This document shows, in pieces, positions 1-64,000 of a stretch of DNA of 64,000 nt; within the stretch, counting starts at the first letter, position 1, and the number at the start of each line of letters is the position of its first letter. The stretch spans positions 124,001 to 188,000 of the forward strand of contig NZ_MUXN01000002.1 in assembly GCF_001995215.1 (NCBI RefSeq), read 5' to 3'. The position numbers and the translations under genes are program-made. A model generated the notes under the pieces. It made no database searches, was not told the DNA's origin, and saw only the letters and a program-made list of their open reading frames with translations. Source of the stretch: Amycolatopsis azurea DSM 43854 (GTDB taxonomy: Bacteria; Actinomycetota; Actinomycetes; Mycobacteriales; Pseudonocardiaceae).

Positions 1-1
1 C

Positions 2-373
2 GCCGAGGGCGGCAGGCTGGCCAGGGAGATGGCCGGCTGGCACGTGATCGCCTGGGCGCTGGTCCTCGCGCTGCCGGTCACGGTCGGTTTCGCCGTCTTC
101 GGCCTGGTGACCGAGCCGCTGCACGTCACCGGCGAGGGGATCGCCGGCCTGCTCTACGTCGCGCTCATCTCGCAGTTCGGCGGATTCTTCGCCTGGTACC
201 GGGGCATGGCGGAGATCGGCGTCGCACGGGCCAGCCAATTGCAGCTCGCACAGCCACTGCTGACCCTGGTCTGGGCGGTCCTGCTGCTCGGTGAGCACCT
301 CCCGGCGGCGGCGCCCGTGACGGCGCTGATCGTCGTCGCCTGCATCGTCGTGACCCAACGGTCCCGCAGCTAG
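2..373 (+). CDS. EamA/DMT-family membrane transporter, 3' part
   Basis: The reading frame enters from the left edge of the window and ends in TAG at 371-373. The visible 123 residues contain three or four hydrophobic helices, beginning around the stretch GWHVIAWALVLALPVTVGF. They include the typical C-terminal EamA pattern, a YRGMAEIGVARASQLQL segment followed by QPLLTLVWAVLLLGEHL. Members of this family have ten helices in two EamA repeats and export metabolites or amino acids; only the second repeat is visible here. The substrate cannot be inferred. Family assignment is confident, and the N-terminal half lies outside the window. Confidence 0.85.
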   Translation, partial: AEGGRLAREMAGWHVIAWALVLALPVTVGFAVFGLVTEPLHVTGEGIAGLLYVALISQFGGFFAWYRGMAEIGVARASQLQLAQPLLTLVWAVLLLGEHLPAAAPVTALIVVACIVVTQRSRS

Positions 374-429
374 ATCAACGTCGCGAATCCGCCAGACCGC
401 GGTGTCCGCGTGGTGATGGGCTGAAGCAC

Positions 430-1614
430 ATGACCGCTTCGACCCTCGACACCTCCGCGCGAACCCCGCTGAAGGGATGGCTCGCCGTCCTCGCGGTGAC
501 GCTCGGGATCTTCTCCCTCGTCACCACGGAGATCCTGCCGATCGGCCTCCTGACCCCGATCGGCGAGGACTTCCGGATCACGCCGGGGACGGCGGGCCTG
601 ACCATGACCCTGCCCGGCTTCCTCGCCGCGCTCGCCGCTCCGGCCGTCACCGTCGCCGCCGGGCGGCTCGACCGCCGGATCCTGCTGTGCGCGCTGATGG
701 TGGTGCTGGCGCTGGCCGACGTCCTCGCGGCGACCGCGCAGGCCTACTGGGCGGTGCTGGTCTCGCGAGTCCTGGTCGGACTGGTGATCGGCGCGTTCTG
801 GGCGATCGGCTCCGGGCTCGCCGCGCGGCTCGTCGGACCCGGGCACGCGGGCCGCGCGACCGCGGTGATCTTCTCCGCCGTGCCGCTCGGTTCCGTGCTG
901 GGCGTGCCCGCCGGGACGTTCGTCGGCGAGCTGTTCGGCTGGCGGGCCGCCTTCGCCGTGCTGGCGGTCTTCACGATCGGCGTGCTCGCCGCGCTGGCGT
1001 GGGCGCTGCCTCCGCTGACTCCACTGCCCTCGACGGACGCGACCCGGCTCGGCGTCCTGCGCGAGATGACCCGCGGGCGGGCGACCCGGATCGGCCTGCT
1101 CGTCACGGTGCTGGTCGTCCTCGCCCACTTCGGGACCTACACCTACATCACGCCACTGCTGCGCCAGGTGACGCAGGTGAGCCCGGAGCTGATCACCGTC
1201 TTCCTGCTGGTCTACGGCACCGCCGGGATCGCGGGCAACTTCGTCGCCGGAGCGGCGATCGCCCGCGATCTCCGGCTGACCTTCCTCACCGCCGCCGGGC
1301 TGATCGGCGTCGCCACCTGCGCGCTGCCCTTCCTCGGAGACTCGAAAGCGGCCACGCTCGCGCTGCTGGTGATCTGGGGGTTCGCCTACGGGGCCGTCCC
1401 GGTCTGCTCGGGGACGTGGTTCGCGCGGGCGGCACCGCAGGCGCCCGAGGCGGCGTCGGTGCTGTTCACCTCGTCGTTCCAGGCGACCCTCTCGGCGGGC
1501 GCACTGCTCGGCGGGTTCGTCGTCGACACGACGTCCGTCTCGGTCGTGATGGTGGCGGGCGGGGTGCTCGCGCTGCTCGCGGTCGGCGTGCTCAGCCGAG
1601 CACGGTCAGCGTGA
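430..1614 (+). CDS. MFS transporter, DHA1 (AraJ-like) drug/sugar exporter family
   Basis: This 394-residue inner-membrane protein has about twelve hydrophobic helices. The segment TTEILPIGLLTPIGEDF near residue 30 is typical of the AraJ/YdhP group of proton-coupled exporters, and a charged stretch AAGRLDRRILL lies between helices 2 and 3. The ATG at 430 is the first start in the open frame; no strong ribosome site precedes it. The last 23 bases overlap the 3' end of the convergent yeiH-like gene. The exported compound is unknown. Alternatives within MFS are possible, but the superfamily is clear from the length and helix pattern. Confidence 0.85.
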   Translation: MTASTLDTSARTPLKGWLAVLAVTLGIFSLVTTEILPIGLLTPIGEDFRITPGTAGLTMTLPGFLAALAAPAVTVAAGRLDRRILLCALMVVLALADVLAATAQAYWAVLVSRVLVGLVIGAFWAIGSGLAARLVGPGHAGRATAVIFSAVPLGSVLGVPAGTFVGELFGWRAAFAVLAVFTIGVLAALAWALPPLTPLPSTDATRLGVLREMTRGRATRIGLLVTVLVVLAHFGTYTYITPLLRQVTQVSPELITVFLLVYGTAGIAGNFVAGAAIARDLRLTFLTAAGLIGVATCALPFLGDSKAATLALLVIWGFAYGAVPVCSGTWFARAAPQAPEAASVLFTSSFQATLSAGALLGGFVVDTTSVSVVMVAGGVLALLAVGVLSRARSA

Positions 1615-2581
1615 CCAGCGCGGTGGTCCCGACCAGCAGGGTGGAGAGCAGGCCGAGCAGCAGGGCACGGCCGCCGGTGCGGACGAGGGTGCCGATCCGG
1701 ACCGCGCAGCCCAGCCCGAACAGCGCCCCGGCCAGCAGCAGCGTGCAGGCGATCTTGGCGACGTCGAGCGCGGGCCCCGGCACGATCCCGGTGCTGCGCA
1801 CGGCGGCCATCGCCAGGAAACCGAGGACGAACAGCGGGACCAGCGGGGGCCGCTTCCCGTCGACGGGACGGTGGCGTTCGGCCACGCCGACGGCGGCGAC
1901 CATCGGGGCCAGCAGGACCACCCGGCTGAGCTTGATCACGATGGCGACCGCGATGGCGGCGGCGCCCGCGGGCGTGGCCGCGGCGACGACCTGCGCGACC
2001 TCGTGCACGGAGAGCCCGGCCCATTCGCCGATCCGGGTCGCGTCCAGGTGCAGCCAGCCACCGATCAGGGGGACGGCCGCGATGGCGAGCCCGCCGTAGA
2101 AGGTGACCAGCGCGACGGCGGTCGCGACGTCGGAATCCTCGCGTTTCACGACGCCTTCCATGGCGGCGATGGCGGACGCCCCGCAGATCGAGAACCCGGT
2201 CGCGACCAGCATCGCCAGGCCACGCGGCACGCCGAGGAGCCTGCCGAGGCCGATCGTGCCGAGGAACGTAATCCCGACCGTGAGCACGCCGGCGAGCAGC
2301 GTCCCGGGCCCCAGCGCCAGGACCGACGGGAGCGAGAGCTGCAGGCCCAGCAGCACGACACCGGCGCGGAGCAGCTTCTTGGTGACCCCGGCGATCGCCT
2401 TGCGGGTCTCTTCCGACAACGACGACAGCGAGCCGGTGAGGATGCCGAGCACGACGGCGATGGTGAGCGCGCTGACGACCGGGAAAGCGGTGCCGACCAG
2501 GTACGCGGCGGCCACACCGGCGCCGGTGACGGCCAAGGCGGTCAGGTAGGGCTTCGTCGGTCTCGCGTGCGTGGTGCTCAT
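1592..2581 (-). CDS. yeiH: YeiH/UPF0324-family putative sulfate exporter
   Basis: This is a hydrophobic protein of 329 residues with about ten membrane helices. Segments such as LRAGVVLLGLQLSLPSVLALG, GFSICGASAIAAMEGV and GLSVHEVAQVVAAA are diagnostic for the YeiH/YadS-type UPF0324 family, which is annotated as putative sulfate or sulfonate exporters. The start was set at the ATG at 2581 (MSTTHARPTK), because the 20 extra upstream residues (MIYPRYSRLP...) are basic and not family-like. It is divergent from the LysR gene at 2653, with about 70 bp between starts. That is the classic arrangement of a LysR regulator with its target. Transport function is inferred from the family only. Confidence 0.85.
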   Translation of the reverse strand: MSTTHARPTKPYLTALAVTGAGVAAAYLVGTAFPVVSALTIAVVLGILTGSLSSLSEETRKAIAGVTKKLLRAGVVLLGLQLSLPSVLALGPGTLLAGVLTVGITFLGTIGLGRLLGVPRGLAMLVATGFSICGASAIAAMEGVVKREDSDVATAVALVTFYGGLAIAAVPLIGGWLHLDATRIGEWAGLSVHEVAQVVAAATPAGAAAIAVAIVIKLSRVVLLAPMVAAVGVAERHRPVDGKRPPLVPLFVLGFLAMAAVRSTGIVPGPALDVAKIACTLLLAGALFGLGCAVRIGTLVRTGGRALLLGLLSTLLVGTTALVTLTVLG

Positions 2582-2652
2582 GGTTCGAGCCTCGCCCGGA
2601 CGAGGGCGCCTCGGTAGCCGGGAATACCGGGGGTAGATCATACACTTGGGCT

Positions 2653-3558
2653 ATGACCGCACCCGACCTGGACTCCCTGCGCCTGCTGGTGCTCGTGGAC
2701 GAGCTCGGCAGCATCGGGCAGGCCGCGGCCAGCCTCGGGATCGCGCAGCCGTCGGCGAGCAAACGACTGTCCACAGTCGAGCGACGGCTCGGCCTGGTCC
2801 TGGTCGACCGTACGCGTCGGGGGTCCGCGCTCACCCCCGACGGCCGGGTCATCGCGGGCTGGGCGAGTCGCGTGCTGTCCGAACTCGACGGTCTGCTCGA
2901 CGGCGCCGAAGCGCTGCGCACCCAGCACGAGGCGCAGCTGCGGGTGGCCGCGAGCATGACACTGGCCGAGTATCTGGTGCCGGGCTGGATCGGCGAGCTC
3001 AAACGCGGCGACCCCGGGCTGTACCTCGGGCTGGAGGTCACCAACTCCGATCAGGCCGCCGAACTGGCACGAGAGGGCAAGGTCGACCTCGGGTTCGTCG
3101 AGTCGCCCGGTCCGCTGCCCGGACTTTCGACGAGGCGGGTGGCCACCGATCGCCTGGTCCTCGTCGTACCCGTAAACCATCCGTGGGCGCGCAAGCGCCG
3201 TCCCGTGACCGCGGCCGAGCTGGCGATCACGCCGCTCGTGGTCCGCGAACCGGGTTCCGGGACCAGGGAGACCGTGGACGCCGCGCTGCGCAAGGCCGGT
3301 GTCGGACCGGCGAAACCATTGCTGGAACTGGGTTCCGCCTCCGCTGTCGGCAACGCCGTGATCGCGGGCGCCGGTCCGGCGGTGATCAGTGAACTCGCCA
3401 TCGTCCGGGACGTCGCCGAAAGCAGGCTCGTCCCGGTCGCCGTCGAGGGCGTCGACTTCGGCCGGGAACTGCGGGCGGTGTGGCCTGCCGGGCGGCGGCT
3501 CGCCGGTCCGGCCGCGGCGCTGCTGGCCATCGCGGTACGGAATGCGAAATCCCGGTGA
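2653..3558 (+). CDS. LysR-family transcriptional regulator (YeiE/CysB-like)
   Basis: The 301 residues fit a standard LysR regulator. An N-terminal winged helix-turn-helix (DSLRLLVLVDELGSIGQAAA to about residue 60, with PSASKRLSTVERRLGLVLVDR) is followed by a two-lobe periplasmic-binding-like effector domain. In enteric bacteria yeiE lies divergent from yeiH, and the same geometry is seen here with the exporter gene that starts at 2581. The protein therefore probably controls that gene and itself from the shared 71-bp region. No T-N11-A operator could be assigned with confidence. The effector is unknown; a sulfur compound is a reasonable guess. Confidence 0.88.
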   Translation: MTAPDLDSLRLLVLVDELGSIGQAAASLGIAQPSASKRLSTVERRLGLVLVDRTRRGSALTPDGRVIAGWASRVLSELDGLLDGAEALRTQHEAQLRVAASMTLAEYLVPGWIGELKRGDPGLYLGLEVTNSDQAAELAREGKVDLGFVESPGPLPGLSTRRVATDRLVLVVPVNHPWARKRRPVTAAELAITPLVVREPGSGTRETVDAALRKAGVGPAKPLLELGSASAVGNAVIAGAGPAVISELAIVRDVAESRLVPVAVEGVDFGRELRAVWPAGRRLAGPAAALLAIAVRNAKSR

Positions 3559-3914
3559 GTCCTTTCATGTTCCTCTGTGAACGGCCCGTTAATCGCGCGT
3601 GATACCGAAAGTCCCGGCGGCGTGGATACCGACGATAGGGCGAATCGCGGGCAATTCCCCGGAATGGCGGCGGACCACCATTTCCGGTGGTACTGGCGAA
3701 AGCGGAATGGCGAACTCCGGGTAACAGGCCGGATGGCGTATCGGCTGTTGGGACACCTGGTCGTTGACGGCACTTCCCTGGTACTGCGGGAAAATGTGGC
3801 GTCTTCGATGTCCGCCGTGTATCCGGAACGCTAATTTTCCGCGACGATCCTCGCGTTTCGCAGGTCGGCGTACCGCCATCCGGTTCCTGTGACCGGAAAC
3901 CCTACTGTCGAGTA
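3559..3914. other. Non-coding upstream region of the PUFA-like operon
   Basis: About 355 bp separate the LysR gene from the operon promoter. The stretch is noticeably less GC-rich than its neighbours. It contains small dyads, such as ACCACC and GGTGGT arms around 3677-3694 and CCGGT/ACCGG around 3881-3897. An 85-codon frame at 3577-3834 has no ribosome site and non-actinobacterial codon use, so I do not call it a gene. The region probably holds control sites for the PKS operon. Confidence 0.5.
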
Positions 3915-3943
3915 TTGACGTGAAGCCCCGCCTGCGTTTAAGT
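3915..3943 (+). promoter_or_regulatory. Candidate housekeeping-type promoter of the PUFA-like operon
   Basis: TTGACG at 3915-3920 is followed by a 17-base spacer and TTAAGT at 3938-3943. This matches a sigma-70-like -35/-10 pair. Transcription would begin near 3950 and leave a leader of about 40 bases before the GTG at 3989. The position supports 3989, not 3920, as the operon's first start codon. This is pattern matching only. Confidence 0.45.
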
Positions 3944-3988
3944 ACGCCCGGTAACCAAATCACTCTTCCGTGTGCTCGGAGGCTTCCC

Positions 3989-6900
3989 GTGGGTAAGTCA
4001 CTTCGTGGCTCCGACACTTCTGCTGCCTTATTGCCGACCGGTACGGCGGATCTGCTCATCGCGGTGCATCCCTTCGGGGTGCCTTCCGCGCGGTTCGCCG
4101 CGACGGCGACGCGGGCCGGCGCGCTCGGCGTCCTGGATCTGACCAGCGGAAACCGGGCCGCCCGCGAGGAACTCGACCTGGCCGTGGACTGGCTCGGAAC
4201 CGGCATCGCCGTTCGCGTCGCGGGTCCGGTCGAGCTTCCCGATGCGGTGCACACGGTTCTGCTCGCCGCTGACTCCGTAATGTCCACTGTGGACTTCAAA
4301 GGGCGGCGAGTCCTCGCGGAGGTCACCAGCCGAGACGAGGCCGCCGAAGCCGTCGCCTCCGGCGCGGACGGCTTGATCGCGCGTGGCCACGAGTCGGGCG
4401 GCCGGGCGGGCGAACTCGGCACGTTCGTCTTCCTGCAACAGCTGCTGGCCGATCCCGCGATCGATATCCCGGTCTGGGCGTACGGCGGGATCGGCGCGCA
4501 CACGGCGGCCGCCGCCATTGCCGGTGGCGCCGCCGGTGTCGTGCTCGACACGGCGTTCGCGCTGCTCTCCGAGGCGGAACTCGGCTCGGACGTCACGATG
4601 GCGGTGGAAGGCCTCGACGGCTCCGAGTCCATTGTGGACGGCGGCGTGCGGGCGCTCCGGCGCCATCGTGCGGTGGAAGTCGGGCAGGACGCGTTCCTGC
4701 CTCAGCGTTTCCGCGACACCTGGGGCACGCTCCCCGCCGCGATCCGGGGCGTCCGCGCGTCGATCGCCGAAGGCCTCGCCGCCTCCGGTGGTCCGCTGCC
4801 GCTCGCGCAGGGCCCGATGACCAGGGTCAGTGACCAGCCCGAGTTCGCCGAGGCCGTCGCCGCCGGGGGAGCGCTGCCGTTCCTGGCGCTGGCGTTGTCC
4901 GGGCCCGCGCAGACCCGCGAGATGCTCGAAAAGACCAAGACGGTGCTGGGCGACGCGCCTTGGGGCGTCGGGGTGCTCGGGTTCGCGGCCGAGGACGTCC
5001 GCGCGTCGCAACTCGAGGTGATCCGCGAGATCCGGCCGAGCCACGCGATCATCGCCGGTGGCCGTCCGGCGCAGGCGAAGGCGCTGGAGGACGTCGGTAT
5101 CTCGACGTTCCTGCACGTCCCTTCGCCGGGACTGCTGCGCCAGTTCCTCGAAGCGGGCGCGCGCAAGTTCGTCTTCGAGGGCTCCGAATGCGGTGGTCAC
5201 GTCGGCCCGCGAGCCAGTTTTCCGTTGTGGGAAGCCCAGATCGACGTCCTCCGGGACTACGCGGCCGACGTCGAGGTGTTCTTCGCCGGGGGAGTGCACG
5301 ACGAGCGTTCGGCCGCGATGGTCACCGCCGCCGCGGCACCGCTGACCCGGCTCGGCGCGACCGTCGGCCTGCTGATGGGCACCGCGTACCTGTTCACCGA
5401 AGAAGCCGTCCGCGCGGGCGCCGTCCTGCCGTTGTTCCAGCGCCAAGTCGTCGAAGCCACGCGCACCGATCTGCTGGAGACCGCGCCGGGGCACGCGACG
5501 CGGTGCGTGCGGTCGGCTTTCACGACCGAATACGCGGAACTCAAACGCGCGCTGAAGGACCAGGAAGTACCGGACCGCGAGGCCTGGGAACGGCTGGAGA
5601 AGCTCAACGTCGGGCGGCTTCGCCTGGCCAGCAAGGGGATCGAGCGGATCGGGGACACGCTCAGCCCGGTCCCCGAGCGGCGGCAGCTCACCGAAGGCAT
5701 GTTCATGGCGGGCGACGTCGCCGTCCTCCGGTCCGAGGTCACGACGATCGCCCGGCTGCACGAGGCCGTGGGCCCGGGGGCTCGGGCGTTCCTCGAAGCC
5801 AGGGCGGCCGAGTTGCTGGAACCACGGCCCGAGGAGCCCGCGCCGGAACCGCTCGACATCGCCATCGTGGGAATGGCCTGCGTCTTCCCGCAGGCCGGGG
5901 ATCTCCCGTCGTTCTGGTCGAACATCCTGTCCGGAGCGGATTCGGTGACCGAGGTCCCGGCACACCGCTGGGATCCGGCGCTCTACTACGCGCCCGGCGG
6001 AGACGGCGAGAAGACGCCCTCGCGCTGGGGCGGGTTCCTGCCGGAGATCCCGTTCGACCCGCTCGACCACGGCATCCCGCCCGCATCGCTCGCCAGTATC
6101 GAACCGGTCCAACTGCTGGCGCTGGAGGTGTCACGGCGGGCGCTCGCCGACGCCGGGTACACCGAACGGGCCTTCGACCGGTCCCGCACCTCGGTGGTCT
6201 TCGGCGCGGAAGCCGGGAGCGACCTGTCCAACGCGATGACCCTGCGGACCGTGCTCCCGTCCTACCTCGGCGAACTCCCCGCCGACCTCGACCGCCAGCT
6301 GCCGCGGCTGACCGAGGACTCGTTCCCCGGCGTGCTCGCCAACGTCATCGCCGGCCGGATCGCGAACCGGCTCGACCTCGGCGGCGCGAACTACACGGTC
6401 GACGCGGCGTGCGCGTCCTCGCTGACCGCCGTCGACGCCGCCTGCAAGGAACTCGTCACCGGCACCAGCGACCTCGTCCTGTGCGGCGGCGCCGATCTGC
6501 ACAACGGCATCAACGACTACCTGCTGTTCTCCTCGGTGCACGCACTCTCGCCGTCCGGCCGCTCGGCCACCTTCGACAGCGACGCCGACGGGATCGCGCT
6601 GGGCGAGGGCGTCGCGTGCGTCGTGCTGAAGCGGCTGGCGGACGCCGAACGCGACGGCGACCGGGTGTACGCCGTCATCAAGGGCGTCGGCAGCGCCAGC
6701 GACGGCCGGGCGCTCGGGCTCACCGCGCCGCGGCCGGAGGGCCAGCACAACGCGCTGACCAGGGCTTACCGCAACGCCGGGATCTCGCCGTCCCGCGTCG
6801 GGCTCGTCGAGGCGCACGGCACCGGCACGGTCGTCGGCGACCGCACCGAACTCGGCACCCTGACCCAGGTGTTCACCGAGGCGGGCGCCGAACCCGGCCG

Positions 6901-9900
6901 GTGCGTGCTCGGTTCGGTGAAGTCCCAGATCGGGCACACGAAGTGCGCCGCCGGACTGGCCGGGCTGATCAAGGCGAGTCTCGCGCTGCACACGGCCGTC
7001 AAACCGCCGACGCTGCACCTGACCAAGCCGAATCCCGCGTGGGACCCGGCGACCAGCCCGTTCGCGTTCCACACCGAGGCCCGGCCGTGGGCGGAGGACG
7101 AACGCGTCGCCGGGGTGAGCGCGTTCGGCTTCGGCGGCACCAACTTCCACGTCGTCCTTACGTCGCACGAGGGAGCCGTCCCGCCCGCGAAGACCCTCGA
7201 CGCATGGCCCGCCGAGCTGTTCCTGTTCGCGGGCAAGGACGACAAGGACGCCGAGGATCTGCTGTCCGCCACTGGGCAGGGCTGGCAGCTGCGTGACCTG
7301 GCGCTGGCCGCGTCCCGCCGGGCGGAGTCACGGGGCGGCCGGACGAGGTTCGCCGTCGTCGCGTCCACTGTGGACGAACTCGCCGTCTTGCTCCGCAGGG
7401 CCATCGCGGGTGAACGCGACGAGAACGCCGGTATCTTCGCCGCCGACGGCGAACCTGTGGGCGAGATCGCGTTCCTCTTCCCCGGGCAGGGCGGCCAGCG
7501 GCCCGGGATGTTCGCCGACCTGTTCGTCGCGTTCCCGGAACTGCGGCGTTACCTCACGCGCGCCGGGAGCACTGTCGACGTCTTGTTCCCGCCCGCCGCG
7601 TTCGACGAGGCCGGGCGTGAGGACCGGCTCGCCCGGCTGACCGACACCCGCGCCGCGCAACCCGCGCTCGGGGTCGCCGGCCTCGCCGCGCACCATCTGC
7701 TGGGGAAGGCCGGGGTCCGCCCCTCGATGGTGGCGGGGCACAGCTACGGCGAACTCGTAGCGCTCACCGCCGCCGGTGCGCTGAGCTCGGCCTCGCTGCT
7801 CGAATGCAGCCGGGCGCGAGCGGCGGCGATCCTCGGCGCGACCGGCACCGGCGACCCGGGAACGATGGCGGCCGTCGCCGCGAACGCCGAGGACGTCACT
7901 GACGCGCTCGTCGCGGAAGGCTTGGCCGAGGCCGTCGTCACCGCCAACCGGAACTCGCCGAAGCAGACGGTGATCTCGGGACCGACCGACGCCGTCGCCA
8001 CGGCCGTGGACCGGTTGCGGGGACGCGGGTTCGGCGTGAAGAGCATCCCGGTCGCCTGCGCGTTCCACAGTCCGCTGGTCGCCCCGGCGGAGGCGGAGTT
8101 CGCGCGCGTGCTCGACGCCGTCCCGGTGCGCGAACCGGAGATCCCGGTGTGGGCCAACCGGACCGCCGCGATCTATCCGGCGGACCCGGACGGGATCCGC
8201 GCCGGGCTGGCCGCGCAGATCGGCGCGCCGGTGCGGTTCGCGGAGCAGATCGAAGCCATGTACGAGGCAGGCGCCCGGACGTTCGTCGAAGCGGGCCCGG
8301 GATCCGTCCTCGCCCGGCTCGTCGGCGCCGTGCTCAACGGCCGTCCACATCGGACGGTCACGTTCGAGAGCGGTCGCCGCACCGGGGTTCCCGGTTTCCT
8401 CGCCGCGCTGGCCAGGCTGGCGGTCGCCGGTGCGGACGTCCGCACCGGCAGGCTGTTCACCGGCCGCGCGTGCGCGGACGCGCTGTCCGCACGTCCGCCG
8501 AAGAAGGCGGGCTGGACCGTCGACGGCCAGCTCGTCCGCACCGCCGACGGCGAAATCCCCGCCGCCGCCCTGCACCCAGCCCAGCGAATCCCCACGGAGG
8601 CGATCGTGACATCCCGGCCCGGCCACGACGGCGGCGAGGCGCTCATCTCGGAGTTCCTCCGCACCAGCCGCGAGATGATCGCCGCGCAACGGGACGTCCT
8701 GCTCGGCTACTTCGGCACCGATCCCGGCGCCCGCCCGGCCGCGCCCGTCGTCCTTCCCTCGGTGCCGGAGCCGGTCTTCGAACGGGAGCCCGAGCCGGTG
8801 CGCGCCGAGGTCGCTCCCGAACGTTCGGTGTTCGACGTCGTCGTCGAGGTGATCGGGGAGCGGACCGGCTACCCGGCCGACATGATCGAGCCCGATCTGG
8901 ACCTGGAAGCGGATCTGAGCGTCGATTCGATCAAGCGCGCCGAGATCGCCGGCGAGCTGGCGAACCGGCTGGGCCTCGTCGGCGGCGATCCCGAGGTGTT
9001 GGCCAAGGCCAGGACCGCGGCCGCGCTGACGGACCTGATCACCGGCAGCGGAACCGGAGACGCGCCTGAGGCCGAGGAGACCGAGGCCGTCGTGGTGGCG
9101 CCGAAGCGGTACCTGATGCGGGAGTTCGACCTCGCCGGCGCCGTCCCCGCCGACGAGGAACTCGCCGGGCTTCGCTTCGCCGTCGTCGGTGAGGGCCAGG
9201 TCGCCGAAATGCTCGTCGCCCGGCTCGCCGGGTACGGCGCCGAAACCGAGCTGGTCCCAGGCGTGCCGGGACGCGGCACGGACGGCGTGTTCCACCTGTC
9301 GCCGACGTTCCCCGACGATTTCCCGCTGTACCAGGCCGTCCTGGCGGGCGGGCCGCGCTGGCTCATCGCGAACGGCCCGGCCGACGGTGCCCGCGGCTTC
9401 TTCCGCACGGTGGCCAAGGAGTATCCGGACACGGTCGCCCGCGTCGTCGAGCAGCGTCCGGAGTCCACTGTGGACGAACAGGTCGAGACCCTGCTCGCGG
9501 AGCTGTCTGCCGGGGACTGGGAACCGGTCGTCGTCCGCCGGGACGGGGCGCGGCGAGGTCTGCGGATGACCGAGGAAAGCCTCGGGCTGCTCGGCAGCAC
9601 GGGCGCCGGTCCGGCGGGTGACGGGACCGCCGAAGCCGAAGCGCTCGGCCTGGACCGGGATTCGGTCGTCCTCCTGGTCGGCGGGGCGAAGGGCATCACG
9701 GCCCGGCTGGCCACCACGCTGGCCTCGGCGTCACGCTGCCGCATCGAGCTGTTCGGCCGTACCGCCGTGCCCATCGACGGCGAGGAACCGGAGATCGCCA
9801 CCGCCAGGACGACGGCCGAGTTACGCGCGGCCCTCATCGAGAGCGGGCTGACCAAACCGGCCGAGATCGAGCGGACCATCCGGCTCATCGAGGCCGAACG

Positions 9901-10498
9901 CGAGGTCCGGGGGACGCTGCGGCGGATCAGCGGCCTCGGCAGCCCGGTGCGCTACCACTCGGTGGACATGCTCGACGCCGAGGCCGTGCACCGCGCGGTC
10001 AAGGAGATCCACGCCGAACACGGCCGGATCGACGGCATCGTCTACGCGGCGGGCGTCATCGAGGACAAACTGATCGCGGAGAAGGACCCGGCGTCGTTCG
10101 ACCGCGTCTTCGCCACCAAGGTCGAAGGGGCGGGCACCCTGCTCGCGGCGGCGGGCGAACTGCCGGAGGCCCCGAGGTTCGCCGTCCTGTTCGGCAGTGT
10201 CGCGGCGACACTCGGCAACCGGGGACAGTCCGACTACGCGGCCGCGAACGACGCGCTGGAGGCGCTGGGCCATCGATGGTCCACTGTGTACGGACGTCGC
10301 GGGCTCACCGTCCACTGGGGACCGTGGGCGCCGACCGGCGTCAACAACGGAATGGTCACCCCGGAACTCATGCGGGACTACGCCCGGCGCGGGATCGAAC
10401 TGATCGACCCCGAGGAAGGCACGTTGAGCCTGCTGCGTGAGCTGGCGTGGGGCGACGAGGGCCTGACGGCCGTCACGTACACCGCGTCGGGGTGGTGA
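3989..10498 (+). CDS. PUFA-synthase-like iterative PKS: NPD-NPD-KS-AT-ACP-KR
   Basis: This 2169-residue multidomain synthase carries two tandem TIM-barrel modules of the nitronate monooxygenase/PfaD-FabK enoyl-reductase type (about 10-260 and 290-510). A ketosynthase follows (about 620-1060; active Cys808 in DAACASS, then EAHGTGT and GHTKCAAG histidines), then an acyltransferase (about 1160-1470; Ser1252 in GHSYGE). Next come a PfaA-type carrier domain (Ser1647 in DLSVDSIKR) and a ketoreductase (about 1890-2120; GGAKGIT and SDYAAAN). The motif around residue 133 reads ESGGRAGE, while the second barrel has ECGGHVGP, so only the second keeps the FabK-type histidine. The GTG at 3989 was chosen because GGAGG lies six bases upstream. 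The gene leads a five-gene operon; the next start is 3 bp downstream. It resembles the orphan S. coelicolor cluster annotated as eicosapentaenoic-acid-like (SCO0124-0129); the product is unknown. Confidence 0.88.
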   Translation: MGKSLRGSDTSAALLPTGTADLLIAVHPFGVPSARFAATATRAGALGVLDLTSGNRAAREELDLAVDWLGTGIAVRVAGPVELPDAVHTVLLAADSVMSTVDFKGRRVLAEVTSRDEAAEAVASGADGLIARGHESGGRAGELGTFVFLQQLLADPAIDIPVWAYGGIGAHTAAAAIAGGAAGVVLDTAFALLSEAELGSDVTMAVEGLDGSESIVDGGVRALRRHRAVEVGQDAFLPQRFRDTWGTLPAAIRGVRASIAEGLAASGGPLPLAQGPMTRVSDQPEFAEAVAAGGALPFLALALSGPAQTREMLEKTKTVLGDAPWGVGVLGFAAEDVRASQLEVIREIRPSHAIIAGGRPAQAKALEDVGISTFLHVPSPGLLRQFLEAGARKFVFEGSECGGHVGPRASFPLWEAQIDVLRDYAADVEVFFAGGVHDERSAAMVTAAAAPLTRLGATVGLLMGTAYLFTEEAVRAGAVLPLFQRQVVEATRTDLLETAPGHATRCVRSAFTTEYAELKRALKDQEVPDREAWERLEKLNVGRLRLASKGIERIGDTLSPVPERRQLTEGMFMAGDVAVLRSEVTTIARLHEAVGPGARAFLEARAAELLEPRPEEPAPEPLDIAIVGMACVFPQAGDLPSFWSNILSGADSVTEVPAHRWDPALYYAPGGDGEKTPSRWGGFLPEIPFDPLDHGIPPASLASIEPVQLLALEVSRRALADAGYTERAFDRSRTSVVFGAEAGSDLSNAMTLRTVLPSYLGELPADLDRQLPRLTEDSFPGVLANVIAGRIANRLDLGGANYTVDAACASSLTAVDAACKELVTGTSDLVLCGGADLHNGINDYLLFSSVHALSPSGRSATFDSDADGIALGEGVACVVLKRLADAERDGDRVYAVIKGVGSASDGRALGLTAPRPEGQHNALTRAYRNAGISPSRVGLVEAHGTGTVVGDRTELGTLTQVFTEAGAEPGRCVLGSVKSQIGHTKCAAGLAGLIKASLALHTAVKPPTLHLTKPNPAWDPATSPFAFHTEARPWAEDERVAGVSAFGFGGTNFHVVLTSHEGAVPPAKTLDAWPAELFLFAGKDDKDAEDLLSATGQGWQLRDLALAASRRAESRGGRTRFAVVASTVDELAVLLRRAIAGERDENAGIFAADGEPVGEIAFLFPGQGGQRPGMFADLFVAFPELRRYLTRAGSTVDVLFPPAAFDEAGREDRLARLTDTRAAQPALGVAGLAAHHLLGKAGVRPSMVAGHSYGELVALTAAGALSSASLLECSRARAAAILGATGTGDPGTMAAVAANAEDVTDALVAEGLAEAVVTANRNSPKQTVISGPTDAVATAVDRLRGRGFGVKSIPVACAFHSPLVAPAEAEFARVLDAVPVREPEIPVWANRTAAIYPADPDGIRAGLAAQIGAPVRFAEQIEAMYEAGARTFVEAGPGSVLARLVGAVLNGRPHRTVTFESGRRTGVPGFLAALARLAVAGADVRTGRLFTGRACADALSARPPKKAGWTVDGQLVRTADGEIPAAALHPAQRIPTEAIVTSRPGHDGGEALISEFLRTSREMIAAQRDVLLGYFGTDPGARPAAPVVLPSVPEPVFEREPEPVRAEVAPERSVFDVVVEVIGERTGYPADMIEPDLDLEADLSVDSIKRAEIAGELANRLGLVGGDPEVLAKARTAAALTDLITGSGTGDAPEAEETEAVVVAPKRYLMREFDLAGAVPADEELAGLRFAVVGEGQVAEMLVARLAGYGAETELVPGVPGRGTDGVFHLSPTFPDDFPLYQAVLAGGPRWLIANGPADGARGFFRTVAKEYPDTVARVVEQRPESTVDEQVETLLAELSAGDWEPVVVRRDGARRGLRMTEESLGLLGSTGAGPAGDGTAEAEALGLDRDSVVLLVGGAKGITARLATTLASASRCRIELFGRTAVPIDGEEPEIATARTTAELRAALIESGLTKPAEIERTIRLIEAEREVRGTLRRISGLGSPVRYHSVDMLDAEAVHRAVKEIHAEHGRIDGIVYAAGVIEDKLIAEKDPASFDRVFATKVEGAGTLLAAAGELPEAPRFAVLFGSVAATLGNRGQSDYAAANDALEALGHRWSTVYGRRGLTVHWGPWAPTGVNNGMVTPELMRDYARRGIELIDPEEGTLSLLRELAWGDEGLTAVTYTASGW

Positions 10499-10501
10499 CC
10501 G

Positions 10502-13500
10502 GTGGCCGAAACACCCCCGATCGCGATCGTCGGGATGTCGGTGCTGTTCCCCGGCGCCCCTGACCTCGACACCTACTGGCGCAACATCGTCGACGGCGTC
10601 GACGCGATCACCGAGGTCCCCGCGGACCGCTGGGATCCGGCTTTCTATCAGCCCGACGCGGAACCGCGGGCGGACCGGATCTACTGCCGTCGCGGCGGTT
10701 TCGTCGGTGAACTGGCCGACGTGGACGTCGCAGGCTTCGGCGTGATGCCGTCGTCGGTCCCGGGCACCGAACCCGATCAGCTGATCGCGCTGCGGGTGGC
10801 CGCGCAGGCCATCGCCGACGCCGGCGGCGAGCACCGGCTGCCCTCCGACCGGCAGCGGACCGGCGTCATCCTCGGCCGCGGCGGGTATCTCACACCCGGC
10901 CTGGTGCGGCTCGACCAACGCGTCCGCACGGCCGCGCAGGTCGTCCGCACGCTCGGCGAACTGATGCCCGAACTCGACGGCGAGCGGCTGGAGGAACTCC
11001 GCCAGGCCTTCACCGACCGCCTCGGGCCCGAGGCCCCCGACGCCGCGATCGGGCTCGTGCCCAACCTCGCCGCCTCCCGGCTCGCGAACCGGCTCGACCT
11101 GCGCGGTCCCGCGTACACGGTGGACGCCGCCTGCGCCTCCTCACTCGTCGCCGTCGACCACGCCGTGCGTGAACTGGCGACCGGGCGGTGCGACGTGGTG
11201 CTGGCAGGCGGCGTGCACCATTGCCACGACGTCACCTTCTGGAGTGTGTTCTCCCAGCTCGGCGCGTTGTCACGGAGTCAGCGGATCCGGCCGTTCCACC
11301 AGGACGCGGACGGCGTGCTGATCGGCGAGGGCACCGGCGTCGTCGTGCTGAAGCGGCTGGAGGACGCCGAACGCGACGGTGACCGGGTCTACGCCGTCGT
11401 CACCGGGACCGGCGTGGCCAGCGACGGCCGGACCGCCGGACTGTCCAATCCGGACACCGCAGGGCAGGTCCGTGCGGTGCGGCAGGCCTGGACCGCCGCG
11501 GGGGTCGACCCCGCCTCGATCGGGCTGCTCGAAGCGCACGGGACCGCGACCCCGGCGGGTGACGCCGCCGAACTGGCGACGATCGCGGAGGTCTTCGGGC
11601 AGGCGGAGGAGCCGACGGCGGTGCTCGGCTCGGTCAAGTCGATGATCGGGCACACCATGCCGGCGGCGGGCGTCGCCGGGCTGGTCAAGGCCGCTTTGGC
11701 CGTGTACCACGGGGTTCTCCCACCGACCCTGCACTGCGACGAACCGCATCCGGCGCTGGCCGCGACCCGCTTCGAGACCCTCGGCACCGCGAAGGTCTGG
11801 GAGACCGACGACCGGCGGCCGGTGCGCCGCGCCGGGGTCAACGCCTTCGGATTCGGCGGGATCAACGCCCACGTCGTGCTGGAACAGGCCGCGACGCGCG
11901 GGCCTGTAGTGGTCTCCGAACCCGAACGTGTCCTGCGGCTGTCCGCGCCGACCGTCGCCGAGATGGGCTGCCTGCTCGACCGGGACGACCTCCTGGACAC
12001 CGGGGACACCGGACGCGGCCGGATCCGGCTCGGTCTCGTCGACCCGACGCCCAAACGGCTCAACCTGGCCAGGAAAGTGGTCGCGAAGGGCAGACCCTGG
12101 CGCGGCCGCAACGACCTCTGGTTCGTTCCGGAACCACTGCTCGGCGCGGCCGGTGGCAAACTCGCGTTCGTCTTCCCCGGGCTGGAGAACGAATTCGAGG
12201 CCCACGCCGACGACATCGCCCGGCACTTCGGCCTGCCCTGGGATTCGCCGGACGTCACCGTCGGCGACGTCGGCAGGCACGGCAAGGGTGTGTTCCAGCT
12301 GGGCAGGCTCCTCGACGCGGCGTTACGCGGACTGCGCGTGACGCCGGACGCGCTCGCCGGGCACAGCCTGGGGGAGTGGACCGCCATGGCCGTCGCCGGG
12401 ATCCACGCCGACGCGGAGGTCGACGCGTTCCTGGCGGGCTTCGATCCCGACGCGCTCAAGGTCCCGGGGCTGGCTTTCGCGGTGATCGGCGCGGATGCCT
12501 GTGCCGTCGCAAAAGTCCTCAATGGACAGTCCGAAGTGGTCCTCTCGCACGACAACGCGCCCAACCAGTCGATGATCTGCGGTCCCTCGGAAGCCGTCGA
12601 CGGCTTCGTCCGCGCGTTCCGCGTCGACGGCGTGATCTCCCAGGTGCTGCCGTTCCGGTCCGGTTTCCACACCCCGATGCTCGCGCCGTATCTCGGCCCG
12701 ATCCGCGAGGCCGCCGAGCGCTACACCCTGCATCCGGCGAAAGTCCCGGTCTGGTCGGCCACGACGGGGAAGCACTACCCGTCACCGGCCGCGGAAGTCC
12801 GGGCACTGTTCGTCCGGCATCTGCTGGAACCAGTGCGGTTCCGGGGCCTCGTCGAGAACATGTACGCGGCCGGGTTCCGCGCGTTCGTGCAGACGGGCGC
12901 CGGTCAGCTCGGCTCGCTGATCGGGAACACCCTGCACGACCGCGAACACCTCGTCGTCGCCGCGCATTCCGCGCATCGGCCGGGTCTTCCGCAACTTCTG
13001 CGGGTGGCCACCGCCCTCTGGGCCGACGGCGCCGATCCGGCGTTCGAACTCCTGCCGGGGCAGGGCGGCAAGCGCGGCCGGACGATCCGTCTCGATCTCG
13101 GCGGCCCGCTGGTGTCGCTCGACGAGAGCGTCTGGCGCGGGTTCCGGCCCCGCGCGACCCGGACGTCCACTTTGGACCGGATCGGGGAGCGGAACCCGCT
13201 CGCGGCCGAGCTCTCCGGGCTGCTGGCCGACACCGCCGGTCTGGCGGCCGAACTGTTCGCGGCCAGGCGGACACCCCGCCTCCGGCCGCTGCGCACCGAA
13301 CTCCGGGTGTCCGTCGAGACGATGCCGTATCTGCTCGACCATTGTTTCTTCAAACAGCCCACCGGTGCGGATCCCGCCGACGCGTGGCCGGTCGTGCCTG
13401 CCACGACGGTGATCGGGCACTTGATGGACTTCGCCGAACAGGCGGCGCCGGGCAGCCGCGCGGTCGCGCTGGAGGACGTCCGGCTGAACCAGTGGATCGC

Positions 13501-14773
13501 CGCGACACCCGCGCTGGACGTGCCGGTGAGCGTAGTGCCCCAAGGCCCTTCCCAGGCCTGCGTGTCGCTGGGCGAGTACTCCCAGGCCGTCGTCGGACTG
13601 GACGCCGGATTCCCCGCCGACCGGCCCCGGCCGTGGACGTTTCCGGCCGGGAGCGAGCGGAAGCCGGACCTGTTCGCCGAGCAGCTCTACACCGAGCGCT
13701 GGATGTTCCACGGGCCGAAGTTCCAGGGCGTCGAGGAACTGGTCGCGTCCGGTGAGCGGCACGTACGCGGGATACTGCGGACGCCGGAAGCGCCGGGGGC
13801 GCTGCTCGACAACGCCGGTCAGCTGCTCGGGTACTGGATCATGTCCCGGCTGAGTGGCCGCACCACGGTGTTCCCGGTGGGGATGCGGCGGATCCGGTTC
13901 TACGGCGAGCATCCCCTGCCGGGAGAGCGGCTCGACTGCGTCGTCCGCGTCGTCTCGGTCACCGACGCGGAGGTCGAAGCGGACGTCCAGCTGATCCGCC
14001 GCGGCCGGGTCTGGGCGGAGATCGAGGGCTGGCGTGACCGCCGGTTCGACAGCGACCCGGTGATCCGCGCGGTGGACCGGCGGCCCGAACGCGCCACGCT
14101 GTCCGAGGAGCGGCCGGGCCGCTGGGCCCTGGTCCGCGAGCGCTGGCCCGATCTCGCGACCCGCGACCTGATCATGCGGAACATGCTGGCGGGTGGGGAA
14201 AGACAGGCATACGCGAGTCAATCGCCACGCCGGAGACGGGCCTGGCTGCTCGGGCGGATCGCGGCGAAGGACGCCGTGCGCCGTCTCTTGTGGACAGACG
14301 GCGAAGGCGACATATTCCCCGCCGAACTCCGGATCGGGAACGAGTCATCGGGTGCGCCGACCGTGTCGGGAGCTTACGGACGGGAGCTGCCCCGGCTCAC
14401 CGTCTCGATCGCCCACCGGGACGCGCTCGGTGTCGCGATCGCCCGCCGGGGACCGTGCGGGATCGACGTCGAGGCCGTCGAAGACCGTCCGGAGAGCACG
14501 GTCGCCGCTGCCCTCACCGAAACCGAACGAGCGCTGCTCGGCGCACCGGAGGCCTTGTGGTTCACCAGATTCTGGGCCGCGAAGGAGGCCGTCGCGAAAC
14601 GGCTCCGCACCGGCCTGCGCGGCGACCCGCACGCCTTCACCGTCGTCGAGGTGGACGGCGGACGGCTCACCGTCGAAACGGGCGGTGCCCGGTATCCGGT
14701 TCGGCACACCACGATCACCACCCCGGCGAAGAAGTACGTCGTGGCTTGGACGGAGAACGAAGATGACCACTGA
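10502..14773 (+). CDS. PUFA-synthase-like protein: KS-AT-DH with C-terminal phosphopantetheinyl transferase
   Basis: This 1423-residue protein starts with GTG. It has a ketosynthase (5-460; Cys211 in DAACASS, EAHGTAT, GHTMPAAG) and an acyltransferase-like domain (about 553-820; Ser622 in GHSLGE; the usual FPGQG is FPGLE). A double-hotdog polyketide dehydratase region follows (about 930-1185; YLLDHCFF histidine and LLDNAGQLLGYW). At the C-terminus is a Sfp-type phosphopantetheinyl transferase (about 1250-1423; GIDVEAVEDR and WAAKEAVAK motifs). The fused transferase would load the pantetheine arm on the carrier domains of this operon, so the system could be self-sufficient. The altered FPGQG may change acyl choice. 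It overlaps the ACP gene by 11 bp, indicating translational coupling. It is the partner of the first synthase, supplying a second KS and the dehydration step. Confidence 0.87.
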   Translation: MAETPPIAIVGMSVLFPGAPDLDTYWRNIVDGVDAITEVPADRWDPAFYQPDAEPRADRIYCRRGGFVGELADVDVAGFGVMPSSVPGTEPDQLIALRVAAQAIADAGGEHRLPSDRQRTGVILGRGGYLTPGLVRLDQRVRTAAQVVRTLGELMPELDGERLEELRQAFTDRLGPEAPDAAIGLVPNLAASRLANRLDLRGPAYTVDAACASSLVAVDHAVRELATGRCDVVLAGGVHHCHDVTFWSVFSQLGALSRSQRIRPFHQDADGVLIGEGTGVVVLKRLEDAERDGDRVYAVVTGTGVASDGRTAGLSNPDTAGQVRAVRQAWTAAGVDPASIGLLEAHGTATPAGDAAELATIAEVFGQAEEPTAVLGSVKSMIGHTMPAAGVAGLVKAALAVYHGVLPPTLHCDEPHPALAATRFETLGTAKVWETDDRRPVRRAGVNAFGFGGINAHVVLEQAATRGPVVVSEPERVLRLSAPTVAEMGCLLDRDDLLDTGDTGRGRIRLGLVDPTPKRLNLARKVVAKGRPWRGRNDLWFVPEPLLGAAGGKLAFVFPGLENEFEAHADDIARHFGLPWDSPDVTVGDVGRHGKGVFQLGRLLDAALRGLRVTPDALAGHSLGEWTAMAVAGIHADAEVDAFLAGFDPDALKVPGLAFAVIGADACAVAKVLNGQSEVVLSHDNAPNQSMICGPSEAVDGFVRAFRVDGVISQVLPFRSGFHTPMLAPYLGPIREAAERYTLHPAKVPVWSATTGKHYPSPAAEVRALFVRHLLEPVRFRGLVENMYAAGFRAFVQTGAGQLGSLIGNTLHDREHLVVAAHSAHRPGLPQLLRVATALWADGADPAFELLPGQGGKRGRTIRLDLGGPLVSLDESVWRGFRPRATRTSTLDRIGERNPLAAELSGLLADTAGLAAELFAARRTPRLRPLRTELRVSVETMPYLLDHCFFKQPTGADPADAWPVVPATTVIGHLMDFAEQAAPGSRAVALEDVRLNQWIAATPALDVPVSVVPQGPSQACVSLGEYSQAVVGLDAGFPADRPRPWTFPAGSERKPDLFAEQLYTERWMFHGPKFQGVEELVASGERHVRGILRTPEAPGALLDNAGQLLGYWIMSRLSGRTTVFPVGMRRIRFYGEHPLPGERLDCVVRVVSVTDAEVEADVQLIRRGRVWAEIEGWRDRRFDSDPVIRAVDRRPERATLSEERPGRWALVRERWPDLATRDLIMRNMLAGGERQAYASQSPRRRRAWLLGRIAAKDAVRRLLWTDGEGDIFPAELRIGNESSGAPTVSGAYGRELPRLTVSIAHRDALGVAIARRGPCGIDVEAVEDRPESTVAAALTETERALLGAPEALWFTRFWAAKEAVAKRLRTGLRGDPHAFTVVEVDGGRLTVETGGARYPVRHTTITTPAKKYVVAWTENEDDH

Positions 14774-15062
14774 AACCGCATCCGCCGCGACCGTCCTGGC
14801 CGACATCGCCGTGATGCTGCGTGAACTGCTCGAGGAATACGGGCTGGACGACGCCGAGATCGGCCGGGACACGAAGTTCCACGACGATCTCGGACTGGAG
14901 AGCGTCGACCTCGTGACGCTGTCCGGCCGGTTGCGCGACCACTACGGCGACAAGGTCAACTTCGCCGAGTTCATCGCGGAACGCGAACTGGACGAGATCA
15001 TCGCGCTGACCGTCGGCGAGCTGGTCGACCACGTCGTCGAGTCCCTGACCGGGAAGGCCTGA
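14763..15062 (+). CDS. Free-standing acyl carrier protein
   Basis: This is a 99-residue acidic carrier protein with the phosphopantetheine serine at Ser47 in DDLGLESVDLV. Helices flank it as in type II ACPs. It is slightly longer than the usual 80 residues, with an extra alanine-rich N-terminal stretch. The ATG at 14763 lies inside the end of the KS-AT-DH-PPTase gene (11-bp overlap). The same frame is open further upstream, but that part is shadow of the larger gene. It probably carries the growing or finished chain between the two large synthases and the hydrolase or transferase downstream. It is likely activated by the fused phosphopantetheinyl transferase. Confidence 0.9.
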   Translation: MTTETASAATVLADIAVMLRELLEEYGLDDAEIGRDTKFHDDLGLESVDLVTLSGRLRDHYGDKVNFAEFIAERELDEIIALTVGELVDHVVESLTGKA

Positions 15063-15064
15063 GC

Positions 15065-15856
15065 ATGGCTAGGGTCAAGGTCGGAGACCTCGACGTCCAC
15101 GTCCAGCGCCTCGGGCCTTCGGACGAAGCTGCGCCCGTCGTGGTGTTCGTCCACGGTCTCCTCACCGACAGCCTGGCGAGTTACTACTTCACCCTCGGAA
15201 CGGCCTTCGCCGCACAGGGGATCGACGTCGTCATGTACGACCTTCGCGGGCACGGGCGCACCACCCGGCCCGCCACCGGTTACCGGCTGGAGGAGTTCGT
15301 CGGTGACCTCGACGGCCTGCTCACCGCGCTCGGGATCGACCGGCCGGCGCACGTGGTCGGGAACTCGTTCGGCGGCTCGGTCGCGTTCGGTCTCGCGGCT
15401 TCGCGACCAGGACGCGTCGCCAGCGTGATCGCCATCGAGGCGGAACCGCCCGTGCGGGCCTGGATCGGGCACATGGCAGAAGGGCTGGCCGACGCGAAGA
15501 ACAGGCTCGCGCACGATGAGGTGATCGGGTGGATCGCCGAGAACCACGGCGCGCACACCGCCCGGCTGTCGAAAGCGGCGTACCGGATCCTGGCGGCCAC
15601 CACACTGGCCGAGGACATCCCGCTGAGCCGGACCATCGACGACGACCTCGCGGCGGTGCGCTGCCCGGTGTTCGCGCTGTTCGGCGACCGGTCCGGACTC
15701 GCGGAGCAGGTCCCGGACCTGGAGGCGAACCTCGCCCGCTGCCGCACGGTCGTCCTGCCGGACCAGGGACATTCGGTGCTCGTCGAGCGCACCGCGGAGA
15801 CGTCGGAGCTGATCCTGGGCTGGGTGCGCGAACACTCCTGCGAAACGGCGGTCTAA
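15065..15856 (+). CDS. Alpha/beta hydrolase, probable chain-releasing thioesterase
   Basis: This 263-residue cytosolic alpha/beta-hydrolase has the oxyanion HG motif in VFVHGLL and the nucleophile Ser101 in GNSFGG. The acid is in FGDRSG and the catalytic histidine in DQGHSV near residue 238. The gene starts two bases after the ACP stop codon and is followed directly by the glycosyltransferase, so it is translated as part of the same operon. A role in releasing the acyl chain from the ACP, or transferring it, is inferred from context. Sequence alone would also fit an esterase or haloperoxidase-like enzyme. All three triad residues appear intact. Confidence 0.82.
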   Translation: MARVKVGDLDVHVQRLGPSDEAAPVVVFVHGLLTDSLASYYFTLGTAFAAQGIDVVMYDLRGHGRTTRPATGYRLEEFVGDLDGLLTALGIDRPAHVVGNSFGGSVAFGLAASRPGRVASVIAIEAEPPVRAWIGHMAEGLADAKNRLAHDEVIGWIAENHGAHTARLSKAAYRILAATTLAEDIPLSRTIDDDLAAVRCPVFALFGDRSGLAEQVPDLEANLARCRTVVLPDQGHSVLVERTAETSELILGWVREHSCETAV

Positions 15857-16999
15857 GTGGGCAGATTCCTCTTCGTCACGCCGCCGCTGACCGGGCACGT
15901 CAACCCTGCGGTGGGTGTCGCGGCCGCCCTGGCCGCGCGCGGGCACGAGGTCGCCTGGGCGGGGCAGCCGCAGGTCATCCGGCGGCTCGCCGGCGACGGC
16001 GCCGACGTGTTCCCGTGCGCCGTCCCGCGAGGACTGCCCCAGCGCGACGCGAGCCTCAAGGGACCGGCGGCGTTCCGGTTCCTGTGGGAGGAGTTCCTGA
16101 TCCCGCTGGCCGAGGCGATGGCGCCCGGGATCCGCGCGGCGATCGCCCGGTTCCGGCCGCAGGTGGTGGTCGCCGACCAGCAGGCCATCGCGGGCGGACT
16201 CGTCGCCGACGGGCTCGGCCTGCCGTGGGTCAGCTCCGCGACGACGTCCGCGGAGCTCGTCGACCCGCTGGCCGGGATGCCGAAGGTGGCGGCCTGGCTC
16301 GACGACCTCCTCGACGGTCTGCGCGCGCGGATCGACGGCGGCCCCGCCGACCCCAGGATGTCCCCGCACGGGGTGCTCGCGTTCACCACCCGGGAACTGC
16401 TCGGCCCGGCCCCGCTGCCGAAGCGGGTCCGGCTGGTCGGGCCGTCGATCGGCGGGCGCGCGCCAACCGGCGACTTCCCGTGGGACTGGCTCGACCCGGC
16501 GATGCCGACGGTGTTCGTGACGCTGGGGACGGCCAACGTCGACGCCGCCGGGGACTTCCTCGGCGCGGCCGCCCGCGGGCTGTCCCGGGTCGCCGGGATC
16601 CGGACCGTCGTCGCCGATCCGGGCGGCGCCGTGGGGCAGGTGGGGGACACGGTGCTCGTGGTGCCGCGGGTGCCCCAGATGGCCTTGCTGGCGCGGGTCG
16701 ACGCCGTCGTCTGCCACAGCGGGCACAACACCGTCTGCGAGAGCCTGTGGCACGGGGTGCCGCTCGTGGTCGCGCCGATCCGGGACGACCAGCCGATCGT
16801 CGCCGGGCAGGTCGTCGACGCGGGCGCCGGGATCCGGCTGCGGTTCGGCCGCGCGAAACCCGACCGGATCGCGACCGCGGTGACCAAGGTGCTGGACGAT
16901 CCGGCGTATCGGTCGGCCGCCGAAAAGGTGGGCGCCTCGTTCCGGGAAGCGGGCGGGGCCGCGACGGCGGCCGACCACCTGGAGGCGCTGCTCGGCTAG
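15857..16999 (+). CDS. GT1-family (MGT/UGT-like) glycosyltransferase
   Basis: This 380-residue glycosyltransferase starts at the GTG immediately after the hydrolase stop codon. The N-terminus (FVTPPLTGHVNPAVGVAAAL) is the acceptor-side Rossmann start typical of macrolide and lipid UDP- or dTDP-sugar transferases. The donor-binding motif is seen in CHSGHNTVCESLWHGVPLVV followed by PIRDDQPIVA, near residue 290. It would add a sugar to the synthase product, making a glycolipid or glycosylated polyketide. No sugar biosynthesis genes lie nearby, so a common nucleotide sugar is likely. The last four bases overlap the convergent serine hydrolase gene. Confidence 0.88.
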   Translation: MGRFLFVTPPLTGHVNPAVGVAAALAARGHEVAWAGQPQVIRRLAGDGADVFPCAVPRGLPQRDASLKGPAAFRFLWEEFLIPLAEAMAPGIRAAIARFRPQVVVADQQAIAGGLVADGLGLPWVSSATTSAELVDPLAGMPKVAAWLDDLLDGLRARIDGGPADPRMSPHGVLAFTTRELLGPAPLPKRVRLVGPSIGGRAPTGDFPWDWLDPAMPTVFVTLGTANVDAAGDFLGAAARGLSRVAGIRTVVADPGGAVGQVGDTVLVVPRVPQMALLARVDAVVCHSGHNTVCESLWHGVPLVVAPIRDDQPIVAGQVVDAGAGIRLRFGRAKPDRIATAVTKVLDDPAYRSAAEKVGASFREAGGAATAADHLEALLG

Positions 17000-18024
17000 G
17001 AGATCGCGGCGGAGACCTCATGCAGAAGCTGTCCGGCGTCCTCGCCCCAGCGGGAGACGATGACGAGGTCGCGTTCGGGATCGACCCACAGCAGGTGCCT
17101 GCCGCCGTTCCCGCGAGCGCACCGGCCGCTCGCCGGGGCGGCGGGGTAGACCCGCTGCCGGTCGTTGAGCCACCAGAGGTAGCCGTAATCCTGGTTGTGG
17201 TCACACGGGCGCCAGGTGCGGTCGATCCACTCGGCACTGAGCAGCCGGCGACCGTGGTCGTAGCCATCGCGCAGATAGAGCAGGCCGAGGAGGGCGAGGT
17301 CGTCGGCGGAGATCCACAGGCCGCCTCCCCAATGCGCTCCGCCGCTGACGACGGGAACGTCTTCGCCGCCGATGCCGGTCGTCGCGCCGCGGTAGCCGTG
17401 CCATGACCAGGTGCCGGACGCGCCCAGCGGACCCAGGACGCCGTCCCGCAGCACGGCGGGCAGCGGCCGGCCGAACAGGCGGGTGAGCGCGAGGCAGAGC
17501 AGGTTCACCCGGACGTCGTTGTAAGCCCATCCGGCGCCTGGAAGGGCGTCCGGCGGCGCGCTTCCCGGACGGTGACTCCCGGCGTCCGCCCAGGCCGGTT
17601 TGCCCCAGAGCTCACCGTCCCACTGGCCGGTCTGCTGGAGCAGGTGGTGCCACGTGATCGTGCTCCCGCGACGATCCTCCAGTTCGGGCATGTCGAGTGT
17701 GCCCGCCACCGGCCGGTGGACGTCGGGGATCTGTCCGGCGTCGAAGGCGAGGCCCGCGACCGTCGAAACGACACTTTTGGTGGCGCTGAACGCCATTTCG
17801 GGGACGCTGGGATCGCCCCAGGAAGCGACGCGTTCCCCGCCGTGGACGACCACTCCGGAGGCTCCGGACGCGGCCAGTACCGGCCCGATCACTTCGCGGT
17901 GGAAATCGTCGGTCACCTGAGAGTCCAGGTAACTCGTCATGTCCTCGATACCCGGCGTGACACGCTCTCGCTGTGCCGCCACGGCGGCACGGACCATGGA
18001 CGGATTCAAGTCAGCCCCCTTCAC
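16996..18024 (-). CDS. Beta-lactamase/class C-type serine hydrolase
   Basis: The 342-residue protein belongs to the beta-lactamase-related serine hydrolase family. The catalytic tetrad SATK lies near residue 80, a Tyr-Asn motif sits in [10 protein letters not shown] near residue 180, and a GNGG segment stands where KTG-type motifs usually occur. There is no obvious signal peptide, so it probably acts in the cytoplasm as an esterase or peptidase and not as an antibiotic resistance enzyme. It is convergent with the glycosyltransferase (4-bp overlap) and divergent from ctaD. The start at 18024 is the first ATG of the frame and could be shorter by up to 28 residues (MTSYLD). Confidence 0.8.
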
Positions 18025-18135
18025 TCCCGGTCGCCAGGGTCCTCTACTCGGCTAGCCCTTGAAAAGCCCGCGTGTAGGGACTCTCCTGGAGGGGTACCAG
18101 CTTTCAGAAGGTGTGTCCTCGTGCTGGGAGTCGCC

Positions 18136-19830
18136 GTGACCACAGTGAAGACATCGCCCCGACCGGAGGCCATCCGCTTCGGCGGGCGGCCTCGCGCCCC
18201 CAAAGGCTCCGTGTTCCTCAGCGTCGTCCGCACCACCGACCACAAGACGATCGGCCTGCTCTACCTCGGCACCTCGTTCGCGTTCTTCCTCGCCGGCGGG
18301 TTCATGGCGCTGCTGATGCGCGCCGAACTCGGCAGGCCGGGGTTGCAGTTCCTTTCGCAGGAGCAGTACAACCAGCTGTTCACCATGCACGGCACGATCA
18401 TGCTGCTGCTGTACGCGACGCCGAATCTCTTCGCCTTCGCCAACTACATCCTCCCGTTGCAGATCGGGTCGCCGGACGTCGCGTTCCCCCGGCTGAACGC
18501 GTTTTCCTACTGGCTTTACCTTTTCGGCGGCACGATGACGCTCACCTCGTTCGTCACCCCGGGCGGAGCACCCGACTTCGGCTGGACGGCCTACACGCCG
18601 CTTTCGGCCGCCGCGCACGCGCCAGGGGTCGGCGCGGATCTGTGGATCATGGGCCTGATCGTGTCCGGGCTGGGCACGATCCTCAGCGCGGTCAACATGA
18701 TCACGACGATCCTCTGCCTGCGCGGGCCGGGGATGACCATGTTCCGGCTGCCGCTGTTCACCTGGAACATCCTCTTCACCACGATCCTGATCCTGATCGC
18801 GTTCCCCATCCTCACCGCCGCGCTGTTCGCGCTGGAAGCCGACAGACGGCTGGGCGCGCACGTCTTCGACCCGGCCAACGGCGGGGTGATCCTGTGGCAG
18901 CACCTGTTCTGGTTCTTCGGCCATCCCGAGGTCTACATCGTCGCGTTGCCGTATTTCGGCATCGTGACCGAGATCGTCCCGGTGTTCAGCCGGAAACCGT
19001 TGTTCGGCTACAAGACCATGGTGTTCGCGACGATCTCGATCACCGCGCTGTCGATCGCGGTGTGGGCGCACCACATGTTCGCCACCGGCGCGGTCCTGTT
19101 GCCGTTCTTCTCGATCATGACGTTCCTCATCGCGGTGCCGACCGGGATCAAGTTCTTCAACTGGATCGGCACCATGTGGAAAGGACAGCTGACCTTCGAA
19201 TCGCCGATGCTGTGGTCGGTCGGGTTCATGGTGACGTTCCTGCTCGGCGGGCTGACCGGGATCATCCTCGCCTCACCGCCGCTGGACTTCCACGTGCACG
19301 ACAGCTACTTCGTGGTCGCGCATTTCCACTACGTGCTGTTCGGCACCATCGTTTTCGCCACCTTCGCCGGGATCTACTTCTGGTTCCCCAAGATGACCGG
19401 CCGGATGCTCGACGAGCGGCTCGCGAAATGGCATTTCTGGACCACGTTCATCGGCTTCCACACGACGTTCCTCGTCCAGCACTGGCTCGGCAACGAAGGC
19501 ATGCCGCGCCGCTACGCCGACTACCTCACTTCGGACGGATTCACCACGCTCAACACGATTTCCACGATCGGCGCGTTCCTGCTGGGCGCGTCGGTGCTGC
19601 CGTTCCTCTGGAACGTCGTCCGCAGCTTCCGGTTCGCCGACGTCGTCGAAGTCGACGACCCGTGGGGACACGGGAACTCCCTGGAGTGGGCGACGACCTG
19701 TCCGCCTCCCCGGCACAACTTCTTAGACCTGCCGAGGATCCGGTCCGAACGGCCGGCGTTCGAACTCCACTATCCGCACATGGTTTCCCGACTGCGTGCC
19801 GAGGCGCATTCCGGCCGACCGAAGGAATGA
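18136..19830 (+). CDS. ctaD: Cytochrome c oxidase subunit I (aa3-type), orphan copy
   Basis: This 564-residue integral membrane protein is the catalytic subunit of heme-copper oxidase. Ligand motifs are complete: the low-spin heme His in FTMHGTIM, the CuB site in [11 protein letters not shown] with the His-Tyr pair, the adjacent HH in WAHHMFATG, and HFHY near the heme ligands in the late helix. About twelve helices are present. The GTG at 18136 was chosen because GGGAG lies five bases upstream and the protein then begins close to [13 protein letters not shown], as in relatives. No subunit II or III gene is adjacent. This is therefore probably a second ctaD copy, as found in many actinomycetes. 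DUF151 follows ten bases downstream. Confidence 0.93.
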
Positions 19831-19840
19831 GGTACCGCGC

Positions 19841-20383
19841 ATGATCCCGATGGACGTCGAGGGGATGGCCGTCCTGGCTCCGGAAGCGGCACCGGTGATG
19901 CTGCTGCGGGAGCGGGAGGGCGAACGCCGCTGGCTGGCGATCACGATCGGCGGCCCCGAGGCGAGCGCGGTGGCGCTCGCGCAGGAGAAGATCCGGCTGC
20001 CGCGGCCCGGCACGATCGAACTGATCGGGAAGGTGGTCGAGTCGTTCGGGCATCGGGTCACCGGGGTGGAGGTCACCGCGCTGCGGGACGGCATCTTCTT
20101 CGCCGACCTCGTGTTCGATTCCGGGATCCGCATCTCTGCCCGGCCGAGCGACGCGGTCGCGATCGGGCTGCGCGCCGGGGTCGTGATCGAAGTGGCTGAT
20201 TCGGTGCTGGAGGTCGCTTCGGTGCGGGTCGAGATCGTGGGCGCCGGGCCCGACGCGGAACTGCCGTCGGTGCCGCCGGATCCGGCGGCGCAGGAGCGGG
20301 AGGTCGAGGAGTTCCGGGCGGCGCTGGACAAGATCGTGCCGGAGGACTTCGGCGACCTACCGCCCGACCCGCCTGGCCACTGA
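19841..20383 (+). CDS. Bifunctional nuclease domain (DUF151) protein
   Basis: This 180-residue protein starts at the ATG at 19841 (MIPMDVEGMAV). The region from residue 10 to about 140 matches the DUF151/BFN fold. Typical segments are RWLAITIGGPEASAVALAQ, FADLVFDSGIRISARPSDAVAIGLR and an acidic C-terminal tail. Plant members have nuclease activity; bacterial functions are largely unknown. It lies ten bases after ctaD on the same strand, so the two may be cotranscribed. A perfect inverted repeat begins four bases after the stop codon. Confidence 0.85.
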   Translation: MIPMDVEGMAVLAPEAAPVMLLREREGERRWLAITIGGPEASAVALAQEKIRLPRPGTIELIGKVVESFGHRVTGVEVTALRDGIFFADLVFDSGIRISARPSDAVAIGLRAGVVIEVADSVLEVASVRVEIVGAGPDAELPSVPPDPAAQEREVEEFRAALDKIVPEDFGDLPPDPPGH

Positions 20384-20387
20384 GCTA

Positions 20388-20442
20388 CGCGGCGTAGGGG
20401 CCTTTCACAGCAACACTTGCCGTGAAAGGCCCCTACGCCGCG
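20388..20442. terminator. Bidirectional terminator-like palindrome, 21-bp arms
   Basis: The arms 20388-20408 and 20422-20442 are perfectly complementary over 21 bases around a 13-base loop. The arms contain GGGGCCTTTCAC and its complement. The element fills the gap between two convergent genes (DUF151 and the carboxylase). There is no U-tract, as is usual for actinobacterial terminators. The word GTGAAAGG links it to other palindromes of this window. Confidence 0.75.
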
Positions 20443-20450
20443 ATCAAGTA

Positions 20451-23400
20451 CTACTTCTTGGCCAGGCCCTGTTCGATCGCCTCGATGATGCGAGGCCGCA
20501 TCTCGGCGGCGCCGATGATCGCGTCCACCGAACCGACCTTCACCGCGCGTTCGATGCTGTGCACCCCGTCGAACTCCGAAGCGACCGCGCCCAGCTTCTC
20601 GGCCCGCACCGAGGACTGGACCTCGGCCAGTTCCGCGGCCAGCGCGGCGCGTTCGGCGCCGGTCGCCCCGCTGAGCTTCTCCGACAGCGAGCGCACCCGC
20701 TGATCCGCCGCGGTCCGCGCGTTGACCTCACCGGAGAACACGACCGCCGCGGCGGGCGCGCCACCGAGCACGGAGGCGAACGAGCCTTCCAGCGCCAGCA
20801 CGGTCATGTTCGGGTTCAGCGCCTTCGAGAAGACCACGAACGCGCCGCCGTGGTACCGCGAGATCACGGTGAACACGATGGGGCCTTCGAAGTTGACGAT
20901 CGCCCGGCCGATCTCCGCGCCGTACTCCAGCTGGAGCTTCCGCATCGACTCCGGCGAACCGTCGAAGCCGGACAGGTTCGCCAGCACCACCAACGGCCGG
21001 TTGCCGCTGGCCGCGTTGATCGCCCTGGCGGCCTTCTTCGACGAACGCGGGAACAGCGTGCCCGCGGTGTAGGTGTCCGGGCCGTCGGTGGGCGGGAAGC
21101 CGCGGCGCGGCACCGAACGCGACTCGATGCCGAGCAGGCACACCGGCCGCCCGCCGAGGTGCACGTCCTGCACGGCCGCGGTCTCCGCGTCGGCCATGCC
21201 CGGCCAGCGCTCCAGCACCGGGTGGTCCTGGTCGGACAGCGCGCGCATCACCGTGCGGATGTCGAACGGCTTCTTGCGGTCCGGGTTGGCCTCCCGCGAG
21301 AAGATCTGGCCGACCGTGGTGAAGTCGCTGTCGACGGCCGCGTGCGGGAACGACGAGATGTCGCGGTCGATCGGGTCGCTCGTGACCGCCTTGCGCGGGC
21401 CGGTCTCCTCCGGCGCCACGTAGGTGTGGTCGTAGTGCGACATCAGCACATCGCGGGCCGCGGCGAGGTTCGGCGCCCAGTACTGCGCCTGGCCGTTCGG
21501 GCCCATGACGCGGTCGTAGCCGCCGATGCCGAAGTTGTCCTCGGCCGAGACGCCACCGGAGAAGTCGAGTGACTGCTTACCGGTCAGCACCATCGCGGAA
21601 TCCGGCGTCATCACCAGGATTCCCTTGGTGTGCATGAGCATCGTCGCTTCGGCGTTCCAATACGGCTGGGCGCCGACGTTGATCCCGGCGACGACGATGT
21701 TGATCTCGCCACCGTCCTGGGTGAAGTGCACGATCCGCTTGAGCGCGGCCGCGACCCAGTCCATGTTCTCGGTGCCGGACTCCATCGAGATCCGGGCGCC
21801 CGCAGAGAGGGCGTACCACTCCAGCGGGACCCGCAGCCGCTCGGCGAGGTCCAGCGCCGCGATCACCCGGGAGCACTCCGGCTCCGAGAGCGCGCCGAGC
21901 GCCTTCGTCGGGTCGCCCAGCAGCACCACGCGCTTGACGCCCTCCGGGTACCGCTCGGTCGGCGTGGTGACCACCCCGGCGACGATCGCCGCCTTGTTGC
22001 GCCCCTTCTTCCGGTCGACCGGGACGAGCGTGTTGGTGTCGTCCATGTCGTACTCGGTGAACGAGCCGAGCATTTCGGTCAGCTCGTACGGGTACACCGT
22101 GTCGCGGCGGCGGGCGCGCAGCACGTTCTGGCGGTAGTCGTCGAGCGGGAGGATCGGCTCGGTGGTGGGCTCGGACAGCGACATCTGCACGCCGCCGCTC
22201 ACGTCGTAGCCGATGCGGACGGCGACCTCGGTGACGTCGCCGGTCACGCGGTCGCGCTGCCTGCCGAGGAACTGGACCTCTTCGAGGCCCGCGCCCGCCG
22301 TCGACGGCTGGACGCGCTGCGCGACCGTGTTCAGCTCCTCACCGGTGAGCTCACTGGTCGGCCACACGTACAGCATGACCCGGTTGGTGTCGAAGCGCTT
22401 CTTCGGCGGAAGCTTCGCCTGCACCTCGCGGATCGCGTCGAGGCAGCCCGCCAGCGTGCCTTCGACCGCGGGCAGGGCCAGCAGCTTGCCGTCGTTGTCC
22501 CGCAACGGGGTCAGGTCACGGACCTGGGCGAGCGCGACCAGCCGCTGATCCGACGGGTTCATCGGCGAGACGCACTTGAACAGGTAGACGTCCTCGTCAC
22601 CGGACGGCAGGCGCGTGAGGTCGAAGTTCGCCAGCCGCTGCAACTGCATCCGCTGCGCGATCAGCGGGTGGAGACCGCGGATCAGCCGCTCCTCGCTGAA
22701 ACCGGTCGAGGACGGGCGGAAGGTGAAGTGGTGGTGCGTCACCGCGCCGCCGTGCCCGGCGACCGTGGTGGTGACACGCCGGATCCGGCTCGGCAGCGAC
22801 TCGGCGGTGAGGATCTCCCGCAGGCCCGCCGCCATCGCGTCGTCGTCGGCCGAGTCGTCGTCCCAGGTCAGGTAGAGGTCCGCCTCGACGTCGGTGTCGG
22901 CGGGCAGCTGGGCGGCGAGATCGGCGACCGCCTTGATCGCGCCGGGCAGCCCGGCCCGGTCGACGGCGGTGGTGGCCATGTGGAACCGCTCGTTCTCGTC
23001 GGCGTAGTCACCGGTGACGAAGGTGCAGCCGCCGACGGTGACCTGCTGGACACCGGTGAGCGCGCGGTTGCCGTAGTAGCGGCGGCTCAGCACTTCGAGC
23101 AGCGGGGTGTGATCGGTGCCGGGGCGGCCGATCCGCTGCCCGAGCAGGCGCACCAGCGGTTGCGCGCTGGCCTGCATGCTCGCGATCCGCTCGGCGCGGT
23201 CCGGCGAGTCCGGGTTCAGGTCGAGGTGACGCAGGTGCTTGCGGACCTCGCTGTACACCTCGGCGCGCGTGCGGCGGAGCAGCGGCTGGGCGAACCAGCG
23301 GAACACGACGCTGCGGGCCAGATCGCCGACCACCGGGAAGCGGAGCTGGGTGGCGGCGATGAGCGCTTCCAGCGCCTTTCCGGCGGGTTCGCGCATCGAC

Positions 23401-25940
23401 TCGAACGGCTGCGCCTCGGTGAGCCACTGCCGCAGCAGCGCCGTGACGACCGCTACGTCGGACGCGGTCCGCTGCTGGGCGAGGAAGATGCGGAAGACCG
23501 CCTCCTCCAGCTCCGGCGTCCGCTCCAGATCCGTGATGCCGTAGTGCGCCAGGACCTTCTTGAGCTTGTTCTGGAACGACTCCGACAACCCGGCGCGTTC
23601 GACGTCGAGGCTTTGGAGGTAGGTGTGGAAGAACTCGCGGGAGCTGTGCACCCGGTTGTCCGTCTTCGCCTCTTCGCGCGCCGGCTTGTTGCGCATCAGC
23701 TCGGACAGGTCGGCGAACACGGTCAGCAGTTCGACCTCGCCCTCCAGCGGGCGATCGCCGTTGTCCTCCAGCTCGGAACGGGCGGCCAGGTACGCGCTGA
23801 GCGTGCGGCGCTCGTCGTGCGGGTCGACGTCGAAGCCGAGCAGGAGGCTGCGGAGGTCCTGCTGTCCGCGCGTGATCCGCTGCGCCGCCGACGTGCCGTC
23901 CGGCTCCGAGGGCAGCTCGATCTCGACACTGCCGGTGTCCTCGGCGACCTCTTCGCCTTCGTCCGCCAGCGGTTCCAGCCGCAGCAGGGGAGCGCCGGTC
24001 TCGACCTGGCTGCCGACCGAGACCACGCACTCACGCAGCTTCGCGCGGAACGGCGCGCGGAGCACCGTCTCCATCTTCATGCTTTCCAGTACCAGCACGG
24101 GCGCGCCTGCCTCGACCTCCGCGCCGACCTCGAGCGGCGTCGCGACGACGAGCGCGGGTGCGGGTGAGCGGACGACGCCGCCCTCGTCGCGGCTGATGCG
24201 GTGGGTGACGCCGTCGACCTCGACCAGGTGGATCGGCCCGTGCGTGCCGGTGACCAGGCGGAACCGGGTGCCGTTGACGGTGATCTGGCCGGTGTGCTCG
24301 TCGAACCGGTCGACCTCGACGTCGGCGGGGTGGATGTCGCCGCCGCCCGCTGAGACACCGACGCGGAACCGGCGGTGGCCGATCCGGGCCACGCTCACCC
24401 GGTACGCGGCGCCGCGCAGTTTGAGGTCGAGCGGACGGCCGCTCTCGTGCTGAACCTGCGGGCGGCCACCGTGGGCGGTGGACAGAAGCCGTTGGCGCTC
24501 AACGGCTTCCTCGTCCTCGTAGGCCTCGATCGCCGCGGCCGCGAGCGCGATCGCCGAGTGGCGGTGGGTGACCAGCTTGCCTTCGCCGCGGACGCGGTCG
24601 ATCCAGCCGGTGTCGGCGCTGCCGTCGATGACCTCGGGCTGGTCGAGCAGGTCGAGGACGAAGCTCTTGTTGGTCGCGCCGCCCTCGATGATGACGGTGG
24701 TCTGCGCCATCGCGCGGCGCAGACGGCCGAGCGCCTCGTCACGGTCGCGGCCGTAGGCGATGATCTTCGCGATCATCGAGTCGAAGTCGGCGGGGATCGT
24801 GTCGCCTTCGCTGACCCCGGTGTCGACCCGGATACCCGGTCCGGCGGGCAGATCCAGGCGGGCGATGCGGCCGGGCGATGGGGCGAAATCGCGGTCCGGG
24901 TCCTCGGCGTTGAGCCGCGCCTCGACGGCGTGGCCGAACTCGGCGGGCTGGACGCCCTCGAGCTTGCCGCCGGAAGCGACGTGCAGCTGGGCCTTGACCA
25001 GGTCCATGCCGGTGGTCAGCTCGGTGATCGGGTGCTCGACCTGGAGGCGGGTGTTGACCTCGAGGAAGGCGAACAGCTTGTCGCCCGGGTGGTAGAGGAA
25101 CTCCACGGTGCCGGCGCCGCGGTAGTCGACCGCGAGCGCGAGCCGTTCGGCGGACCGCTTGAGCTCGTCGGCCTGCTCGGGGCTCAGCACCGGGGAGGCG
25201 GACTCCTCGATGATCTTCTGGTTGCGGCGCTGCACCGAACAGTCGCGGACGCCGAGCGCCCACGCGGTGCCCTGGCCGTCGGCGATGACCTGGACCTCGA
25301 CGTGCCGGGCGCCGGTGACCAGGCGCTCCAGGAACACGACGCCGCTGCCGAAGGCCCGCTCGGCCTCCAGGCTGGTGCGCTCGTAGGCGTCCTTGAGTTC
25401 GTCGGCGGAGGTGATGACGCGGATGCCGCGCCCGCCACCGCCCGCGGTCGCCTTGAGCATCAGCGGGTAGCCGATGTCGTCGGCCGCGCGGATGGCTTCG
25501 TCGAGGTCCGCGACGGCGCCGCGGCTCCACGGCGCCACGGGCACGCCGACCTCTTCGGCGATCAGCTTCGCGCCGATCTTGTCGCCGAGCTTGCGCATCG
25601 CGTCCGCGCTCGGCCCGATGAAGGTGACGCCCAGCCGCTCACACAGCTCGGCGAAGGCCGGGTCCTCGGCCACGAAGCCCCAACCGACCCAGGCCGCGTC
25701 GGCCCCGGTCTCGGTCAGCGCCCGCTCCAGCACGGCGAAGTCCAGATACGGACGCGCCGACGCGGGACCCAGGTTGTGGCTGAGGTCGGCTTCCCGCACG
25801 AACGTCGCCGACCGGTCCGCGTCCGTGTAGAGAGCGACGGTCTCGATCCGCTGTCCGGTCTCCGCCGACAGCTCGCGGACGGCATGGATGAGCCGCATCG
25901 CGGCTTCTCCGCGGTTGACGATGGCGACACGACTGAACAC
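20451..25940 (-). CDS. Fused acyl-CoA carboxylase (biotin carboxylase, BCCP and carboxyltransferase in one chain)
   Basis: This 1829-residue cytosolic enzyme would carboxylate acetyl-CoA, propionyl-CoA or longer acyl-CoA. The biotin carboxylase with its ATP-grasp occupies about 1-450 (GGGGRGIRV, EVNTRLQVEHP). The biotinyl domain is near 585-660 with Lys622 in ESMKMET. A long central region follows, and a complete carboxyltransferase (both crotonase-like halves) lies at about 1250-1829. This order resembles eukaryotic acetyl-CoA carboxylase, whereas most actinomycetes use separate AccA and AccD subunits. The start was set at the GTG at 25940, because GGGAGG lies eight bases upstream; an ATG nine codons earlier has no such site. 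It may supply malonyl units to the nearby synthase, but this is only inference. It is intact, with no frameshift seen. Confidence 0.88.
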   Translation of the reverse strand: MFSRVAIVNRGEAAMRLIHAVRELSAETGQRIETVALYTDADRSATFVREADLSHNLGPASARPYLDFAVLERALTETGADAAWVGWGFVAEDPAFAELCERLGVTFIGPSADAMRKLGDKIGAKLIAEEVGVPVAPWSRGAVADLDEAIRAADDIGYPLMLKATAGGGGRGIRVITSADELKDAYERTSLEAERAFGSGVVFLERLVTGARHVEVQVIADGQGTAWALGVRDCSVQRRNQKIIEESASPVLSPEQADELKRSAERLALAVDYRGAGTVEFLYHPGDKLFAFLEVNTRLQVEHPITELTTGMDLVKAQLHVASGGKLEGVQPAEFGHAVEARLNAEDPDRDFAPSPGRIARLDLPAGPGIRVDTGVSEGDTIPADFDSMIAKIIAYGRDRDEALGRLRRAMAQTTVIIEGGATNKSFVLDLLDQPEVIDGSADTGWIDRVRGEGKLVTHRHSAIALAAAAIEAYEDEEAVERQRLLSTAHGGRPQVQHESGRPLDLKLRGAAYRVSVARIGHRRFRVGVSAGGGDIHPADVEVDRFDEHTGQITVNGTRFRLVTGTHGPIHLVEVDGVTHRISRDEGGVVRSPAPALVVATPLEVGAEVEAGAPVLVLESMKMETVLRAPFRAKLRECVVSVGSQVETGAPLLRLEPLADEGEEVAEDTGSVEIELPSEPDGTSAAQRITRGQQDLRSLLLGFDVDPHDERRTLSAYLAARSELEDNGDRPLEGEVELLTVFADLSELMRNKPAREEAKTDNRVHSSREFFHTYLQSLDVERAGLSESFQNKLKKVLAHYGITDLERTPELEEAVFRIFLAQQRTASDVAVVTALLRQWLTEAQPFESMREPAGKALEALIAATQLRFPVVGDLARSVVFRWFAQPLLRRTRAEVYSEVRKHLRHLDLNPDSPDRAERIASMQASAQPLVRLLGQRIGRPGTDHTPLLEVLSRRYYGNRALTGVQQVTVGGCTFVTGDYADENERFHMATTAVDRAGLPGAIKAVADLAAQLPADTDVEADLYLTWDDDSADDDAMAAGLREILTAESLPSRIRRVTTTVAGHGGAVTHHHFTFRPSSTGFSEERLIRGLHPLIAQRMQLQRLANFDLTRLPSGDEDVYLFKCVSPMNPSDQRLVALAQVRDLTPLRDNDGKLLALPAVEGTLAGCLDAIREVQAKLPPKKRFDTNRVMLYVWPTSELTGEELNTVAQRVQPSTAGAGLEEVQFLGRQRDRVTGDVTEVAVRIGYDVSGGVQMSLSEPTTEPILPLDDYRQNVLRARRRDTVYPYELTEMLGSFTEYDMDDTNTLVPVDRKKGRNKAAIVAGVVTTPTERYPEGVKRVVLLGDPTKALGALSEPECSRVIAALDLAERLRVPLEWYALSAGARISMESGTENMDWVAAALKRIVHFTQDGGEINIVVAGINVGAQPYWNAEATMLMHTKGILVMTPDSAMVLTGKQSLDFSGGVSAEDNFGIGGYDRVMGPNGQAQYWAPNLAAARDVLMSHYDHTYVAPEETGPRKAVTSDPIDRDISSFPHAAVDSDFTTVGQIFSREANPDRKKPFDIRTVMRALSDQDHPVLERWPGMADAETAAVQDVHLGGRPVCLLGIESRSVPRRGFPPTDGPDTYTAGTLFPRSSKKAARAINAASGNRPLVVLANLSGFDGSPESMRKLQLEYGAEIGRAIVNFEGPIVFTVISRYHGGAFVVFSKALNPNMTVLALEGSFASVLGGAPAAAVVFSGEVNARTAADQRVRSLSEKLSGATGAERAALAAELAEVQSSVRAEKLGAVASEFDGVHSIERAVKVGSVDAIIGAAEMRPRIIEAIEQGLAKK

Positions 25941-26335
25941 CGACTGAGCCTCCCAAGTACGCAGCACAACAGGGTGACGTCCCGCCGGATCTCGCGCGGG
26001 ACAGTCTCCTGAACCTGCCTTACAGCCTGCCTCTTACCGGCCGGTACGAGAATGTCGTCGGTGGCGCATGCCGAGGGCCGGGTCTTGTAGGAACCCGCCA
26101 AAAAGTGTCCTGGAACACCTAGTAGAGGGCCCTGATGACGTGATGAAGTGGACAATCGGGGGCCGGACTTGCTAGCCGGGTTCGTGAGGTGTCACCAGGT
26201 GTTCACGGCGGTTTCATCGGGGTGGCCCGGGTGGGGAGGCGTTGCCGGTTTTCGGCGACGGCTCTGGCCGGGGTGTCTCTCGGGCGAAGCCGGCGGCTGG
26301 AAGTCTGTCGCGCCGGGATCGCGGTGGACGGCATC
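25941..26335. other. Non-coding region between carboxylase and small ORF
   Basis: This stretch of about 395 bp holds the promoter and leader of the carboxylase gene (reading left) and the upstream region of a small gene reading right. A strong ribosome site for the carboxylase (GGGAGG on the minus strand) lies near 25949-25954. I see no convincing gene, repeat or riboswitch in the rest. Confidence 0.45.
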
Positions 26336-26578
26336 ATGTCGGACATGGCCGCAGACCTGCCCGCCGTGTCGATCGAGCTGTGGAGAGCCGATGCCGTCGT
26401 GTTGTTCGACTGGCTGATGAGCACGGACCTGAACAGCGTCCCGATCACGCACCCGGCCCAGAAGCAGGCGCTGATGGACTTGCTGACCCGGCTGGAGCAC
26501 GAGACCGACATCCCCGGCGTCACGCAGGCGCAGATCGACGCCGCCCAAGCCGAAGTCGCGCATGACATGGGCTGGTAG
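26336..26578 (+). CDS. Small conserved-looking protein of unknown function
   Basis: The 80-residue product begins at ATG 26336 (MSDMAADLPAVSIELWRADA). It is mostly helical and acidic, with a segment VVLFDWLMSTDLNSVPITHP followed by QKQALMDLLTRLEHET. Similar short proteins occur widely in actinomycetes without a known role; this is recollection, not a search result. An upstream extension in the same frame is possible but has poor codon character. The nearby gene is a convergent HNH endonuclease, which gives no functional clue. I do not recognise the family by name. Confidence 0.6.
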   Translation: MSDMAADLPAVSIELWRADAVVLFDWLMSTDLNSVPITHPAQKQALMDLLTRLEHETDIPGVTQAQIDAAQAEVAHDMGW

Positions 26579-26591
26579 TCGAAGGGGCGAG

Positions 26592-26609
26592 CAGGTGCGG
26601 GACCACCTG
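26592..26609. terminator. Small hairpin between convergent genes
   Basis: CAGGTG at 26592-26597 pairs with CACCTG at 26604-26609 around a six-base loop. It lies in the 77-bp gap between the 80-residue ORF and the HNH gene, both of which end here. It is the only dyad in this gap and a modest terminator candidate. Confidence 0.35.
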
Positions 26610-26655
26610 TAGAACGCGGCCTGTCGGGAGGCGTCGTCGTTTTTCGGCAATGGGT

Positions 26656-27894
26656 TCAGAACGGCGACGGGTCGTCGTCCGGGGGTGCCGTCGGGCGGGG
26701 TTCGTGCAGGGGCGGCGGGGTGCTGTCGTAGTGCTGCCCGGTCGGGGTGGTGATGGTGAGGGTGCCGTCAGCAGCCAGGGTGTAGATCCAGCCCGGTTCG
26801 TCCTTGAGCCGATGATCACGGCGGCAGAACGCGATCAGGTCATCGACATTCGTATGGCCACCGAACTGCCACGGCACCGAATGGTCCAGGTCGCAGGCTT
26901 GGGCGACACGGTGGCACCCGGGTCTTCGGCACTCACGATCCCGCACCCTCACGAACTCGCCGACACCGGCGGTGGGCCGATACCGTTCCCGGCCCAGGTC
27001 CAGCACCTGCCCGGACAGCGGGTCGGTGATGATCCGCCGCAGCACTGCGTCCGCGCCCGTGGCGATCTCCCGCGCCAGCGATGCCGGAATATGACCATGC
27101 CCGGCCAGCTCCGCCGGATCCTCGTTCAAGCCCAGGTAAGTCGCCAGGTCCATGTAGAGGAACACCTCCGCCCGTTCCCGGGAACCACCCTGCCCGCCCA
27201 ATAGGAGATCCAGCGCGACGTCAGCGCGGAGCTGGTCCAGGGTGCGGGTCTCGCCACCGGTCTTGAGTGCCCGGGCTTCCCGGTCGATCCGGGTGTAGGC
27301 AGCGGTCACCTTCTCCACGGGGCCGTCCTCGACCTCGATCGACGCCACCCCGGACTCGCCCTGCCGCACTCTCAGCCGACGCCCCGCGCGGTTGTGTTCG
27401 GTGCGCCGCGCCGCCCCTTCCTTGTCCACGACCCCTGCCGCATGACTCGCCGCTTTCCGGATCTGCTCGGTATTCCGGCCCGCCAGCCGGTCCTCCAGCA
27501 CCGCGTCCACAGCGCGAGCGTTCTCGTCGGACAGCCACGCGGTCGCCGCGGCGACCTTCGCCGCCCCCGCACCACCCAGCAACCCCCGATCCATCAACCC
27601 CAGCGTGCACGGCAAGCGGGTGGTCAACGCCTCCGCCGTCGACACCAGCGCCGCGGCATGAACGTCCACAACAGACAGCTCGAACGCCACCTCCTGCACC
27701 ACACTCGACGCGCCACCGCGATGACGACCCAGCCGCGCGATCGCACGGAACCGGACCGCCTCCAACCGCGCGATATCCGCCGACGCCGCCTTCGCGAGCG
27801 CCACGCACTCGACGTCGGTCAGGGAGCTGATTTCCTTGTTTGAAGCCAAAAAGGCTGTGTCAGTGTCCACGACGAGAACGGTATGACCGGCCAC
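26656..27894 (-). CDS. DUF222 (13E12 repeat) HNH endonuclease
   Basis: The 412-residue protein has an N-terminal DUF222 domain (about 20-300), found in the 13E12-repeat proteins common in mycobacteria and relatives. It is followed by an HNH nuclease motif near residues 320-370: CRRPGCHRVAQACDLDHSVPW, then HTNVDDLIAFCRRDH, with the paired cysteines and the His-Asn-His set visible. Such genes occur in many copies in actinomycete genomes and may be mobile or selfish elements. It starts with GTG at 27894, 13 bp after the GT39 gene end. No inteins, repeats or target duplications were seen around it. Confidence 0.85.
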   Translation of the reverse strand: MAGHTVLVVDTDTAFLASNKEISSLTDVECVALAKAASADIARLEAVRFRAIARLGRHRGGASSVVQEVAFELSVVDVHAAALVSTAEALTTRLPCTLGLMDRGLLGGAGAAKVAAATAWLSDENARAVDAVLEDRLAGRNTEQIRKAASHAAGVVDKEGAARRTEHNRAGRRLRVRQGESGVASIEVEDGPVEKVTAAYTRIDREARALKTGGETRTLDQLRADVALDLLLGGQGGSRERAEVFLYMDLATYLGLNEDPAELAGHGHIPASLAREIATGADAVLRRIITDPLSGQVLDLGRERYRPTAGVGEFVRVRDRECRRPGCHRVAQACDLDHSVPWQFGGHTNVDDLIAFCRRDHRLKDEPGWIYTLAADGTLTITTPTGQHYDSTPPPLHEPRPTAPPDDDPSPF

Positions 27895-27907
27895 CGACAG
27901 TTTCTGA

Positions 27908-29332
27908 TCAGTAGTAGTGCCGCAACTCGCCCCACATAGCGGACCAAGGACGAGAAGTCCCTGCGCACAAGGAAATTTTCACTCCTTGCTCCTCGTTCTC
28001 GACTCCGAGACCGTTGTCGTGAGCGGCCACCTCACGACATTCGCGGAACCATTCCGGACGATACGGCCCGACGACGACCACCGGGCCGGTAGTCTCAGGA
28101 GGAGGTCCCCAGTCCGCATAGGACATATGCCCCGAGTAGACCGAAGGAAGTCCGTAATACTCCAAGGCTCCCGCTTGCCCGTAGTTGCGCGTGAAGATCA
28201 CTGCGGTGGGTGCTTGCGACTGAACCCTGGCGACCGTCGAAGCCAGCTCGGGCCAGCCCGCTTGCTCGCCTTGCTCCTTGTTCACCACCAGAATCGGTGC
28301 CAGCGCGGAGACCGGCAGCAGTGGCAGCCCGACGATCAGCGACGCCGCCGCACCGGTCACGGCCCAGAACGCCGGCAGAACCCGGCGCGAGGTCCGGTCG
28401 AGCCGCCGCAGACAAGGTTCCGCGCCCGCGGCCGCGAGCAGCAACAAGAACGGTGCCGAGTAGTACGGTTTTCCGCCCAGTACCACCAGGATCACGCACA
28501 ACACCGGATAGGCCAAAGCCAGTGAGCGAGCCCAGCGCAGGTCCGGATCCCGCCAGAGCCGCAGGCCCCCGGCGATCCAGACCGGCACGACCGCGGGCGA
28601 CAGATAGAGCAGTTGCATCGGCACGAACAGGATCCGGTTCTCCGCGCCGTCGTCCTCGCTGATCCCGGAAGCCACAGTCAACAAAGGGAAATCGTGGGTC
28701 GCCTGCCAGATCAGCCCCGGCGCCGCCAATGCCAGCGCGAGCAGGATCCCGGCAGGCAGCCATAAAGTGCGGAACACCGTTCGCGGGCCGACGGCGAGCA
28801 TCGCCACACCGATCGAGGCGACCATCAGCAGGACGAGCCACTTGCTCTCCAGCCCGACACCGATGACAGCGCCGATCGCGAGCCACCACCGCCCGTCGCC
28901 GGTGCGGAACAAACGCAGGACCACCAGGCCCAGCGCACTCCAGACCAGCATGTCGATCGTGGCCGTCGACAGCATGTGCCCGTCGACCACGACGAACGCC
29001 GCCAGCGCGGTCATCGCGGCGGTGAGGACCTGCGGACCGCGGCCACCGCCGAACTCGCGGGCGACCAGCGCGAGCAAGACCACCGTTCCGGCCGCGCACA
29101 ACGTCGCGGCCACGCGCAGGCCGTAAGGAGTGGCTCCGAAAAGGTCGGTGGAGATCCGCGCGAGCAAGGGCGTCAGCGGCGGCTGATCGACATAACCCCA
29201 CGCGAGCCGCTTGCCCGCGGCGAGGAAGTAGAGCTCGTCCCGGTGAAATCCGTACCTTCCGGACAACAAGGTCAAGACCAGGACCTGGATCGCGACCACC
29301 AGACCGACAGGACCCCAAGCGAATCGCTTCAT
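27908..29332 (-). CDS. GT39/ArnT-like polyprenyl-phosphate-dependent membrane glycosyltransferase
   Basis: This 474-residue protein has about eleven hydrophobic helices. The first extracellular loop holds the catalytic acidic pair in RYGFHRDELYFL (about residue 30), as in ArnT and PMT enzymes. These transfer a sugar from a polyprenyl-phosphate carrier to lipids or proteins outside the membrane. The C-terminal soluble part (VVVGPYRPEWFRECREV) is typical for actinobacterial members. It is co-directional with the HNH gene and lies 26 bp downstream of the diguanylate cyclase gene. The natural acceptor is unknown. Confidence 0.85.
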   Translation of the reverse strand: MKRFAWGPVGLVVAIQVLVLTLLSGRYGFHRDELYFLAAGKRLAWGYVDQPPLTPLLARISTDLFGATPYGLRVAATLCAAGTVVLLALVAREFGGGRGPQVLTAAMTALAAFVVVDGHMLSTATIDMLVWSALGLVVLRLFRTGDGRWWLAIGAVIGVGLESKWLVLLMVASIGVAMLAVGPRTVFRTLWLPAGILLALALAAPGLIWQATHDFPLLTVASGISEDDGAENRILFVPMQLLYLSPAVVPVWIAGGLRLWRDPDLRWARSLALAYPVLCVILVVLGGKPYYSAPFLLLLAAAGAEPCLRRLDRTSRRVLPAFWAVTGAAASLIVGLPLLPVSALAPILVVNKEQGEQAGWPELASTVARVQSQAPTAVIFTRNYGQAGALEYYGLPSVYSGHMSYADWGPPPETTGPVVVVGPYRPEWFRECREVAAHDNGLGVENEEQGVKISLCAGTSRPWSAMWGELRHYY

Positions 29333-29358
29333 CGTGCCTCCCCAGACGGAGGCGAAGC

Positions 29359-30657
29359 TTACTGCGCGGGAGGGGCCAGTTCGACGCGATTGCGGCCACC
29401 CTGCTTCGCCCGGTAGAGCGCTGTGTCGGTGGCGACGAGCAGGTCGTCGACGCTGGTGATGTTGGTGGCCGGGTACAACGCCCCGCCGATCGACACCGTC
29501 AGGTCGGTCAGCACGGTGTCGCGATCGGGCAGGGCGACCGAGACCACCGCCACCTGGTGCCTAATCCGTTCGGCAACCTGGCGCAGCGTCTCTTCGCCGT
29601 GGATGTCCGGGATGACGATCGCGAACTCCTCGCCGCCCCAGCGTCCGCAGACGTCCTGCTCGCGGATCTCGGCGCGCAGCGCGTCACCGACCGCCCGCAG
29701 GACGAGGTCGCCGTTGGGGTGACCGTAGGTGTCGTTGATCGTCTTGAAGTTGTCGAGGTCGAGGAACAGCACGCCGAGTTTCCGGCCGGCCCGTGTCCGG
29801 CCCAGGTGTTCCTCGGCCAGCTGGCGCCAGCGGCGTTTCGTGACGAGCCCGGTGGTGGCGTCGGTGTGCGCGTCGCGCCGGTACTGAGTCAGCAGCAGTC
29901 CGCGGTGCAGCGCGACCAGCGCGATGACGACCCCGACCAGGACCAGTGGATTGGCCTGGACGAGGACGACGGCGGTCACGAGACCGAGGCCGAGCGAGCC
30001 TGCTTCGAGGATCTGGTCGCCGAACCCGGAGAACAGCTCGCCGATCGACTTCGGCGGTGAGGAGAGCGCGATCGCGATCATCACCAGCGCGGTGTTGATC
30101 GCCCAGCGCAGGGCCGCGGCCACGATGATGACGGCCAGGTCGCCCAGCCCGGCGAGCAGTCCGGAGTCGGGTGAGCCGGGGTAGTGGCGCATGCCGAGGC
30201 TGAGGACGACGACGGCGGCCTGCGTGCCGCAGAGCACCGTCGCGGCGGAAAAGATCCACCGATGGGGGAGCACCGGCCGCTGGTGTGGCCAGATCCGCAG
30301 CCATGCGATGGTGTAGGTCACCACGACCATCGCGGCGGCGAGCACCGGCGGCAGCGCGATGACGGCGGCGACGCTCCACACCGCCTTGGTGTCGACGTAG
30401 GCGACCGCCGGGGCCCTGTCGTACTCCCGCTGGCGTTCGATCTGCCGGGTGCCCTCGATCGCGATGGCCGCGCACAGCGTTAAGACGCCGAAGCGGATCA
30501 GGTCGGTACCGGTCACCGGGACCAGCCAGGCCGTGGCGGCGGTCGAGAGGACCGCGATGAGATTCACGACCAGGACGTAGGAACGCACAGGTCGCGGCAG
30601 GCTCCACAGGTGCCAGGCCCTGAGCCGCCGCCGCGCGCCGCCGAGTCGTCCGTCCAC
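29359..30657 (-). CDS. Membrane-anchored diguanylate cyclase (GGDEF)
   Basis: This 432-residue protein has an N-terminal membrane part with about seven or eight helices (residues 25-260). A GGDEF domain follows, whose active site reads GGEEF near residue 340. A product-binding RxxD site (REQD) sits five residues ahead of it, so it should synthesise c-di-GMP with feedback inhibition. No EAL or HD-GYP domain is attached. The start codon is GTG with a GAGGG ribosome site close upstream. It has a paralogue at 43145-44659 with the same layout. It is divergent from the cluster of mini-ORFs at 30787-30993, which may share its control region. Confidence 0.9.
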   Translation of the reverse strand: MDGRLGGARRRLRAWHLWSLPRPVRSYVLVVNLIAVLSTAATAWLVPVTGTDLIRFGVLTLCAAIAIEGTRQIERQREYDRAPAVAYVDTKAVWSVAAVIALPPVLAAAMVVVTYTIAWLRIWPHQRPVLPHRWIFSAATVLCGTQAAVVVLSLGMRHYPGSPDSGLLAGLGDLAVIIVAAALRWAINTALVMIAIALSSPPKSIGELFSGFGDQILEAGSLGLGLVTAVVLVQANPLVLVGVVIALVALHRGLLLTQYRRDAHTDATTGLVTKRRWRQLAEEHLGRTRAGRKLGVLFLDLDNFKTINDTYGHPNGDLVLRAVGDALRAEIREQDVCGRWGGEEFAIVIPDIHGEETLRQVAERIRHQVAVVSVALPDRDTVLTDLTVSIGGALYPATNITSVDDLLVATDTALYRAKQGGRNRVELAPPAQ

Positions 30658-30786
30658 GCACCCTCTTCCGTCGGTGATCTACACCGTAATCGAACCGGGA
30701 CTGCGACGACCGTCGTTGTCCGGACGATAAGAAGCGCGGCCTCGAATTCCCCCGGACAGCCCAACCGAAACGAGGGAGGTGCACCG

Positions 30787-30807
30787 ATGCAGGACAACAA
30801 CTGGTGA
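30787..30807 (+). CDS. Mini-ORF 1, peptide MQDNNW
   Basis: Six codons (ATG CAG GAC AAC AAC TGG) and a TGA follow an excellent ribosome site, GGGAGG, seven bases before the ATG. The peptide shares the word DNNW with two longer mini-ORFs 44 and 139 bases downstream. Its TGA is directly followed by another ATG, which opens an unrelated frame. The size is below any gene-caller threshold. The repeated ribosome site and shared peptide word suggest that it is really translated. Function is unknown; it may be a leader or signalling peptide. Confidence 0.5.
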   Translation: MQDNNW

Positions 30808-30850
30808 ATGTTTTGCCTGATGCATCGCTATTTCGAGGGAGGTGAACGAC

Positions 30851-30898
30851 ATGCGGGACAACAACTGGACCACTCGGCGTGACAACAACTGGACCTGA
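30851..30898 (+). CDS. Mini-ORF 2, peptide MRDNNWTTRRDNNWT
   Basis: This 15-codon ORF starts with ATG eight bases after GGAGG (in GAGGGAGGTG) and ends in TGA. The peptide is an internal duplication of R-DNNWT. It encodes exactly the same peptide as mini-ORF 3. The five differences between the two coding stretches are all synonymous third-base changes, and the sixth is ATG versus GTG at the start. That pattern is what selection on the peptide would leave. No signal peptide or precursor extension is present. Function is unknown. Confidence 0.6.
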   Translation: MRDNNWTTRRDNNWT

Positions 30899-30945
30899 GT
30901 GATCTCGCCCACGAGCGCGCGGCTTCGCGAAGGGAGGTGAACGCA

Positions 30946-30993
30946 GTGCGTGACAACAACTGGACGACCCGACGTGACAACAACTGGACGTGA
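30946..30993 (+). CDS. Mini-ORF 3, peptide identical to mini-ORF 2
   Basis: This GTG-started 15-codon ORF, eight bases after GGAGG in AAGGGAGGTG, encodes the same peptide as mini-ORF 2. Its stop lies 13 bases before the stop codon of the convergent MFS transporter. The 47-bp spacer between mini-ORFs 2 and 3 is not conserved between the copies, whereas ribosome site and coding part are. This indicates a duplication followed by retention of only the translated unit. Confidence 0.6.
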   Translation: MRDNNWTTRRDNNWT

Positions 30994-31006
30994 TGAACCG
31001 ATCGAG

Positions 31007-32266
31007 TCAGGAACCGTGCTCGCCAACGGGTGTCGTCCCGCCGGCCGGTCCCACGGGATCTTCGTGATCCGCGGGGCCGCGGCGGGACGACACCGCCCGT
31101 GACCAGCCCACTCCGGCGACGAAGGCGACCACGACGCCCGCACTCGCGGCGACGGTGATCACGGTGGTCGGCGCGAAGACCTGGGCCAGCAGGCCGGCGG
31201 CCGCGATCCCCGCCGCCTGAGCCGCCCTCAGTGCCGCGATCGCGACCCCGATCACCTGGCCGCGCTGGGCCGACGGCGCGGCGAGGCTGTACTGCGTCTG
31301 GGTGATCATGTCGTGCGCGGAGAACACGCCCGAGAGCGTCCACAACACGACGATCGTGACCAGGCCGGAAGCCCAGCCGGTCGGGATCAGCACCAGGCTG
31401 CTCGCCACCGTCAGCGCGCCCAGCACCCGGACTTGCCGTTCGCGCGGGATCCGGCTCAGCAGGATGCCGCCCAGCACCGACCCGACCGGGTTCGCGGCCA
31501 GCAGCCAGGGCAGCGCGCCCGCGCCGCCCAGTTCGGCGGCGACCGGGACGGCGAGGCCTTCGGGCACGACATAGAAACCGCAGCAGCAGGCGATCAGCAG
31601 CAGCCAGCGCAGCTTGCGGTCGCGGGCGACCAGGCGGCAGCCCGCGATCAGGGAAGGGCGCTTGTGGTGGCTCGGCGCCGAAGGCGGATAGCGATCCAGT
31701 CCGAAGCGGAGCATGACGGCTGACAGCGCGAACGTCCCCGCGTCGATCAGCAGCGCCCCGGGGACGCCGAGACCGGTGACGACGGCGGCGCCCGCGCCGA
31801 AGCCCACCACGAGCCCGGCCTGGTAGGTGGACGAGATGATCGCCTGGCCGACGACCAGGCGGTCCGGGTCCAGCAGATCCGGCAGCATCGCCTGCCGGGC
31901 CGCTTGGAACGGTCCGGCCATCAGCTGCACGAGGAACAGCAGCGCGGCCGCGGCGGGCAGGGGCAGGCCCGGGACCGCCATCAGCGCGATCAGCACCGCG
32001 CGGCCGACGTCGGTCACCACCATCACGGTGCGTCGCGAGAACCGGTCCGCGACGCCGCCCAGCGCGCCGCCGAGGAGATCGGGCACGAAGGTCAGCGCAT
32101 ACGCCGCCGATGCCCAGCCCGCCGACGACGTCCGGTCGAACACCAGCACCGTGAGCGCGACCCTGGCCAGCTGGTCGCCGGCGATCGACAGCAGGTGCGC
32201 GAGCCAGATCCGGCGGAATTCGGCGACCGCGAAGACGCTGCGGAACGACGCCGCCCGGGCTGGCAT
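31007..32266 (-). CDS. MFS transporter (MFS_3/enterobactin-exporter-like)
   Basis: The 419-residue protein has about twelve membrane helices and begins FAVAEFRRIWLAHLLSIAGD, typical of the EntS/MFS_3-type exporters. The loop motif GGVADRFSRRTVMVVTD between helices 2 and 3 is clear. The start was placed at ATG 32266 (MPARAASFRS). A longer frame to 32401 would overlap the start of the divergent small gene and adds non-family residues. A short basic tail lies at the C-terminus. The gene converges on the DNNW mini-ORFs, so it is a possible but unproven exporter for those peptides. Confidence 0.82.
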   Translation of the reverse strand: MPARAASFRSVFAVAEFRRIWLAHLLSIAGDQLARVALTVLVFDRTSSAGWASAAYALTFVPDLLGGALGGVADRFSRRTVMVVTDVGRAVLIALMAVPGLPLPAAAALLFLVQLMAGPFQAARQAMLPDLLDPDRLVVGQAIISSTYQAGLVVGFGAGAAVVTGLGVPGALLIDAGTFALSAVMLRFGLDRYPPSAPSHHKRPSLIAGCRLVARDRKLRWLLLIACCCGFYVVPEGLAVPVAAELGGAGALPWLLAANPVGSVLGGILLSRIPRERQVRVLGALTVASSLVLIPTGWASGLVTIVVLWTLSGVFSAHDMITQTQYSLAAPSAQRGQVIGVAIAALRAAQAAGIAAAGLLAQVFAPTTVITVAASAGVVVAFVAGVGWSRAVSSRRGPADHEDPVGPAGGTTPVGEHGS

Positions 32267-32392
32267 GCGCTTCAGGCTGTCGTGAAGCGACCACTTCGCG
32301 CAACCCCGAAGATCTTCGAAAAATATCCGCCGCCGTGTCGAACCGCGGGGTACTCGTTCGACGTGTGAGTAAGAGAAGGAACGGAGAATCCG

Positions 32393-32683
32393 ATGTCGCA
32401 CTCACTGGGCCCGCTGGCCAACAACCTCGCCGCCTATGCCATCTACTCGACCGCGCAGACCGAGATGCGCCACGCCTACAAGCTGATCGATGCGGGCGAC
32501 TACCTCGGCGCCGCCGCGGAGATCGATTCCGCCGCGCACGCCGCCGAGGTCCTCGCCCGCGCCACCTCCGAACTGGACGCCGAGCGTTCGGAACGATGGC
32601 TCAGAGTCGTCGCCGCCCGGAGGCGGTTCGCCGAACAGGCCCGGGTGCGGGCCTCGGACACCGCACTGCCGCTCGCCGCGTGA
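32393..32683 (+). CDS. Small helical protein of unknown function
   Basis: The 96-residue protein (MSHSLGPLANNLAAYAIYST) starts nine bases after a GGAG ribosome site and has strongly actinobacterial codon use. It is predicted all-helical and alanine-rich, without membrane segments, cysteines or recognisable motifs. The pattern YKLIDAGDYLGAAAEIDSAA vaguely recalls a single tetratricopeptide-like hairpin. It is divergent from the MFS gene, so the 126-bp region between them probably holds both promoters. It ends one base from the stop codon of the fucosidase-like gene. I do not recognise the family. Confidence 0.7.
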   Translation: MSHSLGPLANNLAAYAIYSTAQTEMRHAYKLIDAGDYLGAAAEIDSAAHAAEVLARATSELDAERSERWLRVVAARRRFAEQARVRASDTALPLAA

Positions 32684-32684
32684 G

Positions 32685-34424
32685 TCAGCCCGCCGGATAG
32701 GCCGAGCCGATCCAGGCCTCGTCCACCCGCAGCCGGTCGACGCCCTGGCCGTCGACCTTCTCCACCCGCACATGCCGCGCCGTCGTCATGGGCAGGTCGA
32801 TGAACTGCACGCCCCGGTGGTTCGGCAGCGAGCCGGTCTTCACCGGCGAACCCCAGTTCTTCCCGTCCGCGCTGACGTACACCCGGTAGTTCTTGATCCG
32901 CGCCGAATTCGTCGCCGGGTAGGTGGTCGAGTCCTCACGCTGGTTGATCCCGACGTACTGGATCCGCTTCGGCGTCCCGAGATCGAAGCGCAACGACACC
33001 GGCCGCGCGGACGTCGCGTCCCAGTACGTCGAGTAGTCGCCGTCCGCCGCGGCCTGCGCCGGATGCCCGCTCCCCGAAGCGCTGGCGCTCATCGTGTAGG
33101 ACGACGGCGGATAGGCGCCCTCGCGTCCGCTGGTCTCCACCGTGAACACGGTGTCGTACTGGTCCCACGACGAGATGCCCGACAAGGTCAGCTTGCCACC
33201 GGACTGGCTGTGCGCGACCACCGCGCCGGTGCGCTGGTTCGTCACCCGTTTGACCTTGTACCCGTTGTCGCGCAAGGAAAGCGTACTTCCGGATGGGCGG
33301 GTGAGCACATGGAGATAATGCTTGTCCGGGTCGGTTTTGGACACCGTCGTGACGCCGTGCGCGCCGTCGTTCCAGAAGCCGGGCGCGAACCCGCCGTGGT
33401 CGTAGCCGCCGCCGTGGGTGCCTTCGATGGACGGCCAGATCTTGTCGAAGTACCCGGCGGCGAAGTCGTTGAACGCCTCCTGGTTCGACGGGAACCGCCC
33501 GTTCACCATGGCGGTTTCGGCCATCAGCGCCTTGACGTCCGAGCCCTTGTTGGCCAGGTACCGGCCGAGAGTGAGCTTGTGGTCGACCGCCGAGTTCGAG
33601 CCGCTGTACCACCACGCACCGGACGTGGGGAGCTTGAAGCACGCCTCGATCAGCCGCGGCGCGGCGGTGTAGACCGCCTGCGGGTAGTCGTAGGCCGGGG
33701 TCATTCCGGTTTTCTGCTCGTTGCTGATCGTGTCCATGATCGGGGTGTCTTCGTTGTTGTTGCTCAGCAGGTAGTCCGGCCGCTCCCGGCGGACGCGTTC
33801 GTAGAGGCCGTTGCGCTCCCAGTACGCGTTGTCGTTGTCGATCCAGAACCCGGCGAGATCGGGATAGCGCCGCATGATCTCGACGAAGTTGTCGTAGCCG
33901 AACTCGCCGAAGCCGTCGCGGGTGTGCAGGTCGACCTGCTTGCCCTTGTACTTCGAATACGCGGACGAGTTCAGCCAGCTCTTGCCCGAACCGAGACCTT
34001 CGTTGTACCACTGGGGATCGTCGGTCAGGTAGTTGATGACCTTGACCCCGCCCGCCTTGCCCGCGGCGATCAGCTCGCCGAGGAAATCCCTTGTGGTGGA
34101 ACAACTTCCGGGAATCGCGCTCGGCCACGCCCTGGCGTAGCCGAGCCTGCTGTGGAACGACGCCAGGACGATGTACTGCGCGTGCAGTTTCTTCGCCTCG
34201 TCGATCCAGTACTTCGCGTTCCATCCGCCGTCGGTGACGGCCTTTTCCCAGTCGCCGCAACTGGTGTAGCCCGGCGACGTGCGCATTCCCCAGTGCAGGA
34301 ACAGGCCCGCGCTCGAGGCGCGCAGCCAGTCCTGGCGAGGATGCCGCACCTCGGCGTTCGCGGGTGTCAGTCCGGTGAGAACGAGTACGAGGGCCACTAG
34401 GACGCCCAGCTTCTTGCCCAGCAC
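32685..34424 (-). CDS. Secreted GH29-like alpha-L-fucosidase with F5/8 type C domain
   Basis: This 579-residue exported enzyme starts with GTG behind a GGAGG site. The first 25 residues form a Sec signal peptide ending near ANA. The catalytic part (about 30-440) has the GH29 landmarks GLFLHWG and GFWIDNDNAYW, the latter in the place of the nucleophile region. A discoidin/F5/8C carbohydrate-binding domain follows at about 450-575 (AAADGDYSTYWDA, RHVRVEKVDG). It probably removes fucose or a related sugar from extracellular polysaccharide. Conservation of the nucleophile is plausible but not proven by eye. Confidence 0.8.
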   Translation of the reverse strand: MLGKKLGVLVALVLVLTGLTPANAEVRHPRQDWLRASSAGLFLHWGMRTSPGYTSCGDWEKAVTDGGWNAKYWIDEAKKLHAQYIVLASFHSRLGYARAWPSAIPGSCSTTRDFLGELIAAGKAGGVKVINYLTDDPQWYNEGLGSGKSWLNSSAYSKYKGKQVDLHTRDGFGEFGYDNFVEIMRRYPDLAGFWIDNDNAYWERNGLYERVRRERPDYLLSNNNEDTPIMDTISNEQKTGMTPAYDYPQAVYTAAPRLIEACFKLPTSGAWWYSGSNSAVDHKLTLGRYLANKGSDVKALMAETAMVNGRFPSNQEAFNDFAAGYFDKIWPSIEGTHGGGYDHGGFAPGFWNDGAHGVTTVSKTDPDKHYLHVLTRPSGSTLSLRDNGYKVKRVTNQRTGAVVAHSQSGGKLTLSGISSWDQYDTVFTVETSGREGAYPPSSYTMSASASGSGHPAQAAADGDYSTYWDATSARPVSLRFDLGTPKRIQYVGINQREDSTTYPATNSARIKNYRVYVSADGKNWGSPVKTGSLPNHRGVQFIDLPMTTARHVRVEKVDGQGVDRLRVDEAWIGSAYPAG

Positions 34425-34530
34425 GAGCTTGCCTCCTGACGACGTCCCCTACGGCGGGAGAAGACGTGCTCGGTGATGTGTACGGCCATCGTCGCCGGGA
34501 CGCCCGGTCACCGGCAAGAGGTGTTCCCGG

Positions 34531-35469
34531 TCAACGGAAAGCGCGTCGATAGGTGACCGGGCTGACGCCGGTCGTGCGCTTGAACCGGTCGCGGAACGAG
34601 GTGGGCGAACCGAAACCGACTTCGGTGCCGATGCGTTCGACGGCGTACTGGGTGGTCTCCAGCAGATGCTGCGCCTGCCGGATCCGCGTCCGGTGCAGCC
34701 ACTGCAACGGGGTCGTCCCGGTCTGTTCGCGGAAGTGCCGGATGAGCGTGCGGGTGCTCATCCCGGCGCGGGCGGCGATGTCGGCCAGGCTGAGGTCGCG
34801 CGCGAGGTTCTCCTGCATCCAGAGCAAAGTGGGTTCCAGCGCCGCGCCGCGGGGAGCGGGCGGATGCCGCAACGCGATGAACTGCGCCTGGCCGCCTTCG
34901 CGTTCCAGCGCCATCACCGAAAGGCGGGCGGCGTCGGCGGCGATCGCGGCGCCGTGGTCGCGGCGGATCAGGTGCAGGCACAGGTCCATGCCCGCGGCGG
35001 CGCCGGCCGACGTGAGGATCTGCCCGTTGTCGACGTAGAGCACGTCCGGGTCGACGTCGATCTCCGGATAGGCGGCGGCCAGCGCTTCGGCGGCTATCCA
35101 GTGCGTGGTGGCGCGGAGGCCGTCGAGAAGGCCCGCGGCGGCGAGGATGAAGGTGCCGGAACAGATCGAGGCGATCCGCGTGCCCTTCGCGGCGGCCGAG
35201 GTGAGCGCGTCGCGGACGGCTTCCGGTAACGGCCCGGCCGGGTCGGAGGTACCCGGGACGATGATCGTGCCGGCCTCGCGGAGCGCGTCCAGCCCCCACG
35301 GCGCGCGCAGGGTGAAGTGCCCGGCGTCGATCTCCGGATGCTCGGCGCAGACGATCACCCGATAGCCCGCGTTTCCGTCGGCGAGCCTGGTCCTGGCGAA
35401 GACCTCGATCGGCGTCGAGAGGTCGAACGGGATCACCTTGTCCAGCGCGAGGACGGCGACGGTGTGCAT
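34531..35469 (-). CDS. GlxA-family AraC-type transcriptional regulator
   Basis: The 312-residue protein has an N-terminal DJ-1/PfpI-like domain (1-190) with the nucleophile-elbow-like motif SICSGTF near residue 103. A double helix-turn-helix AraC domain follows at about 215-310 (LSLADIAARAGMSTRTLIRHF and IGTEVGFGSPTSFRDRFKR). Such regulators often control catabolic or stress genes and sense unknown small molecules. It is divergent from the DUF6010 gene at 35562. The 92-bp intergenic region may hold its operator. Confidence 0.9.
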   Translation of the reverse strand: MHTVAVLALDKVIPFDLSTPIEVFARTRLADGNAGYRVIVCAEHPEIDAGHFTLRAPWGLDALREAGTIIVPGTSDPAGPLPEAVRDALTSAAAKGTRIASICSGTFILAAAGLLDGLRATTHWIAAEALAAAYPEIDVDPDVLYVDNGQILTSAGAAAGMDLCLHLIRRDHGAAIAADAARLSVMALEREGGQAQFIALRHPPAPRGAALEPTLLWMQENLARDLSLADIAARAGMSTRTLIRHFREQTGTTPLQWLHRTRIRQAQHLLETTQYAVERIGTEVGFGSPTSFRDRFKRTTGVSPVTYRRAFR

Positions 35470-35561
35470 GACCGCAACCTACCCGCCCGATGGCGAGATC
35501 CCGTTGGAAGACGTCATTCACGCCACTGGGAGCGGGCTTCGTCCGGTTCTAGCGTCGAGCC

Positions 35562-35981
35562 ATGATGATCATCGCGCCGATTCTGGTCGGCCTCGTCTAC
35601 GTCGTGCTGATGTCGCTGATCCACGAGCCGCACCGCCGCCGCTTCAACGCCGTCATGGTGGCGGGCGCCGGCGCCGCGTACCTGAGCGGCGGCGGACTCG
35701 GGATCTGGGAGTTCGCGTTCACCGCCGTCGTCACCTACGTGGCGTACCGGGGCCTGGAGTCCTGGACGTTCATCGGCATCGCCTGGCTGCTGCACACCGG
35801 CTGGGACGTCGTGCACCACCTCAAGGGCGCCCCGATCATCCCGTTCGCGGAGCATTCCTCGTTCGGCTGCGCGATCTGCGACCCGGTGATCGCGATCTGG
35901 TGCTTCACCGGCGGGCGATCGGTGACGGATTTCGTCCGCACGCGTGTCGTTTTCCGTCGCGCCCGTTCGACGGTTCAGTAA
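35562..35981 (+). CDS. DUF6010 family small membrane protein
   Basis: This 139-residue membrane protein has four hydrophobic helices. The C-terminal half, LLHTGWDVVHHLKGAPIIPF followed by SSFGCAICDPVIAIWCF, is typical of DUF6010 proteins of unknown function. Histidine and cysteine clusters could bind metal. The start is the first of two consecutive ATG codons. It is followed 25 bp downstream by the antibiotic-biosynthesis-monooxygenase gene, so both are likely cotranscribed. Confidence 0.8.
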   Translation: MMIIAPILVGLVYVVLMSLIHEPHRRRFNAVMVAGAGAAYLSGGGLGIWEFAFTAVVTYVAYRGLESWTFIGIAWLLHTGWDVVHHLKGAPIIPFAEHSSFGCAICDPVIAIWCFTGGRSVTDFVRTRVVFRRARSTVQ

Positions 35982-36006
35982 GGCGACCGAACGAAAGGAG
36001 TACGGG

Positions 36007-36300
36007 ATGACAGTGATCGTCGCGGGGAAGGTGTACGTCGACCCCGAGGAGCGGGACGAGTACGTGGCGGGCCATCAGGTGATCGTCGAGAAGGCGCGGG
36101 CCCACCCCGGGTGTCTCGACGTGGTGATCTCGGCCGACACGCTCGAGGCGGGCAGGGTGAACATCTTCGAATACTGGGAGTCGGAGGAAGTGCTGAACGC
36201 GTGGCGCGCGATCTCGCCGAGGCCGACGTATTCCGCCGAGATCCTGACCGGGGAGGTCTTCAAGCACCGGGTTTCCCACTCGGGGCCGCCGTTCGACTGA
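36007..36300 (+). CDS. Antibiotic biosynthesis monooxygenase (YgiN/ABM) domain protein
   Basis: The 97-residue single-domain ABM protein starts at ATG 36007, seven bases after an AAAGGAG ribosome site. Features of the dimeric ferredoxin-like fold are present, such as VAGKVYVDPEERDEYVAGH, ARAHPGCLDVVIS and VNIFEYWESEEVLNAW. Members are quinol monooxygenases, heme-degrading enzymes or of unknown function; the exact reaction cannot be read from sequence. It lies between the DUF6010 and dinB genes, and the SOS box of dinB begins 32 bp after its stop. Confidence 0.85.
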   Translation: MTVIVAGKVYVDPEERDEYVAGHQVIVEKARAHPGCLDVVISADTLEAGRVNIFEYWESEEVLNAWRAISPRPTYSAEILTGEVFKHRVSHSGPPFD

Positions 36301-36332
36301 GCCGGAAGCTTGGTCGTTCCGCCGTTTGATGC

Positions 36333-36344
36333 GAACATATGTTC
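36333..36344. promoter_or_regulatory. SOS box (LexA operator) of dinB
   Basis: GAACATATGTTC is a perfect 12-bp palindrome. It matches the core GAAC-N4-GTTC of the mycobacterial and actinomycete LexA consensus. It ends one base before the ATG of dinB, so repressor bound here would cover the start region. The location indicates DNA-damage-induced expression of the polymerase. Confidence 0.85.
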
Positions 36345-36345
36345 T

Positions 36346-37536
36346 ATGACGACCGAGGGTCCCATCCTGCACGCCGACCTGGACTCGTTCTACGCGTCGG
36401 TCGAGCAGCGGGACGACCCGAGCCTGCGCGGGCGGCCGGTCATCGTCGGCGGAGGTGTCGTCCTGGCGGCCAGCTACGAGGCCAAGGCGTACGGCGTCCG
36501 CACGGCGATGGGCGGCGGCCAGGCGCGGCGATTGTGCCCGAACGCGATCGTCGTCCCGCCCCGGATGCGCGCGTACTCGGAGGCGAGCAAGGCGGTCTTC
36601 GAGGTCTTTGGCAACACGACGCCGCTGGTGGAGGGCATCTCGATCGACGAGGCCTTCCTCGACGTCGGTGGGTTGCTGAAGATCGCGGGCACGCCGAGCC
36701 GGATCGCCGCGAAACTGCGAAAGGACGTCCTGGAGCAGGTCGGCCTGCCGATCACCGTCGGCGTCGCCAGGACGAAATTCCTCGCGAAGGTGGCCAGCGG
36801 TGTCGCGAAACCCGACGGACTGCTCGTCGTGCCGCATGACAAGGAGATGGAGTTCCTGCACCCGCTACCGGTCGAGCGGCTGTGGGGCGTCGGCAAGGTG
36901 ACCGCGCAGAAGCTGCGCGAGCGCGGGGTGACGACGGTCGGGCAGATGGAGGGGTTCGGCGAGAAGGAACTCATCCGGATGCTCGGTCGCGGCGTTGGCG
37001 TCCACCTGCACGCCCTCGCCCACAACGACGACCCGCGGCGGGTGCAGACCGGCCGCCGTCGCCGGTCGATCGGGGCGCAGCGCGCGCTCGGCAGCAGACC
37101 GCGTACCCCCGCCGAACTCGACGCGACACTGCTGACCCTGGCCGATCGCCTGGCCCGGAGGCTGCGCGCGGCGCACCGGGTGTGCCGGACCGTGGTGCTG
37201 CGGATGCGGTTCGCCGACTTCGCCAAGGTGACCCGCTCGCACACCCTGCTGGAGGCGACCGAGCAGACCGGCGCGATCGTCGCCGCGGCCCGCGACCTGC
37301 TCGCCGCGGCGAGACCGCTGATCGACGAACGCGGGCTCACCCTGATCGGCCTCGCTCTCACGAACCTGACGAAAGACGACGCGATCCAGCTGGCTCTGCC
37401 GTTCGACGCCAAGCCAAGGGACGCGCTCGACGCGACGCTCGACACCGTTCGGGACCGCTTCGGATCGAAGTCCATCACCCGGGCGGTGCATCTCGGGCAG
37501 GTCGAGGAGCCGTGGGTGCCGCTGCTGCCGGACTGA
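36346..37536 (+). CDS. dinB: DNA polymerase IV (Y-family translesion polymerase)
   Basis: This 396-residue Y-family polymerase has catalytic motifs complete: HADLDSFYASVEQ at the N-terminus and GISIDEAFLDV near residue 100. Thumb helix-hairpin-helix elements (VERLWGVGKVTAQKLRERGV, GEKELIRMLG) and the little-finger domain to about residue 375 follow. The enzyme copies damaged templates and is error-prone. The ATG at 36346 abuts an SOS box, so the transcript may be leaderless or nearly so. A TTG 36 bases upstream would put the operator inside the gene and was rejected. rnhA follows 22 bp downstream on the same strand. Confidence 0.93.
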   Translation: MTTEGPILHADLDSFYASVEQRDDPSLRGRPVIVGGGVVLAASYEAKAYGVRTAMGGGQARRLCPNAIVVPPRMRAYSEASKAVFEVFGNTTPLVEGISIDEAFLDVGGLLKIAGTPSRIAAKLRKDVLEQVGLPITVGVARTKFLAKVASGVAKPDGLLVVPHDKEMEFLHPLPVERLWGVGKVTAQKLRERGVTTVGQMEGFGEKELIRMLGRGVGVHLHALAHNDDPRRVQTGRRRRSIGAQRALGSRPRTPAELDATLLTLADRLARRLRAAHRVCRTVVLRMRFADFAKVTRSHTLLEATEQTGAIVAAARDLLAAARPLIDERGLTLIGLALTNLTKDDAIQLALPFDAKPRDALDATLDTVRDRFGSKSITRAVHLGQVEEPWVPLLPD

Positions 37537-37558
37537 CCCCGTTCATTAAGGTGTCCGG

Positions 37559-38041
37559 GTGGCGGAAGTCGAGATCTACACCGATGGCGCGTGCAGCGGC
37601 AATCCCGGCCCCGGCGGCTGGGGCGCGGTGCTGCGGTACGGCGACGTCGAGAAGGAGATCTACGGCGGGGATCCTGGTCCGACCACGAACAACCGGATGG
37701 AGCTGACCGCGCCCATCGAGGCGCTGGAAAGCCTCAAACGCCGGGTCACGGTGGACATCTACACCGACAGCACGTACGTCCGGAACGGCATCACCAGCTG
37801 GGTGCGGAACTGGAAGAACAACGGCTGGATGACCTCGGCCAAGACGCCGGTCAAGAACGCCGACCTGTGGCGCCGTCTCGACGAAGCCGCATCACAGCAC
37901 GACGTCGAATGGCACTGGGTGAAGGGGCACGCCGGGCACCCGGAGAACGAGCGAGCGGACCGGCTCGCCGTCAAAGGCGTGGAAGAGGTCGTGGGGCGAC
38001 CTGTCGTCCAGCCCGGCGAACGGTCCGCCCGGCGTCGCTAG
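37559..38041 (+). CDS. rnhA: Ribonuclease HI
   Basis: The 160-residue enzyme hydrolyses the RNA strand of RNA-DNA hybrids. The catalytic carboxylates are visible in [18 protein letters not shown] (Asp), [13 protein letters not shown] (Glu), [13 protein letters not shown] (Asp) and NERADRLA (Asp), with the conserved HxxxHP-type [11 protein letters not shown] loop. It starts with GTG, 22 bp after dinB, and may be read from the same SOS-controlled transcript. The C-terminal 20 residues are a basic extension. Nothing is missing. Confidence 0.94.
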
Positions 38042-38088
38042 CGATCCGCCGGGCCACCGAGACCACGCCTTCGCCCCGTCTGAACGTC

Positions 38089-38157
38089 GTGACCGGACCG
38101 GTCACGCAGGGACTGTGTGGATTTCTGGTCATCCAACGCACCAAAACCCACACAGTC
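38089..38157. terminator. Two dyads downstream of rnhA
   Basis: GTGACCGG/CCGGTCAC forms a 17-bp palindrome at 38089-38105. It is followed by GACTGTGTGG at 38111-38120 pairing with CCACACAGTC at 38148-38157. They lie within a 376-bp gene-free gap after rnhA. The pair may act as a composite terminator. The rest of the gap to 38290 shows no coding signal. Confidence 0.45.
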
Positions 38158-38299
38158 GACGTCCTGGCACGAACATCACGCAGGACCGCTGACCTGCACC
38201 ACGAACTCGCCACCCTTGCCCTATCCCTCAATAACTCTCAAGGGAACAGGCCTGCCAGTCACGACCCCTCGACCCGGCGCGGTCAAGACGGGGAGATGG

Positions 38300-38354
38300 T
38301 GTTGCGAAAGTGGCTTTCACAACGGTGAAGGTTGTGAAAGCCACTTTCGCAACA
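38300..38354. terminator. Palindrome with 24-bp perfect arms between convergent genes
   Basis: The arms 38300-38323 and 38331-38354 are perfectly complementary over 24 bases, with a seven-base loop GGTGAAG. Arms contain GCGAAAGTGGCTTTCACAAC, so the GAAAG/CTTTC word family is shared with other palindromes here. It ends about 60 bp before the stop codon of the M15-like gene. It probably terminates transcription from both sides. Confidence 0.7.
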
Positions 38355-38417
38355 TCCGGAGCCGGTACGCAGGCGGGCACGACACGCCTGCCTTGGGGCC
38401 GTCGTTAGAAAGCGTCG

Positions 38418-39089
38418 TCAGCAGCTGACGCTGACCTTCGCGCTCTTGGCGAAGGAAACGTGCACGTGGTCCATGTGGTTGGCGGTCGCGCCGCCGCGGT
38501 CCTCCATGGTGTCCCAGCCGCTGCCGTCGTTGTAGCGCTGGCGCCAGATGACGTAGGTGACGCCGAAGTCCTTCTGGTTGGCCAGGATGTAGTCGGCGAT
38601 CGCGTTGCCGGTGGCGGTGTCCACCATGAAGTCCAGCGCGAGGCCGGAGGGGTGGTCGCTGGCGTTCGCGCGGCCGGCGACGCCGCCGACGGTCTTGACG
38701 CCGAACTTCGCCTTCACGTGGTTGCCGACCTGGGCGACGTGCGGCTTGGTGCCGGCGAGGCTGGTCGAACACGCCGTCGCGGCGGGCACGGTCGTCTTCA
38801 CCGGGGCGGGGGCCTTGGTCGACGTCGTCGGCTTCGGGGGAGCCGAGGAGGTCGAGGGGGGCGGGGTCGTCGTCGAGCTGGAGGGCGGGGTGCTGCTGGT
38901 CGACGGCGGGGGAGTCACGCTGGAGACCGGGGGAGCCTTCACCGCGAGCGCCGCGCTGGCCGCTTCGACGTCAGGGGTACCTGCGGTGGTCAGCCACATC
39001 GACGCCGGGAGCGCCGTGGCGACCGCTGCCGCGATACCCGCGGGGAGCTTCCATTGCGGAGCCTTGGTTTTGCGATGTCTGCCGGCCAT
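38418..39089 (-). CDS. Secreted proline/threonine-rich protein with M15/extensin-like peptidase domain
   Basis: The 223-residue product has a basic N-terminus and one hydrophobic segment (about 15-35), consistent with export or anchoring. A low-complexity Ser/Thr/Pro linker (about 55-105) and a C-terminal domain (about 110-223) follow. That domain carries zinc-ligand patterns of LAS/VanY-like peptidases: ASDHPSGLALDFMVD and NHMDHVHVSF. It probably cleaves or binds peptidoglycan. Start ATG 39089 (MAGRHRK) was preferred; a GTG four codons earlier is possible. A leader of about 190 bp with a GAACTCGCG/CGCGAGCTC hairpin near 39119-39145 precedes it; I could not match it to the c-di-AMP riboswitch common before similar genes. 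Confidence 0.8.
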   Translation of the reverse strand: MAGRHRKTKAPQWKLPAGIAAAVATALPASMWLTTAGTPDVEAASAALAVKAPPVSSVTPPPSTSSTPPSSSTTTPPPSTSSAPPKPTTSTKAPAPVKTTVPAATACSTSLAGTKPHVAQVGNHVKAKFGVKTVGGVAGRANASDHPSGLALDFMVDTATGNAIADYILANQKDFGVTYVIWRQRYNDGSGWDTMEDRGGATANHMDHVHVSFAKSAKVSVSC

Positions 39090-39285
39090 TTCTCTGATCA
39101 CTCACCACTTCGGGGACGGGAACTCGCGTCGGGGGCCGCGAGCTCCGGGCAACATTACGAAAAGGACACGGCAATGTCACGCCCGAGTGTGTTCGCCCAC
39201 AGTTACCTTGATCCGTGAACCAAAAGGAGCTCACGTCCGTACAGGTACAAGAAGTGCTTTTATGTGAGCACTGTGAGTGACGAAA

Positions 39286-39783
39286 TCAGTCCGCTTTGCA
39301 GGACTGGAAGAGCACGTCGTCGTAGGGCGAGATCACGTTCACCCCGGGGGAGCGCGGAGCCTGTCCGGTGCTCGTCGAAGCCGCGATCACGGTACAGACC
39401 AGCTGATTGATGGCCTGGTCGGACAGTTTGCGCACCGAGAACGGCAGCGAGAGGCTTGACGGGTCGCCCGGGTACACCGCGACCTTGTCCAATCCCACGG
39501 GAACGAACGTGGTGAGTCCCTGCGCGGCTTCCCGTTCCGTCGGCCCCTTCAACAGCATCCTGATCGCGCCTTCGGGGGAGACGTAGCCTTCGGTGGGCCT
39601 GGTCACCGGGATGACGCGGCCGTCGGAGACGAAGTACAGCGTCAGGCCGCCGAGAAGCTGCCTCCCCCCGGTGTTGTGGATCGACGGTCCCGGCCCGGCC
39701 GGGACGACGCCGGTCGGCTGCACGCCGCAGGCCGTCACCAGGGCCGCGGCCGCGAGGACGGGCAGGATCCGGGTCTTCCTCAT
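39286..39783 (-). CDS. GerMN-domain lipoprotein, partner of the two-component system
   Basis: This 165-residue lipoprotein has a lipobox LVTACG near residue 19. The mature part fits a GerMN-like domain (LTLYFVSDGRVIPVTRP and LLKGPTEREAAQGLTTFVP). The ATG overlaps the kinase stop codon by four bases, so it is translationally coupled to the sensor. In Streptomyces a lipoprotein (CseA) tunes the CseBC envelope-stress system, and in many actinomycetes LpqB accompanies MtrAB. This small GerMN protein may play a comparable accessory role at the membrane. Order here is regulator, kinase, lipoprotein. Confidence 0.82.
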   Translation of the reverse strand: MRKTRILPVLAAAALVTACGVQPTGVVPAGPGPSIHNTGGRQLLGGLTLYFVSDGRVIPVTRPTEGYVSPEGAIRMLLKGPTEREAAQGLTTFVPVGLDKVAVYPGDPSSLSLPFSVRKLSDQAINQLVCTVIAASTSTGQAPRSPGVNVISPYDDVLFQSCKAD

Positions 39784-41192
39784 CGCGTCCCCCCTTCGGT
39801 GCGGTGCGGCAGGCGCAGCACGAACCGGGCTCCGTTCCCGGTGTTGGCGGCCGTGATGTCGCCGCCGTGCAGACGGGCGTTCTCCAGCGCGATCGCCAGC
39901 CCCAGCCCGCTGCCTTCGGACCGGGCCCGGGCGGTGTCGGCCTTGGTGAACCGGTCGAACACATGCGGCAGGACCGCGGGATCGATCCCGGGCCCGTGAT
40001 CGTCGACCTCCAGCGTGACGCCGTCGCCGTCGGCGCGCAGCCGGACTGCGACCGGGCCCTCACCGTGCCGGAACGCGTTGCCGACGAGGTTGGCCACGAT
40101 CAGGTCCAGCCGTCGCCGGTCGACGCGGGCGAGTACGCCTTCCGGCAGGTCGACGGTCAGGTCTTCGCCGTCGCGCCAGCCGCGGGCGTCGAGACTGTCC
40201 CGGATCGCCGTCGCGAGATCCCATTCGTCAAGCACGAGTTCGGCGCGGCCCGCGTCGAACCGGGAGATCTCGACCAGATCCTGCACGAGCCGCGTCAGCC
40301 TGCGGGTCTCACCCGAGACCAGCCGGGCCGCGACGGCCGTGTCCGGCGGGAGTGCCTCCGCGTCCTCGTCCAGGACGTCGGTGACCGCGTTCATCGCCGC
40401 GAGCGGCGTGCGGAGTTCGTGCGAGACGTCGGCGACGAACCGGCGGGCGTCGGCCTCCATGGCTCTCAGCTCGCCGACCGTGCGCTCCAGTTCGGCGGCG
40501 GTGTTGTTGAAGGTGGTGACCAGTTCGGCCAGCTCGTCGGATCCCTTGGCGGGCAGCCGGACGTCGAGCCTGCCTTCGCCGAGCTGGGCGGCGGCGGTGT
40601 TGAGCGCGCGGACCGGCCGCAGCACCTGTCTCGCCGCGAGCAGGGCGAGCGCGGCGGCCAGCGGCAGGGCGAGCGCGGCCATCTGCCAGGCGGACTTCGC
40701 CAGTTCGTCGATGGCCTGTTGCTGCTGGACGAGCGAGGTGAGCGAGTACACCTCGACGCCGCTGGCCCCCATCGACCCGTCCGGCTGCCGCGCCAGCACC
40801 GGCAGGCCGACCAGAAGTTCGGGACCGGTTTCACGGTCCACCCGCTGGAATTGGATCCGGGTGTCGCTCGCGACGGTCTGCCGCAGTTCGGGCGAGAACA
40901 CGGACAGATCCGGGCCGTTGACCGACCGCAGGTTCCGGTAGACCGCGACGGCGGTCAACCGCAGGCTGCCCGCGAAGTCGTTGAGCTGCTCCTGGGTCGG
41001 CGGCGTGGACAGCGGACGGCCGTAGGTGCTGACCCGGTCCTTCAGCTGGTTCATCGCCGCGTTCTGGACCGCTTCGAGGATCGCGTTGCGGGCCGAGACG
41101 TAACTGGCTCCCGCCGCGGCCGCCGCCCCGATGATCGTCATCGCCGCGAAGGCCAGGATGAGCCGGGGCCGCAGCCCGGAGAGCAGCCTCAT
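39780..41192 (-). CDS. Sensor histidine kinase (CseC-like)
   Basis: The 470-residue membrane kinase has two transmembrane helices (about 12-35 and 170-195) bounding an extracellular sensor region. A HAMP linker follows, then a phospho-acceptor His in VSHELRTPLAAM near residue 258. The ATPase boxes are NLVGNAFRHG, DHGPGIDP and GSGLGLAI. The gene overlaps the response regulator by four bases (ATGA) and the lipoprotein by four bases. It probably senses cell-envelope stress, by analogy to CseC; the ligand is unknown. Confidence 0.9.
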   Translation of the reverse strand: MRLLSGLRPRLILAFAAMTIIGAAAAAGASYVSARNAILEAVQNAAMNQLKDRVSTYGRPLSTPPTQEQLNDFAGSLRLTAVAVYRNLRSVNGPDLSVFSPELRQTVASDTRIQFQRVDRETGPELLVGLPVLARQPDGSMGASGVEVYSLTSLVQQQQAIDELAKSAWQMAALALPLAAALALLAARQVLRPVRALNTAAAQLGEGRLDVRLPAKGSDELAELVTTFNNTAAELERTVGELRAMEADARRFVADVSHELRTPLAAMNAVTDVLDEDAEALPPDTAVAARLVSGETRRLTRLVQDLVEISRFDAGRAELVLDEWDLATAIRDSLDARGWRDGEDLTVDLPEGVLARVDRRRLDLIVANLVGNAFRHGEGPVAVRLRADGDGVTLEVDDHGPGIDPAVLPHVFDRFTKADTARARSEGSGLGLAIALENARLHGGDITAANTGNGARFVLRLPHRTEGGTR

Positions 41193-41881
41193 GAACGGCC
41201 GAACCGGTATCCGAAGCCCCGGACGGTCTGGATGTGGTCTGGTTTCGCGGGGACGTCTTCGATCTTCGCGCGCAGCCGCTGGACACAGGCGTCGACCAGC
41301 CGGGAGTCGCCGAGGTAGTCGTGATCCCAGACGGCGGAGAGGATCTGCTGGCGGCTGTAGACCTGGCCGGGCGTGCGCGACAGCTCCAGCAGCAGTTTCA
41401 GCTCGGTCGGGGTGAGCGAGACCGGCTGGCCGTTCTTCGTGACCACCAGCCCGGCCCGGTCGATGATCAGGCGGCCGTGCCGCTCGACGGCCGGGTCGTT
41501 CTCGCTCGCGGGCTTCTCGCTCACCGCGCGCCGCAGCACCGCCCGGATCCGGGCGTCGAGCACGCGCGGTTCGATCGGCTTGGTCACGTAGTCGTCGGCG
41601 CCCGCCTCCAGCCCGGCCACGATGTCGAAGTCGTCGCTGCGGGCGGTGAGCATGATGATCGGCACCTCGCCCGCAGAGCGGATGCGGCGGCAGGTCTCGA
41701 AGCCGTCGATGCCGGGCAGCATCAGGTCCAGCACGACGATGTCAGGCTGGAACACCCGGAGTTTCTCCAGCCCGAGCTCACCGCTTTCGGCGGTGTGGAC
41801 GGTGTGCGCCTGCCGGCGCAGCGCGAGTTCCAGTCCCTCCCGGACGGACGCGTCGTCTTCGATCAAAAGGACACTTGCCAC
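41189..41881 (-). CDS. OmpR-family response regulator (CseB-like)
   Basis: The 230-residue regulator has a receiver domain with acidic pocket E8-D9-D10, phospho-acceptor Asp52 in VVLDLMLPG, and Lys in YVTKP. It has a C-terminal winged helix (about 130-228; LTPTELKLLLELSRTPGQV, VRGFGYRFG). The wording closely resembles CseB of Streptomyces, though no adjacent sigE-type sigma factor is present in the window. It is the first gene of a three-gene operon. The 110-bp divergent region to the PAP2 gene should hold its promoter. Confidence 0.92.
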   Translation of the reverse strand: MASVLLIEDDASVREGLELALRRQAHTVHTAESGELGLEKLRVFQPDIVVLDLMLPGIDGFETCRRIRSAGEVPIIMLTARSDDFDIVAGLEAGADDYVTKPIEPRVLDARIRAVLRRAVSEKPASENDPAVERHGRLIIDRAGLVVTKNGQPVSLTPTELKLLLELSRTPGQVYSRQQILSAVWDHDYLGDSRLVDACVQRLRAKIEDVPAKPDHIQTVRGFGYRFGRS

Positions 41882-41991
41882 GCCGCCATTATTCGGATAT
41901 CGCAGCGCCTGTGCGACTCGGCCCGATCTTGTAGCAGAACCATGACATTGTCCGGACCTTCCGGCGAAACGGCGTGGGGACAGTGGGACCC

Positions 41992-42939
41992 ATGGCCGTC
42001 CTCACCCCCGAAGCGAACCCGACCCCCGTCCACCGACCGCTGCCCGGGCGCCACGCCGAGACCAGGCGCACCCTGTCCAGGGCCGTTTTCCAGCTGGCCA
42101 CCGGACTCGGACTTGCCGTCGCGTTCATCGTGACGTTCGTGCTCTTCGTGCACACGTCGGCCGGTCAGCTCGCGGAGAACGGCGTCGTCCGCAGCGCGCA
42201 GTCCGGCCAGTGGTCCACAATGGACTGGGCCGGGCCGCTGCGGGACCAGGACATGGTGCTCGTGATCGGCTCCGCCGGGATCGTGCTGGTCGGCTTGGCG
42301 CTGATCCGCCGCAAACCCGGTCTTCTCGTCCCGGCGCTGAGCGTCCTCGTGCTTCCGCTCGTCGTCGCGCAGCTGCTCAAGCTGTACGTCCTCGAACGCC
42401 CCGACCTGCCCGACGCCGGCTACGGACCGGGCCACAACAGCTTCCCGAGCGGGCACGTCAGCGCCGCGATGGCGATCCTGATGGCACTCGCTTTCGTTCT
42501 GCCTCAACGGTTCCGTCCGGCGATCATCGGGATCGGCGGCGTCGCGGTCGCCTGGGTCGCGTCGTCGACCATCGCGCTGGGCTGGCACCGGCTGAGCGAC
42601 ACGGCGGGCGCCTGCCTGCTGGGGGCGTCGTTCGCCTGCCTCGTCGCCGCCTGGCTGACCACCCGGCGCCGCGACCTGCGCCGCACGCCCGCCGCGCTGG
42701 TGGCGCTGGCCGCGGTGCTGCCCACCGCGATCGTGCTGGTCGGGTTCGCGGTGCTGAGCACGGCGACCGACGGCGCCGCCCAGTTCGTCGCCGCGCTGGT
42801 GCTGGCCGCCCTGGCCGCACTGGGGATCGTGCTGGTCGCGCTGTGGCCGTTGCGCGGTTCCGCGTTCGAGCGGCGGGCCGGTGTCGAGACCCGGGTGGTC
42901 GACGACCTGCTCGAGACCCGCCTCGTGACCCGCCGCTGA
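41992..42939 (+). CDS. PAP2-superfamily membrane phosphatase
   Basis: This 315-residue protein has about seven helices. PAP2 signature elements are recognisable: KLYVLERP, the central HNSFPSGHVSAA and the third motif STIALGWHRLSD. In the third motif the usual SR pair is ST, so the phosphate-binding arginine seems replaced. The catalytic histidines remain. It may dephosphorylate undecaprenyl-pyrophosphate or a lipid phosphate, or may be altered in activity. The start was set at ATG 41992; a GTG at 41974 adds six residues. It is divergent from the response regulator. Confidence 0.82.
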   Translation: MAVLTPEANPTPVHRPLPGRHAETRRTLSRAVFQLATGLGLAVAFIVTFVLFVHTSAGQLAENGVVRSAQSGQWSTMDWAGPLRDQDMVLVIGSAGIVLVGLALIRRKPGLLVPALSVLVLPLVVAQLLKLYVLERPDLPDAGYGPGHNSFPSGHVSAAMAILMALAFVLPQRFRPAIIGIGGVAVAWVASSTIALGWHRLSDTAGACLLGASFACLVAAWLTTRRRDLRRTPAALVALAAVLPTAIVLVGFAVLSTATDGAAQFVAALVLAALAALGIVLVALWPLRGSAFERRAGVETRVVDDLLETRLVTRR

Positions 42940-42964
42940 CGCGGGTCCCCCGAGGTGCTCCGGA

Positions 42965-43003
42965 ATGTCACGTATGGGACCGGTCGGGTCCCATACGTGA
43001 CAT
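42965..43003. terminator. Palindrome with 17-bp perfect arms, 3' of the PAP2 gene
   Basis: The arms 42965-42981 and 42987-43003 pair perfectly with a five-base loop. They contain TGTCACGTATGGGACC and its complement. The element starts 25 bp after the PAP2 stop codon, in the gap shared with the convergent diguanylate cyclase gene. It is a strong terminator candidate. Confidence 0.7.
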
Positions 43004-43026
43004 CGGTGCTTGGGGCGCGCACGCCG

Positions 43027-43081
43027 GTGTCGCGAAAGCCTTTCGCGACGTCCGGTGTCCCGAAAGAGGCTTTCGCGACAC
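43027..43081. terminator. Nested palindrome built from GTCGCGAAAG words
   Basis: An inner dyad GTCGCGAAAG/CTTTCGCGAC (43029-43049, one-base loop) sits at the left. A larger pairing joins 43027-43040 with 43068-43081 (14 bases). The two alternative hairpins share the same left arm, so they are mutually exclusive. It follows the dyad at 42965-43003 by 23 bp. Confidence 0.6.
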
Positions 43082-43144
43082 GTCCGCGAGTCCTGGGGCA
43101 GGGGGCCGGCCCACGTCGGCGAAGGCATCAGAGGACTGAACGCG

Positions 43145-44659
43145 TCAGTCGCGGCGTGAGTCCCCAGCCCGGCTCAACGGTGACATCGGTGCCCGCGGCG
43201 AGGGAGGAACGGCGGAAGTCGCGACGACGACCCGGTTCCGCCCGGTCCGCTTCGCTTGGTACATGGCCGTGTCCGCCGCGCGGAAGAGCTCGCCGTAGTC
43301 CGTGGAGTGCTCGGGCGAGAGCCCGACGCCGATCGACACCGTGCAGCCGTGGATGGGTCCCACCGCGCGGGGTTCGTTCGTGGCGTGGCCGCTGGCGAGT
43401 TCCGTCAGGCCGGTGATCGCGGTCTTCGCGACGGCTTCCCGGATCCGCTCGGCGATCCGCATCGCCTCCTCGCGGGTGGTGTCCGGCAGCAGGACCGAGA
43501 ACTCCTCGCCGCCCCACCGCCCGACGACGTCCGTGGCGCGGGTGTTCTGCCGGAGCACGGCGCTGACGCAGCCGAGCACGATGTCGCCGCCGGAATGCCC
43601 GTACTTGTCGTTCCACTGCTTGAAGTGGTCGAGATCCAGCATCAGGAACGCGGTCGGCCGCCGGTCGGTCTGGTCTTCGAGCAGCCGCAAGGCGGCCGGG
43701 GCGTGGAACGAGTCCTCGGTCAGCAGCCCGGTCTTCCGGTCGCGCTGGCTGCGCGCGATCGTGTCCGCCAACGCTTGCGAGAGCCGGGTCGAGCGCAGCG
43801 CGACCCCGATCATCACGAGCGGCACCAGCGCGATGTTGACCGCGCCGAGGATCGTCGTGCACGCGGCGAGCTGCAGCGCGTAGACGAAGTCCGCGTTGTC
43901 GGCCCAGCTGCCGATCAGCTTCTGCCGCCGCCAGCCGCCCCAGGCCAGGCCGCGCGCGATGCTGATCAGGAGCGTTTGCGACGCGAAGTACCAGAGCGCG
44001 GCGCCCACCAGCGCGACGGCGGCGACCGCGATTTCGCCGGCCCGCTGGGGGAGCGTCCCGGATTCGAGCCAGGTGTGCAGCGACGTCAGTTCGGTGATCG
44101 CGTGCACGCCGAGGATGGAGGCGGCGTGCGCGGCGGTCGTGAACAGGAACGTCGTCATCGCCTTGTGCGCGATGGAGTAGCGCTGCACGCGCACCATCAG
44201 CAGCAGCGTCAGCGACAGGGCGGGCGGCAGGAGGACGGCCGCGCCGCCCAGCCAGACGGCGGTCTGGTCGATGTGCTCGCCCCGCCGGTCGTCGGCGCGG
44301 CGCTGCTCCTCGGGATGCTGGGTCTGGACGAGGTACCAGATCGCGCAGGCCGTGATCACGCCGAAGCGGACGAGGTCCGTGGTCGTGACGGTGGCCTTGA
44401 AGCCGCTGTACAGGGCCCAGACCGCGACCGCGATCTCGGTGCCGAGCATCCAGAGGACCGCCGCGGGCGGCAGTCGCCACAGTTCCCACCCCGCCGGATG
44501 CCGCAGGGTGTTCCAGGCGCGGCCACGCAGCCGCCAGACGCGGGCGGAGGCGAGGCCGACGGTGTCGGCGAAACCCCGGAGAGAACCGGGCGGCCGCTCA
44601 GGAACCGCGTCACGGTCGTGCTTGCCGAACTCGCTGACGGGGTCCACCTCCTTCGTCAC
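43145..44659 (-). CDS. Membrane-anchored diguanylate cyclase (GGDEF), paralogue
   Basis: The 504-residue protein has an N-terminal membrane region with about eight helices, followed by a GGDEF domain with active site GGEEF and an upstream RATD inhibitory site. The cytosolic C-terminus is followed by a Pro/Ser-rich tail. The beginning ELWRLPPAAVLWMLG parallels the HLWSLPRPVRSYVLV start of the cyclase at 29359, indicating a shared family of sensor regions. The start at GTG 44659 is a choice; a second GTG 15 bases downstream is possible. It is convergent with the PAP2 gene. Confidence 0.88.
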   Translation of the reverse strand: MTKEVDPVSEFGKHDRDAVPERPPGSLRGFADTVGLASARVWRLRGRAWNTLRHPAGWELWRLPPAAVLWMLGTEIAVAVWALYSGFKATVTTTDLVRFGVITACAIWYLVQTQHPEEQRRADDRRGEHIDQTAVWLGGAAVLLPPALSLTLLLMVRVQRYSIAHKAMTTFLFTTAAHAASILGVHAITELTSLHTWLESGTLPQRAGEIAVAAVALVGAALWYFASQTLLISIARGLAWGGWRRQKLIGSWADNADFVYALQLAACTTILGAVNIALVPLVMIGVALRSTRLSQALADTIARSQRDRKTGLLTEDSFHAPAALRLLEDQTDRRPTAFLMLDLDHFKQWNDKYGHSGGDIVLGCVSAVLRQNTRATDVVGRWGGEEFSVLLPDTTREEAMRIAERIREAVAKTAITGLTELASGHATNEPRAVGPIHGCTVSIGVGLSPEHSTDYGELFRAADTAMYQAKRTGRNRVVVATSAVPPSPRAPMSPLSRAGDSRRD

Positions 44660-44793
44660 GCACCGCACCCGCTTCGATCTTGCTGGGTCACCGCAAGGGG
44701 GTGACAGGGGGACCGCGTTGACGATCGCGTGAGACAGGCCAATACCGGCGTTCGCCGGATCAGACGCCGCCACCAGCTGGCAGGGTGACCCGT

Positions 44794-46014
44794 ATGCCTG
44801 ATGCCGCACACGACGCCGCCGCGGTCCCCGTGATGTTCGGTCCGGAATTCGACAGGAATCCCTCTCCTGCCTACGAATGGCTTCGTGCGAATGCCCCGGC
44901 GTTCCGGCTTCCGCTGCCCGGCGACACCTGGACCTGGCTGCTGACCCGGCACGCGGACGTCGTTTCCGCGATGGCCGACCCCCGGTTGTCCAAATGCCCG
45001 TCGGTCGCCGCGGACCACTGGCGCAAGGCCAATCTCGGTCTGCCCGCCGACCACCGGCAGACGCTCATCGGGCATATGAACAACTTCGAGGGCGAGGAGC
45101 ACGCTCGGCTGCGTAAGGCCTGTGCCGGCGCGTTCGGCCCGCGCCGGTTGCAGCACATGCGGGACCGCACGCATCAGCTCGCGAACGAACTGCTGGACCC
45201 GATCCTGGACCGGGGCGAGGGCGACCTCGTCGAGGATTTCGCGTACCCGCTGGGGATCCGGTCGATCTGCGAGCTGATCGGCATACCCGGCAGCCTGCTG
45301 GACGAGGTCCGCCCGCCCGCGCTGGTGGTCGCCGCCGGCGACGTCACCGACATGGCGTCCATGCTCAAGGCGACCGACGACCTGGACGCGCTGCTCGCCG
45401 ACGTCGTCGCGCGCAAACGCGCCGAACCCGGTGCGGACCTGATCAGCGACCTGCTCGCCCAGGAGGCCGACGGCAGGCTGACCGACGACGAGGTCGCCGC
45501 GACGGCGTTCCTCTCCCTGATCGCCGGGCACGAGACGACGATCAGCCTCATCGCGTCCACCGCGCTGACCCTCATCACGCATCCGGAGGAGGCGGCCCGC
45601 GCCCGCGCCGACGGCTCGCATCTGACGCTCGTCATCGAGGAGGTCCTGCGCCGCGACACCCCGTTGCAGAACACCAGCTGGCGGTTCGTCACCGAGCCGA
45701 TGGAACTCGCCGGGCAGCGGATGGAGGCGGGCGACCCGATCCTGTTGTCGTTGCTGTCGGCCAATCGCGATCCGGAGGTCCATCCGGAGCCGCTCGCTTT
45801 CCGGCCGGGCGAACGGCCGGTGCGGCACGTGGCCTTCGGGGTGGGCCCGCACATCTGCATCGGCGCCGCGCTCGCCCGGATGCAGGCTTCGGCGGCCTTG
45901 GAGACGTTGTTCGACCGCGCGCCGTCGATGACGCTGACCGTGCCCGAGGACCGGCTCGTGTGGTGGCCGAGCGCGATCACCCGCGGTCTGCACAACCTCC
46001 CGGTGCGGCTCTAG
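44794..46014 (+). CDS. Cytochrome P450 monooxygenase
   Basis: This soluble bacterial P450 of about 406 residues has the heme-thiolate loop FGVGPHICIGAALAR with the axial cysteine near residue 350. The I-helix oxygen-activation motif AGHETT and the ExxR pair in EEVLRRD are also present. It needs ferredoxin partners encoded elsewhere. The ATG at 44794 lies eight bases after AGGG; a GTG at 44785 is an alternative. No biosynthetic genes surround it, so it is an orphan P450 of unknown substrate. Its last four bases overlap the convergent regulator gene. Confidence 0.93.
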   Translation: MPDAAHDAAAVPVMFGPEFDRNPSPAYEWLRANAPAFRLPLPGDTWTWLLTRHADVVSAMADPRLSKCPSVAADHWRKANLGLPADHRQTLIGHMNNFEGEEHARLRKACAGAFGPRRLQHMRDRTHQLANELLDPILDRGEGDLVEDFAYPLGIRSICELIGIPGSLLDEVRPPALVVAAGDVTDMASMLKATDDLDALLADVVARKRAEPGADLISDLLAQEADGRLTDDEVAATAFLSLIAGHETTISLIASTALTLITHPEEAARARADGSHLTLVIEEVLRRDTPLQNTSWRFVTEPMELAGQRMEAGDPILLSLLSANRDPEVHPEPLAFRPGERPVRHVAFGVGPHICIGAALARMQASAALETLFDRAPSMTLTVPEDRLVWWPSAITRGLHNLPVRL

Positions 46015-48293
46015 ACAGCGCCTTCGATGCGGCCGCGCAACACGTTCGCCTTGCGGTCGTCGAGATCCATGACGAGCTGGAGCGCGTCACGCCAAGCCGT
46101 CATGGCCTCTTCGGGGTGCCCTCGCGCGGACAGCGCGCAGCCGCGTTCGTCGAGCGCGTCGGCCTGTCCCCAGACGTCGCCGCAGTTCCGGTACGCGGTC
46201 AGCGCCCGCTCGCAGTACCCGAGCGCCTGCTCCGTGTCGCCGAACCGGCGGCAGGTCCTGGCCAGCGGCACCAGCGCGAAGCCCATGCCGTGCTGGTCGG
46301 CGTCCTTCGCGTAGGCCTCGTAAGCGCGAAGACCGTGTTCGAGGGCGAGGTCCCGTTCGCCGAAATCGCGGTAGGCGCGGCCGAGGTGGACCCGCGCGGT
46401 CGCTTCGCCGAGCTGGTACCCGATCCGCGTGTTCACCGCGACGCTCTCTTCGACGAGCCGGACCGCCTCGTGGTAGTCCTCGCGTTCGTGCGCGATGTTC
46501 CCGAGCCCCACCAGAGCCCAGCCGAGGCTCGGGTTCTCGCCGATCTCCTTCGAGATCTCGACGGCCTGGCCGAACAGTTCGTGCGCGCGGTCGAGATCGC
46601 CGCGTCGCCGGTGCGCCTCGGCGAGGTTGATCGCCGACCACGCGAGCCCGCCGAGGTCGCCGCCCGCCTTCGCGGCTTCGATCGCGACCTCGTGACTGGA
46701 GATCCACGTCTGCCACGGCCTGCCGAGCAGGTGGTAGTCGAACAGCTCGACCGGCAGCCGCCAGGCGGTCTCGTACAGCCCGTGATCCAGTGCCAGCCGG
46801 GCGACACCGGTGATGCTCGGCATCTCCGACGCGCACCAGATGTAGGCCTCGTCGAACGTGGCGAACCGGAGCGGCTCGACGCCTTCAGGCGCAGGACCCA
46901 GGTCGATGTGGTGGTCGCGGGCCGGGGTCAGCGTCCAGCTCGCCGCGTTGGCGCCGTAGAGATACCACTGGGTCAGCCGGGAAACCGCCGCCTGCCGCTC
47001 GTCCCGCCATTGCTCGGCGGTGGCCTCCTCGGCAGCGTAGACGCGGAGCAGATCGTGGAACCGGTAGTACTGGGCGCCGACCTGCTGGACGAGGTGCGCC
47101 TGGACGAGTTTGTCGAGCAGCCGGCGCGCGTCGTGTTCGGGCAGTCCGGTGAGCGCGGCCGCCGCGCCCGCGGGGAAACGCGGGCCGGGGTGGAGGCCGA
47201 GCAGCCGGAACATGCGTGCGGTGTCCGCCTCCAGCGCGCGGTAGGACCAGCTGAAGGCGGCCCGGACCCCGACGGCGTCGTCGTCGACCGCGAGCAGTTC
47301 CAGGCGCCGTCCCTCGGCGACGAGTTCGCGGGCGAGGTCGCCGACACTCTGATGCGGATGCGTGGCGACCCGTTCGGCGGCGATGTTCACCGCCAGCGGC
47401 AGCGCCGCGCACAACCGGACGAGCCTGCCGACGCCTTCGGGGTCGCCCGCCGCGCGGTCGTCGCCGATGAGTTCGGCCATGAGCCGTGTCGCTTCGAGAT
47501 CTTCCAGTGGTTCCAACGAAACCTGGACCGCGCCGCTGCCGATGACGAGCCCGGAGAGTCGCCGCCTGCTGGTGATCAGCACGGTGGTGTCCGGGGTTCC
47601 GGGCAGCACCGGCCGCACCTGGTGCGAGTCGAGGGCGTTGTCCAGCACGACGAGCGTGCGCTGGCCGCGCAACAGCCCGCGCAGGAGCGCGAGCCGCATG
47701 TGCTCCTCGGCGGGGACACGGTCGGGACGGACGCCGACGCAGCGGAGAAGGTCGTCGAGGATGTCGGCGGGCTGCGCGGGGGAGCCCGCCGCGTAACCGC
47801 GCAGATCCGACCAGAGGACGCCGTCGAACTCCTCTTGCCGCCGATTGGCCCACTTCAGCACGAGCGCGGTCTTCCCTACCCCGGGCGGTCCCGCCACGAA
47901 CACCACTTCGGCCTGTCCGGTGAACACTTTTTCGTCGAGCAGGGCGAAGTGCTCCTCGCGGCCGACGAAATGGCTCGGTGGTGGGGGAAGGTGAACGTAC
48001 GGTTCCGCGCGGGCGGCCTCGGCGAGGACGATCAGCGTCCCGCCCGCCTCCAGCGCGCGATCGCAGGATTCGGCGAATTCCGCGCTCGGCGGGGTGAGGC
48101 CGCGTTCGACCCGGCTGATCAGACTTTTGTCGACATAGGCCAGTTTCTGGAGCTCGCGCAACGCCAGGCCCTTGGCCTGCCGCCGCTGCCGCAACGCGCG
48201 CCCGAACGCCAGCGCCGCCGTCGAAACAGGCCTCGGTTCCGAGCGTGCTTTCCCGGTCTCCCCGGATCCGGCCGAACCGGAATTCTCGGTCAC
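46011..48293 (-). CDS. XRE helix-turn-helix, NB-ARC ATPase, TPR transcriptional regulator
   Basis: This large regulator of 760 residues combines an N-terminal Xre-type HTH (about 28-85; LALRELQKLAYVDKSLISRVE) with an NB-ARC/STAND ATPase. The ATPase has Walker A GPPGVGKTAL near residue 140, Walker B TLVVLDN, then a winged helix. At least six C-terminal TPR repeats follow (about 560-760). It belongs to the AfsR-like STAND regulators but has an Xre instead of an OmpR-type DNA-binding domain. Such proteins integrate ligand binding, ATP and oligomerisation. The GTG at 48293 was chosen because an AAAGG site lies about eight bases before it. A mini-ORF (48458) lies divergent upstream and may encode or control something related. 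Confidence 0.88.
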   Translation of the reverse strand: MTENSGSAGSGETGKARSEPRPVSTAALAFGRALRQRRQAKGLALRELQKLAYVDKSLISRVERGLTPPSAEFAESCDRALEAGGTLIVLAEAARAEPYVHLPPPPSHFVGREEHFALLDEKVFTGQAEVVFVAGPPGVGKTALVLKWANRRQEEFDGVLWSDLRGYAAGSPAQPADILDDLLRCVGVRPDRVPAEEHMRLALLRGLLRGQRTLVVLDNALDSHQVRPVLPGTPDTTVLITSRRRLSGLVIGSGAVQVSLEPLEDLEATRLMAELIGDDRAAGDPEGVGRLVRLCAALPLAVNIAAERVATHPHQSVGDLARELVAEGRRLELLAVDDDAVGVRAAFSWSYRALEADTARMFRLLGLHPGPRFPAGAAAALTGLPEHDARRLLDKLVQAHLVQQVGAQYYRFHDLLRVYAAEEATAEQWRDERQAAVSRLTQWYLYGANAASWTLTPARDHHIDLGPAPEGVEPLRFATFDEAYIWCASEMPSITGVARLALDHGLYETAWRLPVELFDYHLLGRPWQTWISSHEVAIEAAKAGGDLGGLAWSAINLAEAHRRRGDLDRAHELFGQAVEISKEIGENPSLGWALVGLGNIAHEREDYHEAVRLVEESVAVNTRIGYQLGEATARVHLGRAYRDFGERDLALEHGLRAYEAYAKDADQHGMGFALVPLARTCRRFGDTEQALGYCERALTAYRNCGDVWGQADALDERGCALSARGHPEEAMTAWRDALQLVMDLDDRKANVLRGRIEGAV

Positions 48294-48457
48294 CAGAAGC
48301 ACCTTTCTTCCCGCACCGCGGCAGATCGTGCCACAACCTTCCCATTACCTGGGTCACAACACGGCCACTGGGTGTGCGGAGGCGTGAACAGAGCCCCCAA
48401 ACTGTGCGAGAACGCGCCCGTCCCCCACCGGAGCGCCGGTCGAAAGGGAGGTGGATC

Positions 48458-48478
48458 ATGCGCGACCGCGAAATGTGA
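48458..48478 (+). CDS. Mini-ORF 4, peptide MRDREM
   Basis: Six codons (ATG CGC GAC CGC GAA ATG) and TGA follow a strong ribosome site, AAAGGGAGG, six bases before ATG. The arrangement GGGAGGTG, short spacer, ATGCG-GAC is shared with the DNNW mini-ORFs at 30787-30993. It lies divergent from the HTH/NB-ARC/TPR regulator (start at 48293) and upstream of a hairpin and the EamA gene. It may be a leader peptide or a tiny signalling peptide. Translation is only inferred. Confidence 0.42.
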   Translation: MRDREM

Positions 48479-48531
48479 GCAGGCCCTGTTCCGCTTGCGA
48501 ACAACCCGGCGAGTACTGATCTCCTCGGAAA

Positions 48532-48567
48532 CCGGTCGTGGCCGTCGGCTCCGGCGGTCACGACCGG
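48532..48567 (+). terminator. Hairpin between mini-ORF 4 and the EamA gene
   Basis: CCGGTCGTG (48532-48540) pairs with CACGACCGG (48559-48567). An inner GCCG/CGGC extends the stem. It lies 53 bases after the mini-ORF and 115 bases before the EamA start. Position would fit a terminator or attenuator in a leader transcript. Confidence 0.5.
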
Positions 48568-48681
48568 GACCTTTCGGAACATGTAGGTCCGCTTAACGTC
48601 GGTGTAGATCTTTTCACTTGTCCTGACGAGTCGCCCGAGGCAGCTTGGAGAGGTATCGAGCTGCCCGGCGAAAGGAACGAA

Positions 48682-49617
48682 GTGAACATCGGCGCGCCGG
48701 GAACCTTGGTCCGGATGGGCGTTCTCGCCCTGTTGTGGGGATCGGGGTTCCTGTGGATCAAGCTTGCGCTGACCGGGCTGCCGCCCGTTCAGGTGACCGT
48801 CATCCGCTGCGCCCTCGGCGCGGCCGTCCTTCTCGTGCTGAGCCGCCGGGCCGGGCAACGCCTGCCGCGTGGCCGCCGGATCTGGGGCAGGCTCCTCGTC
48901 GCCGCCTTCTTCTGCAACGCCTTGCCGTTCGCGTTGTTCAGCATCGGTGAACTGACCGTCGACTCCGGTGTCGCGGGCGTGATGAACGCGACGACCCCGC
49001 TGTGGTCGTTGCTGATCGGCCTGTCGATCGGCACCGAACGCCGGATCACCGCTCTCCGGGTGGGCGGGCTGGTGCTCGGGTTCGCCGGCATCCTGCTGAT
49101 CTTCGCGCCCTGGCAGAAGAGCGGCCTGCTCGGCTGGGGGACGCTGGCCCTGCTCGGCGCCGGCCTCAGTTACGCCGTCGCCTTCGCTTACATGGGCCGG
49201 AAACTCGTCGGCCAGGGCGGGCCGATCGCGATCTCCGCCGCGCAGCTGCTGACCGCCACCGGACTGAGCGCGCTCGCGCTGCCGTTCGACGCGGCGCCCG
49301 CCGGGCCGCTGAACGTGACCGCGGTGATCGCCGTCGTCGTCCTCGGGATCTTCGGCACCGGCGTCACCTTCTACCTCAACTACCGGCTCATCGCCGACGA
49401 AGGCGCGACCTCCGCGGCGACCGTCGGCTATCTGCTGCCGGTCGTCTCGGTCGCGCTGGGCGCGGTCGTGCTCGGCGAGGAACTCGGCCCGCGTGTGCTC
49501 GCCGGGATGGCGGTCGTACTGCTCGGAGTCGCGTTGACGCGCTACGTGAGGTCTTCGGCGAGCAAGTCCATCAGCAGCCCGTCGTGCCAGCCGTCGCCCT
49601 CGGTGTCGCGTTCGTAG
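48682..49617 (+). CDS. EamA/DMT-family exporter
   Basis: This 311-residue protein has ten hydrophobic helices in two EamA repeats (LLWGSGFLWIKLALTGLPPV in the first, AATVGYLLPVVSVALGAVVLGE in the second). Members export amino acids, nucleosides or toxic metabolites. GTG 48682 was preferred, with an AAAGGA site five bases upstream; an ATG 33 bases later is an alternative. A hairpin and a mini-ORF lie upstream, so leader-mediated control is possible. The last 76 bases overlap the convergent GNAT gene, an unusually large overlap for this window. Confidence 0.85.
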   Translation: MNIGAPGTLVRMGVLALLWGSGFLWIKLALTGLPPVQVTVIRCALGAAVLLVLSRRAGQRLPRGRRIWGRLLVAAFFCNALPFALFSIGELTVDSGVAGVMNATTPLWSLLIGLSIGTERRITALRVGGLVLGFAGILLIFAPWQKSGLLGWGTLALLGAGLSYAVAFAYMGRKLVGQGGPIAISAAQLLTATGLSALALPFDAAPAGPLNVTAVIAVVVLGIFGTGVTFYLNYRLIADEGATSAATVGYLLPVVSVALGAVVLGEELGPRVLAGMAVVLLGVALTRYVRSSASKSISSPSCQPSPSVSRS

Positions 49618-50036
49618 CCGCGCATCACCCCGACCTCGCGGAAACCGACGGCTTTGTAGCAGCGGATGGCGGCGTGGTTGTCCGCGGCGGGGTCGATCAC
49701 CAGCCGGTGATGCCCGCGATCGTGCAGGAGGTGGCGCGCCATCGTGCGGACGGTGTCCGTGCCCAGGCCCCTGCCGTGCTCCGCCGGGTCGAGGAAGAGG
49801 TCCACCGACGCGTGCCGGTACATCGGGTCGTCCTCTTCGCCGTACTGCACGAAGCCGCGGACGACGCCCTCCTCCAGCACGGTGAAGTGGGCCGTCGAGG
49901 GATCGTCGAACGGCCAGGTGGGGGAGTCTTCGACCGAACCCCAGCGCGCTCTGACCCCCGCCGTGCCGCGGATCCGGCGCAGTTCCTGGACGTGGGCTTC
50001 GGTGACCGGGGTCAGGATCACGATCTCCCCGCGCAA
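49542..50036 (-). CDS. GNAT acetyltransferase (AAC(6')-like)
   Basis: The 164-residue enzyme shows the acetyl-CoA-binding GNAT core. Motif A is near HGRGLGTDTVRTMARHLL (about 88-105), and the C-terminal element is IRCYKAVGFREVGVMRGYERD. The N-terminal half with SVEDSPTWPFDDP resembles the aminoglycoside 6'-N-acetyltransferase subfamily, so a drug-modifying role is possible. Many relatives act on other amines. The start codon appears to be TTG at 50036. It converges on the EamA gene with a 76-bp overlap. Confidence 0.8.
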   Translation of the reverse strand: MRGEIVILTPVTEAHVQELRRIRGTAGVRARWGSVEDSPTWPFDDPSTAHFTVLEEGVVRGFVQYGEEDDPMYRHASVDLFLDPAEHGRGLGTDTVRTMARHLLHDRGHHRLVIDPAADNHAAIRCYKAVGFREVGVMRGYERDTEGDGWHDGLLMDLLAEDLT

Positions 50037-50183
50037 CTCGGTGGTCAGGTCCTGCTCCGTCCGGTCGTTCTTGTGACGCCAGTCTAGGGAGAAATCGACG
50101 TTACCGCCGCCGGAACAGCAAGAACGCGGGGGGCCATCTCAGCTCGGATCGGGTATCAACGAAAGGGAACACGGAGGTGGGTC

Positions 50184-50381
50184 ATGGGGAACCTGTTCGA
50201 GGAACTGCGTCCGGCCGAGGAACTCATCGACGGCGGGGCGACGACAGTGCGGGCGGTGGTGCTGCGCAAGGCGACCGAAGCGGTGGTCGCGAACGCCCGC
50301 GACGCGACGGACTGCCGGATGCTGCTGGAAATGCTGGGGCTGCACTCCGAACGAGCCGTCCGAGCCGACGAGGCCGCCTGA
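50184..50381 (+). CDS. Small protein of unknown function
   Basis: The 65-residue product (MGNLFEELRPAEELIDGG) starts seven bases after a clear GGAGG ribosome site. Codon use is typical of the genome. It is predicted helical, soluble and without recognised motifs. A long palindromic repeat begins 25 bp after its stop codon. I do not recognise the family. Confidence 0.65.
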   Translation: MGNLFEELRPAEELIDGGATTVRAVVLRKATEAVVANARDATDCRMLLEMLGLHSERAVRADEAA

Positions 50382-50405
50382 GCTCTCCCGACCTGGGGGA
50401 GTCGC

Positions 50406-50464
50406 AAGTCCGTGAAGGCCTCCTTGAGGGACTCTGAGTCCCTCAAGGAGGCCTTCACGGACTT
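50406..50464. repeat. Long palindromic repeat, copy A (29-bp perfect arms)
   Basis: The arms 50406-50434 and 50436-50464 are perfectly complementary over 29 bases with a one-base centre. The core GTGAAGGCCTCCTTGAGGGA is repeated, base for base, in copy B at 61564-61618. It lies between two genes reading the same way, so it may terminate the upstream gene. Open frames running into it gain a spurious N-terminus, MKASLRDSESLKEAFTD. Confidence 0.85.
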
Positions 50465-50519
50465 CTCGGCGGCCGGAAACCGGTGCCGGGTACCGGCTGA
50501 TCACCGGCATACTCACCGG

Positions 50520-51047
50520 GTGGCTTTCTTCGACATCGAGGGTTATGAACCCGTGTGGCTCTCCGGACTCAAGCAGATCCGGGGAGCGCACGGTGACCGG
50601 CTGGGCGCGTTGGTGGGCAAGCGGCTCCAGCGCGTCCACCTGACGTGGTTCGTCGAATACCGCGAATGGCTTCAGGACGCGCCCGTCGTGGTGGACTTCG
50701 GTGACGAACGGCTGGAGATCACGCACTGGAAGTTCGACGAGGTTTCCCTGACCTGGAACACGATCGACCCGTACGGGAAGTCCGCATGGGACTGGGGCGA
50801 CCCGGAGGAGCCCAGCCCACTCGAGTGGCGGCAGGACATCTACCCCGAACTGTCCGCTTTGGAGGGTCAGGTGCTCCAGGACGTCGAACTGCTCGAGTGG
50901 GCGGGGCGGGACATGGCAGGCGGCATGGTCGCGATCGGCTTCGTCTTCCCGCAGGGTCGCTTCACCGTCTTCAACGCCATGGACGAGAACGGCCTCGAGT
51001 ACACCGAGCCGGAGGCGGCTTACCGGAGGCATTCCCCGGTGGGCTGA
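50520..51047 (+). CDS. Hypothetical protein
   Basis: The 175-residue product begins at GTG 50520 (MAFFDIEGYEPVWLSGLKQI). It is acidic, soluble, rich in Trp and Glu, and has no cysteine. A two-part beta-rich structure is plausible, with LEITHWKFDEVSLTWNTIDP and RFTVFNAMDENGLEYTEPE. An in-frame extension upstream runs through palindromic repeat copy A and is rejected. No strong ribosome site precedes the GTG. The family is not recognised by me. DIP1984 follows 43 bp downstream, on the same strand. Confidence 0.6.
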   Translation: MAFFDIEGYEPVWLSGLKQIRGAHGDRLGALVGKRLQRVHLTWFVEYREWLQDAPVVVDFGDERLEITHWKFDEVSLTWNTIDPYGKSAWDWGDPEEPSPLEWRQDIYPELSALEGQVLQDVELLEWAGRDMAGGMVAIGFVFPQGRFTVFNAMDENGLEYTEPEAAYRRHSPVG

Positions 51048-51090
51048 AAACGGGATGCGGCGGTCGTCGATCTTGGCGATACTTGCCGTC

Positions 51091-51567
51091 ATGTCCCCGA
51101 TCAAACTGGCCGAAGCGCTCGCACTGCGCGCCGACGCGACGAAGAAGGTGGAGGCGCTGCGTTCCCGGATCGTCGACAACGCGCGGTACCAGGAAGGCGA
51201 GGAGCCCGCGGAAGACGCCGCCGCTCTGCTCGTCGACGCCGAAACCGCGCTGGGCGAACTGGAGTCGCTGATCCAGCGGATCAACCGCACCAACGCCGCC
51301 ACCCCGCTCGGGGAAGGCACGATCACCGACGCGATCGCGCGCCGCGACGTCCTCCGGCTCAGGCACGGGGTCCTCACCGCGGCCGCCGACGCCGCGGCCG
51401 GTCGCAACCAAGGCGGCTACGGCCGTCAGCTTCGCTCGGAACTCCGGTATTTCTCCACGCTCCCGGTCGCGGAACTGCGGTCCAGCGCGGACCGGGTCGC
51501 CGGGGAGATCCGGGCGATCGACGTCGAGATCCAGCGCACCAACTGGGAGACCGATCTCCTGGACTGA
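51091..51567 (+). CDS. DIP1984 family protein
   Basis: The 158-residue helical protein starts at ATG 51091 (MSPIKLAEALALRADATKKV). Its central INRTNAATPLGEGTITDAIA and RDVLRLRHGVLTAAADAA segments are characteristic of the DIP1984 family, named after a Corynebacterium diphtheriae protein, of unknown function. Conserved Arg/Asn/Thr residues suggest an RNA- or nucleotide-binding role, but this is speculative. A region with tRNA-like elements follows directly (51570-51690). No rtcB or other RNA-repair gene lies in the window. Confidence 0.85.
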   Translation: MSPIKLAEALALRADATKKVEALRSRIVDNARYQEGEEPAEDAAALLVDAETALGELESLIQRINRTNAATPLGEGTITDAIARRDVLRLRHGVLTAAADAAAGRNQGGYGRQLRSELRYFSTLPVAELRSSADRVAGEIRAIDVEIQRTNWETDLLD

Positions 51568-51569
51568 AC

Positions 51570-51690
51570 GTGGAAAGCAGGTAGCCCTCCGGGAAGCGGG
51601 CACGAGCCGAGGGCCGGCGGTACTCCGGTCCACCTCCTGGCACGTGGCGGGCAACGTGGGGGTTCGACTCCCCGATCACAACTCAGCCCA
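51570..51690 (+). ncRNA. Candidate structured RNA with tRNA-like T arm
   Basis: Immediately after the DIP1984 gene come GGGCCGG/CCGGTCC (51611-51617 and 51625-51631) with a seven-base loop, CACGT/ACGTG (51641-51645 and 51654-51658), and GGGG-TTCGACT-CCCC at 51659-51673. The last has the exact sequence pattern of a tRNA T arm, TTCGANY. No acceptor stem or anticodon arm could be completed, so it is not an ordinary tRNA. It could be a tRNA-mimicking RNA, or chance. Confidence 0.3.
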
Positions 51691-51903
51691 GCACGACGCA
51701 CAGGTGACGGCGCAAGCGGCACAGCTCATCACCATGTGCCGGTCCCGGAAGGTGAGGGTGGGTACGGGGCCTTTCCACGTCCGCGGTCACGCATTCCCCT
51801 TGGCCGAGTGGCGTTCCCGACACAGCGAGGTATGGGCGGACCTGATCGACTCTGTGCCAAGGTGAAGAGCGGAACAACCCAAGAGCCCAGGTGGTGACCC
51901 CGG
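51691..51903. other. Gene-free stretch upstream of fgd
   Basis: The 213 bp before fgd hold a frame (51644-51865) with clearly lower third-position GC than neighbouring genes and no ribosome site, so I do not call it. An AGGTGGTGACCCCGG segment supplies the ribosome site of fgd. Nothing else is recognised. Confidence 0.4.
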
Positions 51904-52908
51904 ATGGCACTGAAGATCGGATACAAGGCGTCGGCCGAGCAGTTCGGCCCGCGCGACCTCGTCGAGTACTCCGTGCTCGCCGAGCAGGTCGGGCTGGACA
52001 GCGTGATGGTCAGTGACCATTTCCAGCCCTGGCGGCACCAGGGCGGGCACGCGCCGTTCTCGTTCGCCTGGATGGCGGCGGTCGGCGAGCGCACCGAGCG
52101 GGTGGTTCTCGGCACCAGCGTGCTGACGGCGACCTTCCGCTACAACCCGGCCGTGGTCGCGCAGGCGTTCGGCACCCTCGGCAGCCTGTACCCCGGCCGC
52201 GTGCTGCTCGGTGTCGGCAGCGGTGAGGCCCTCAACGAGGTCGCGGTCGCCCGGATCGAGTGGCCCGCGTTCAAGGAGCGGTTCGCGCGGCTGCGCGAGG
52301 CGATCGAACTGATGCGCAAGCTGTGGTCCGAAGAGCGCGTCACGTTCGAGGGCGAGTACTTCCAGACCACCGACGCCACCGTGTACGACCGTCCCGAGGG
52401 CGGCGTCCCGATCTACATCGCGGCCGGCGGCCCGGTGATGGCGAAGTACGTCGGCAAGCAGGGCGACGGTTTCATCTGCACCAGCGGCAAGGGCATGGAC
52501 CTCTACACCGAGAAACTGCTGCCCGCGGTCGCGGAAGGCGCGGAGCAGGTCGGCCGGAGCACCGGCGACATCGACAAGATGATCGAGATCAAGCTGTCCT
52601 ACGATCCGGATCCGGAGCAGGCGCTGGAGAACACCCGGTTCTGGGCGCCGCTCTCGCTGACGCCGGAGCAGAAGGCGGGCATCGAGGACCCGGCGGAGAT
52701 GGAGAAGGCCGCGGACGCGCTGCCGATCGAGCAGGTCGCCCGCCGCTGGATCGTCACCTCGGACCCGGCGGACGCCGTCGAGCAGATCAAGCCGTACGTC
52801 GAGGCGGGCTTCAACCACCTCGTCTTCCACGGCCCCGGCCACGACCAGGAGCGGTTCCTGCGCTCGTTCTCCGAGCAGGTCGTCCCGGGTCTCCGCGAAC
52901 TCGGCTGA
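51904..52908 (+). CDS. fgd: F420-dependent glucose-6-phosphate dehydrogenase
   Basis: This 334-residue luciferase-like TIM-barrel enzyme reduces coenzyme F420 with glucose-6-phosphate. The protein matches the mycobacterial FGD1 family throughout: [14 protein letters not shown] at the start, [48 protein letters not shown] and [12 protein letters not shown]. It provides F420H2 for the F420-dependent oxidoreductases, perhaps including the one at 56509. It starts at ATG 51904 with AGGTGG upstream. It is convergent with the kinase gene. Confidence 0.95.
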
Positions 52909-52917
52909 TCCAGGCGC

Positions 52918-52951
52918 GGGTGGCGGCATCGCATCGGCGGTGCTGCCACCC
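52918..52951. terminator. Hairpin between fgd and the P-loop kinase gene
   Basis: GGGTGGCGGCA (52918-52928) pairs with TGCTGCCACCC (52941-52951), eleven pairs including one G-U, around a twelve-base loop. It fills the 53-bp gap between two convergent genes and is a good bidirectional terminator candidate. Confidence 0.65.
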
Positions 52952-52961
52952 CTCTTCGCGT

Positions 52962-53492
52962 TCAGTCCTCTGAATGCGGTCCGTGCACCATCGCGTACAG
53001 CGTTTCGGCGCTCTCCGTGGGGCTCTGGAGTGCGGTGTCGATGACCAAGCGGTCGCGGTTCCACGGTTCGTACTCGTGGTCGAGGATCGACTGCCAGCTC
53101 GGTGGCTGGAGCCCGACGACGTCGACGGTGCGGGTCTCGGCGCGTCGGCGGTGTTCCTCCGGATCCGAACACACCACTTCGACTTCGAGCAGACGCGCGC
53201 CGTGGTCCGCCGCGACGTTCCGCCACGCGTCGCGCGTGATGCCGAGCGGGTTCACGCTGTCGGCGATGACGCCGAGGCCGTGGCGCAGCTGGTCCGCGGC
53301 GAGGTCGTAGCCGATGATGTAGCCGACCGGTCCCACCGGCTGTCGCAGCGCGGTCGACCGGACGACGGCCTGCTCGATGCTGTCGATCCGGAGGTGGGCG
53401 AAGCCGGTGCGACGCGCCAGTTCCTTCGCCACGGTGGACTTCCCGGTCGCGGGAAGACCGCCGAGGACGACCAGGCAGGTGTCACAGGCCAT
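52962..53492 (-). CDS. P-loop kinase (AAA_33-type, chloramphenicol-phosphotransferase-like)
   Basis: The 176-residue protein has a Walker A motif GGLPATGKSTVAKELARR at residues 11-28. A kinase-type LID/C-terminal pattern includes CSDPEEHRRRAETR. This family phosphorylates small molecules such as antibiotics, nucleosides or sugars. It starts three bases after the SsgA-like gene ends, so the two form an operon. The substrate is unknown. Confidence 0.82.
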   Translation of the reverse strand: MACDTCLVVLGGLPATGKSTVAKELARRTGFAHLRIDSIEQAVVRSTALRQPVGPVGYIIGYDLAADQLRHGLGVIADSVNPLGITRDAWRNVAADHGARLLEVEVVCSDPEEHRRRAETRTVDVVGLQPPSWQSILDHEYEPWNRDRLVIDTALQSPTESAETLYAMVHGPHSED

Positions 53493-53495
53493 CGA

Positions 53496-53909
53496 TCAGG
53501 ACTCGGTGACGAGCTTGGCCATCTCCTGGTCGAAGTCGAACCACTCCTGCTCTGAGCCGGCGGGCACCACGTCGTAGGTGCGGTCGAGGAACTCGGCCAG
53601 CTCCTCCGCCGAGGCTTCGAGGACCGCGCAGCCGTCGGGCGCGCTGAGCGCGAAGATCACGATCGAGGTGTCGTCGGCCGGGCTGATGATCACGTCGCCT
53701 TCACCTGATGGGGTGAGGAGGCCGTCCGCCAGCAGGTCACGGCCGAACATCCAGCGGACCGTTCCGCCGCCCGAGTGGTAGGCCACCACGACGGCGTAGG
53801 GGTCTTCGGGGTCGTATTCGAGATCGGCCTGGACCGGCAGGGGGTCCGCACCGAAAGTGCGCAAGCCGAAGACGATCGTCCCCCGGATGAGGTCGTTTTC
53901 CTTGTCCAA
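53496..53909 (-). CDS. SsgA-like sporulation/cell division regulator (SALP)
   Basis: The 137-residue protein matches the SALP family of sporulating actinomycetes. Key stretches are YDPEDPYAVVVAYHSGGG, VRWMFGRDLLADGL, and the C-terminal FDFDQEMAKLVTES. SALPs localise division and cell-wall remodelling during sporulation septation; SsgB recruits FtsZ. This paralogue's exact role is unknown. The start codon is TTG at 53909, preceded by AAGGGG. It is the first gene of a two-gene operon with the kinase. Confidence 0.9.
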   Translation of the reverse strand: MDKENDLIRGTIVFGLRTFGADPLPVQADLEYDPEDPYAVVVAYHSGGGTVRWMFGRDLLADGLLTPSGEGDVIISPADDTSIVIFALSAPDGCAVLEASAEELAEFLDRTYDVVPAGSEQEWFDFDQEMAKLVTES

Positions 53910-54275
53910 CGCTTCAGCCCCTTACGTTCGGTTGCTGTTGATCTTCAATCATTGATAACGCAATGTGAAGCGTTTTCGTGACCCGAGACGACAACTTTCA
54001 CACGTTCGGCTGAGAGCTGCGTCTCAGGCGCTCACGGACGGTCCCTGTCGAGCACGTGCGGTGAGCGGCCGGGAAATGTGATCATTCGTGCAAAGGAAAG
54101 AGATTTCGCACGTGCATATTCCGGTGAATGGAAATAGCCAACCGTTCGGCGGAGTGCATCGATATTTCCCGCGGTTAACATAATCGTGCGTCGTTCAAGT
54201 GTTTCCAGGAGACCGGCGTAGCTCCGTCCTGGACCCCGGCGAGCGTGATCGTTGTGGATCTGGAGGGGAGTAATA
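53910..54275. promoter_or_regulatory. AT-richer control region with two GCACGTGC palindromes
   Basis: This 366-bp gap is markedly less GC-rich than the surroundings. GCACGTGC occurs at 54052-54059 and 54108-54115, 56 bases apart. A CTGAGA/TCTCAG hairpin lies at 54010-54027. A TAACATAAT segment near 54176 could be a -10 element for the rightward transcript. The region probably controls the SALP operon and the TPR gene. Confidence 0.45.
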
Positions 54276-54431
54276 ATGGGTGTGCGAATCACCATCAGCA
54301 TTCCGAGGGAAGACAAGGCGCGACGAGACGCGGATTGCGGACCGCGTAGACGGCCGGGCGCGACTTCTTCCAGGTACGGCTCCGGGACCGAACCGGCCAT
54401 GCCGCGAGCCCAGGGGCGCCGCCATGATTGA
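54276..54431 (+). CDS. Small basic ORF overlapping the TPR gene
   Basis: The 51-codon frame starts at ATG 54276 after an unusually strong ribosome site, GGAGGGGAG, six bases upstream. It ends inside the next gene (8-bp overlap), which would couple their translation. The peptide MGVRITISIPREDKARRDAD continues with Arg-, Gly- and Pro-rich residues and has no family I recognise. Codon use is weaker than for neighbouring genes. It may be a regulatory leader ORF. Confidence 0.4.
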   Translation: MGVRITISIPREDKARRDADCGPRRRPGATSSRYGSGTEPAMPRAQGRRHD

Positions 54432-55365
54432 GCGGCTCCCGATGCGGGTCGGGCAGGCCGACATCGATCGCCTGGAGGGTGTCATCGCCGCGCTCCGGGC
54501 ACGTGACTATCGGGAAGGCGGTGGATCCTGCCGGGAACTGCTGCGCGTGCTGGAGCCATACGGCGCGGCACTGCGGCGGGGAATGATGTCCGAACCGCTG
54601 GCCCGGCGCCTGGCGGGTGTGGTCGCGGATCTGCACAACCTCAAGGGCTGGACGGAATTCGACTCCGGCCGTCCCCTCAGGGCGGAGTGGCACTTCCGCC
54701 GCGCGCTCGAACTCGCGGGGCAGTCGGGCAACGAGGATCTCGTCGCCAACATCCGCTACCGGCTCGGCCGGATGTATCTGCACCACCGCTCTCCGGCGGA
54801 GGCGCTGGAGCAGTTCGGTCACGGCCAGCTCGCCGCACGCAGGGCGGGAAGGCCGTTGTCCCAGGCGATCCTGTCGGCGAACGAGGCGTGGGCGTACGCG
54901 CTGCTCGGTGACGTCCGGCAGGTGCTGGACAAACTTTCCCTTGCCCCGGAACAGTTCGCCAGTTCGCAGGAGGACACGGTACCGTCGTGGTCGGCGTTCT
55001 TCACGGCCAACGACCTGGCCGCGATGGTCGGTACGGTGCGCACGGAACTCGCCAGGATCGTCGACGTCCGCCACAGTCGTGAGGCCATTCCCGCGCTCAC
55101 CGAGGCCGTCGACGGCTACGGCCCGGACATGGTCCGCAGCCGGTCGCTGACGATGATCTGGCTCGCCGTGGACCACGCGCTGGAAGGGGATCTCGACCAG
55201 GCCGCGGAGGTCGGCCTCGCCGCGATGGAGATCGCGTACGGAATCCGCTCCGCGCGTACACGGGATCGTTTGCGGCCCCTGTCGGAAAGTGTGCGGAAGC
55301 GGGTGAGTGATATTAACGCGCGAGATCTCCTTGATCGGATCGCGACATTTCGCGCCGCCGCTTGA
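54424..55365 (+). CDS. TPR-type regulator C-terminal domain without its HTH
   Basis: This 313-residue helical protein begins MIERLPMRVGQADIDRLEGV. Most of it corresponds to the ligand- or partner-binding TPR-like region that normally follows an Xre HTH in actinomycete regulators such as the NsdA group. About 80 N-terminal residues that would form the HTH are absent. The overlapping ORF upstream does not encode one. It may act as a partner or antagonist of full-length regulators, or be a decayed gene, although the frame is intact. Start ATG 54424 overlaps the small ORF. Confidence 0.7.
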   Translation: MIERLPMRVGQADIDRLEGVIAALRARDYREGGGSCRELLRVLEPYGAALRRGMMSEPLARRLAGVVADLHNLKGWTEFDSGRPLRAEWHFRRALELAGQSGNEDLVANIRYRLGRMYLHHRSPAEALEQFGHGQLAARRAGRPLSQAILSANEAWAYALLGDVRQVLDKLSLAPEQFASSQEDTVPSWSAFFTANDLAAMVGTVRTELARIVDVRHSREAIPALTEAVDGYGPDMVRSRSLTMIWLAVDHALEGDLDQAAEVGLAAMEIAYGIRSARTRDRLRPLSESVRKRVSDINARDLLDRIATFRAAA

Positions 55366-55425
55366 GCGCCGTGGAATAGGTGGAGGAATGACCGGATCAA
55401 TTCCGGCGAGCGTAGGCTCGCAGAC

Positions 55426-55941
55426 ATGAAACGGACTTCGTTCGCGCAGTGGCCGTGCTCGATCGCGCGCACCATGGACCTGCTCGGCGACTGGTGGACA
55501 CCGCTCGTCCTGCGGGAGGCGTTCTACGGCATCCGCCGGTTCGACGAGTTCCAGCAGGAGCTGGGCATCGCGCGGAACACCCTCGCCGACCGGCTGCGCC
55601 GCCTCGTCGGGGAAGGGCTGCTGGAAAAGCGCGCCTACCAGGCCGAACCGGTCCGATACGACTACGTACTGACCGAGAAGGGCGCGGATTTCTACGGCGT
55701 GCTCGCCGCGATGTCGCGCTGGGGTGACCGATGGCTCGCTGAAGAGGCCGGGCCACCGATCACGCTCCATCACGACATGTGCGGCCACGACACGCACGCG
55801 GAGGTCGTCTGCGCGCACTGTGCCGGGCCGCTCACCGCCGAGAACACGCGGGCGCGGCTCGGCGCGGGCTACCCGCCGAAGCTCGCGAACCGGCCCGACG
55901 TGGTCCGCCGCTTCGCCGCGCAGGAAGGTTTGACAAGCTAA
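55426..55941 (+). CDS. HxlR-family transcriptional regulator
   Basis: The 171-residue regulator has the HxlR winged helix (about 5-105): CSIARTMDLLGDWWTPLVLRE, FDEFQQELGIARNTLADRLR and VRYDYVLTEKG. A C-terminal extension carries CGHDTHAEVVCAHCAGPL, likely binding zinc. HxlR proteins often respond to electrophiles or quinones through the N-terminal cysteine near residue 11, which is present here. It leads a run of three genes (SRPBCC and F420 oxidoreductase follow) and probably controls them. Confidence 0.88.
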   Translation: MKRTSFAQWPCSIARTMDLLGDWWTPLVLREAFYGIRRFDEFQQELGIARNTLADRLRRLVGEGLLEKRAYQAEPVRYDYVLTEKGADFYGVLAAMSRWGDRWLAEEAGPPITLHHDMCGHDTHAEVVCAHCAGPLTAENTRARLGAGYPPKLANRPDVVRRFAAQEGLTS

Positions 55942-55990
55942 GTCTATTTACGCAACTATCGAGGTCACGAGCACGGGAGGCGGGACCACG

Positions 55991-56509
55991 ATGGAGTGGA
56001 CGGGCGCCAAGTACGCCGACAAACCGACGGTCGAGGTCCAGGCCTGGGTCGACGCCGATCCGGAGCGGGTCTGGGCGATCGTCTCCGACGTCCGGCTGAT
56101 GCCGGAGATGAGCCAGGAACTCCAGGCGGCCGAGTGGTGCGACAGCACCGACGGCGGGGCCGCGGTCGGCAGGCGGTTCGTCGGCCGTAGCAAACACGAC
56201 GCGCTCGGCGAGTGGGAGACCACGTCGCACGTCGTCGAATGCGACGAGCCGCGGGTCTTCACCTGGGCTGTGCACGATCCCGAGACCCCCACCGCGTTGT
56301 GGCGCTTCACGCTGGAGCCCGAGAACGGCGGGACGAAGCTGCGGCAGTGGATGCAGCTGGGGCCCGGGCGGTCGGGTCTGTCGCTGGCCATCGACCAGAT
56401 GCCGGACAAGGAGGAGAAGATCGTCTTCGTCCGGCTGCGCGAGTTCGAGAAGGCGATGACCGGGACCCTCGCCGCGATCAAGGAGCGGGCCGAGGCGGGC
56501 CGCGCGTGA
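55991..56509 (+). CDS. SRPBCC (START-like) family protein
   Basis: This 172-residue polyketide-cyclase/dehydrase-like START-fold protein has VEVQAWVDADPERVWAIVSDV at the start and long helices at the C-terminus. It binds a hydrophobic small molecule in its cavity. The start ATG at 55991 has a GGGAGG site 15 bases upstream and an in-frame alternative is not apparent. The stop codon overlaps the ATG of the next gene (TGATG), so the two are translated together. Confidence 0.85.
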   Translation: MEWTGAKYADKPTVEVQAWVDADPERVWAIVSDVRLMPEMSQELQAAEWCDSTDGGAAVGRRFVGRSKHDALGEWETTSHVVECDEPRVFTWAVHDPETPTALWRFTLEPENGGTKLRQWMQLGPGRSGLSLAIDQMPDKEEKIVFVRLREFEKAMTGTLAAIKERAEAGRA

Positions 56510-57546
56510 TGCGGACGGCGACCACGGTCGAGGCTTCGCGCGGCTGGCGGGAGACGCTGGATTTCGTGCTGGAGGCGGAAAAGCTCGGTCTCGACGACTG
56601 CTGGGTCGCCGAGGCCTGGGGGTCGGACGCGCCGTCCGTGCTCGGCTATCTGGCCGCGCGGACCGAGCGCATCCGGCTCGGCTCGGGGATCATCCAGCTC
56701 GGCACGCGGACCCCGGTGGCGATCGCGCAGGCCGCGCTGACGCTCTCGGAGCTGTCCGGCGGCCGGTTCGCCCTCGGGCTCGGTGCTTCGGGTCCGCAAG
56801 TGATCGAGGGTCTTCACGGCGTTTCGTTCGCCCGGCCGCTGACTCGGATGCGGGAGACGGTCGCGATCATCCGCCGGGCGTTCGCGGGCGAGAAGATCGC
56901 GTTCTCCGGCGAGGAGTTCGAGATCCCGCTGCCGGGTGAGAGCAGGCCGATGCGGCTGTCGACGGCGCCGAATCCCGGCATCCCGATCCACCTGGCCACG
57001 CTGTCGCCGAAGCTGCTGGAGCTGACCGGCGAGATCGCGGACGGCTGGCTGGGCACCAGTTTCGTCCCGGAGGGGGCGCAGGCGTACTTCTCGCATCTCG
57101 ACGCCGGCCTCGCGAAGGCGGGCCGGTCGCGGCCGGATCTCGAAGTCTGCCAAGGCGCCGAGGTCGCCTTCGCCCGCGATGAGGACGAGTTGCGCGGGAT
57201 GGTCGCTGGCCGCAAGGCCGAACTCGCGTTCAGTCTCGGCGGGATGGGTTCGGCGAAGACGAACTTCTACAACAACGCCTACAGCAGGCAGGGCTGGGCC
57301 GAGGTCGCGGCGGCGGTGCGGGAGCGCTGGCAGGCGGGCGACCGGGAAGGCGCCGCCGCGCTGGTGACCGACGAGATGGTGCTCGGCACGACGTTGATCG
57401 GTACCGAACCGATGGTGGCCGAGCGGCTTCGCGTCTGGCGTGCCGCCGGGGTCGACACGGTCCGGCTGTACCCGGCGGGGGAGTCGGTGGCGGACCGGCT
57501 CACCACCCTCGGCCGCGCGCTGGACCTGGTCCGCGCCCAAGGCTGA
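56509..57546 (+). CDS. F420-dependent LLM-class oxidoreductase
   Basis: The 345-residue luciferase-like TIM barrel begins MRTATTVEASRGWRETLDFV. It has LLM landmarks such as GLDDCWVAEAW, RLGSGIIQLGTRTPVAIAQA and GGRFALGLGASGPQVIEG. Such enzymes reduce or oxidise substrates with F420; fgd in this window could supply the cofactor. The gene is coupled to the SRPBCC gene by a one-base overlap. The substrate is unknown. A hairpin (57566-57588) closes the unit. Confidence 0.87.
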   Translation: MRTATTVEASRGWRETLDFVLEAEKLGLDDCWVAEAWGSDAPSVLGYLAARTERIRLGSGIIQLGTRTPVAIAQAALTLSELSGGRFALGLGASGPQVIEGLHGVSFARPLTRMRETVAIIRRAFAGEKIAFSGEEFEIPLPGESRPMRLSTAPNPGIPIHLATLSPKLLELTGEIADGWLGTSFVPEGAQAYFSHLDAGLAKAGRSRPDLEVCQGAEVAFARDEDELRGMVAGRKAELAFSLGGMGSAKTNFYNNAYSRQGWAEVAAAVRERWQAGDREGAAALVTDEMVLGTTLIGTEPMVAERLRVWRAAGVDTVRLYPAGESVADRLTTLGRALDLVRAQG

Positions 57547-57565
57547 GGAGTTCGCCCGAATGCCC

Positions 57566-57588
57566 GCGCCGGTTGAGGTGACCGGCGC
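57566..57588 (+). terminator. Terminator-like hairpin after the F420 oxidoreductase
   Basis: GCGCCGGT (57566-57573) and ACCGGCGC (57581-57588) pair perfectly over eight bases with a seven-base loop, 20 bp downstream of the stop codon. It separates this operon from the KstD-like gene. Confidence 0.6.
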
Positions 57589-57619
57589 AGCGTGCCCCTC
57601 CCGGCCTGCTCCAAGCGGG

Positions 57620-57633
57620 TAGAACTTGTTTCA
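57620..57633. promoter_or_regulatory. KstR-like operator upstream of the flavoprotein gene
   Basis: TAGAACTTGTTTCA fits the mycobacterial KstR consensus TNNAACNNGTTNNA at every fixed position. It lies 57 bp before the ATG of a KstD-like flavoprotein, in a 143-bp intergenic region. KstR represses sterol catabolism genes in mycobacteria and Rhodococcus, so its presence here is sensible. A single match of this size can arise by chance. Confidence 0.5.
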
Positions 57634-57689
57634 CTTTCACCCTCGCCCGGAGAACATGACCTCGCTCGATCACCACGCGAGGAGGACTC

Positions 57690-59450
57690 ATGGAGCCCGA
57701 AAACCGCCTGTCCCGGCGCCAGATCCTGCGCGGCACCGCCGCGGGCGCCGGGATCGCGCTCGCTTCGGGCCTGCCGTTCGCCGGGACGGCTTCGGCAGAT
57801 GCCGCGGTGATCGGCGAGTACGACGTCGTCGTGGTCGGCGCGGGCGCGGCGGGGATGACCGCCGCGCTGACGGCGGCCCGGCGCGGGCTGAGCTGCGTCG
57901 TGCTGGAGAAGGCGGCGAAGTTCGGTGGCTCGGCCGCCCGTTCGGGGGCGGGGATCTGGATTCCGTGCAACCCGGTGCTGGCCGAGGCCGGCGTCCGCGA
58001 CACCCCGGAACAGGCCGCACGGTACTTGGCCGCCGTGGTCGGCCCGTCGATCCCCGCCTCGCGGCAGCAGGCGTTCCTCGCCAATGGCCCGGCGATGCTG
58101 TCGTTCGTGATGGCCAACAGCCCGCTGCGGTTCCGGTGGTTGGAGGGCTACAGCGACTACTACCCGGAACTGCCCGGCGGGATGCCGGACGGCCGCTCGA
58201 TCGAACCCGATCAGCTCGACGGGAACGTGCTCGGCGCCGAACTGGCCAACCTGAACCCGCCCTATCTCGCCACTCCCGCGGGAATGGTCGTCTTCAGCGC
58301 CGACTACAAATGGCTCGCACTGGCCGCGGTCAACCCGAAAGGCACCGCGGTGGCCGCCGCCTGCCTCGCCCGCGGCACCGCCGCCGCGCTCGCCGGGCAG
58401 AAACCGCTCACCATGGGGCAGTCGCTGGCCGCCGGGCTGCGGGCCGGGCTCCAGCGCGCCGGTGTCCCGGTGTGGCTGAACACGCCGTTGACCGATCTCG
58501 TCATCGAGAACGGGAAGGTCACCGGGGTGACCGTCGCCGCGGGCGTGGTGAAGGCCCGCCGCGGCGTCATCGTCGGCTCCGGCGGTTTCGAGCACAACGC
58601 CGCCATGCGGGCGGAATACCAGCGCCAGCCGATCGGTACACAGTGGACGGTCGGCGCCCGGTCGAACACCGGGGACGGGATCCTCGCGGGCAAACGCGCC
58701 GGAGCGGCGCTGGACCTGATGGACGACGCCTGGTGGGGACCGGCGATCCCGCTCCCGGGCGAACCGTACTTCTGCCTCGCCGAGCGGACCCTGCCCGGCG
58801 GGCTGATGGTGGACGGTGCGGGCAAACGGTTCGTCAACGAAGCGGCGCCGTACAGCGACGTCGTGCACACGATGTACGACCGGAACCCGACGTCGCCGAC
58901 CATTCCGGCCTGGCTGGTCGTCGACCAGCACTACCGCAACCGGTATCTCTTCCGCGACGTCGCACCGCTGCTGCCGCTTCCCGATGAGTGGTACACGGCG
59001 GGCGCGGTCAAGAAGGCGTGGACCGTGGAGGCGCTCGGCACCGCGATCGGCGTTCCGCCGCAGGCGTTGCGCGCCACGGTCAACCGCTTCAACGGTCAGG
59101 CACTGTCCGGTGTGGACAGTGACTTCCGCCGGGGTGTCAGCGCCTACGACCACTACTACACCGACCCGTACGTCCTGCCGAACTCGTGCCTCGCCGCGCT
59201 CTGGGAACCGCCGTTCTACGCGTTCAAGATCGTCCCGGGCGACCTCGGCACCAAGGGCGGGATGCGCACCGACGCGCGGGCGCGGGTCCTGCGGGCCGAC
59301 GGCTCCGTCATTCCCGGCCTGTACGCGGCCGGGAACGCCAGCGCGGCGGTGATGGGCCCCAGTTACGCGGGCGCGGGGTCGACGATCGGCCCGGCGATGA
59401 CCTTCGGGTACGTCGCGGCGAACGACCTGGCCCAGGCGCGGGAGTCGTGA
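57690..59450 (+). CDS. Tat-exported FAD-dependent 3-ketosteroid dehydrogenase-like flavoprotein
   Basis: This 586-residue FAD_binding_2 flavoprotein carries a twin-arginine signal (RLSRRQILRGTAAGA, cut near ADA), so it acts outside the membrane. The FAD-binding start DVVVVGAGAAGMTAAL and the C-terminal SYAGAGSTIGPAMTFGY resemble the Tyr-containing substrate and FAD loop of KstD (Delta1-dehydrogenases). A segment RFVNEAAPYSDVVHTMY is also KstD-like. A Delta1-dehydrogenation of a ketosteroid or related ring is likely, but fumarate-reductase-like chemistry cannot be excluded. GAGGAGG lies just before the ATG. A KstR-type operator precedes the gene. Export of a KstD-like enzyme is unusual. Confidence 0.82.
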   Translation: MEPENRLSRRQILRGTAAGAGIALASGLPFAGTASADAAVIGEYDVVVVGAGAAGMTAALTAARRGLSCVVLEKAAKFGGSAARSGAGIWIPCNPVLAEAGVRDTPEQAARYLAAVVGPSIPASRQQAFLANGPAMLSFVMANSPLRFRWLEGYSDYYPELPGGMPDGRSIEPDQLDGNVLGAELANLNPPYLATPAGMVVFSADYKWLALAAVNPKGTAVAAACLARGTAAALAGQKPLTMGQSLAAGLRAGLQRAGVPVWLNTPLTDLVIENGKVTGVTVAAGVVKARRGVIVGSGGFEHNAAMRAEYQRQPIGTQWTVGARSNTGDGILAGKRAGAALDLMDDAWWGPAIPLPGEPYFCLAERTLPGGLMVDGAGKRFVNEAAPYSDVVHTMYDRNPTSPTIPAWLVVDQHYRNRYLFRDVAPLLPLPDEWYTAGAVKKAWTVEALGTAIGVPPQALRATVNRFNGQALSGVDSDFRRGVSAYDHYYTDPYVLPNSCLAALWEPPFYAFKIVPGDLGTKGGMRTDARARVLRADGSVIPGLYAAGNASAAVMGPSYAGAGSTIGPAMTFGYVAANDLAQARES

Positions 59451-59489
59451 GTGTTTTGGGTCGTTCTAACGACACTTGTCACTCACGAC
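59444..59489. terminator. Palindrome overlapping the flavoprotein stop codon
   Basis: GTCGTGAGTG (59444-59453) pairs with CACTCACGAC (59480-59489), and an inner GTCGTT/AACGAC hairpin lies between. The flavoprotein TGA is part of the left arm. A smaller GAAGGG/CCCTTC dyad follows at 59535-59547. Both lie in the gap to the convergent pentapeptide-repeat gene. Confidence 0.6.
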
Positions 59490-59589
59490 CATCGGGACCG
59501 ACGCGTCACAGCCGCTTTGATCGGGCGAGGTTGTGAAGGGCCCCTTCGCTACTTTCAGGGTAGGCAAGGAGGCTTTCCTTGCCCTCGAT

Positions 59590-60885
59590 CTATTCGTCTT
59601 CGAACGGCTTGTGCGACCGAAGCTGCGGGGGAGTGAAAGGGACGCCGTCCAAGGTCGAGTCGGTGAATCTGATGTCGCCGCTGAACGTCGTGCCGTCGAA
59701 CGTGGTGAATCCGCTGAACGTCACCTGGTTGAACCAGGCGTCACCCGCGAACGAAGCTTCGGTGAAGTAGGACCGACTGGCGAACGCCACACCTGGCAGG
59801 TACGCGTCTTCGAAGAACGTGGCGTCGTTGAAGTTCACTCTGTCGGTGAACACGGCTTTGCTGAAGACCACGCTGCCGGTGAACGTCGTGTCGTTGAACC
59901 GTGCTTCGCGAAGGAACGAAGCCGAGCGGAAAGTGGTGGTCCCCTTGAAGGTGGCCGCGTCGAATCTGGCCGATGCTTCGAAGGTCGCCTGGTCGAACCG
60001 GACGTTGCCGGTGAACCGTGCTTCCGAGAACCAGGAGTCTCCGGTGAACGTGGCACCGTCGAACCTGGTCTCCCCCTCGAAGTGGATGCCCATGAGCAAG
60101 GTGTCACCGCAGAAGCGGGCGTTCGAGAAGCGAGCGTTGTTGAGCCGGCAGTCTCGGAACATGACGTCGATCAGCAGCGCGCCACTGAGGTCCAGGTCGA
60201 TGTCCGGCCAGAACCGTTTCCCCTCCTGAAAGGTCGGGTCGAGATGGTCGGTCAGGATCCGTTGAGCGGTAGTCCGAACCTCACGTTCTTGGATATCGCT
60301 TCGGTACTCGTCGTGGATCTCTTTCTCCGCGCCGGGATCGGGAGGTTTTTCGGGCAGTTCATAGGGCATGCGAAGGTAGGCGCTGATCACATTGACGATG
60401 GTTTGCCGCTGCGGGGGATTGTCCTGCGCCAAGCGATCGAGTGCGTACAGCCCGGCGAGCCGGACGGGTGCCTTGTCCGCCCCCAGTTGCTCCACCGCTT
60501 TGAGATAGAGGTCGCTGATCCGCCGTTCCGCGGCGTCGTGGCGCGCGTCGTCGTTGGCTTGTTCTCGTAACACCAGGTCATGTCGTTTGGTCAGAAGATC
60601 TTGCTCCGCGGTCTGTTGCCGTCGAGCGGCAAGGAGCAACGCGATGGTGCCACCGGCCCCGAGCACGATCGTGCCGACCGTCCGTACGCCTTCAAGCCGG
60701 GCTTTGTCCGCGTCGGTTCCTTGACCGTAGAGAGAGAAAAGCACCCAGCAAGCGGCGACGGCGAAGACCAGCAGCAGTCCGGCGCACAGGGTGACGGTGC
60801 GATTGGACAGCGTTCGATGTTCCCTGGGAGCAGACCCGGGAGGCCTGGTTCGAGACTTCTCCGGTGAGTGGGAATCATCGGCCAT
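59590..60885 (-). CDS. Membrane-anchored pentapeptide-repeat protein
   Basis: The 431-residue protein has two N-terminal transmembrane helices (about 25-50 and 65-85), a helical linker with coiled-coil character, and a C-terminal pentapeptide-repeat beta-helix (about 230-420). The repeats have phenylalanine every five residues: RFDGATFTGDSWFSEARFTG. Function is unknown; soluble relatives mimic DNA and bind gyrase, membrane ones often scaffold. ATG 60885 is a choice; an upstream start at 60960 is possible. The repeat region also makes a long antisense frame, which is not a gene. Confidence 0.8.
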   Translation of the reverse strand: MADDSHSPEKSRTRPPGSAPREHRTLSNRTVTLCAGLLLVFAVAACWVLFSLYGQGTDADKARLEGVRTVGTIVLGAGGTIALLLAARRQQTAEQDLLTKRHDLVLREQANDDARHDAAERRISDLYLKAVEQLGADKAPVRLAGLYALDRLAQDNPPQRQTIVNVISAYLRMPYELPEKPPDPGAEKEIHDEYRSDIQEREVRTTAQRILTDHLDPTFQEGKRFWPDIDLDLSGALLIDVMFRDCRLNNARFSNARFCGDTLLMGIHFEGETRFDGATFTGDSWFSEARFTGNVRFDQATFEASARFDAATFKGTTTFRSASFLREARFNDTTFTGSVVFSKAVFTDRVNFNDATFFEDAYLPGVAFASRSYFTEASFAGDAWFNQVTFSGFTTFDGTTFSGDIRFTDSTLDGVPFTPPQLRSHKPFEDE

Positions 60886-61022
60886 CAGACCATGATCGCA
60901 GCGCGTGGCCGATTTCGAATCGGGCGAACACGTGACAGTGATGATCGAGCCTTCGGCCACCGGAGCGCTGCCTCCGCTAAGGTGAGGCGTTCGCGTGGCA
61001 TCAAGGGCTGGGGGGGTCCGCC

Positions 61023-61571
61023 ATGGTCGTCAAACGTTCCTATCACCACGGGGACCTTCGTCGTGCGCTCGTCATGGCCGCGCGGGAGGTCCTCGTCGAG
61101 CGAGGTCCCGAGGGGGTGAGCCTGCGCGGCACGGTCGCGAAGGTCGGCGCGTCCACCGCGGCGCCGTACCGGCATTTCCGCGACAAGGACGCGTTGCTGG
61201 TGGCGGTCGCGCTGGAAGGGCACGCCGAGTTGCAGGGGCGCCTGCGCGGATGCGGACCCGGGACGGTGACCGCGCTCGGGCAGTCCTACCTCGGTTTCGC
61301 GCTGGAGAATCCCGCGCTGTACCGGTTGATGGTGGGCGCCGGCATCGGCGACCGCGCCGCGTATCCGGAGCTGGGTGACGCGCACCGGGAGACCTTTGCG
61401 CTGCTGGCCGACCGGGTGGGGGAGCGGACCGATCCGGACGGGTTCGCCATCACGCTGTGGTGCCTGCTCCACGGGCTGGCCACACTCGCGATCGACGGTC
61501 ACGTCGAGCGTGACTCCGCCGTCGAGGAGGCCGAGCGCAGCCTCGCGCTCCTGGGCCAGGCTCGTCCGTGA
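61023..61571 (+). CDS. TetR-family transcriptional regulator
   Basis: The 182-residue regulator has the N-terminal TetR helix-turn-helix (about 5-55): RRALVMAAREVLVERGPEGVS and KVGASTAAPYRHFRDKDALL. A WHG-type ligand domain follows (FALENPALYRLMVGAG). It is likely self-controlled and may act on the amidase or other nearby genes, but no operator was seen. The last eight bases, including the stop codon, are the first bases of palindromic repeat copy B. Confidence 0.88.
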   Translation: MVVKRSYHHGDLRRALVMAAREVLVERGPEGVSLRGTVAKVGASTAAPYRHFRDKDALLVAVALEGHAELQGRLRGCGPGTVTALGQSYLGFALENPALYRLMVGAGIGDRAAYPELGDAHRETFALLADRVGERTDPDGFAITLWCLLHGLATLAIDGHVERDSAVEEAERSLALLGQARP

Positions 61572-61618
61572 AGGCCTCCTTGAGGGACCCAGAGTCCCTC
61601 AAGGAGGCCTTCACGGAC
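61564..61618. repeat. Long palindromic repeat, copy B (25-bp perfect arms)
   Basis: The arms 61564-61588 and 61594-61618 pair perfectly with a five-base loop CCAGA. The 25-base arms are identical to the central part of copy A at 50406-50464. The TGA stop codon of the TetR gene lies inside the left arm. The element lies between convergent genes and probably terminates both. Confidence 0.85.
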
Positions 61619-61623
61619 CGGGC

Positions 61624-63249
61624 TCAGCCGATGGACGGGATGAAGGTCGGCAGCCGCCGGACCTTCGTGTCCTGCTCGAAGGCGTAGGCGATGGCCAGCA
61701 GCGACGGTTCGCTGAACCGCCCGCCCATGATCGACAGCCCCAGCGGCAGCGGTCCGGCGTACGCCATCGGGACGGTCATGTTGGCGTAGCCCGACACGGC
61801 CGCCGGTCCGGACGAGTCGATCAGCAGCGCGCCGTCCCCGACGCCGAGTTGCGTCTTCCACGCGGCGTTGTTGGTCGGCGCCACGATCGCGTCGAGCTTG
61901 CTCCCGCGCAGCGTCTCGTCGAGCCCCCGGCGGGCCGCGCTCGTCGCGGCTTCCCGCATCGCGCGGTAGGCCGGATCGTTCAGATCACCGGTGGTCGCCT
62001 GCGACCGGTCCCACAGATTCTGCGTCCAGTAAGGCATCTCGACCGCCGCGTGGTCCAGGTTGTACTGGATCAGCCCGGCCAGGTCGGCGGGGTGCTCGCC
62101 GCCGGTGGACGCGAGATAGGCGTTCAGGTCGTGCTTGAACTCGGTCCTGATCGCGGGGAACTCGTTCGCCGCGATGACGTCCAGGTAGGGAATGGTGATC
62201 TCGACGGTGGTCGCGCCGAGCTTCCGCAGTTTGCCCAGTGCCTGCTCGAACGCCGCCTTCGTCGTGTCGTCCGGGGTGTAGACCTCGCGCCAGACGCCGA
62301 TCCGCTTGCCGCGCAAGGCGTTGGGGCGCAGGTACTTCGTGTAGTCGTCGAGGGACTGCCGGGCGGCGTCGACGGTGATCGGGTCACGGCGATCGGCGCC
62401 GTTGAGGGCCGCGAGCAGGATCGCGGCGTCGACCACGTTGCGCGCCATCGGCCCGGCGGTGTCCTGCTGCTTCGACACCGGGATGATCCCGCTGCGGCTG
62501 ACCAGCCCGAGGCTCGGCTTGACGCCCACGATGCCGTTGGCGCCGGACGGGCAGCTGATCGAACCGTCCGTTTCGGTCCCGACGGCGACGGTCGCCAGAT
62601 GCGCCGCGACGGCGACCCCCGGACCGGACGACGAGCCGCACGGGTTGCGGTCGAGGACGTAGGGGTTGGCGGTCTGGCCCGCGAGCGGGCTCCAGCCGTT
62701 CGACGAGCTGGTGGACCGGTAGCTCGACCATTCCGAGAGGTTGGCCTTGCCGAGGATGACCGCTCCGGCCTCGCGCAGGTTTTCGACGACGCCGGCGTCC
62801 CGGTACGGGCGGGATTTCACCAGCGCCGTCGAGCCCGCCGTAGTCGGCTGCCGGTCCGCGGTGTCGATGTTGTCCTTGAGTAGCACCGGAATGCCGTCCA
62901 TCGGCCCCTTCGACCGGTGCCGGTGCCGCCTCGCGTCGCTGTCCGCGGCGAGCCGCAGCGCGTCCGGGTTCGTGGTGAGCACCGCGTGCAGCGTCGGATT
63001 CAGCTTCCGGATCCGCTGCAGGTAGAAGCTGGTCAGTTCGACCGAGGACAGCCGCCCGGAGCGCATCGCCCGTTGCAGATCAGGGATAGTCGCCCGCTCC
63101 AGATCGATACCGGCCACGACGGGACGGCCGGAGAAGTCCGCGGCCTGCGCCGGGACCGCCGTGGCGGCGGAGGCGACGAACATCATGGCGAGTAGAGCGG
63201 TCGCACTCCATCTTTTGAGCGAGTGCCTTTTCAGAGAATGTCTTTTCAA
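61624..63249 (-). CDS. Secreted amidase (amidase signature family)
   Basis: This 541-residue exported enzyme has a signal peptide cut near AQA. The amidase-signature triad is visible: Lys in GIPVLLKDNID, cis-Ser in ETDGSISCPSG and nucleophile Ser in NPCGSSSGPGVAVAA. It hydrolyses an amide of unknown identity. The start is TTG at 63249, with a perfect AAGGAGGG site six bases upstream; the site lies in the loop of a hairpin. The N-terminus begins with a duplicated KRHSL word. Confidence 0.87.
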   Translation of the reverse strand: MKRHSLKRHSLKRWSATALLAMMFVASAATAVPAQAADFSGRPVVAGIDLERATIPDLQRAMRSGRLSSVELTSFYLQRIRKLNPTLHAVLTTNPDALRLAADSDARRHRHRSKGPMDGIPVLLKDNIDTADRQPTTAGSTALVKSRPYRDAGVVENLREAGAVILGKANLSEWSSYRSTSSSNGWSPLAGQTANPYVLDRNPCGSSSGPGVAVAAHLATVAVGTETDGSISCPSGANGIVGVKPSLGLVSRSGIIPVSKQQDTAGPMARNVVDAAILLAALNGADRRDPITVDAARQSLDDYTKYLRPNALRGKRIGVWREVYTPDDTTKAAFEQALGKLRKLGATTVEITIPYLDVIAANEFPAIRTEFKHDLNAYLASTGGEHPADLAGLIQYNLDHAAVEMPYWTQNLWDRSQATTGDLNDPAYRAMREAATSAARRGLDETLRGSKLDAIVAPTNNAAWKTQLGVGDGALLIDSSGPAAVSGYANMTVPMAYAGPLPLGLSIMGGRFSEPSLLAIAYAFEQDTKVRRLPTFIPSIG

Positions 63250-63278
63250 GGAATTCCCTCCTTGGTCGAAAGAATTCC
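63250..63278 (-). promoter_or_regulatory. Hairpin presenting the amidase ribosome site
   Basis: On the minus strand GGAATTC (63278-63272) pairs with GAATTCC (63256-63250) and encloses a 15-base loop that contains AAGGAGG. The TTG start follows without a gap. Such a structure could tune ribosome access. Pairing is exact over seven bases, but its function is inferred. Confidence 0.5.
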
Positions 63279-63543
63279 TGCACCGTACGTGCGCCGCTTC
63301 CGTCGGGAAAACGACGAACGGTGCGAAAAACGGTGAATCAATTCCCGGGCCGTCGGTTGACCGGTAGGCGGCCGGTCACGGAAACGGCCTGATGAGGGCG
63401 ATCGGGTGCGGTTTCGGCACGCGGAGCTTCCGGACACGGACGCTGGGTGAGACGATTCCGTGGATTCTCGTCGGAAATATTCCGTCCGATTTCGATGATG
63501 GGCCGGTCTTGTGGTTGTTCGGGGATTGTTCGGGGTTCGTCGA
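63279..63543. other. Gene-free stretch between the amidase and IclR-type genes
   Basis: The 265 bp hold no coding frame with convincing codon use. Several frames overlap on both strands, but they are short or shadow the regulator. It presumably contains the promoter of the amidase gene. No repeat or operator was identified. Confidence 0.4.
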
Positions 63544-64000
63544 TCATCCGGCCCGTTTCGGCGGTGAATGCTCGGCGAGCGCGGCGCCGAAGGAGCGCGC
63601 GGTGCCGGTCAGTCCGGCGACCACCGAAACCGGGTCGCGCCGGGCGGGCAGGACGGCGGCGAGGGCCGCGCCGACCCGGCCGTCCGGCGTCCTGATGCCG
63701 ACGGCGGCGCAGCCGAGCCCGGCCGTGATGGTCTCCGACTCGGTCGCGTACCCGGCCGCGCGGATCTCCAGCGCGTCGGTGTCCGGTTCCGCCAGCGAGG
63801 GGTGATGGGCGGCGAGCAGCCGTCCGGCGGCGGTCCCCGGCGGCAGCGGGGTGCCCGGCCACACGGGGACGTCGTCGGCGGGCAACACCGCCCCGGCGGC
63901 GACCAGCGCGCGACCCTCCCGCGGGACCACGAGCACCAGGCTCGTGCGCATCCGCGCCGAAAGCACCGGCAGCCACTCCTTGGCCAGGTCCCGGAGTTCG
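63544..64000 (-). CDS. IclR-type regulator, C-terminal effector domain (partial)
   Basis: About 152 residues, reading from the right window edge into a TGA at 63544-63546. The visible part begins ELRDLAKEWLPVLSARMRTS. It follows the IclR effector-binding fold, with PVWPGTPLPPGTAAGRLLAA and a C-terminal segment GCAAVGIRTPDG. The N-terminal helix-turn-helix lies beyond the window. It is co-directional with the amidase, 294 bp upstream of it, and may regulate it. Assignment to IclR is reasonable but from a partial sequence. Confidence 0.6.
   Translation of the reverse strand, partial: ELRDLAKEWLPVLSARMRTSLVLVVPREGRALVAAGAVLPADDVPVWPGTPLPPGTAAGRLLAAHHPSLAEPDTDALEIRAAGYATESETITAGLGCAAVGIRTPDGRVGAALAAVLPARRDPVSVVAGLTGTARSFGAALAEHSPPKRAG

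Follow-up and report, generated by a model that had tools for sequence, protein, structure and literature searches.

The minigene array and its neighbouring genes

Our analysis of a 64,000-nt stretch of the genome of Amycolatopsis azurea DSM 43854, referred to here as the window, revealed three mini-ORFs of 6, 15 and 15 codons on the forward strand, and the coordinates and ribosome sites of the original prediction were confirmed for all of them. Minigene 1 (30787..30807, +) comprises six codons and a stop and encodes MQDNNW, a peptide also present in the close relatives that were read; its second residue is Q, a small correction of the R predicted earlier. Minigene 2 (30851..30898, +), with 15 codons and a stop, encodes MRDNNWTTRRDNNWT, which carries two RDNNW copies, and minigene 3 (30946..30993, +), which starts with GTG, encodes the identical 15-residue peptide (MRDNNWTTRRDNNWT). 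The ribosome site GGGAGGTG was found at 30774..30781, 30837..30844 and 30932..30939 (all +), its end lying 5-6 nt upstream of the start codon of each of the three minigenes. The 48-base units of minigenes 2 and 3 differ at five third positions (CGG/CGT, ACC/ACG, ACT/ACC, CGG/CGA and ACC/ACG), all synonymous, and by the exchange of ATG for GTG, exactly as had been claimed. Neither a leader nor a signal sequence was seen in the window minigenes of 6 and 15 residues, as had likewise been noted.

A repeat of 63 nt with 87% identity was registered across the window array together with five copies of GACAACAACTGG, and RTGCRNGAYAAYAAYTGG had three matches in the window, where none was expected by chance: 100 dinucleotide shuffles gave 0. 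The array was not reported by Tandem Repeats Finder, the Rfam search of the window gave 0 matches at the gathering score, and scans of 30600-31100 with sigma-70 and terminator consensus sequences gave 0 matches. The divergent region from the start of the neighbouring cyclase gene to minigene 1 (30658..30786, listed without a strand) probably holds both promoters. It contains CCCGGACAGCCCA at 30751-30763, and by eye a similar form, perhaps a shared promoter or operator, could be recognized ahead of the first minigene at many of the homologous loci. A CCCGGACAGCCCA-like stretch was seen by eye even in locus L097, where no peptide was found. Elsewhere in the window, a DUF222/HNH endonuclease-like gene (26656-27894, -) was identified by Pfam, of a type reminiscent of mobile repeats of actinobacteria.

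The array lies between a diguanylate cyclase (DGC) gene and a transporter gene, as had been noted before, and both probably belong to the system. In the DGC (29359..30657, -), a GGDEF domain occupies residues 263-424 (Pfam PF00990, E 4.5e-40), and the N-terminal ~250 residues constitute the proposed receptor. The window protein carries the catalytic motif GGEEF and the I-site R332xxD335, and R332, D335, G341, G342 and E344 were invariant among 22 DGC homologues; with GGDEF active-site residues and an RxxD I-site, the partner protein has the features of a predicted diguanylate cyclase. GGDEF was the sole family over cut-off in this partner, and no histidine kinase was recognized in it. The structure model displayed N-terminal helices, with a mean pLDDT of 74.7. 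Pfam assigned no family over cut-off to the N-terminal ~250 residues of five proteins (three searched whole, two as the membrane half alone), and no family model over cut-off covered either the peptides or the DGC membrane half. In the fold search, the matches listed were GGDEF proteins, among them SadC, WspR and ImcA of Pseudomonas, with no usable match for the membrane half among them. PADLOC reported no system with the DGC and the transporter.

The transporter of the major facilitator superfamily (MFS; 31007..32401, -; PF07690, E 8.5e-27) is convergent with the array and is the proposed exporter. Its NCBIfam matches to the TIGR00900 H+ antiporter and EntS models lie below the cut-offs, and by these matches it resembles drug and siderophore exporters. 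The search of the PDB by sequence gave 0 matches for the MFS.

Conservation of the locus and private peptides at related loci

Conservation in close relatives, whose absence would have spoken against the original prediction, was evident, the pattern with its ribosome site being recovered in 36 of 80 same-genus genomes (2-11 matches each, one cluster per genome) and the reversed control pattern in 0 of 80. A DGC homologue at E <= 1e-80 was found in 49 of the 80 genomes, and the 36 in which the DGC was at least 70% identical were exactly the 36 with the array pattern. In the window and 20 relatives an array of 2-17 minigenes was present in all 21 neighbourhoods, the window array being a small one. 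The larger arrays follow M/V-R-D-N-N-W-(T/A/S/I/N)-R at ~70 bp spacing, with a ribosome site on nearly all minigenes. The layout DGC<-, array->, MFS<- was kept in 21/21, with the array on the strand opposite to both neighbour genes, the DGC divergent from it and the MFS convergent. No gene other than DGC and MFS recurred in all 21 neighbourhoods, where other recurrent genes were typed only in part. In-frame stops were counted within the DGC match of genome G032 and the MFS matches of G009, G012, G025, G042 and G076; the stops could reflect misplaced start sites or genes in decay.

Other cores within the same architecture were encountered in more distant members of the genus, in other genera of the family and in a second family, that of Jiangella. 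The pattern was found in 28 stretches from Amycolatopsis, Saccharomonospora, Jiangella and Phytoactinopolyspora; single matches in Succiniclasticum, Daviesbacteria and Caldivirga were taken as chance. A looser pattern applied class-wide matched 16 of 393 genomes, namely the window's own, ten of one other family and five with single matches (G463, G613, G456, G493 and G609), the last being taken as chance; the reversed control matched 5 of the 393, and 2 of 297 genomes in another scan. The ten loci of that other family held a DGC in 10/10 and an MFS in 9/10 cases, with the cores DNNWN x8, DNTWS x5, DVNWT (also DSNWT), DNTWT x4-8 and DNNWT x1. Mini-ORFs were detected in 57 of the 67 loci scanned, two of which are duplicates. 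Variants in the same slot beside diverged DGC orthologues included MSDNNW, MADNNW, MRDVNW and MRENNW, peptides in which NNTW occurs twice, and VRDTNW (L095), MRENTWRENTWK, MRTNEIW and VRDVNW. Copies within one array share their core, with few exceptions (L047, L163).

Two irregularities of array structure were observed on reading. A lone MRDNNW minigene at ~8474 of L087 (G275:C80; Saccharomonospora saliphila), with the ribosome-site stretch of that genome's main locus and no DGC or MFS match within its 17-kb stretch, may be read as a stray copy or as a duplicate created during assembly. In L046 (8562-8850) and L050 (8719-9260), an extra ribosome site with GTG start precedes the first minigene, and L046 also has a stretch there that looks self-complementary by eye; these features might represent a degenerate copy or an element of RNA control.

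Furthermore, most of the loci read for this DGC family carry a private peptide. The window genome alone has five loci combining DGC, MFS and peptide, with DNNW (here), MRGQNW, MNGRED, VSRDF+VSSRDF and MAGKEQ, and two more DGC paralogues whose slot contains neither peptide nor MFS. Minigene cores at other DGC loci were NNTW x2, DKIW x3, ANSW x2, GNSW x5 and NKSW x11, followed by GNSW, ANSW, DNKW, DNHW, ENCW, DAHW, DTNW, SVQW and HTSW; DVNW, DNTW, ENTW, SRDF, NGRED and AGKEQ occupy DGC slots as well. Some loci carry single ORFs with tandem cores (PTDW x5-10, GNEW x4-6, STDW x6, DSNWH x5, GSEWH x4, RPNDWR x3, RPADWR x3, RPAEWR x2 and RPSEWTR x2), and five such precursors gave nothing over cut-off in NCBIfam and Pfam, with two weak Pfam lines below it. 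Cores differ among the DGC loci of one genome (DNKW, ANSW and DNHW in G437; ENCW, ANSW and DAHW in G512), and DGC homologues from two additional families of the class also have minigenes next to them (SVQW x2 in L305, HTSW x2 in L306). The locus L217 (G046:C59), a second DGC-MFS locus with NNTW minigenes, has its DGC match in two separate pieces, N-terminal and C-terminal, perhaps owing to a frame break.

Among sets of DGC homologues, a peptide was present in 17 of 20 stretches of one set, the remaining three being without a DGC match, in 15 of 20 of a second, in which L252 was recognized by eye and L238 is truncated, and next to 18 of the 21 DGCs in a third; one automatic scan rule missed cores that are visible on reading. 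Every one of the 80 genus genomes contains a match to the DGC of the SRDF locus; in 77 of them it has E <= 1e-148, and the remaining three matches, at 1e-63 to 1e-75, are probably paralogues. Minigenes of this type occur in 30 of the best 30 loci, with SRDF in the 19 closest and then SRDW, NRDF, NRDG, NRDL and NRDA. For the NGRED type, the scan found minigenes in 24 of the best 30 loci, to which NRDS in L361 was added by eye; the core is NGRED in 17 of the 17 closest loci and NRES x3-5, CGRDN, NRET or NRDT in others. GQNW was kept in 10 of 10 relatives fetched, and an AGKEQ, AGRDQ or ASRDQ minigene in 19 of 19 loci. DGC homologues for which no peptide was found, which tell against the reading proposed below, included L171 (62% identity to the window DGC), L097, L172-L175, L247, L250, L251, L253, L289, L292, L356-L358, L360, L364 and the second DGC of L304. 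As to spread, the membrane half was detected at E <= 1e-25 in 22 of 324 class genomes, from four families; of 276 genomes drawn across the phylum, only the window's own had it at E <= 1e-20.

Selection on the peptide and co-variation with the membrane half

The comparison of copies bears on the original proposal that selection acts on the peptide itself. For 13 arrays from clade 2 of Amycolatopsis, the spacers that separate the copies were 32% identical within an array, in line with the earlier remark that the spacer is not conserved, third positions agreed in 40% for the R codon and in 100% for D-N-N, and in 24 loci with tandem-core ORFs (of which L246 gave no copies) same-core copies differed at third positions in 315 of 1101 comparisons; copies were picked by peptide in both comparisons, and identity at amino-acid-determining positions is therefore given by construction. 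Since the core changes as a unit across lineages (DVNW, DNTW, ENTW) and tandem cores vary synonymously, a constraint at the peptide level is supported by these sequences, and the proposal of selection on the peptide stands with a reserve about D and N codons that are too constant.

In a set of 286 minigenes, from which L087, L122 and L123 (the last two being duplicates of L082 and L081) and one repeated ORF in L164, taken as spurious, were excluded, the start codon was ATG in 181, GTG in 104 and TTG in 1. CGT accounts for 34% of the R codons of minigenes; its share is 6% for the adjacent DGC/MFS genes and 27% for ribosomal genes of the window genome, and this preference suggests strong expression. 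D and N codons ended in C in 851 of 854 cases and in T in 3 of 854, and T-ending codons were rarer than ribosomal usage of the window genome predicts (P ~7e-4 and 4e-5, with units that are not independent and genera pooled). This constancy goes beyond what selection on the peptide alone predicts, and a constraint on the nucleic acid may act in addition. Unlike the D/N codons of the 286 minigenes, those of SRDF minigenes and tandem-core ORFs show synonymous variation.

The extreme constancy of D and N third positions, along with the good ribosome sites, is what could be expected if the array were an RNA or translation device (leader, attenuator, ribosome or tRNA sink) and the peptide a by-product. 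We consider this highly implausible, because both neighbours lie on the other strand, tandem cores in one longer ORF with varying third positions make no minigene device, and cores are replaced by other cores. A leader peptide or attenuator uORF in particular would lie upstream on the same strand as its target, and was rejected for an array opposite to both neighbours. Hence, of the two roles originally suggested, signalling fits the locus and leader does not.

The relation between peptide and DGC was followed at the AGKEQ locus in 19 close genomes, of which three carry AGKEQ (K), 15 AGRDQ (R) and one (G012) ASRDQ. DGC residues 1-240 were 70.0% identical between K and R genomes (67.9-72.9, 45 pairs), compared with 95.4% among R (105 pairs) and 95.4% among K genomes (3 pairs), and residues 241-436, the GGDEF half, showed 94.9% (K-R), 95.2% (R-R) and 93.9% (K-K). 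All 52 fixed K/R differences in the DGC fall within residues 1-240 (52/52, G012 left out). In G012, with one changed peptide residue, the membrane half was 88.4% identical to R and the GGDEF half 94.6%, so that by these identities the former is the faster-evolving part and the latter is normal. In the MFS, residues 1-360 were 95.9% (K-R), 96.2% (R-R) and 97.1% (K-K) identical, and residues 361-417, the C-terminal end that adjoins the peptide, 71.2%, 91.0% and 83.6%, respectively.

The membrane-half tree united the three K genomes in one clade with support 1.000, and they were scattered beside different R genomes both in the tree of the GGDEF half and in that of the DGC from the DNNW locus, which covers 17 of the 19 genomes and places the window's genome (G000) with a low support of 0.28. 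The K clade solely in the membrane-half tree points to a cassette of peptide and membrane half that moved between species. At the level of sequence, peptide type thus co-varies with the membrane half of the DGC and not with its GGDEF half (one locus, 19 genomes), and the pattern, so read, is the pherotype pattern of peptide-receptor pairs. Beyond this locus, among 73 DGCs with cores labelled by hand (L330 dropped of 74 for an internal stop), the identity of membrane halves in same-core pairs exceeded the value predicted from their GGDEF halves by 17.5 points, an effect reached in 0 of 2000 shuffles of the labels, which ignore phylogeny. From this co-variation we infer a functional pairing of peptide and DGC.

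The peptide gene adjoins the part of the DGC gene that codes for the membrane half, and a single tract of recombination could transfer the two together even if their products never interact; linkage could thus mimic part of the co-variation pattern. Peptide gene and MFS end would then merely have been dragged along by a recombining hypervariable sensor domain, with a peptide function unrelated to the DGC. The neighbouring position of peptide gene and sensor-coding part, and a divergent tract that takes in the MFS C-terminus, speak for such hitch-hiking, which we nevertheless find distinctly improbable: it leaves unexplained why so many paralogous DGC loci have a peptide of their own kind in the slot, why copies of an array have the same core, and the family-wide same-core effect, measured against shuffles that ignore phylogeny.

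A candidate peptide-to-c-di-GMP channel and its comparison with known systems

The reading that we prefer, with a probability of roughly 60%, is that these leaderless multi-copy genes supply a peptide ligand of the DGC membrane half, most likely exported by the MFS, and so form a peptide-to-c-di-GMP channel. The mini-ORFs would be translated and the peptide released, with an active core of four or five residues (here DNNW), and the neighbouring MFS would probably carry it out of the cell. As the cognate ligand, the peptide would be recognized by the membrane-embedded N-terminal half of the neighbouring DGC, and the GGDEF half would convert occupancy into a change of c-di-GMP. Copy number, whether as many separate minigenes or as one tandem-core ORF, may set the dose, and the role would be one between cells. 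Since paralogous loci of one genome have different cores, a cell would run several parallel, insulated channels. A broader picture, tentative and in our view slightly easier to doubt than to accept, is a multi-channel peptide language of Amycolatopsis and its relatives: several membrane DGCs would each be the receptor of their own 4-6 residue pheromone from leaderless minigenes, with dedicated MFS export, private quorum or kin signals would be read as c-di-GMP, and peptide and receptor half would be exchanged between species as a specificity cassette.

Export was judged from the presence of the MFS. Twenty-one of the DGC loci that the scans had left without a peptide were tested, and none had an MFS match in the slot; on reading, a possible peptide is seen in L361 and L099, and the stretches of L100 and L238 are truncated. 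Peptide and MFS therefore appear tied. Some peptide-bearing loci, e.g., L090, L170, L305 and L306, have no MFS match in the slot, and L084 and L085 keep minigene and MFS with the DGC match absent; these loci make export the weakest link, and no export signal was seen. The peptides might stay inside the cell as private ligands or brakes of the cognate DGC, in autoregulation rather than communication and with an unrelated MFS. Minigenes without leader or signal sequence, an array divergent from the DGC, peptide loci lacking the MFS match and an MFS body that does not co-vary with peptide type all agree with an intracellular role. We regard it as unlikely, given that those 21 loci, with the four exceptions of reading and truncation just named, tie the peptide to the MFS and that peptide types are exchanged among species, which is typical of between-cell signals.

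The proposed channel looks like an undescribed bacterial signalling system, and no description of it was found in the open-access literature as far as its texts were accessible. If true, it represents peptide signalling in actinobacteria of an antibiotic-producing genus, and membrane diguanylate cyclases would gain ligands that are readable from the adjoining genome sequence; cheap synthetic hexapeptides would then allow a direct test of what these membrane GGDEF proteins respond to. Arrays of 5-16 codon ORFs are as well a gene class likely missed by gene callers. The window DGC shares the C-terminal GGDEF fold with SadC, WspR and ImcA according to the fold matches, and differs from them in its N-terminal ~250 residues without a Pfam family and in its tie to a private peptide.

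Precursors of comparable size are those of the biarylitide RiPPs, which, in the accessible part of the report, consist of five residues encoded by 18-bp minigenes, evade automatic detection and are served by dedicated P450 enzymes (PMC13417212). Minigenes of 5-8 codons (VSRDF, MQDNNW) occur here beside the 15-residue and tandem-core forms, and biarylitide motifs such as MRYWY begin with MR, as many of our minigenes do (PMC13417212, as far as accessible). This likeness in size and MR start, the presence of cores in several copies and a W that recurs in one position at many loci would fit minimal RiPP precursors whose core is modified by enzymes encoded elsewhere, the MFS exporting the product and the DGC reading a small modified peptide. 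Such an origin seems to us quite improbable, as Pfam named no modifying enzyme, and no cytochrome P450 in particular, among the 8 neighbours in the window, DGC and MFS alone recur in all 21 neighbourhoods (other recurrent genes typed in part), and non-aromatic cores (NGRED, AGKEQ, NRES) have no common target residue. The many copies per locus and the many core types, including non-aromatic ones, also set the present loci apart from biarylitides.

Phr precursors possess signal sequences, and their receptors are cytosolic TPR proteins. Phr/RRNPP systems resemble the present one in a short linear peptide that is private to one receptor and in several parallel pairs per genome, whereas here no leader exists and the partner is a membrane GGDEF protein. 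A Phr/RRNPP system was rejected for the window locus, where both the signal sequence and an adjacent TPR receptor are absent.

The closest likeness is to pherotype peptide quorum sensing, known from Agr, ComQXPA and ComCDE. An Agr/Com histidine-kinase system as such was rejected, the window locus having no kinase or response regulator partner and no leader or processing enzyme (Pfam named none of the latter among the 8 neighbours). In pherotype systems, like here, a small peptide gene lies beside a membrane sensor, and the type of peptide varies together with the input domain of the sensor from strain to strain, with mosaic exchange, the output domain being conserved. Their output is a histidine kinase, in contrast to the diguanylate cyclase found here, and the peptide genes of the present loci differ from theirs in having 5-16 codons, in being leaderless, in standing in arrays of up to 17 or as tandem-core ORFs, and in being accompanied by an MFS instead of a processing enzyme. 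Hence, what appears new is the leaderless minigene format joined to a DGC partner, and the proposed mode of action is of a known kind, that of the pherotype.
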